In this document: positions 1 through 21,096 of the stretch, one piece after another
How the letters are laid out: every line of letters starts with the position of its first letter
Numbering within the stretch: the stretch's first letter is position 1
Virus record (IMG/VR): IMGVR_UViG_3300036817_000110
Location: 1-21,096 of that record
Reading direction: 5' to 3' (one strand)
Source of the DNA: a virus
DNA length: 21,096 nt
Position numbers and translations under genes: made by a program
Notes under the pieces: generated by a model
Seen by the model: only the letters and a program-made list of their open reading frames with translations
Told to the model about the DNA's origin: nothing
The model's database searches: none

Positions 1-30
1 GTCAGTAGATACATGAACTGGATAAGGCAT
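1..30 (-). CDS. 5' end of a leftward gene cut by the window edge
   Basis: An ATG (complement of 28-30) opens a frame reading MPYPVHVSTD up to the left edge with no stop. It lies 21 bases beyond the stop of the 52-336 gene, in the same direction, and a GGGG run about ten bases upstream could serve as ribosome site. That run is part of the palindrome at 36-50. Ten codons are too few for identification; the call rests on operon continuity only. Confidence 0.3.
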   Translation of the reverse strand, partial: MPYPVHVSTD

Positions 31-35
31 AATCG

Positions 36-50
36 TAACCCCAGGGGTTA
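36..50. repeat. perfect 15-base palindrome between two leftward genes
   Basis: TAACCCC-A-GGGGTTA is a perfect inverted repeat with 7-base arms around a single A. It lies between the stop of the 52-336 gene and the start of the truncated gene at 30. Its GGGG arm would be the ribosome-binding region of that next gene. With one unpaired central base it cannot close as a simple RNA hairpin without losing inner pairs, so a protein operator or a shortened hairpin are both possible. Confidence 0.5.
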
Positions 51-51
51 G

Positions 52-336
52 CTAATCAGCACTTTTAATTTCAGCGTAAAAAGGTGCTAAATGCAGCTCC
101 CCTTCACACTGCGATTCCGGTACGACGATAACCCCTAAATCTTCACGCATCCAGCAATGCGGATTGCAGAAAAGCTTATGCGTTATATCGTCCATTTGTT
201 CATTCGTTTCTACCCATTGCTGCCCCAGGAGATTCCAACGGGCAATAACGGCATTACCTACGAGGTATAAATCGGCAGGCGCAAAAAAGCCATATTCCAC
301 GACGAGAATGCGCGCTCCGGTATAGACGCAGCTCAT
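52..336 (-). CDS. hypothetical phage protein, 94 aa
   Basis: I do not recognise the family. The ATG (complement of 334-336) overlaps the stop of the upstream gene in an ATGA arrangement, so translation is probably coupled. The N-terminal third is hydrophobic and beta-like (residues about 8-33), followed by NPHCWMREDLGVIVVPES; there are three Cys residues but no paired CxxC motif. It is probably a small soluble cytoplasmic protein. The reality of the gene is supported by the 4-base overlap and its fit in a continuous leftward series; its function is unknown. Confidence 0.7.
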   Translation of the reverse strand: MSCVYTGARILVVEYGFFAPADLYLVGNAVIARWNLLGQQWVETNEQMDDITHKLFCNPHCWMREDLGVIVVPESQCEGELHLAPFYAEIKSAD

Positions 337-542
337 GAGCTAGTTTCCACATAGTTATTTCCCATGTAGTAATCGGCAAAATACTTAGCCGCTATAAAGG
401 CATATTCTGCCGCCCATTCCATATCGTCTTGCGTAATGTCTTGGTTTTCACAAAACGCGCCTAACAGTATTGGGAAAGCGTCCTGTGCTGCTTGATTGAA
501 AACGGCCCTGTAACCTGCTTCCATTTCGTTTAAGTAGCGCAT
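333..542 (-). CDS. hypothetical phage protein, 69 aa
   Basis: Small acidic protein rich in Ala, Tyr and Phe, with a probable long amphipathic helix over residues 38-60 (DMEWAAEYAFIAAKYFADYY). No recognised domain. It overlaps the following gene by 4 bases (ATGA at 336-333), which suggests the two are translated together. The upstream gap (543-641) has no convincing promoter. Probably a small helical cytosolic protein; function unknown. Confidence 0.7.
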   Translation of the reverse strand: MRYLNEMEAGYRAVFNQAAQDAFPILLGAFCENQDITQDDMEWAAEYAFIAAKYFADYYMGNNYVETSS

Positions 543-641
543 GGGAGGCCCCTAGTGGTGGGCGGAAGCGGGGGGATTGGAACTATGCGCCTTCACTAGG
601 TATAGATAATGTGAATAGTCGTCCGTGAACGCCTGGGGACG

Positions 642-821
642 TTATTTAGGCTCCTTAGGCTGTTTCTCCCAAGCCTTAGCCCTAAAACCAGCCTCTCCAC
701 ACAGTACAAAAAGGTTATCCAGAAAAGGGCCTGCTTTTTCCCCTAATTCAGTGCCCTTTAAAAGGTTGACTAATTCACCCATGTTTGCGCCCATGTAAAA
801 GTTCAATTCTGCGGTATTCAT
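642..821 (-). CDS. hypothetical phage protein, 59 aa
   Basis: The open frame extends back to 947, but the upstream part overlaps the well-supported gene at 841-1089. The ATG at 821 follows an AAGGAAG ribosome site eight bases away, so this start is chosen. The product begins MNTAELNFYMGANMGELVNL and ends in a Lys-rich tail (KAWEKQPKEPK). Helical and mildly charged, with no recognised motif. Function unknown. Confidence 0.6.
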   Translation of the reverse strand: MNTAELNFYMGANMGELVNLLKGTELGEKAGPFLDNLFVLCGEAGFRAKAWEKQPKEPK

Positions 822-840
822 TTTCCGCACTTCCTTTGGG

Positions 841-1089
841 CTATACATGCAGTGCCTCTCGCTTGGGTTGAGGTAGATCGAGCATATAGAGGGTCGTGCC
901 CACGTCAGGCAGCGTGGGGCCAAAGACGCCCAATTGGCATGCGCCATTATCGCGCGATATCACTTGACAGACCGGCCGCAAGCGTTTGTCGAGGTCTTTG
1001 CGTTTCGCATTCAGCTTGCGCGCTTGGTCAAAATTCACGATGGCAGCGAATACGCATGCGACTACACCTAAAAGCTGGAATAGTGCCAT
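841..1089 (-). CDS. small protein with one N-terminal membrane helix, 82 aa
   Basis: Residues about 3-19 (LFQLLGVVACVFAAIVN) form a single hydrophobic helix with no signal-peptidase-like site. It is followed by a very basic stretch (ARKLNAKRKDLDKRLR), which by the positive-inside rule would be cytoplasmic with the N-terminus outside. The rest looks like a small beta region. Start ATG at 1089, three bases after the stop of the upstream gene. Phage arms often carry such single-helix inner-membrane proteins, including superinfection-exclusion and lysis accessories, but nothing here identifies either. Confidence 0.7.
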   Translation of the reverse strand: MALFQLLGVVACVFAAIVNFDQARKLNAKRKDLDKRLRPVCQVISRDNGACQLGVFGPTLPDVGTTLYMLDLPQPKREALHV

Positions 1090-1092
1090 CGC

Positions 1093-1422
1093 TTAATGCT
1101 CCGTTTCGCTAGTGGGCTTGTCCAGCGGAATGACCATAGCGATTTGCGCGGTTGCCTTGAGTTTCCACTCCGCGCTGGCCTTGGTCATGATGTCGGCAAT
1201 CATAGTAAACGTTCTCTGATCCCTCTCGCTTGCCTGGGAGAGCAACGCGTGCATTTGATGAATGCCGTAGCGGAAGCCCCATTGAAACGCGGTCTGTTCG
1301 TCCTTGGTCAAGTGACCATGCTTACCAAAGGTCACATTCTCGGCCAATGTCTTGGCTATGGCGTCGAGGAAACCGCCTGCATTTTCATCTGAGTTATAGG
1401 CAACATGAACGTCATCAATCAT
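1093..1422 (-). CDS. hypothetical phage protein, 109 aa
   Basis: The frame is open to 1473, but the ATG at 1422 has a GGGAG ribosome site about eight bases upstream and starts the plausible sequence MIDDVHVAYNSDENAGGFLD; the extra 17 residues are low quality. The middle (residues 30-85) is predicted helical and ends in ADIMTKASAEWKLKATAQIA. No family recognised. Three bases separate its stop from the next gene, consistent with one transcript. Confidence 0.65.
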   Translation of the reverse strand: MIDDVHVAYNSDENAGGFLDAIAKTLAENVTFGKHGHLTKDEQTAFQWGFRYGIHQMHALLSQASERDQRTFTMIADIMTKASAEWKLKATAQIAMVIPLDKPTSETEH

Positions 1423-1499
1423 GAGGGCGGCTCCCGAGATAGGTAAGGCCGCATAGAGCGGCCTTACGAGCATACAACGTGGATGGAAGGCTAAAGCTG

Positions 1500-2117
1500 T
1501 CAGCTCTTGCGGCGGCTGCCCTGGGCACGGCTCTTGGGGCTGGCACTCATGGCCGCGTGGTGGCCTGTGTCAGGCTCCTGCACCGCGTCAGGGCCACTGT
1601 GAGCCGCTACCGTGCCATAGCCGGGTTCGGGTTCATCCTCGCCCGCATCGTTGGCAGCAGCGGCGGGCACGTCTTGCAGGAGCTGTGTCAGGAAGGCCGC
1701 ACGCTGAGCGGAAGCGTCGCGCTCGCGCTCGATGGCATCGGCTAGGAGGCTGGGGTCGTTAGCCAATTCTGCCGCGACTTGTCCGTATTCGCGGTAGCCG
1801 GTCTTCTGTGATTTGGGCAGCTTGCCGCCACCCTCTAGGCCGGTGTGATAGAGCTGTCTGCCGGCGAGGTCATAGGCCACCACGACGAAGCCCTGTTGCG
1901 TGGGGTCTTCCTTGTTCAGAACGCGTAGCAGAATCACAAGGGCCAAACCACGCACGCATTGCGCGGCGATGATCTTGGCACGTTTCTCGCGTAGCGAGAT
2001 GGCATCATACTTGCCGTTACGCGATGCCATTTCCTGCTGGACGTATTCTGTTGGGGACAGGCCAGATTCCTTATGGAAGGTCTGAAGGTTGGCAGCCTTC
2101 ACGAGGTCGCTATTCAT
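1500..2117 (-). CDS. hypothetical phage protein with disordered basic tail, 205 aa
   Basis: The longest leftward gene. Residues 1-60 look helical. Residues 60-100 read as a beta hairpin region (GFVVVAYDLAGRQLYHTGLE). Residues 115-150 are a charged helix (ADAIERERDASAQRAAFL), and from about 150 the chain is Ala/Asp/Glu/Pro-rich and ends in basic KSRAQGSRRKS. Start ATG at 2117 follows an AGGGGAA ribosome site. This segment is more GC-rich than its neighbours, which also opens long spurious frames on the other strand. Function unknown; the basic tail hints at nucleic-acid or membrane contact only by inference. Confidence 0.7.
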   Translation of the reverse strand: MNSDLVKAANLQTFHKESGLSPTEYVQQEMASRNGKYDAISLREKRAKIIAAQCVRGLALVILLRVLNKEDPTQQGFVVVAYDLAGRQLYHTGLEGGGKLPKSQKTGYREYGQVAAELANDPSLLADAIERERDASAQRAAFLTQLLQDVPAAAANDAGEDEPEPGYGTVAAHSGPDAVQEPDTGHHAAMSASPKSRAQGSRRKS

Positions 2118-2179
2118 GTTGGGGGTTCCCCTCTGCGTGGGTTTGTGGTAAGCGCGTCTGCCTACCTGTGCCCGCGAAC

Positions 2180-2764
2180 CTATACCGAATGGCTAGTAGA
2201 TGCAATACGATTTTTGCGTCGCATTTCAGCGATGCGCTGAAGATTTGATTCTAAGCCTAAATGTTCTATCGCTATTTGGACGTCTGAATAATATTGATGG
2301 AGTGCCTTGTCATGCCTGCCGTTCAGCGAGTGCTGTCGATCCCATACTTGCCGCACCTTATCTAGGGTGCTCGCGGTCAGTTGGCCGTCTACTTGTTCAG
2401 GCAAGCAATCAGCTAGGGCTTGAATGTCCTTGAACCAGTGGTCGATGGGTAGCTGTTCAGGCTCAAGCAGGTTCATGCCCAAAGGCGCGAGCGTCGATTG
2501 CAGGTAACGTGCCCCGCCGCGTAGCCAAGGAGCCAAGGCCACGCCCAGCGGTCCACTGGCATCCGAGAAACGGTCGAACGGTCGCCATGCTGTGCCGCCT
2601 ATCGTTTCCAGCTCTTTGTAGCGTGCCATGTAAGCGGTTAGCTGCCTGAACGCCTGCGTCTCGCGTGGGTAGTTGTAGCCTGGGGGAAACGCTGTGACGT
2701 AAGGCGCAACGCGGTAGCCGTTACATATGATCAGAGCAGCGGTTTGCTGAATGGGTTTAGACAT
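2180..2764 (-). CDS. hypothetical phage protein, 194 aa
   Basis: The frame continues to 2893, but that extension overlaps the membrane-protein gene at 2844-3077 and reads as His/Cys-rich noise; the ATG at 2764 (MSKPIQQTAALIICNGYRVA) is preferred although its ribosome site is weak. The protein has many aromatic and Pro residues in the first half and a helical, charged C-terminal half (DKVRQVWDRQHSLNGRHDK... and NLQRIAEMRRKNRIAS). No catalytic signature or family recognised. Confidence 0.65.
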   Translation of the reverse strand: MSKPIQQTAALIICNGYRVAPYVTAFPPGYNYPRETQAFRQLTAYMARYKELETIGGTAWRPFDRFSDASGPLGVALAPWLRGGARYLQSTLAPLGMNLLEPEQLPIDHWFKDIQALADCLPEQVDGQLTASTLDKVRQVWDRQHSLNGRHDKALHQYYSDVQIAIEHLGLESNLQRIAEMRRKNRIASTSHSV

Positions 2765-2843
2765 AGGAGGGCCTAATGGTGGCGATTTTTGGGGTGGCGT
2801 GGCGTGAAAAGCGAGACAATGAAAATGATGAAAAGGGCAATGT

Positions 2844-3077
2844 TCATAGCATCCAAAGTATGAAAAGGATAAGGGCAATAATCCAATGTCCAAACGCGAA
2901 CAGTAAAAAGATGATGGCTAGGCCGATGAGCTTACCGATGAACTGGAAAAAGCCATCGATGGCATTCGTGAAACCGCGTGGCGAAAACGTCATACCGCGC
3001 ATAAGGAGAGCGGCAAACGCCACTAGGCCAAAGACGAAAAGGGCAATGGCAAAAGGGCTATGGTGCATGGGGTTCAT
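2844..3077 (-). CDS. small two-helix membrane protein, 77 aa
   Basis: Two clear hydrophobic segments are present: residues 9-27 and a long one at 48-76, joined by a loop with Arg27 and Arg34. No cleavage site follows the first segment, so it is probably an inner-membrane hairpin protein. Its start overlaps the stop of the upstream 97-aa gene in an ATGA junction (3077-3074). Size and topology would fit a holin, but no endolysin or spanin neighbours are visible, so that identity is only a possibility alongside an exclusion or host-modifying membrane protein. Confidence 0.7.
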   Translation of the reverse strand: MNPMHHSPFAIALFVFGLVAFAALLMRGMTFSPRGFTNAIDGFFQFIGKLIGLAIIFLLFAFGHWIIALILFILWML

Positions 3078-3367
3078 AGGTAAGGCTCAGAAGGATCAAA
3101 AACGGTAGGATGAAAATGGTAGGCATGGCGTGCGGCCATTGCCTGGGCGATATCCTGCAATCCTTTGGGCAAATCATCCAAGGCAATCAGGGGGCCGAAA
3201 TCTGGTTCACCTTCAAGCAGCCACCAACGGGGCGCTAAGCGCGGCAAACCTAGATAGTAAAGGGGTGGTAGCGGTTCATCGTCGCGCGTGGCGTGGCGTA
3301 GCACGCAGGAGAGAACGCGGCCATCGGGTAAGGTGAAGCTCGTGCGCGTACAAAGATGAGAACGCAT
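3074..3367 (-). CDS. hypothetical phage protein, 97 aa
   Basis: Begins MRSHLCTRTSFTLPDGRVLS. Rich in Pro, Leu and Trp in the middle (PPLYYLGLPRLAPRWWLLEG) with a helical region near residues 68-84. No family recognised. The start has little Shine-Dalgarno support, but the stop is fused to the start of the membrane-protein gene by a 4-base overlap, and the frame fills the space exactly. Function unknown. Confidence 0.6.
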   Translation of the reverse strand: MRSHLCTRTSFTLPDGRVLSCVLRHATRDDEPLPPLYYLGLPRLAPRWWLLEGEPDFGPLIALDDLPKGLQDIAQAMAARHAYHFHPTVFDPSEPYL

Positions 3368-3410
3368 CCTTGCGTTATAGATCGATCCTTGCTAACAGAG
3401 GGTGAGGCAA

Positions 3411-3785
3411 TTATTCCTTATCCTCCATGATGACTTTGGAGGCGATTTGCGCCTCAACCACGCGTCGTTCAGGACTGTAGTGGCGTGGCGAGTTCTTGGA
3501 GCCAAAATCGATGCCTTTGTATTCATGCCCGGTCAACCTGCCTTTGGCAATACGCGCATGGCATACCCAAAGCGGGTAAGGCTTGCCGTCTGCCGTTTGT
3601 CCGGTGGCGGTATCTTTTGACCATTCAAAGGTCACTCCTAATTTACGGCAACATGCCTCCATGTAAGCTGCCGCTTTAGCAAAATTGATAACGTTTTCTT
3701 TTTGGGCATCGTTCATTGTGGCTTTGTCGGGGTCATCTTTGGCGTATTCATCATAAAAAAACTGTTCATCGAGGCTCAATTTCAT
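3411..3785 (-). CDS. hypothetical phage protein, paralogue of the 4025-4381 product
   Basis: This 124-aa protein shares its architecture with the product of the 4025-4381 gene. Common elements are a helical Cys/Ala/Glu-rich segment (residues 35-48), V[TS]F[DE]W (51-55), a W-x-C strand (73-75), [IV]DFG (92-95) and the closing signature SPxRRVVEAxIA (104-115). A one-gene spacer separates the two copies, so an old local duplication is likely. The C-terminal motif is the most conserved part and probably holds the functional or partner-binding surface. No biochemical role can be assigned from sequence. Confidence 0.75.
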   Translation of the reverse strand: MKLSLDEQFFYDEYAKDDPDKATMNDAQKENVINFAKAAAYMEACCRKLGVTFEWSKDTATGQTADGKPYPLWVCHARIAKGRLTGHEYKGIDFGSKNSPRHYSPERRVVEAQIASKVIMEDKE

Positions 3786-3803
3786 GGTCTTTCCTGGGGT
3801 GGG

Positions 3804-4028
3804 TTAGTGGTAGTTGAAAACGCGGCCACCAAAGCCCAGCACATGGGCGATGATGGTGGTGGCGGGAAGGTCTGATACATCGTCGCTGTTCTTGCGCTTG
3901 TAGGTGTACGAATGCACGCCATGCAGGTCATACAATTTGATGAGGCGCGCAGATATCTGAATGCGCGAAACGTTTTCAATCATGGCTTGCCCCATCGGCA
4001 ACACGATAACCGTGGCATGCGTGCTCAT
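3804..4028 (-). CDS. hypothetical phage protein, 74 aa
   Basis: Begins MSTHATVIVLPMGQAMIENV and ends HVLGFGGRVFNYH. Alternating hydrophobic strands (ATVIVLP, SRIQISARLIKLYDL) suggest a small beta or beta-barrel-like fold. It lies between two paralogous genes and starts inside the stop of the 4025-4381 gene (ATGA, 4028-4025), so it is translationally coupled to it. A different open frame over the same bases (3782-3979) has poor composition and is taken as a shadow. Function unknown. Confidence 0.7.
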   Translation of the reverse strand: MSTHATVIVLPMGQAMIENVSRIQISARLIKLYDLHGVHSYTYKRKNSDDVSDLPATTIIAHVLGFGGRVFNYH

Positions 4029-4381
4029 GGCATGGCCTCTAGGGCGATTTCAGCCTCCACGACGCGGCGATAGGGTGACGCGTGGGGGTTACCCTGGGGG
4101 CCGAAGTCCACGGCTCCTAGCGAGCCAATGACGGTGCCCTGCGCGTCATACGCGACGCAGGCCCAAACGGCGTGTGGTTCGTTTTCGTTGTCCCATTCGC
4201 TGGAATCGATGCCGCGCTCGATATCCCAATCAAATGAGACATCATTTTGCAGTGCCCAAAGCTCAGCGCCCGCTAGAGCAGTGGCACAGCGAAGTTGCCC
4301 CTGTTCGCGCGTTTCGTTGAGGCTATGACTGTAGCCTGCGTGGGCGATGAAAAAGGCGATGGATTGCGGGTTGATATTCAT
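4025..4381 (-). CDS. hypothetical phage protein, paralogue of the 3411-3785 product
   Basis: This 118-aa product ends in the same signature as its neighbour: VSFDW (48-52), VWAC (72-75), VDFG (91-94) and SPYRRVVEAEIA (102-113). The frame could start at a TTG (4396), but the ATG at 4381 sits in an ATGA overlap with the stop of the 4378-4590 gene and is chosen. Compared with the 3411 copy, the segment before the W-x-C strand is more acidic (IDSSEWDNENE), so the copies have diverged and may bind different partners. Function unknown. Confidence 0.75.
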   Translation of the reverse strand: MNINPQSIAFFIAHAGYSHSLNETREQGQLRCATALAGAELWALQNDVSFDWDIERGIDSSEWDNENEPHAVWACVAYDAQGTVIGSLGAVDFGPQGNPHASPYRRVVEAEIALEAMP

Positions 4382-4590
4382 GCGGTTTTCGTCCAAATAG
4401 TCTGCTGAAATGTGCCAGTGCCGATAGCGAAGCTATCCACGACGACCAAAGCGTAGCCATCTGCAATGGCCTGGGCTTTGGCAATCGCCGCGTCTCGGTT
4501 CTCCCACACGGACTCACGACCTTTTAGCAGTGTCCAGCGTGAGGCTTCGCCGGTATCGGAAACCCATATTTCATAGCGAAAGTTCTTCAT
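4378..4590 (-). CDS. hypothetical phage protein, 70 aa
   Basis: Begins MKNFRYEIWVSDTGEASRWT. The pattern is strand (YEIWVSD), strand (WTLLKG), helix (ENRDAAIAKAQAIADG), strand (YALVVVDSFAI), then TFQQTIWTKTA. It could be a compact alpha/beta fold with a hydrophobic core. No metal or catalytic motif is seen. Overlaps the next gene by 4 bases and follows the 4594-4947 gene by three, so it is embedded in the operon. Function unknown. Confidence 0.7.
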   Translation of the reverse strand: MKNFRYEIWVSDTGEASRWTLLKGRESVWENRDAAIAKAQAIADGYALVVVDSFAIGTGTFQQTIWTKTA

Positions 4591-4593
4591 GGT

Positions 4594-4947
4594 TTAAACC
4601 TCAATTCCCGCGCGGTCGCACACCTTGCGCGCGGCTAATTCAAAGCCTGCCCACGCGAGCCAGTCACAATTCCAGTTCATGCCGTTATGTGGTAGCAGCG
4701 GTTCGCCCACTTCGTCCGCATACTCGTCTAGGGCTTCCATGATTTCGACCAAATGCAGCTTGGCAAATGCGATGCAGTCAACGTGATAGATGAGGTCCGA
4801 AACGATGCCGGAAATGCAGCCATGTTGAAACAGCTCAGCGGCGGGGCCTTCGGCGCCGTTTTCGTAATCCGCCCCGCGTTCATTGAGCCATTCAAGCGCG
4901 GCGAGTTCTAGCGGGTTGGTGGCATGCGATGCGGCGATGATTTTCAT
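4594..4947 (-). CDS. hypothetical phage protein with HGCISGIVSDLIYHVD signature
   Basis: This 117-aa acidic protein has ordered helices throughout. Residues 42-57 (HGCISGIVSDLIYHVD) and the following helix (AKLHLVEIMEALDEYADEVGE) resemble a widespread small phage/plasmid family with a conserved G-C-x-S-G-x-V-x-D-L-I-Y segment; I recall it as a domain of unknown function but cannot verify the name. NWNCDWLAWAGFELAARKV closes the protein. Start ATG at 4947. No catalytic assignment is available for that family. Confidence 0.75.
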   Translation of the reverse strand: MKIIAASHATNPLELAALEWLNERGADYENGAEGPAAELFQHGCISGIVSDLIYHVDCIAFAKLHLVEIMEALDEYADEVGEPLLPHNGMNWNCDWLAWAGFELAARKVCDRAGIEV

Positions 4948-4957
4948 GGGTTAACTC

Positions 4958-5260
4958 TTAGCTGTAATAGGTGGCGATGATGACGGTATCAAAGGATGCA
5001 AACTTGATGAGTGTGCCGCTGAAATAGGTGTCGGACTGGTAGCCATGCCATGCCTGCATTTGATCCTGCGGATCGATGGGGTTTGCTTGCTTTGGCACAG
5101 GCATAAACTCGTTGGTGTCGTAATACTGTCCCTTGTACTTGACCAAACGCATGGAATAGGTGTCATCGCCTGTGATGTAGTCAAAGTCCGCACGGAAGCG
5201 TTCAGGAATATCGATTAGTCCAACTAGCTCGCGCGGCTGATTGTTGGTCTTAATTTTCAT
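4958..5260 (-). CDS. hypothetical phage protein with two related aromatic modules
   Basis: This 100-aa protein contains two similar segments: residues 26-50 (DFDYITGDDTYSMRLVKYKG then QYYDTNEF) and 71-95 (WHGYQSDTYFSGTLIKF then ASFDTVIIA). Both read aromatic-x2-D-T-Y-x4-L-[VI]-K-[YF], so an internal repeat of a small beta unit is likely. The neighbouring 5257-5607 product carries a third copy (YLNAGDFYASTLVRWRGHYR). The start overlaps that gene's stop (ATGA, 5260-5257). No enzyme motif is seen; a beta-sheet binding domain is the most that can be inferred. Confidence 0.75.
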   Translation of the reverse strand: MKIKTNNQPRELVGLIDIPERFRADFDYITGDDTYSMRLVKYKGQYYDTNEFMPVPKQANPIDPQDQMQAWHGYQSDTYFSGTLIKFASFDTVIIATYYS

Positions 5261-5607
5261 GGGTTGCTCCGATCAAAGCGTTCAATGATGTCAGCGGGAC
5301 AAGTGACGCGGTAATGACCACGCCAGCGGACCAAGGTGGAAGCGTAAAAGTCGCCAGCGTTTAGATAGTCCAAATATTCATCATTCACTTCGGCGGATTC
5401 ATAGCCGAAGGTTGAGCCGGGCAAGGAGGCTAGAATGGTCATGCGCAAATCGTACGTTTGCGGCGGGTTGAAACATTCGCGCATACGTCGTGCGCCTACA
5501 GGATGCGCGATCAGCTCAGCGCGCGACATTTGAAGGATGCGTTTTGCTTCGTGTGGATTGTCGAATAGCGGTGCTAACGTTTTGACGCTTGGCGTACGTG
5601 CTTTCAT
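5257..5607 (-). CDS. hypothetical phage protein related in part to the 4958 product
   Basis: This 116-aa protein is basic and helical in the first 60 residues (HEAKRILQMSRAELIAHPVG), followed by a beta-like segment (residues 78-100, YLDYLNAGDFYASTLVRWRG) that matches the repeated module of the next gene. The two genes overlap by 4 bases, suggesting coupled synthesis and perhaps a shared complex. Start ATG at 5607, with GGATCACC upstream; an intergenic hairpin lies about 35 bases further upstream. Function unknown. Confidence 0.7.
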   Translation of the reverse strand: MKARTPSVKTLAPLFDNPHEAKRILQMSRAELIAHPVGARRMRECFNPPQTYDLRMTILASLPGSTFGYESAEVNDEYLDYLNAGDFYASTLVRWRGHYRVTCPADIIERFDRSNP

Positions 5608-5641
5608 GTGGTGATCCTATGTAGTGCTCAGTAAGTCCGGT

Positions 5642-5665
5642 AATGCGCCTGGGTTGAGGCGCATT
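5642..5665. other. perfect 9-bp hairpin between two leftward genes
   Basis: AATGCGCCT (5642-5650), loop GGGTTG, AGGCGCATT (5657-5665). No U-run follows in the leftward direction, so it is a poor intrinsic terminator. It more likely stabilises or punctuates the leftward message between the 5673-5882 and 5257-5607 genes, or is a protein-binding palindrome. Confidence 0.6.
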
Positions 5666-5672
5666 GCCTGAT

Positions 5673-5882
5673 TCACTTGTTGCCCGTAATGACTGCGGTT
5701 CCTTCCACCATGTCTTTCGCCGCTTCCACGCTTTCCGCAAACCCGTAGACCGCGCCACACTGCCAAAGGTAACCCTTGTCGCCGCTGGGCTTGATGCGTA
5801 CAAGCCCATCCTTGACGCCAAATTTCACGATGTAATCGGGGTTGGTTTGGTGCGCGAACCAGTTGCTATGTTTTGTGGTCAT
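5673..5882 (-). CDS. hypothetical phage protein, 69 aa
   Basis: The frame extends to 5930, but the ATG at 5882 (MTTKHSNWFAHQTNPDYI) is preferred because it clears the small 5893-6012 gene. The product has a likely beta hairpin (YIVKFGVKDGLVRIKPSG, LWQCGAVYGF) followed by a helix (SVEAAKDMVEG), a small alpha/beta pattern. No metal ligands or catalytic residues are evident. Followed leftward by the 5642-5665 hairpin. Function unknown. Confidence 0.65.
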   Translation of the reverse strand: MTTKHSNWFAHQTNPDYIVKFGVKDGLVRIKPSGDKGYLWQCGAVYGFAESVEAAKDMVEGTAVITGNK

Positions 5883-5892
5883 GTTTGGGTGC

Positions 5893-6012
5893 TCAGTGGA
5901 CTGGCTTGATGTAGCGCGTGTGGATGGCAAGCGCGCGGCATTTGTAAAAGGCTTCGGAGTAGGTCAGACAGTACAAGGTATTGCGGAGTGACTTATGGTC
6001 GATTTTATACAT
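5893..6012 (-). CDS. very small hypothetical gene, 39 aa
   Basis: A short open frame starts ATG at 6012 and ends TGA at 5893-5895, reading MYKIDHKSLRNTLYCLTYSE and on to RYIKPVH. It fills the otherwise empty space between the 6018-6254 and 5673-5882 genes, leaving five and ten bases on either side, the same spacing as the rest of the operon. A TGGTGA stretch just upstream may act as ribosome site. The product is basic and aromatic, probably one or two helices. A competing ATG five bases upstream gives only 17 codons. Reality is inferred from position and composition. Confidence 0.55.
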   Translation of the reverse strand: MYKIDHKSLRNTLYCLTYSEAFYKCRALAIHTRYIKPVH

Positions 6013-6017
6013 GTCAT

Positions 6018-6254
6018 TCACCAGTCAAATGCGGTGCAAACGATGGCGCAACGTGACACCTTGCAATCATGGTTTCTGATTTCAGCTAAGCGTTCTTGTA
6101 GTTGCTCAGCTTTCGTGATGTAGCGGCCTGCCTTATAGCTCCATTGCGAACCCCAACCGCGTACGGGTTCAGCACCGGCCAGAAGTTCAGCGCAACGTGG
6201 GCAACCGTCCACCTTGCGACCAAAGACCACGGCGTGAGTGTGTTTTGTTGCCAT
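6018..6254 (-). CDS. small Cys/His-rich (putative zinc-binding) phage protein, 78 aa
   Basis: Residues 7-30 carry a distinctive segment with VFGRKVDGCPRCAELLAGAE, including a CPRC knuckle (Cys18, Cys21). The C-terminal part has NHDCKVSRC (His62, Cys64, Cys69) and Cys73. Together these could form one zinc site bringing the two ends together. The GCPRCxELxAGAxP pattern occurs in small proteins of many unrelated phages, always without known function. DNA, RNA or protein binding is possible. Start ATG at 6254, three bases after the upstream stop. Confidence 0.8.
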   Translation of the reverse strand: MATKHTHAVVFGRKVDGCPRCAELLAGAEPVRGWGSQWSYKAGRYITKAEQLQERLAEIRNHDCKVSRCAIVCTAFDW

Positions 6255-6257
6255 GAT

Positions 6258-6488
6258 TCAGAGATCCTTCATGGCCGCGTTAACGCTGGCGATGGTGTAG
6301 CGCACGCCATCCGGCGTATGCGTCAAACCCATTTCGACCAAATCGGCAATCATCGATGAGGCTGCATTGATGCGGCGATCAGCGCGGCGAATGTAGTGCT
6401 TTGCCATGCGGTACAAGCCCTCATCATTGCCAAGCCAAAGCGAGACGTTCCAATGGTTGTAGTTCTTGTGCCCGTTATACGTTGCCAT
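6258..6488 (-). CDS. small phage protein of the YNGHxNYxxWNVxLWLxND type, 76 aa
   Basis: Residues 4-27 (YNGHKNYNHWNVSLWLGND then EGLY) match a signature common in small phage and plasmid proteins (Y-[ND]-G-x2-N-Y-x-T/H-W-x-V-x-L-W-x3-[ND]-[DE]); I recall it as a domain of unknown function. The rest is helical (RMAKHYIRRADRRINAASSMIADLVEM). It is the first gene downstream of the best leftward promoter in the window (6521-6549), with a 32-base leader to the ATG. Function unknown; first position in the operon implies early, strong expression. Confidence 0.8.
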   Translation of the reverse strand: MATYNGHKNYNHWNVSLWLGNDEGLYRMAKHYIRRADRRINAASSMIADLVEMGLTHTPDGVRYTIASVNAAMKDL

Positions 6489-6520
6489 GTTGTGCCGCTC
6501 TTTCGTGTGTGTGAGAGGGC

Positions 6521-6549
6521 ATTGTAGCGAGACGCGGGAAAGGGTGCAA
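6521..6549 (-). promoter_or_regulatory. sigma70-type leftward promoter
   Basis: On the minus strand, TTGCAC (complement of 6544-6549) is followed after exactly 17 bases by TACAAT (complement of 6521-6526), which matches five of six bases of the -10 consensus. The -35 box is weaker (TTG plus three mismatches). It lies 32 bases upstream of the 6488 start. The spacer and -35 box fall inside the inverted repeat 6533-6563, so a bound protein there would block RNA polymerase. Confidence 0.6.
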
Positions 6550-6563
6550 GACCCTCCCCCGCG
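6533..6563. repeat. 31-base interrupted inverted repeat over the leftward promoter
   Basis: Outer arms CGCGGG (6533-6538) and CCCGCG (6558-6563); inner arms AGGGT (6541-6545) and ACCCT (6551-6555); two-base mismatched internal loops; five-base centre. In RNA it would be an 11-pair hairpin at the end of the 6586-6918 message but lacks a following U-run on either strand. Because it covers the -35 region of the promoter at 6521-6549, an operator role is the more attractive reading. Confidence 0.55.
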
Positions 6564-6585
6564 ATTGTTTAGGTTCAGTTCAGCT

Positions 6586-6918
6586 TTATAGGAGAGGGCG
6601 GAAACCTTCGGCTATTAAGCGCGGATCACAGGGCGGATGAGGGTAGTAAACGGGACCGCGCGGCCATCGTTGATTTGCCATTAAGAATACGACCTTGAGA
6701 AAAGGCCATTGTCTGCCATCGACGGTTAAGTGAATAGGCCATAGGGTTAATAGGTCTATACTTTTGTCGATGTCATAACCGTCATATTCTGGGTTGTAGA
6801 CCTTGCGATACAAAGCGCGTGTTATTGGGGCGTCGGTTGAAAGCTTTTCAGTGTGATAGCGGTACTCTTTTTCGGCCTGTTCATATGTAGGCGGGATTAT
6901 TCGCTGATTGCGTGCCAT
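6586..6918 (-). CDS. hypothetical phage protein, 110 aa; first gene of the left arm
   Basis: The frame could start at a TTG (6939), but the ATG at 6918 has a GTGAGG ribosome site seven bases upstream. The product (MARNQRIIPPTYEQAEKEYR...) is basic and rich in Tyr, Pro and Trp, with a helix around residues 12-28 and a Pro/Tyr-rich end (PRGPVYYPHPPCDPRLIAEG). No family recognised. Its transcription must begin in the AT-rich control region to the right. A 97-base gap holding a promoter separates it from the rest of the left arm, so it may be independently regulated. Confidence 0.65.
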   Translation of the reverse strand: MARNQRIIPPTYEQAEKEYRYHTEKLSTDAPITRALYRKVYNPEYDGYDIDKSIDLLTLWPIHLTVDGRQWPFLKVVFLMANQRWPRGPVYYPHPPCDPRLIAEGFRPLL

Positions 6919-6956
6919 TGTGGGCCTCACTTTGGGCAATTGTGGGTTATTTTGCA

Positions 6957-7158
6957 GGGGTCGGGGGTCAGATGTTGCGCTGAAATGGTGACCCCAAAAT
7001 TTTGAGACTGTGCCTGGGTTTGGTCTATGGGGTCTAAGGGGTCTTACTAAATTTAATATATATAATATAGGTAATAACTGAGTTAATAATTACTAAGTTT
7101 ATAATTTGCTTTTCTATACGGTTTTAAAGTGGGGGTGACCCCGGACACCGCAGACCCC
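6957..7158. repeat. array of seven GGGGTC motifs flanking an AT-rich tract
   Basis: GGGGTC on the plus strand starts at 6957, 6964, 7029 and 7038. The reverse form GACCCC starts at 6990, 7137 and 7153. The copies at 7132-7142 form a perfect GGGGT-G-ACCCC palindrome. The four forward copies lie left of the AT-rich tract and two reverse copies right of it, so these six point inward. Such arrangement fits cooperative binding by a phage regulator or replication initiator. The binding protein is not identified. Confidence 0.6.
7044..7127. promoter_or_regulatory. AT-rich tract with TATAAT elements, likely promoter or unwinding region
   Basis: This segment is markedly AT-rich compared with all surrounding sequence. 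It contains TATAAT at 7061-7066 and 7100-7105 on the plus strand and several -10-like strings on the minus strand. No -35 box with good spacing is apparent on either strand, so exact promoters cannot be drawn. It is the natural place for transcription of the 6586-6918 gene to start, or for duplex melting if the GGGGTC array is an origin. Confidence 0.4.
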
Positions 7159-7179
7159 TTTGGCGGTTTCGTACGCGCG

Positions 7180-7317
7180 TTTCGCGCAATTTCGCGCACC
7201 ATTTGGCCTTTTGGTATATTGGAGCACTCAGACTTTCCACACGCGCTTTCGTGTGGTCGTTTGTATCGTGGCAACCTGGGCAACCTGGGCAACTTTTTCG
7301 TGTGCTTTTTTCGTGTT
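7180..7317 (+). repeat. cluster of TTTCG-type nonamer repeats
   Basis: TTTCGCGCA occurs at 7180-7188 and 7190-7198. TTTCGTGTG occurs at 7247-7255 and 7296-7304, with TTTCGTGTT at 7309-7317. All read in the same direction and follow the form TTTCG[CT]G[CT]N. A further TTTCGTGTG lies at 6501-6509, in the leader of the 6488 gene. Iteron-like binding sites are the simplest interpretation; chance in a region with biased composition is the alternative. Confidence 0.45.
7270..7293 (+). repeat. 9-bp tandem repeat GGCAACCTG, 2.7 copies
   Basis: GGCAACCTG (7270-7278), GGCAACCTG (7279-7287) and the partial GGCAAC (7288-7293) are exact and head-to-tail. In the two possible minus-strand frames it would encode LPRLPR or CPGCPGC, but neither frame is a convincing gene. 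Best treated as a non-coding tandem repeat in the control region. Confidence 0.6.
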
Positions 7318-7573
7318 GTTTTGTGTGGTGCGCGCTTTGACCTCGATTTGCCAGCGCTGCAATTGCCTGCAAATATTCAGCGCACACTCAGGCGCGCGAG
7401 CGTTTCACGTCTCGCGTTCGGTTGCTTTTACGTACTGAGCTACGTACGACTCAGCGCAATGCTGTAATTCATTGATTTATATAGGGTTTCTGCCCTAGTG
7501 CTCTACGTGACTACGGTAAGGTAGCGTCTCGCGTGGCTCAGTACCCTCCTTCGCAATCATGATTCAATTCGCG

Positions 7574-7601
7574 TGTCAATAGACCGAATGGCCTATTGAC
7601 A
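7574..7601. promoter_or_regulatory. 28-bp palindromic operator candidate
   Basis: Arms TGTCAATAG (7574-7582) and CTATTGACA (7593-7601) are perfect 9-base inverted repeats. Inside, CC (7584-7585) pairs GG (7590-7591) across one A/C mismatch, leaving centre GAAT. The length and symmetry are typical of a site for a dimeric helix-turn-helix repressor. It overlaps the -35 box of the rightward promoter. Confidence 0.6.
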
Positions 7602-7624
7602 TTCGCTGTGCGCCGTGGTCTAAG
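7596..7624 (+). promoter_or_regulatory. candidate rightward promoter under the palindrome
   Basis: A full-consensus -35 box TTGACA (7596-7601) is followed by a 17-base spacer (7602-7618) and TCTAAG (7619-7624), which matches four of six bases of the -10 consensus. It would start transcription near 7631, reading into the 7747 gene and the packaging operon. The -35 box is the right arm of the palindrome, implying repression by whatever binds it. The weak -10 box keeps confidence moderate. Confidence 0.5.
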
Positions 7625-7746
7625 CGCCCTGCCCTGCTGGGGGACTCTCAAGCATCCGCGCGACGGGCCGGGGCTGCCGAAAAAAACAACCCACATGTAT
7701 GTTTATAGGTGCTCCCCCCTTATAAAACGTGCGTATCGTCTACCCC

Positions 7747-8010
7747 ATGTCCCTCAACCCCAATCATCCCTATGCCCCTCACCGGCCAAATCGCCCCTGG
7801 CCGAACTGTCATCCCTTCACTCACTATCCACCCAATTACGCCCGTCTCCCTTACGTCTTTGCCATCCCTTATGACGTAGGTCTTTTCTACACCCCTTTGG
7901 GCCAACGCCTTGCGCTCTACAACCCATCCCTGTATAGGGAGGTCAGGAATGCCCTCATCCGTTTGGACCAAAAGAGGGAGTCTCGCTACCGAGAGCTGTT
8001 AGCGATGTAG
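7747..8010 (+). CDS. small Pro/Tyr-rich hypothetical protein, 87 aa
   Basis: Residues 1-60 are dominated by Pro, Asn, His, Arg and Tyr (MSLNPNHPYAPHRPNRPWPN). The last 25 residues form a strongly charged helix (REVRNALIRLDQKRESRYRE). A GTG at 7729 would add six residues; neither start has a good ribosome site. The charged C-terminal helix argues for coding on this strand rather than the minus-strand frame over the same bases. First gene of the rightward unit. No family recognised. Confidence 0.5.
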   Translation: MSLNPNHPYAPHRPNRPWPNCHPFTHYPPNYARLPYVFAIPYDVGLFYTPLGQRLALYNPSLYREVRNALIRLDQKRESRYRELLAM

Positions 8011-8038
8011 GCCAACCACAGCAGAGGGAAACCAGACC

Positions 8039-8452
8039 ATGACGCAAGGCAAAAAGGCAGGAACGCGCTACTCACTCGCGTTTAAGCGGAAGGCACTAGA
8101 AAGGGTGATCGCGGGAGAGTCACAAGCAGCAGTAGCAAATGACCTGGGGATGAAGCATCAATCCCTGCACAATTGGGTAAGGCTTCATAAGGATGGCAAA
8201 TTGCCACTGGTAGGGGAGGCATCCAGTACACCGCTAAAACGTACCCAAGGAAAGCGTAGGATTCCTAAGGCCGAAGCCGCCACTAAAAAATCAGGAAAAA
8301 AGTCGCACCACAAGCCCAAGGTTTTGGACGTCCAAATAAACCGCACAAATGCGGTCGCAGAGATACGCATTCAGCGCTTAGAGAGGGAATTGGCGTTCGT
8401 GAAAGCAGATCGAGATATTTTGGTCAAAGCGCTCGCTTCACTGACACGCTAA
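8039..8452 (+). CDS. IS3-family OrfA-like helix-turn-helix protein, 137 aa
   Basis: Residues 11-51 (YSLAFKRKALERVIAGESQA through LHNWVRLHKDGK) match the N-terminal helix-turn-helix of IS3-family transposase OrfA proteins. Residues 105-135 (AVAEIRIQRLERELAFVKAD then RDILVKALASL) match the leucine-zipper end of the same proteins. Between them lies an unusual Lys-rich linker (about 60-96). OrfA normally binds inverted repeats and partners the DDE catalytic OrfB. Here no OrfB, no terminal inverted repeats and no target duplication are visible. A GAGGG ribosome site precedes the ATG, and a strong terminator follows. It is therefore probably a phage DNA-binding protein built on the OrfA plan, perhaps a late-gene regulator or packaging-site binder. 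The domain call is solid; the role is inference. Confidence 0.75.
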   Translation: MTQGKKAGTRYSLAFKRKALERVIAGESQAAVANDLGMKHQSLHNWVRLHKDGKLPLVGEASSTPLKRTQGKRRIPKAEAATKKSGKKSHHKPKVLDVQINRTNAVAEIRIQRLERELAFVKADRDILVKALASLTR

Positions 8453-8467
8453 CGGTGTATGCTGGCT

Positions 8468-8499
8468 CGGCCTCCTGCTGCAAGCGGGAGGCCGTTTTT
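8468..8499 (+). terminator. strong intrinsic terminator after the OrfA-like gene
   Basis: An 11-pair stem (8468-8478 CGGCCTCCTGC with 8484-8494 GCGGGAGGCCG, one G-T pair) closes a five-base loop TGCAA and is followed by five T residues. It lies 15 bases after the stop of the OrfA-like gene. It also covers the first codons of the longest version of the next open frame, which argues that the terminase small subunit really starts downstream. Confidence 0.85.
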
Positions 8500-8518
8500 A
8501 TGTGAGAGGGTTCGCCTC

Positions 8519-9079
8519 TTGGATAAGGAAGGCTTCCAGCTACCGCCACTCTTGCAGGACCGCGCTTACGAGGAGCCGGCCCCTGACCTTCCTGTCACCT
8601 TGGAAGGTCGCCATGCGTTCGTGGAACGCGAACGTTTATCCGGCTTCCCCTCTATCACGCCGATCCAGCGGCAAGTGGCTTTGGAATTCGTGCTGTCCGG
8701 TGCGACGCTTAAAGCGCTGGCCGAGATGCTTGAATTCCCGTTGGCTCAAGTGCAGCGCATGTTTGGCGATCCCATCCTCCGCGCGTTCATCAGTGAACTG
8801 CAAAAAGAATTTGCCGTGCATCGGCTCTTGACAGAGCAATGGGTCGAGTCACAGATACTAAAGAATCTACCCAAATTTGAAGGGGAAGAACCGATACCGG
8901 TGGTGACGCGGGAAGGGGAACAGGTCATGCGCAAAAAGTGGCATGGCAAAGAACTGGTGGCGATCTATAAGGCGTTCGGCGGTAACCCTGACCAGAAGAA
9001 AAACGGTGGCGTCCACGTCACGATTGACTTCAATGCAATGGGCGTCACACGCGACGCCGAAACGATCATCGATGTCTAG
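8519..9079 (+). CDS. terminase small subunit (TerS), DNA recognition
   Basis: TerS recognises the packaging site and delivers genome DNA to the large subunit. Evidence is position directly before TerL and the architecture. Residues 47-83 (TPIQRQVALEFVLSGATLKA then LAEMLEFPLAQVQRMF) form a helix-turn-helix, followed by helical segments suited to ring assembly (FISELQKEFAVHRLL, VESQILKNL) and an acidic C-terminal end (RDAETIIDV) that could contact TerL. The frame is open from an ATG at 8459, but that start would encode the terminator stem. The TTG at 8519 has GAGAGGG eight bases upstream and gives 186 aa. The stop is followed after two bases by the TerL start. The exact start is unproven. Confidence 0.75.
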   Translation: MDKEGFQLPPLLQDRAYEEPAPDLPVTLEGRHAFVERERLSGFPSITPIQRQVALEFVLSGATLKALAEMLEFPLAQVQRMFGDPILRAFISELQKEFAVHRLLTEQWVESQILKNLPKFEGEEPIPVVTREGEQVMRKKWHGKELVAIYKAFGGNPDQKKNGGVHVTIDFNAMGVTRDAETIIDV

Positions 9080-9081
9080 CC

Positions 9082-10491
9082 ATGCTCACGCTGCCCAACG
9101 CATGGCATCCGATGGATCATCAGAAACAGGTGATGGATTACCTGTTCAAGGGCGGCAACTTCCCTGAACGCAAGCGTGCGTTTGCGTGCTGGCATCGCCG
9201 CGCGGGAAAGGACTCAAGCATGATCAATACGCTGGCCGTGGCATCGCAGCTACGTACGGGTACATTCTGGCATCTGCTGCCCACGCTTAACCAGGGGCGC
9301 AAGGTCGTGTGGAACGGCGTGGATTCGATAGGGCGACGGATGATCTTTCAAGCCTTTCCCAAAGAGCTGATCGACGTGCCTAATGAGAACGAGATGACGC
9401 TGCGTCTGAAGAATGGCAGCTTCTATCAAGTCGTCGGGTCCGATAACTACAATAGCCTGGTCGGCGCGAACCCTTTGGGCGTGGTCTTCAGCGAATGGGC
9501 GCTGGCCGATCCCCAGGCATGGAACTTCGTGCGCCCGATCCTGCTAGAGAACGGTGGCTTCGCGGCCTTCATTACCACGCCACGCGGCAAGAACCACGCG
9601 CACGCGATGATGAAGATGGCCCGCCTGTCACCGGAATGGTTCTATAGCCATAAGACCGTCGATGATACTAGCCGTCTAGACGGCTATCCGATTATCACGC
9701 CTGAGATGGTGCAACAAGAGCGCGATGAGGGTGTGCCGGAAGAAGTGATCCAACAGGAATATTATTGCAGTTGGGAAGGCATCAATTTTGGTTCGATCTA
9801 TGGCTCCGCGCTACGTCGCTACGAAGATCAGCAGATCGTTTTTCCAGAATCCTTCCTGCCTAATTTGCCGGTGTTTACGGCATGGGACATCGGACACCGC
9901 GACGCGACCGCGATTTGGTTTTACCAGATCATCAACGATGAGGTTCACATTATCGACTACCGCGAGGGCACAGGCGGCGATGCGGATGATTGGCTGATCG
10001 TGCTGAAAAAATTGCCCTACGCCTATGGCACGCCCGCGCTCCCACACGATGCGAAGAATAAAACCTTCACCACAAAATACACGGCGGCGGAACGCTTCTA
10101 CGCGGCACAGTTGCGACCTTACATTGTGCCCAACATCAGTATCGCGGGTGGCATCCAGGCCGCACGATCCTTGTTTAAACACGTTTGGTTCAACATCGGC
10201 AATCCGCATGTGGTGCATGGCATCGAGCACCTAGAGCAGTATCACTATGAATACGACGAAGTGCTCAAAACCTTTAGCCTTAACCCGGCTCACGATGAGC
10301 ATTCGCATGGGGCCGACGCTTTCCGCATGCTGGCCCTTTCCGAAAACGTCATGCGCGTTTGTGGACCCCGCAATACCGTGGCCGAAGGTGCCCCTTCCGG
10401 CCCCAGCTCGCCCATCGGGCGCAAGCTCCATCTAGAGAACCTGTTTGCCGACCGCGCGTCGCAGCGCGAGCGCCTGTATAGGAGGGTCTAG
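9082..10491 (+). CDS. terL: terminase large subunit (TerL): packaging ATPase and nuclease
   Basis: TerL pumps genome DNA through the portal and cuts the concatemer. The ATPase domain shows a Walker A variant HRRAGKDS (38-45), Walker B VVFSE (134-138, catalytic Glu138) and coupling motif FITTPRG (163-169). The RNase H-like nuclease shows AWDIGHRD (267-274, Asp269), DYREG (292-296), PHDAKNK (321-327, Asp323) and HGADAFRML (409-417, Asp412), giving the acidic metal cluster. Length 469 aa is normal. No Shine-Dalgarno is obvious; the ATG is two bases after the TerS stop, so translation is probably coupled. All expected residues are present, so the enzyme should be active. Confidence 0.95.
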   Translation: MLTLPNAWHPMDHQKQVMDYLFKGGNFPERKRAFACWHRRAGKDSSMINTLAVASQLRTGTFWHLLPTLNQGRKVVWNGVDSIGRRMIFQAFPKELIDVPNENEMTLRLKNGSFYQVVGSDNYNSLVGANPLGVVFSEWALADPQAWNFVRPILLENGGFAAFITTPRGKNHAHAMMKMARLSPEWFYSHKTVDDTSRLDGYPIITPEMVQQERDEGVPEEVIQQEYYCSWEGINFGSIYGSALRRYEDQQIVFPESFLPNLPVFTAWDIGHRDATAIWFYQIINDEVHIIDYREGTGGDADDWLIVLKKLPYAYGTPALPHDAKNKTFTTKYTAAERFYAAQLRPYIVPNISIAGGIQAARSLFKHVWFNIGNPHVVHGIEHLEQYHYEYDEVLKTFSLNPAHDEHSHGADAFRMLALSENVMRVCGPRNTVAEGAPSGPSSPIGRKLHLENLFADRASQRERLYRRV

Positions 10492-10493
10492 CC

Positions 10494-12713
10494 ATGTCTG
10501 TTCCTCCCGGTGGGATGCCCCCCCGTCCGCCGATGATGCCTCCTGGCCCGCCGCAAGGTCAGCCGATGCCTCCCCAAGGCCCTCCGGGGGCGGCGGTAGC
10601 GCCTCCCCAGGCCCCTGTGCCTCCCCCTGGCCCGCTACCCCCACATATGATGCCTCAGCCGCTACCCAAAGGCCCTAGCGGCAAGGGTACGAAGAATCAG
10701 AGCGCGTTGGCTAAAGATGCAGGCGTGCCCCCGGCTACCACGGCTTATGATCCTAACCCCTGGCCTGAACGGCTATCGCAATGGGCGGACTTCAGCCGCA
10801 AGTTTTTCGAGTCGGGCAGCAAGATCGAATGCCGCTATGAAGATGACCGTGAAGCATTGGCCTCAAGTGACAGCTCCGTAGACGGTAGTGGCTACAAGCG
10901 CGTCAACCTGTTTTATTCCAACGTCACGATTCTCAAGGAAAGCCTCTACAACAGCCTCCCTAAACCGGACGTGTCGCGCCTGCATAAAGGCGACTATGAC
11001 AATGAGGCTGCACGCGTCGCCGCGCTCATCATGGAACGGGGGCTTAGTTACGAGGTCAGTTACGCCCCCTCATTCGATGCGGCGGTCAAGGCCGCTATTT
11101 TGGACCGTTTGGTTCCCGGCATGGGCACGCTTTGGGTGACCTTCATTCCCGCCGCTGATCCTAAGCCCGAATCGATGACTATCGATATCGTGTATTGGCG
11201 TGATCTCATTTTCGAGCCGCGCAGAGCATGGGAACAGGTTACGTGGGTAGGCCGCAAGCTGTATATGGACCAGGACGTAGCCAAGAAAAGGTGGGGAGAT
11301 AAGGCCCTCAATTTGCCGGTCACGAAAGCCTCAAATAAATCCACTGTGATGACGGACTATGTAGACCGGGATAAGGTCTGCGTTATCCAAATGTGGGACA
11401 AGGCAAACAGCAAGATCGTTCACCTAGATTCTTCAGGCGCGATTCTGGATGAAAACGATGACCCGTATAAACTCAAGGATTTTTTTCCGACTCCCAAGCC
11501 ACTTATTGCTAATCCGCCGACACGGAAATTTCAACCGTTGTCTGATTACTACATGGCTCAGGATCAATACACGGAATGCGATATCCTTTATGCGCGTATC
11601 AACCTCATCATTGAAGCGGTAAAGGTAGCCGGTGTTTACGATAGCAGCGTGACCGAAATTGCGCGCATGCTGGGCGGCACGGAAAACAAGCTTATTCCGG
11701 TCGATAATTGGGCCATGTTTTCGGATAAGGGCGGCGTGAAGGGCGTCATCGACTGGTATCCGATTGAACAGGTCACGTCCGTACTGCAACAACTTGTCTC
11801 GACCTTTACGTTCCTCAAGCAAGAGCTGTTTGAGGTCACGGGCATGGCCGATATCATCCGTGGCGCGTCCAATCAATATGAGACAGCCGCCGCGCAACAA
11901 ATCAAGGCGCAGTTTGCTTCGGTTCGCCTCACGGCATTTCAACGTGACGTAGCCTTTTTTGTACGCGACACGATGCGAATCATGGGCGACTTGATGTCGC
12001 AGCTCTACAGCAATCAAAAATGGGCAAAAATCTGCGGTAATTTGCCGGATACGGATATGACCGTGTTAGGGCCTGCACTCATTATCCTGCGTGACCAGTT
12101 CCTTACGTCCTATAGCATCGACATTGAAGCGGACTCGTTGACCCAGGCCGATTGGGCGCTGCAACAGCAGCAGCGTTTGACCTATGTGCAAGCGCTCGCG
12201 CAGTTCCTACAGCAGGCGTTGCCGGTCGCGCAGCAGATTCCGTCCCTCGCACCCATGCTATTGACCATGATTAAGTTCGCCAGTGTGGGCTTCCGTGGCA
12301 GCACGGAACTTGAGGGTGCGATTGATGCCTCTCTGACTACACTCACGCAGCAGGCGAGCGCGGGGGGAGGCGCACCGCCGCCGCCAAACCCGCAACAGCA
12401 GGCCATGCAACAGCAGATGTTGCAGCAACAGCAGCAGCATGTTCAAGACTTGCAATTCGCCCAGGAAAAGCATGCTCAGGAGATGCAATTCCAGCAGGAG
12501 AAACATGCCCAAGACTTGCAAGTTCAGGATGAGAAAGCGCAGCAGAAGCTTATTCACGGTAGCGCTATGGGGCAGCAAAAGGTTCAGCAGTCTGCCATCG
12601 GACATACCGTGCAAATGGGCAATGCCATGAACCGTGCGGCTACTGACATTGAAATTGCCAAGCAAAAAGCCGCTCTACAGTCAGGTGAAAGTGATGTTGG
12701 GGAGGGTGCGTGA
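10494..12713 (+). CDS. portal protein with Pro-rich head and Gln-rich coiled-coil tail
   Basis: The portal is the dodecameric channel at one capsid vertex through which DNA is packaged and ejected. Assignment rests on position after TerL, on length (739 aa, close to podovirus portals of the P22 type) and on the core sequence (SQWADFSRKFFESGSKIECR onward; FEVTGMADIIRGASNQYETA near residue 445), which is portal-like. Residues 4-62 are extraordinarily Pro/Met-rich and probably disordered. Residues about 620-690 are Gln-rich with three 11-residue repeats, consistent with a coiled-coil barrel extending into the capsid. GGAGGG lies before the ATG, inside the end of TerL. The end overlaps the next gene by one base (TGATG). 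Confidence 0.9.
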   Translation: MSVPPGGMPPRPPMMPPGPPQGQPMPPQGPPGAAVAPPQAPVPPPGPLPPHMMPQPLPKGPSGKGTKNQSALAKDAGVPPATTAYDPNPWPERLSQWADFSRKFFESGSKIECRYEDDREALASSDSSVDGSGYKRVNLFYSNVTILKESLYNSLPKPDVSRLHKGDYDNEAARVAALIMERGLSYEVSYAPSFDAAVKAAILDRLVPGMGTLWVTFIPAADPKPESMTIDIVYWRDLIFEPRRAWEQVTWVGRKLYMDQDVAKKRWGDKALNLPVTKASNKSTVMTDYVDRDKVCVIQMWDKANSKIVHLDSSGAILDENDDPYKLKDFFPTPKPLIANPPTRKFQPLSDYYMAQDQYTECDILYARINLIIEAVKVAGVYDSSVTEIARMLGGTENKLIPVDNWAMFSDKGGVKGVIDWYPIEQVTSVLQQLVSTFTFLKQELFEVTGMADIIRGASNQYETAAAQQIKAQFASVRLTAFQRDVAFFVRDTMRIMGDLMSQLYSNQKWAKICGNLPDTDMTVLGPALIILRDQFLTSYSIDIEADSLTQADWALQQQQRLTYVQALAQFLQQALPVAQQIPSLAPMLLTMIKFASVGFRGSTELEGAIDASLTTLTQQASAGGGAPPPPNPQQQAMQQQMLQQQQQHVQDLQFAQEKHAQEMQFQQEKHAQDLQVQDEKAQQKLIHGSAMGQQKVQQSAIGHTVQMGNAMNRAATDIEIAKQKAALQSGESDVGEGA
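12438..12536 (+). repeat. three 33-base tandem units encoding 11-residue repeats in the portal tail
   Basis: Units 12438-12470, 12471-12503 and 12504-12536 encode HVQDLQFAQEK, HAQEMQFQQEK and HAQDLQVQDEK (residues 649-681). An 11-residue (hendecad) period favours a nearly straight coiled coil, as expected for a portal barrel. DNA identity between units is partial, so the duplications are not recent or are under protein-level selection. Confidence 0.8.
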
Positions 12714-12913
12714 TGCCTGCCGTATCGAAAGCTCAATACCGATTGTTTCAGATGGCTAAACATGACCCCGAAAAGCGTCAAGCCTTAGGCATCCCGCCTA
12801 AAGTGGCCGACGACTTTACGAAAACCTACGATAAGAGCATGCCGCAACACGTCAATGCGCCTACTAAGGCGTCTAAGGCGCGTGCGGCTGCTTTGCGAGC
12901 CAAAACACCATGA
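12713..12913 (+). CDS. small conserved phage protein of the PAVSKAQxRLFxMA type, 66 aa
   Basis: Residues 2-16 (PAVSKAQYRLFQMAK) match a signature found at the start of many short phage and bacterial proteins of unknown function, which I recall as DUF3008-like. The rest is basic with a C-terminal KASKARAAALRAKTP tail. The ATG at 12713 overlaps the portal stop; a GTG three bases earlier is possible. It overlaps the next gene by 4 bases. Its place between portal and scaffold genes suggests a head-assembly or DNA-associated accessory role, by inference only. Confidence 0.75.
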   Translation: MPAVSKAQYRLFQMAKHDPEKRQALGIPPKVADDFTKTYDKSMPQHVNAPTKASKARAAALRAKTP

Positions 12914-13329
12914 TTTATGCCTATTTTTGCGAGCATTGCAACCGCGGTTTGGAGCGCATTTGCTCGCTGGCATCTTATGTAGCCGATGAAGGGTATTTGT
13001 GCCCGCATTGTGGGGCGCAGACCAAGCAAATCATCTGTGCGCCCATTGTTTTGGGCAAATCAGGCGAATTTCAGGCGTTTAAATCAGTCGTGGATGGATC
13101 GCTGATAAGTTCCAGGCGCGATTTGGCCGAACATAACAAGCGAAATAACGTGGTAAATCTCCACGATGGCTACGATGAAGCTGCCGTGCAGAAAATGACG
13201 AAAAAAGACTATCAGAAACCTCTGGACGAAGAACGGGCAAAAGATTTGAACAAGGATATCGAGAAAGCCATTGCGCAATGTACGGATGGCTATATGCCCC
13301 AACTCGCCCGTGAGGTGATCCCACCATGA
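12910..13329 (+). CDS. zinc-ribbon phage protein, 139 aa
   Basis: An N-terminal zinc ribbon is formed by CEHC (Cys7, Cys10) and CPHC (Cys31, Cys34), resembling the FmdB-type regulatory zinc ribbon. It is followed by a helical, charged region (RRDLAEHNKRNNVVNLHDGY, KKDYQKPLDEERAKDLNKDI). Small proteins of this build commonly sit beside portal genes in podoviruses; their role is unknown. It overlaps both neighbours by ATGA, so it is made together with the portal and scaffold and may be a morphogenesis factor. Confidence 0.8.
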   Translation: MIYAYFCEHCNRGLERICSLASYVADEGYLCPHCGAQTKQIICAPIVLGKSGEFQAFKSVVDGSLISSRRDLAEHNKRNNVVNLHDGYDEAAVQKMTKKDYQKPLDEERAKDLNKDIEKAIAQCTDGYMPQLAREVIPP

Positions 13330-14495
13330 GCACCATTGCAGATGATGTACGTGCCTCTATCGAAACGCTTGAATCACAAGGCACTGATACGGCACAGACT
13401 CCCGCGCCTGTATCTCCCCCTGCTGCTGCGCCCGCTCCCGCGCCGGCTCCTGCCCCCGCGCCGGCAGCAGAAACTAAGACGCCTGTAAGAGACGCCACGG
13501 GTCGCTTTGTATCGAACAATGCAGGGCTTAAAGAACATGTCGAAGCAGCCGCCACAGAAGCCACAAAAGAGGCCGTACAGGCCCCCGCGCTGGCCCCAGC
13601 GCCGGTAACCACAGAAGCGAAAGCGCCGCCTAAGCCTACGGATGAGGAACGTGGGGAGGTCGTACTTGACCCCGCTAAGCCGCCCCAGGGATGGACGGCT
13701 CCGATGAAGGAAAAATGGGCATCGATCCCTGAGGATATTCGAGGTGAAATTACACGACGAGAACAGGACATGGCGGCGGGTGTTCAGCGCCTTAATCAAC
13801 AGTATGAACCGCTACGTCAAATCGGCGGTGCGCTACAGTCATATGAACCTTATTTTCAGCACATACAAAAACCGCCGCAACAATACTTGAATGAACTCAT
13901 CCCTATTGAGCAGACTCTCGCCTTGGGGAATCCGGCACAAAAATTAGACATGCTGCTGAACGTGGCGGACAAGTATGGTGTACCCATTCGTAATGTGCTC
14001 AATCAAGCGATGGGTGGCACACTCAAACAAACCATCGATGAGAGCCATCAAAAGTTTGGTTCACCGACACCCATTCCGCCGCAAGTACAGCAAGAGTTAA
14101 CCACGCTGCGTACGCAGATGGACAATATCCAGAACATGGCGGCTAAGAGCGAGCTGGATACTTTCGTCGCGGATGCCGTGGCGCATCCGTTCTTTGAAAA
14201 CGTGCGCGAGGACATGACAAAATTGCTTGAATCAGGAGCCTGTACCACGTATCAGGAAGCCTATGATATTTCCGTGTGGCGTAATCCTGATTTGCGTGGG
14301 CGTGTGCTCGCCCAGGCTAACGGTCAACAGCAAGCGGCGGGCATTCAACAGCGGCAAGCCGCCGCTGCCGTCGCGGTTCCGCCTGCGGCGGCGAGTATCG
14401 GCAGAGCGCAACCCACGAAAGATGATGGCATGGGTGATGTGTACGATGATGTGCGCCGTGCGTGGGAAGTGGCCGCGAGTGGTGCTCGCGCTTGA
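13326..14495 (+). CDS. capsid scaffolding protein
   Basis: Scaffolding proteins line the procapsid interior and guide coat assembly before leaving. The 389-aa product lies just before the major capsid gene and has the expected build. The N-terminus is Ala/Pro-rich and disordered with an (AP)n run (residues 26-47). A conserved PPQGWTAPMKEKWASIPEDI helix-rich region follows near 119-138, then coiled-coil stretches (REQDMAAGVQRLNQQYEPLR; QQELTTLRTQMDNIQNMAAK) and an Ala/Gln-rich C-terminal part. No protease motif is visible, so it is scaffold rather than a protease-scaffold fusion. ATGA overlap with the zinc-ribbon gene. Confidence 0.85.
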   Translation: MSTIADDVRASIETLESQGTDTAQTPAPVSPPAAAPAPAPAPAPAPAAETKTPVRDATGRFVSNNAGLKEHVEAAATEATKEAVQAPALAPAPVTTEAKAPPKPTDEERGEVVLDPAKPPQGWTAPMKEKWASIPEDIRGEITRREQDMAAGVQRLNQQYEPLRQIGGALQSYEPYFQHIQKPPQQYLNELIPIEQTLALGNPAQKLDMLLNVADKYGVPIRNVLNQAMGGTLKQTIDESHQKFGSPTPIPPQVQQELTTLRTQMDNIQNMAAKSELDTFVADAVAHPFFENVREDMTKLLESGACTTYQEAYDISVWRNPDLRGRVLAQANGQQQAAGIQQRQAAAAVAVPPAAASIGRAQPTKDDGMGDVYDDVRRAWEVAASGARA

Positions 14496-14570
14496 CATTA
14501 AAGAGAGGGAGGATTAGCGTCCTTGCATCGGCTTGGGTGGTGGACACCACACGCCCAATTCGTGAGGCTG

Positions 14571-14611
14571 ACCCTCTGTTGTGATGTGAGTACCCATCCA
14601 CTTCAGAGGGT
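14571..14611 (+). promoter_or_regulatory. leader hairpin covering the capsid gene ribosome site
   Basis: ACCCTCTG (14571-14578) pairs CAGAGGGT (14604-14611). Inside, GTGATG (14581-14586) pairs CATCCAC (14595-14601) with one bulged C. The 3' arm contains GAGGG (14606-14610), the Shine-Dalgarno sequence seven bases before the capsid ATG. A smaller hairpin, GTGGT-GGAC-ACCAC (14537-14550), lies upstream. The pairing could control capsid translation; the following TTTATTT also gives it some terminator character. Confidence 0.55.
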
Positions 14612-14617
14612 TTATTT

Positions 14618-15577
14618 ATGGCCTTCCCGAATGTCAGCGATATCATCGCTACAACGATTGAGAACCGCACTCGCAAAATCGCGGATAACGTCACCAAGAA
14701 CAACGCGCTCCTTATGCGGCTGTCAGCAAAGGGGCGTATGCGTACGTTCAGTGGTGGCCGACTCATCTATCAAGAACTGAGCTTTGCTGAGAATGGTAAT
14801 GCCGGGTGGTACAGCGGCTACGATCTGCTGCCTGTTGCCGCTCAGGACGTGCTTTCGGCGGCACAGTTCGACATCAAGCAGGCAGCGTGCCCCGTCATTA
14901 TTTCCGGCCTTGAGCAATTGCAGAACGCGGGACCGGAGCAAATGATCGATCTTATTGGCGGGCGCATCGATGTTGCTGAATCCACCATGCGTAACCTTGT
15001 TTGCGGTGGTTTGTACTCCGATGGAACAGGCTCCGGTGGCAAGCAGATTACCGGCCTTAATGCGGCTGTCCCGGCTGACCCGACGACTGGCGTATATGGC
15101 GGTATCGACCGCGCGGCATGGACGTTTTGGCGTCCAGGCTTAGGCGCGGCGGGCGCATCGGTATCGACGACTGTACAGGCGTCTTTCAATGGGTTGTGGG
15201 CCAAGCTAGTTCGTGGCGCTGACCGTCCCGATATCGTTATGGTTGATAACTCCATTTGGCAAGCCTACGTTACGTCGCTTCAGGCACAACAGCGTTTCCA
15301 GGGTGCTGATGTAGGTCAATTGGGCTTCCCGACGTTGAAGTATATGGACGCAGATATCGTGCTCGATGGCGGTATCGGCGGCTTCTGTCCCGTAGGCGCG
15401 GGTTTCATGCTGAATACGGATTACATTTTCTTCCGCCCCCATTCAGCGCGTAACTTCGTACCGCTGAACCCCAACAAGCGCTACAGCATCAATCAAGACG
15501 CTGAAGTGCAGATTTTGGCATGGGCAGGCAACCTCACGACTTCGGGCGATCAGTTCCAAGGTCGTTTGGTCGCGTAA
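14618..15577 (+). CDS. major capsid protein
   Basis: The 319-aa product begins MAFPNVSDIIATTIENRTRK. It follows the scaffold gene and has the composition of an HK97-fold coat: a helical N-arm, LLMRLSAKGRMRTFSGGRLI with a strand region (E-loop-like), a central Gly-rich insertion (LYSDGTGSGGKQITGLNAAV) and a C-terminal beta region ending DQFQGRLVA. No delta domain or protease site is apparent, in agreement with a separate scaffold. A 122-base leader with two hairpins precedes it, the longest gap in the late operon, which hints at separate control of this most abundant protein. Assignment to a precise coat family is not possible by eye. Confidence 0.85.
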   Translation: MAFPNVSDIIATTIENRTRKIADNVTKNNALLMRLSAKGRMRTFSGGRLIYQELSFAENGNAGWYSGYDLLPVAAQDVLSAAQFDIKQAACPVIISGLEQLQNAGPEQMIDLIGGRIDVAESTMRNLVCGGLYSDGTGSGGKQITGLNAAVPADPTTGVYGGIDRAAWTFWRPGLGAAGASVSTTVQASFNGLWAKLVRGADRPDIVMVDNSIWQAYVTSLQAQQRFQGADVGQLGFPTLKYMDADIVLDGGIGGFCPVGAGFMLNTDYIFFRPHSARNFVPLNPNKRYSINQDAEVQILAWAGNLTTSGDQFQGRLVA

Positions 15578-15659
15578 TCAAATCCAGAGCGGGCGGCTCG
15601 GGTACAGGTTTTCGGACCCTGTTAAAAAACCGAATTTTGCCCCTTTGGAGGATGCCGCT

Positions 15660-16220
15660 ATGCCTGCATCAAATATGGGTGGCCCTGGTGGAACGGGTAA
15701 TCCGTCCACGGGTAGCACGGTCATTATGAGTCCCTTCAGTGGTCCGAAAGGCTCGCCGTTCGACAAGGATACCGGCACGAATTACAGCACAGGTGCGCTC
15801 TGTACGGGCATCGGTTTTGGCCTGAAAAGCGTATTCCCTGGACCGTCGCCTACTGGCCTGCAATTGGCGGGGTTTAGCTATCACTACATTCCAGGCATGA
15901 CGCGGCCTGATGGCACGGCTGCCGTGGATGCGCGGTATCTGTGCATTGGCGGTGGTCGATCCAATGCCACGGCGAATGGCATTGCTACGAACAATCCTTA
16001 TGCACCACAGCCGATTCTCGCTTGGGGTAATGGTGGCTCGCGCGATGCAGGCGTTGGTCCCGCGTTTACAGGGTTTGGTTTGTACTCCGTTTCGGCCACT
16101 GCTGCTGTAGCCGTAGGCGCAGCGGTCGAGGCGGGGTACATCAACCGTTCGCCTGTGGCCTTGATTGCCGGCCAATCGGTATTTGGTTCTAACGCGGCTG
16201 CGTCGGCGGCTGTGACCTAA
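15660..16220 (+). CDS. Gly/Ala-rich virion protein, possible head decoration
   Basis: The ATG at 15660 follows GGAGGAT at a good distance, preferred over the TTG at 15645; 186 aa. The N-terminus is flexible (MPASNMGGPGGTGNPSTGST). The remainder is rich in Gly, Ala, Asn and Pro with short beta-prone segments, and the end is Ala/Val-rich (SATAAVAVGAAVEAGYINRS). No helices of note. Such proteins next to the coat gene are often capsid decoration, cement or head-fibre proteins; that is inferred from place and composition, not from a recognised domain. Confidence 0.65.
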   Translation: MPASNMGGPGGTGNPSTGSTVIMSPFSGPKGSPFDKDTGTNYSTGALCTGIGFGLKSVFPGPSPTGLQLAGFSYHYIPGMTRPDGTAAVDARYLCIGGGRSNATANGIATNNPYAPQPILAWGNGGSRDAGVGPAFTGFGLYSVSATAAVAVGAAVEAGYINRSPVALIAGQSVFGSNAAASAAVT

Positions 16221-16231
16221 GGAGTATTGCT

Positions 16232-16828
16232 ATGCGTGAAGTATTTGAATCTAACATGGAAGATTTTGAGGATGGAGCCAAGCAGGATAGTAAGACGTAT
16301 GTAAAGTTCTACATTCGTCCTGTCCATGATGAGGAAAAATCGGCGGAGGAAGGACGCCCGATCTATCACGATATGGAGTACATCGAAATCCGTACTCCTG
16401 GCAATGAAACCAACATCTGCCGCCGCCCTGTCTCTGAAATCGAAAAACGCCGTTTTGCCGCTCAATACAGGGCGTTTAAGGCGGGCGAGACTGAGCAGAA
16501 TACGGGTACGCCTCTTTCAGAGGTTCCGTGGATCACACGTTCGCAGGTAGAGGAACTATCGTACTTGCGCATCTCGACCATTGAAATTCTGGCAGAGGTG
16601 AATGATGACGTTTGCACGCGCATTCCTGGCCTATTCAAGCTTAAGCAGCGTGCTCAAATCTATGTCCAGCAAGCTAAGGAAGCGGCCCCCAATCTCAAGC
16701 TGCAAAAAGAGAATGAGGATATGAAGAATCGCCTTGATTCCTTAGAAGCAACTGTGCAGGCACAGACTGACCTTATTGCCTCCCTCAAGGCGCAGACAAA
16801 GGCAGCAGGTAAGACACAGACATCATGA
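16232..16828 (+). CDS. phage structural-module protein with C-terminal coiled coil, 198 aa
   Basis: Residues 1-90 are charged and mixed (KTYVKFYIRPVHDEEKSAEE; YIEIRTPGNETNICRRPVSE). Residues 92-146 (GTPLSEVPWITRSQVEELSY then LRISTIEILAEVND... IPGLFKLKQRA) read like a compact helix-hairpin-helix or SAM-type domain. Residues 155-190 are a coiled coil (LKLQKENEDMKNRLDSLEAT). The same overall plan occurs in uncharacterised head-region proteins of other podoviruses. AAGGAG precedes the ATG and overlaps the stop of the previous gene. Could be a head-completion or DNA-contact protein; function unproven. Confidence 0.75.
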   Translation: MREVFESNMEDFEDGAKQDSKTYVKFYIRPVHDEEKSAEEGRPIYHDMEYIEIRTPGNETNICRRPVSEIEKRRFAAQYRAFKAGETEQNTGTPLSEVPWITRSQVEELSYLRISTIEILAEVNDDVCTRIPGLFKLKQRAQIYVQQAKEAAPNLKLQKENEDMKNRLDSLEATVQAQTDLIASLKAQTKAAGKTQTS

Positions 16829-16836
16829 GGTGATTC

Positions 16837-17550
16837 GTGTCAGCTTCGGCGCTAGTCATTGTCAATCGTGCCTTACAGGAACTAGGGCTGCCATCGGTTA
16901 CGACGATTGAATCTGCGCCGGATGACCAAACCGGATGGCAATCGCTTGGACTGCTAAATGCCCTGGGATCGCAGCTATGCCGAGTGCATGACTGGCAGTT
17001 CCTAGAGGGCATCGTAGACCTCAAGGGAGATGGGGTAACAACTTCGTTCCCTCTCCCCAATGACTTTGGCCGCATGGTGAATCAGACGCAATGGGCGGCT
17101 AAAAACAAGCGCCCAATGTATGGTCCCATGAGTCCTCAGGGGTGGTCCTGGGTCCAGTACGGCATCGTGTCAGTAGGCGTGTATTACCGCTATCGCATCA
17201 TCAACAATGAATTTGTGGTCTTTCCCACGCCTCCTGTAGGCGAAGAATTCCACTTCTATTACATCAAGAGAGATTGGGTCTATGACCCCCTGCAAGACAT
17301 CTATACGGATACGGTGCTCAATGACACGGATGAAACCGTGTTTGATGAGTACCTAGTAGGCGCAGGCGTCAAGTTCAAGCTTTGGGCGGCTAAGGGCATG
17401 AATTCTCAGGAGCTAGGACGCGAATACGAATACATGTTGGCAGCGGCCAAATCGCAGAATGCCGGTGCTCCGGTTATCTCGCTCGATAAGCGCTGGGATT
17501 ACCTCTATATCAGCGGCGCTAATATCCCTGATGGGAGTTGGGACGTCTAA
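16837..17550 (+). CDS. head-to-tail adaptor (gp4/gp11-like connector)
   Basis: The adaptor ring attaches under the portal and seals the filled head. The 237-aa product opens with a helical region (SASALVIVNRALQELGLPSV, LLNALGSQLCRVHDWQFLEG), the usual start of podovirus adaptors, continues with a beta-rich middle (YYRYRIINNEFVVFPTPPVG) and ends with a helix (GREYEYMLAAAKSQN) and a flexible tail. Its place before the nozzle-like gene supports this. The start is GTG, four bases after a GAGGTGA ribosome site that overlaps the preceding stop. Its stop shares one base with the next start (TAATG). Homology was judged by eye only. Confidence 0.75.
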   Translation: MSASALVIVNRALQELGLPSVTTIESAPDDQTGWQSLGLLNALGSQLCRVHDWQFLEGIVDLKGDGVTTSFPLPNDFGRMVNQTQWAAKNKRPMYGPMSPQGWSWVQYGIVSVGVYYRYRIINNEFVVFPTPPVGEEFHFYYIKRDWVYDPLQDIYTDTVLNDTDETVFDEYLVGAGVKFKLWAAKGMNSQELGREYEYMLAAAKSQNAGAPVISLDKRWDYLYISGANIPDGSWDV

Positions 17551-19154
17551 TGTTTCGTCCACAAGACATGCCTGCCAAGGTATCAAAGGCTCAAGCCTTT
17601 CCGGCTCCTGTGGCTGGTTTGAATGACCTTGATCCTATTGCACAAATGGACTCGTCTTTTTTGTTGGATGACATCAATTTTATTTCCGATACTGGTAATT
17701 TGAACGTTAGATATGGCTATCAGGAATGGTGTACGGGGCTTAGCCCTATAAAGACCATCATGGAGTATGCCGCAACAGATGGCACATTTAAAAAATTGTG
17801 TTGTACAGATGCCGGTATTTACAGTATCGACAATTCAATGAATGCCCCGCCTAAAGTCGCGGCTTCTACTAATGGGGCATGGCAATACACGAATTACACT
17901 ACGCCAAATGGCGTGTATCTAGTGGCCTGTAATGGTGTAGACCCTCCCAAGCTGTTTGACGGTGCAACGTGGACCGATTGGACGCAGGTGACAACGCCGA
18001 GTACGCCTGGGCAAATAAGCGGTGCAGACCCGCATACATTCTGTTATGTGCTGCCACATCAGCATCGGCTTTGGTTTGCCGCCATAAACAGCATGACCGT
18101 TTACTTCTTACCTACGGATTCCGTGGGTGGTGCGGCATCGCCCTTGTTCTTAGGCGCTATCTTCAAGAAAGGCGGCTACATCTTAGGCATGGCTCGGTGG
18201 TCTACTAATTCTGGCTCCGGTATTCAAGACCGAATTATCTTTATTACCTCTAATGGCGAGCTTGCCAGTTACCAAGGCACTGACCCCTCTGATGCTACGG
18301 CATGGAGTCTGGATGCTATTTTCTATATTGGCTCGCCTCTTGGGCGTCGGGCTTTTATGGATTATGGCGGTGATGTCGTGGTCATGACTAGACGCGGTGT
18401 CATTCCCATTTCCTCGTTGATTACGATGGGTTCGCTTGAGGCTATTTATGGCGCGGCTATGACTAAGAGAATAGCGCGCACGATTATTAACTATTGCAAG
18501 GGCTATGCAACTTCCCCATTTCCCCCTGAAATTACATTCTTTCCTAATGCCGCTTGGATCGTTATCAATATCTATAAACCAAATACCTTGCTTGATCCGG
18601 TTTATGGACCCGTGCAACTTGTGATGAACATTTTAACGGGTGCCTGGGGGCGTTTTGACTATCCCGTTGAAACCCTAGGTAACTTGAATGATGGCTTCTA
18701 TATGGGTACGTCTGATGGTCGCGTAGTAAAGATCACGGTAGACGGCTATTTAGATGACGTGAAAATCGATGGCTCAGGCGGTAACCCAATTAACGCTTAT
18801 GCGATGGGGGCGTATACCTATTTGGACGATCCTACGTTCAATAAGCATGCGCAATTTGTTCGTCCGGTGTTTCAGACGCAGGCTAAGCCGTCTTTCATCA
18901 TCCGTGTATTGCCTGATTTCCGTCTTGACCTATGGAATAGCGTGCCTATCCCAGGTTTAGCCGTGGGCAATGCGGTTTGGGATATCTCCAAATGGGATAT
19001 GGCGAATTGGGCGAGCCTGGAAAACGTCTATCGCCCTTGGTGCAGTGCGAATGTTTTGGGCTATGCGTTTGCATGGCAGTTAAAGGTATCCACGTCCGCC
19101 GCCCTGGGGCTGTCGGCTATTGAATGGGTTTGGGAAGATGGAGATTTGATCTAA
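17550..19154 (+). CDS. tail nozzle / DNA-stabilisation protein (P22 gp10- or T7 gp12-like)
   Basis: This 534-aa, almost entirely beta-predicted protein is full of Trp, Tyr, Gly and Asp-turn motifs. Repeating blade-like units such as GIYSIDN, GVYLVACNGVDPPKLFDGAT, DGRVVKITVDGYLDD suggest a beta-propeller. That, its size and its location directly after the adaptor match podovirus nozzle proteins, which form the tube and hold DNA in the head. The ATG at 17550 is fused to the adaptor stop (TAATG); a TTG at 17538 is less likely. Precise family is uncertain. Confidence 0.75.
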   Translation: MFRPQDMPAKVSKAQAFPAPVAGLNDLDPIAQMDSSFLLDDINFISDTGNLNVRYGYQEWCTGLSPIKTIMEYAATDGTFKKLCCTDAGIYSIDNSMNAPPKVAASTNGAWQYTNYTTPNGVYLVACNGVDPPKLFDGATWTDWTQVTTPSTPGQISGADPHTFCYVLPHQHRLWFAAINSMTVYFLPTDSVGGAASPLFLGAIFKKGGYILGMARWSTNSGSGIQDRIIFITSNGELASYQGTDPSDATAWSLDAIFYIGSPLGRRAFMDYGGDVVVMTRRGVIPISSLITMGSLEAIYGAAMTKRIARTIINYCKGYATSPFPPEITFFPNAAWIVINIYKPNTLLDPVYGPVQLVMNILTGAWGRFDYPVETLGNLNDGFYMGTSDGRVVKITVDGYLDDVKIDGSGGNPINAYAMGAYTYLDDPTFNKHAQFVRPVFQTQAKPSFIIRVLPDFRLDLWNSVPIPGLAVGNAVWDISKWDMANWASLENVYRPWCSANVLGYAFAWQLKVSTSAALGLSAIEWVWEDGDLI

Positions 19155-19609
19155 TGCGATGGTTAAATGCTGACCCTCAATTCGTGCCTCATTTGGCTAA
19201 TGCGTTAAAGATCACGCCTACAACTGCCGCCTGCCAGCTTGCCGAATTTGATAATGAAGTGCCTATAGCGGGGGTACTTTTCGATGGCTTCAATGACCGG
19301 AGTATTCACGCTCATATTTGGATCAATCCTGCCCATCGTCCTTCTAGACTTTTTTATTGGGCCGTATGTGATTACGCGTTTAACCAGCTCAAGGTACAGA
19401 ACGTGGTGGGTACTGTGCCTAGCTCTTGTGAATCTGCTTTGCGTCTTAATAGGCATTTGGGCTTTAGGGTTAATAGTCGGATACCCAATTATTACCCTAC
19501 TGGCGACGACATGATAATCATGATTTGTACGCCTGAAACGGTATTCGATTTTGAACGATTAAGTCATAGGGTTAAGCGTGACATTGCAGAGATAACTATT
19601 GCAGCCTGA
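19154..19609 (+). CDS. GNAT-fold acetyltransferase-like phage protein, 151 aa
   Basis: The order of elements fits a GNAT domain: strands EVPIAGVLFDGF and SIHAHIWI, helix PSRLFYWAVCDYAFNQLKVQ, strand VVGTVPSSCE, and the typical motif B region ALRLNRHLGFRVNSRIPNYY (95-114) with an N...LGF pattern. The acetyl-CoA pyrophosphate loop (R/QxxGxG/A) is not visible; the matching segment is HRPSRLF. Activity is therefore doubtful. Phage tail modules often carry one such gene of unknown target. The ATG shares a base with the preceding stop (TAATG). It is probably co-produced with virion proteins. Confidence 0.75.
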   Translation: MRWLNADPQFVPHLANALKITPTTAACQLAEFDNEVPIAGVLFDGFNDRSIHAHIWINPAHRPSRLFYWAVCDYAFNQLKVQNVVGTVPSSCESALRLNRHLGFRVNSRIPNYYPTGDDMIIMICTPETVFDFERLSHRVKRDIAEITIAA

Positions 19610-19619
19610 GGATTAACTC

Positions 19620-20876
19620 ATGGGCGGTGGTGGAAAAGCAAAAGCCCCCCCGGCTCCTGATTACACTGCTTTGATGCAGCAACAGCAAGCGCAGTATCAG
19701 CAGAATTATCAGCAGCAATTGTCGGACATAAAGTCGCAGATAGCGTCTGCTACTATTGCGAATCGTGCGACTCAAGTTGGCCCTGGTGGCACATTGTCAT
19801 GGAGCCAAGACCCTAGCGGGCAATGGACGCAGACCACAACGCTATCGCCGCAAGAGCAGCAGATATACAACACGCAGCTTGCCAATCAACAGCAATCGCA
19901 GCAAGTTCAGGGAGCCGCTAATACCCAGCTTCAGAATTTGATGAAACAGGGCGCGTGGCAACCCACTACTGCACTGCCTCAATTCAGCCAAGACTATGCG
20001 AATAATTATGCCGGTCAAATGGAAACAGCGCTTAACGCGCAATTGGACCCGCAATTCACGCAAGCCCAAAATGCCATGCAAACCAAGCTTTCATTGCAGG
20101 GCTTGCAGCCTGGGACACAAGCCTATGATTTTGCCTATCAAAACCTACTGAAGTCGCAAGGTTATACTAAGTCGCAAGGCGACATTCAAGCGCAGCTCTC
20201 GGGGCAAACGGCTGCACAGGGTATGTATAACACCCAATTGCAGGGAGCACAGGCGGCTAATCAGCTCTCGATGCAGCAATACCTATTGCCGTGGCAAACG
20301 GCCAGTGATGCGGCGGGGTTAGCGGGTGGTGCATCGATGCCTAACTTCGCTAACTATAACCAGCAGGCACAAGGCAGTACGCCGAACCTACAGAGCACGG
20401 ATATCGTAGGCGCAGCGCAGCAGAATTATGCGCAGCAAATGCAGAACTATAACCAGCAGCAACAAGCCAGCTCGGGTAAGAGCGGAGGCATTGGCTCAAT
20501 GGTGGGTGGTGTTGCGGGTGGTCTTGCCGGAACATTCCTTATGCCGGGTGTGGGTACAGCCTTGGGTGCGAGTTTGGGTTCTAGTTTGGGTGGTGCAGCG
20601 GGTACTTCAATGTCTGATTTGCAGCTTAAAGAGAATGTCACTCAGATGGATGATGAGGAAGCATTCAACAAGCTACTAGATATTGTGCCTATTACATGGA
20701 ATTGGAAGGGTCTGAAGATTGCAGACGCGGGAGTCGCTGCGCAACAGATTGCGGAACGTATGCCTGAATTGACAGGCATGCAGGGTGGTTATATGACGGT
20801 TAATTACACCGGTCTATTTGCACTGTTGCAGGGTGCATTTAGGCATCTGGCAAAGGAGCTAAATCATGGCCTTTAA
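19620..20876 (+). CDS. Gln-rich glycine-zipper virion protein with S74-like C-terminal end
   Basis: Domains seen in this 418-aa product: Gly/Ala/Pro start (1-14), a Gln-rich helical region (19-285) with many QQ and YQQ runs, a glycine-zipper hydrophobic segment (289-328, SGGIGSMVGGVAGGLAGTFL and on), then SDLQLKENV (332-340) and a 78-residue end. SD-x3-K-EN is the start signature of S74-type intramolecular chaperone domains of tail fibres and spikes, where Ser and Lys (here Ser332, Lys337) drive self-cleavage. The glycine zipper suggests membrane insertion, as for DNA-ejection proteins. The protein is therefore best read as an ejection or internal virion protein, alternatively a short fibre-anchor. 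It overlaps the next gene by 11 bases. Confidence 0.7.
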   Translation: MGGGGKAKAPPAPDYTALMQQQQAQYQQNYQQQLSDIKSQIASATIANRATQVGPGGTLSWSQDPSGQWTQTTTLSPQEQQIYNTQLANQQQSQQVQGAANTQLQNLMKQGAWQPTTALPQFSQDYANNYAGQMETALNAQLDPQFTQAQNAMQTKLSLQGLQPGTQAYDFAYQNLLKSQGYTKSQGDIQAQLSGQTAAQGMYNTQLQGAQAANQLSMQQYLLPWQTASDAAGLAGGASMPNFANYNQQAQGSTPNLQSTDIVGAAQQNYAQQMQNYNQQQQASSGKSGGIGSMVGGVAGGLAGTFLMPGVGTALGASLGSSLGGAAGTSMSDLQLKENVTQMDDEEAFNKLLDIVPITWNWKGLKIADAGVAAQQIAERMPELTGMQGGYMTVNYTGLFALLQGAFRHLAKELNHGL

Positions 20877-21096
20877 TTTTGCGGACCCTAATTCGACTTA
20901 TGGTGGAAGCGGCTATGGGGTACCCGGTTATGGTGGCTCCACTGTCGATCCAAATGTACTTCAAGCTTTTCTACAGAATGCTCCCCAGGTGCAACAGGCG
21001 CAGCGTCGTGCAGATCAGCTCCGTGCCATGCAGAAAGGCTATGCGGGCATGCAGGCGAATCCCCAAGGAACCGGGAACATGACGCCTACGCAAATG
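20866..21096 (+). CDS. 5' part of the next tail/ejection gene, cut by the window edge
   Basis: An ATG at 20866, preceded by AAGGAG, opens a frame with no stop through 21096 (77 codons). It reads MAFNFADPNSTYGGSGYGVP and continues with LQAFLQNAPQVQQAQRRADQ. The composition (Gly/Tyr start, Gln/Ala-rich helix) resembles the preceding protein, so it probably belongs to the same virion or ejection set. It overlaps the previous gene by 11 bases, a sign of coupled translation. A second open frame (20879-21082) over this stretch has poor composition and is discarded. Confidence 0.75.
   Translation, partial: MAFNFADPNSTYGGSGYGVPGYGGSTVDPNVLQAFLQNAPQVQQAQRRADQLRAMQKGYAGMQANPQGTGNMTPTQM

Follow-up and report, generated by a model that had tools for sequence, protein, structure and literature searches.

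The stretch of DNA analysed here (the window), a virus record, spans 21,096 bases; its genes run leftward to ~6.9 kb, clear genes are then missing, and a rightward block follows in the order small gene, OrfA-like gene, small terminase subunit (TerS), large terminase subunit (TerL), P22-type portal and major head protein. The OrfA-like gene (8039..8452, + strand, as are all features of this block located below) begins with ATG and encodes 137 amino acids, comprising a helix-turn-helix (HTH, residues ~9–56), a Lys/Arg-rich linker (~57–108) and a zipper helix (~109–137). It is directly preceded by a gene for 87 amino acids (7747..8010), hereafter the small gene, which is kept across the clade and has no assigned function, and is followed by TerS (8519..9079; 43% identity over 145 aa to the annotated TerS of Stenotrophomonas phage BUCT555) and TerL (9082..10491; PHROG 2, E 2e-23). 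Judged by the portal, BUCT555 is the nearest isolated phage (58% over 72% of the portal), with Myxococcus phages Mx8/Mx9 being more distant. The possibility that the OrfA-like protein is itself the real small terminase was rejected, as the next ORF (8519–9079) matches BUCT555 TerS and is present clade-wide.

The two closest relatives, contigs L003 and L004 (TerL 90–91% identical; L002 and L009 are these same contigs), carry an OrfA-like gene at the equivalent locus. The small gene, shortened in L004, corresponds to 37063–37260 of BUCT555, an assignment based on position and on modest similarity (30% over 40 aa), and is also found upstream of the terminase block in L010–L013, L015 and L016 (in L010–L012 recognised by eye, not by profile). 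Further upstream, direct repeats of GGGGTC, ~100 bp of AT-rich sequence and then inverted GACCCC copies form an array that is common to OrfA carriers and several OrfA-less relatives (window 6957–7158, L003 3785–3962, L009 5201–5357, BUCT555 (L006) 38890–39250), perhaps a replication origin.

According to the preliminary description, which was made from the letters alone, the OrfA-like gene has its own ribosome site and its own terminator. The former holds: the presumed site (8020..8031) was read from the sequence as AGAGGG, 10 nt before the ATG, and is similar in L003 and L004. The latter stands in part. A 12-bp hairpin (8468–8494) followed by TTTTT forms a terminator-like feature (8468..8500) between the OrfA-like gene and TerS, and hairpins of different sequence occupy the equivalent place in both relatives, but their T runs are weak (L003) or poor (L004), and the terminator pattern scan by itself was not significant (4 sites vs 2.6 expected). 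The first in-frame ATG of TerS (8459) lies upstream of this hairpin and would put the terminator inside TerS; TTG 8519 is preferred as the putative start, since in L003 a stop codon lies shortly before the TTG. In a second hairpin (8504..8523; invariant arms GAGAGG/GCCTCTT), the TTG start is paired with GAGAGG, the presumed ribosome site of TerS; this hairpin may control TerS translation, which seems more likely than a role as operator for the OrfA-like protein; the latter was judged unlikely, the arms being invariant and the recognition helix variable. These invariant hairpin sequences are missing from OrfA-less relatives, which have no spacer where the small gene abuts TerS. No promoter-like site was evident in the 28 bp between the small gene and the OrfA-like gene.

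Relationship to IS3-family OrfA proteins

The product had been read as retaining both halves of an IS3-family OrfA, the HTH and the leucine zipper, around a long Lys-rich linker, and profile searches, shuffling tests and structure prediction all bear this out. Pfam HTH_Tnp_1 (PF01527) matches the window protein at 33 bits (cut-off 24.1), and its match extends to the OrfA-like protein in 3/3 viruses (the window and the two closest relatives). The NCBIfam IS3 transposase model covers residues 15–133 (E 6e-9), although the match is far under the model's 160-bit cut-off because the catalytic part is absent. When plasmids were searched with tblastn, residues 1–137 aligned to IS3 OrfA proteins of Polaromonas and Sphaerotilus that are ~94–97 aa long. 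Compared separately with three IS3 OrfAs, the HTH alone (z 16–21) and the C-terminal 32 residues alone (z 7–9.5) scored above all 1000 shuffles, with GCN4, used as a coiled-coil control for the zipper, reaching z 1.0, while the linker (z 0.1, -0.6 and 2.6) did not rise above its 1000 shuffles. By these alignments, both ends of the protein are homologous to IS3-family OrfA from Burkholderiales. Judged solely by these nearest OrfAs, the host is probably a betaproteobacterium.

Four heptads can be read in the zipper, with L114, V121, L128 and L135 at the d positions. AlphaFold predicts a three-helix HTH (13–51), disorder at residues 59–91 and a single long helix (95–136). The best PDB match by Foldseek is Shigella TnpE (2rn7), which is weak (E 0.027). 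Relative to IS3 OrfAs (ISRme13, ISBxe1 and Polaromonas IS3, with IS911 OrfA as the studied model), the phage protein has the same HTH-zipper order, homologous ends and a C-terminus that falls at most a few residues from where IS OrfAs stop, but it differs in that ~40 extra basic residues lie between HTH and zipper (Lys/Arg-rich, pI 10.8). These extra residues are probably disordered. The HTH is of the same superfamily as that of IS66-type TnpA accessory proteins (NCBIfam E 5e-4), but this match is weaker than the one to IS3 and under its cut-off. The KorA/ArdK plasmid regulators (PMC9723621), of which ArdK is among the weak Foldseek matches, resemble the OrfA-like protein only by analogy of layout, with an HTH and a linker before a dimerising helix at the C-terminus; their dimerisation domain is a different one and has a beta strand.

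As the preliminary description had held, the catalytic partner and inverted repeats appear to be absent. Searches of the window and its relatives with OrfB proteins of four elements gave no tblastn match below E 0.36, and searches for IS DNA gave no blastn match below E 0.07. A matrix of IS ends built from the three nearest elements found nothing above shuffled controls; a more distant element might have ends unlike this matrix. Thus, neither an orfB remnant nor nearest-IS ends were seen flanking the gene, which also lacks the usual marks of an IS3 mobile element, namely an orfB with a DDE domain frameshifted from orfA and terminal inverted repeats. A further difference from IS3 orfA is its fixed place within a phage operon, where it is under selection. 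Its edges are not sharply defined, and their length varies among the three viruses.

Distribution and divergence

A survey of related phages, as had been proposed for this gene, found an OrfA-like gene without OrfB 5' of TerS in both closest relatives. Seven of the next relatives have readable upstream sequence (L010–L013, L015, L016 and BUCT555; L014, which has none, was left out). The gene was found in none of these, and all seven have the small gene and TerS. TerL identity is 63–70% for the six contigs and 57% for BUCT555. The small gene directly abuts TerS in BUCT555, L013, L015 and L016, while in L010–L012 other small genes lie between the two, and L010 has an HNH endonuclease (PF13392) between TerS and TerL. 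The accessory genes around TerS in L010–L012 indicate that the region takes up such genes. Since the gene is carried by the two closest relatives and missing from the next relatives that have the small gene and TerS (present in 3 viruses and absent from 7 at one locus), it was acquired specifically by this clade, at a spot that takes accessory genes, and selection has retained it. As to the genes between TerS and TerL, the endonuclease of L010 (3687–4130) is of the HNH_3 type, and L011 has a nuclease-looking protein there (4504–5133; assigned by eye, with no match in Pfam).

The known carriers number only three, all of one clade. A pattern scan of 84,980 species genomes found no bacterial or prophage relatives, a weak result considering that the patterns are narrow. 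When IS OrfAs were added in a wider viral scan, the six other distinct matches were IS3 elements with OrfB; IS3-type OrfA sequences are frequent in phage records. Beyond these carriers, the collections searched yielded no gene that unites an intact HTH and zipper with a basic insert, a fixed locus and selection, and the papers searched contained no report of solitary OrfA genes adjoining phage terminases.

The OrfA-like gene evolves faster than its neighbours: between the window and its kin, the protein is 55–57% identical, compared with ~90% for TerL and 93% for the portal. Its pN/pS is 0.33–0.49 (upper bootstrap limits 0.45–0.66), and that of TerL is 0.12–0.14. Within the gene, the zipper is the most constrained part (dN/dS 0.06–0.17) and the linker the least, these ratios being rough with synonymous sites near saturation. 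The chance that the open frame would survive neutrally was estimated at P 0.06 per lineage at 0.2 substitutions/site and 0.004 at 0.6, so neutral persistence is unlikely, and the comparisons support the view that selection keeps the frame open. Identities of the HTH and of TerS group the three viruses differently, with the HTH pairing L003 and L004 (88%) and TerS pairing the window and L004 (87%); this conflict suggests either that the stretch has recombined or that the HTH of the window went through a burst of change. As the recognition region of the HTH differs strongly between the window and its kin, a shared fixed target is not evident.

Domestication and possible roles

Considering true homology to IS3 OrfA, the lack of detected OrfB or IS ends, the shared locus in L003 and L004, and selection (pN/pS 0.33–0.49), the proposal that a phage has domesticated a transposon DNA-binding protein is well supported by sequence comparison. 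An ancestor of this small phage clade would have captured an IS3-family orfA between the small gene and the TerS gene; the captured gene would then have parted from orfB and the IS ends and been kept as a phage protein. Of the roles considered for this protein, regulation of transcription seems the most plausible, and we put a little short of even confidence in the fuller proposal that it is a homodimeric, site-specific DNA-binding regulator of phage transcription. The protein would be made at the start of the rightward late operon, homodimerise by its zipper and, through its HTH, bind the phage genome at one or several sites, thereby regulating transcription. The long basic linker might uncouple the two HTH heads, allowing spaced or directly repeated half-sites to be bound, and may add non-specific DNA affinity. 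OrfA of IS911 is itself described as regulating transposition (PMC2909936). By way of analogy only, HTH regulators, KorA among them, can straddle operators by virtue of flexible linkers (PMC9723621).

No operator could be named for the OrfA-like protein. The sole striking repeat array nearby (GGGGTC, 6957–7153) was rejected as an OrfA-specific target, as OrfA-less kin, and BUCT555, have the same array. More tentatively, the protein may be a stable phage regulator or packaging-locus protein derived from a transposon subunit, in which a basic arm has been inserted and HTH specificity shifts between close relatives as the zipper stays fixed.

The position of the gene directly before TerS led the preliminary description to propose recognition of the packaging site. 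In such a role, the protein would bind near that site by TerS and help terminase choose or hold DNA. The two conserved hairpins that separate TerS from the OrfA-like gene, found only in OrfA carriers, fit this proposal. However, the invariant arms do not follow the variable HTH, and OrfA-less relatives have no spacer there, so hairpins and gene would be expected to co-occur anyway. The proposal is further weakened by BUCT555, L010–L013, L015 and L016, which have homologous TerS and TerL but no OrfA-like gene; because these next relatives also share the small gene, we take the OrfA-like gene to be added and dispensable to packaging, and a packaging role to be improbable. We hold much the same view of an action against IS elements, in which the protein would form mixed zippers with host IS3 OrfA/OrfAB or occupy IS ends, so that IS3-family elements would be restrained from transposing into the phage or within the host. 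This would agree with the zipper being the most conserved part and closely like IS OrfA zippers, with the regulation of transposition by IS911 OrfA (PMC2909936), with the nearest OrfAs coming from Burkholderiales plasmids and with IS3 elements inserting in phage genomes, but the long linker and diverged HTH match no single IS.

A cargo (moron) gene, also raised at the outset and here taken as one that benefits the host or a prophage and is unrelated to phage regulation, is unlikely but deserves some weight. Its patchy presence, a locus that takes accessory genes such as the HNH gene of L010, faster evolution than its neighbours and the terminator-like hairpin 3' of the gene all fit, but the promoter of its own that such a gene might carry was not evident in the 28 bp gap after the small gene. 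Fast evolution and length variation would also suit a functionless, decaying relic of OrfA, and bacterial plasmids do carry OrfAs for which OrfB was not detected (L092 and L093 have no OrfB frame). Such a relic is nevertheless highly improbable, considering that three diverged viruses keep the gene as an open frame with pN/pS clearly below 1, that its ribosome site is conserved, and that remains of OrfB or nearest-IS ends were not found.

In the OrfA-like gene, the DNA-binding subunit of a mobile element has clearly parted from its enzyme and been kept by selection in viruses; genes of this kind are routinely labelled 'transposase' and then ignored. Should the protein indeed be a transcriptional regulator, phages would be drawing new control proteins from IS elements, and the annotation of solitary phage OrfA genes would need to change. 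Solitary transposase-type HTH genes in phages have a precedent in gp41 of Pectobacterium phage Phoria (UniProt label transposase), a 135-aa protein that matches HTH_Tnp_1 above cut-off (28.3 bits) and likewise has no transposase partner there. It differs in being without the OrfA zipper, in lying in the early region and not at the terminase, and in belonging to another phage group. Located at 25602–26009 of NC_048119.1 (L108), it is a second transposase-type HTH kept in a phage.
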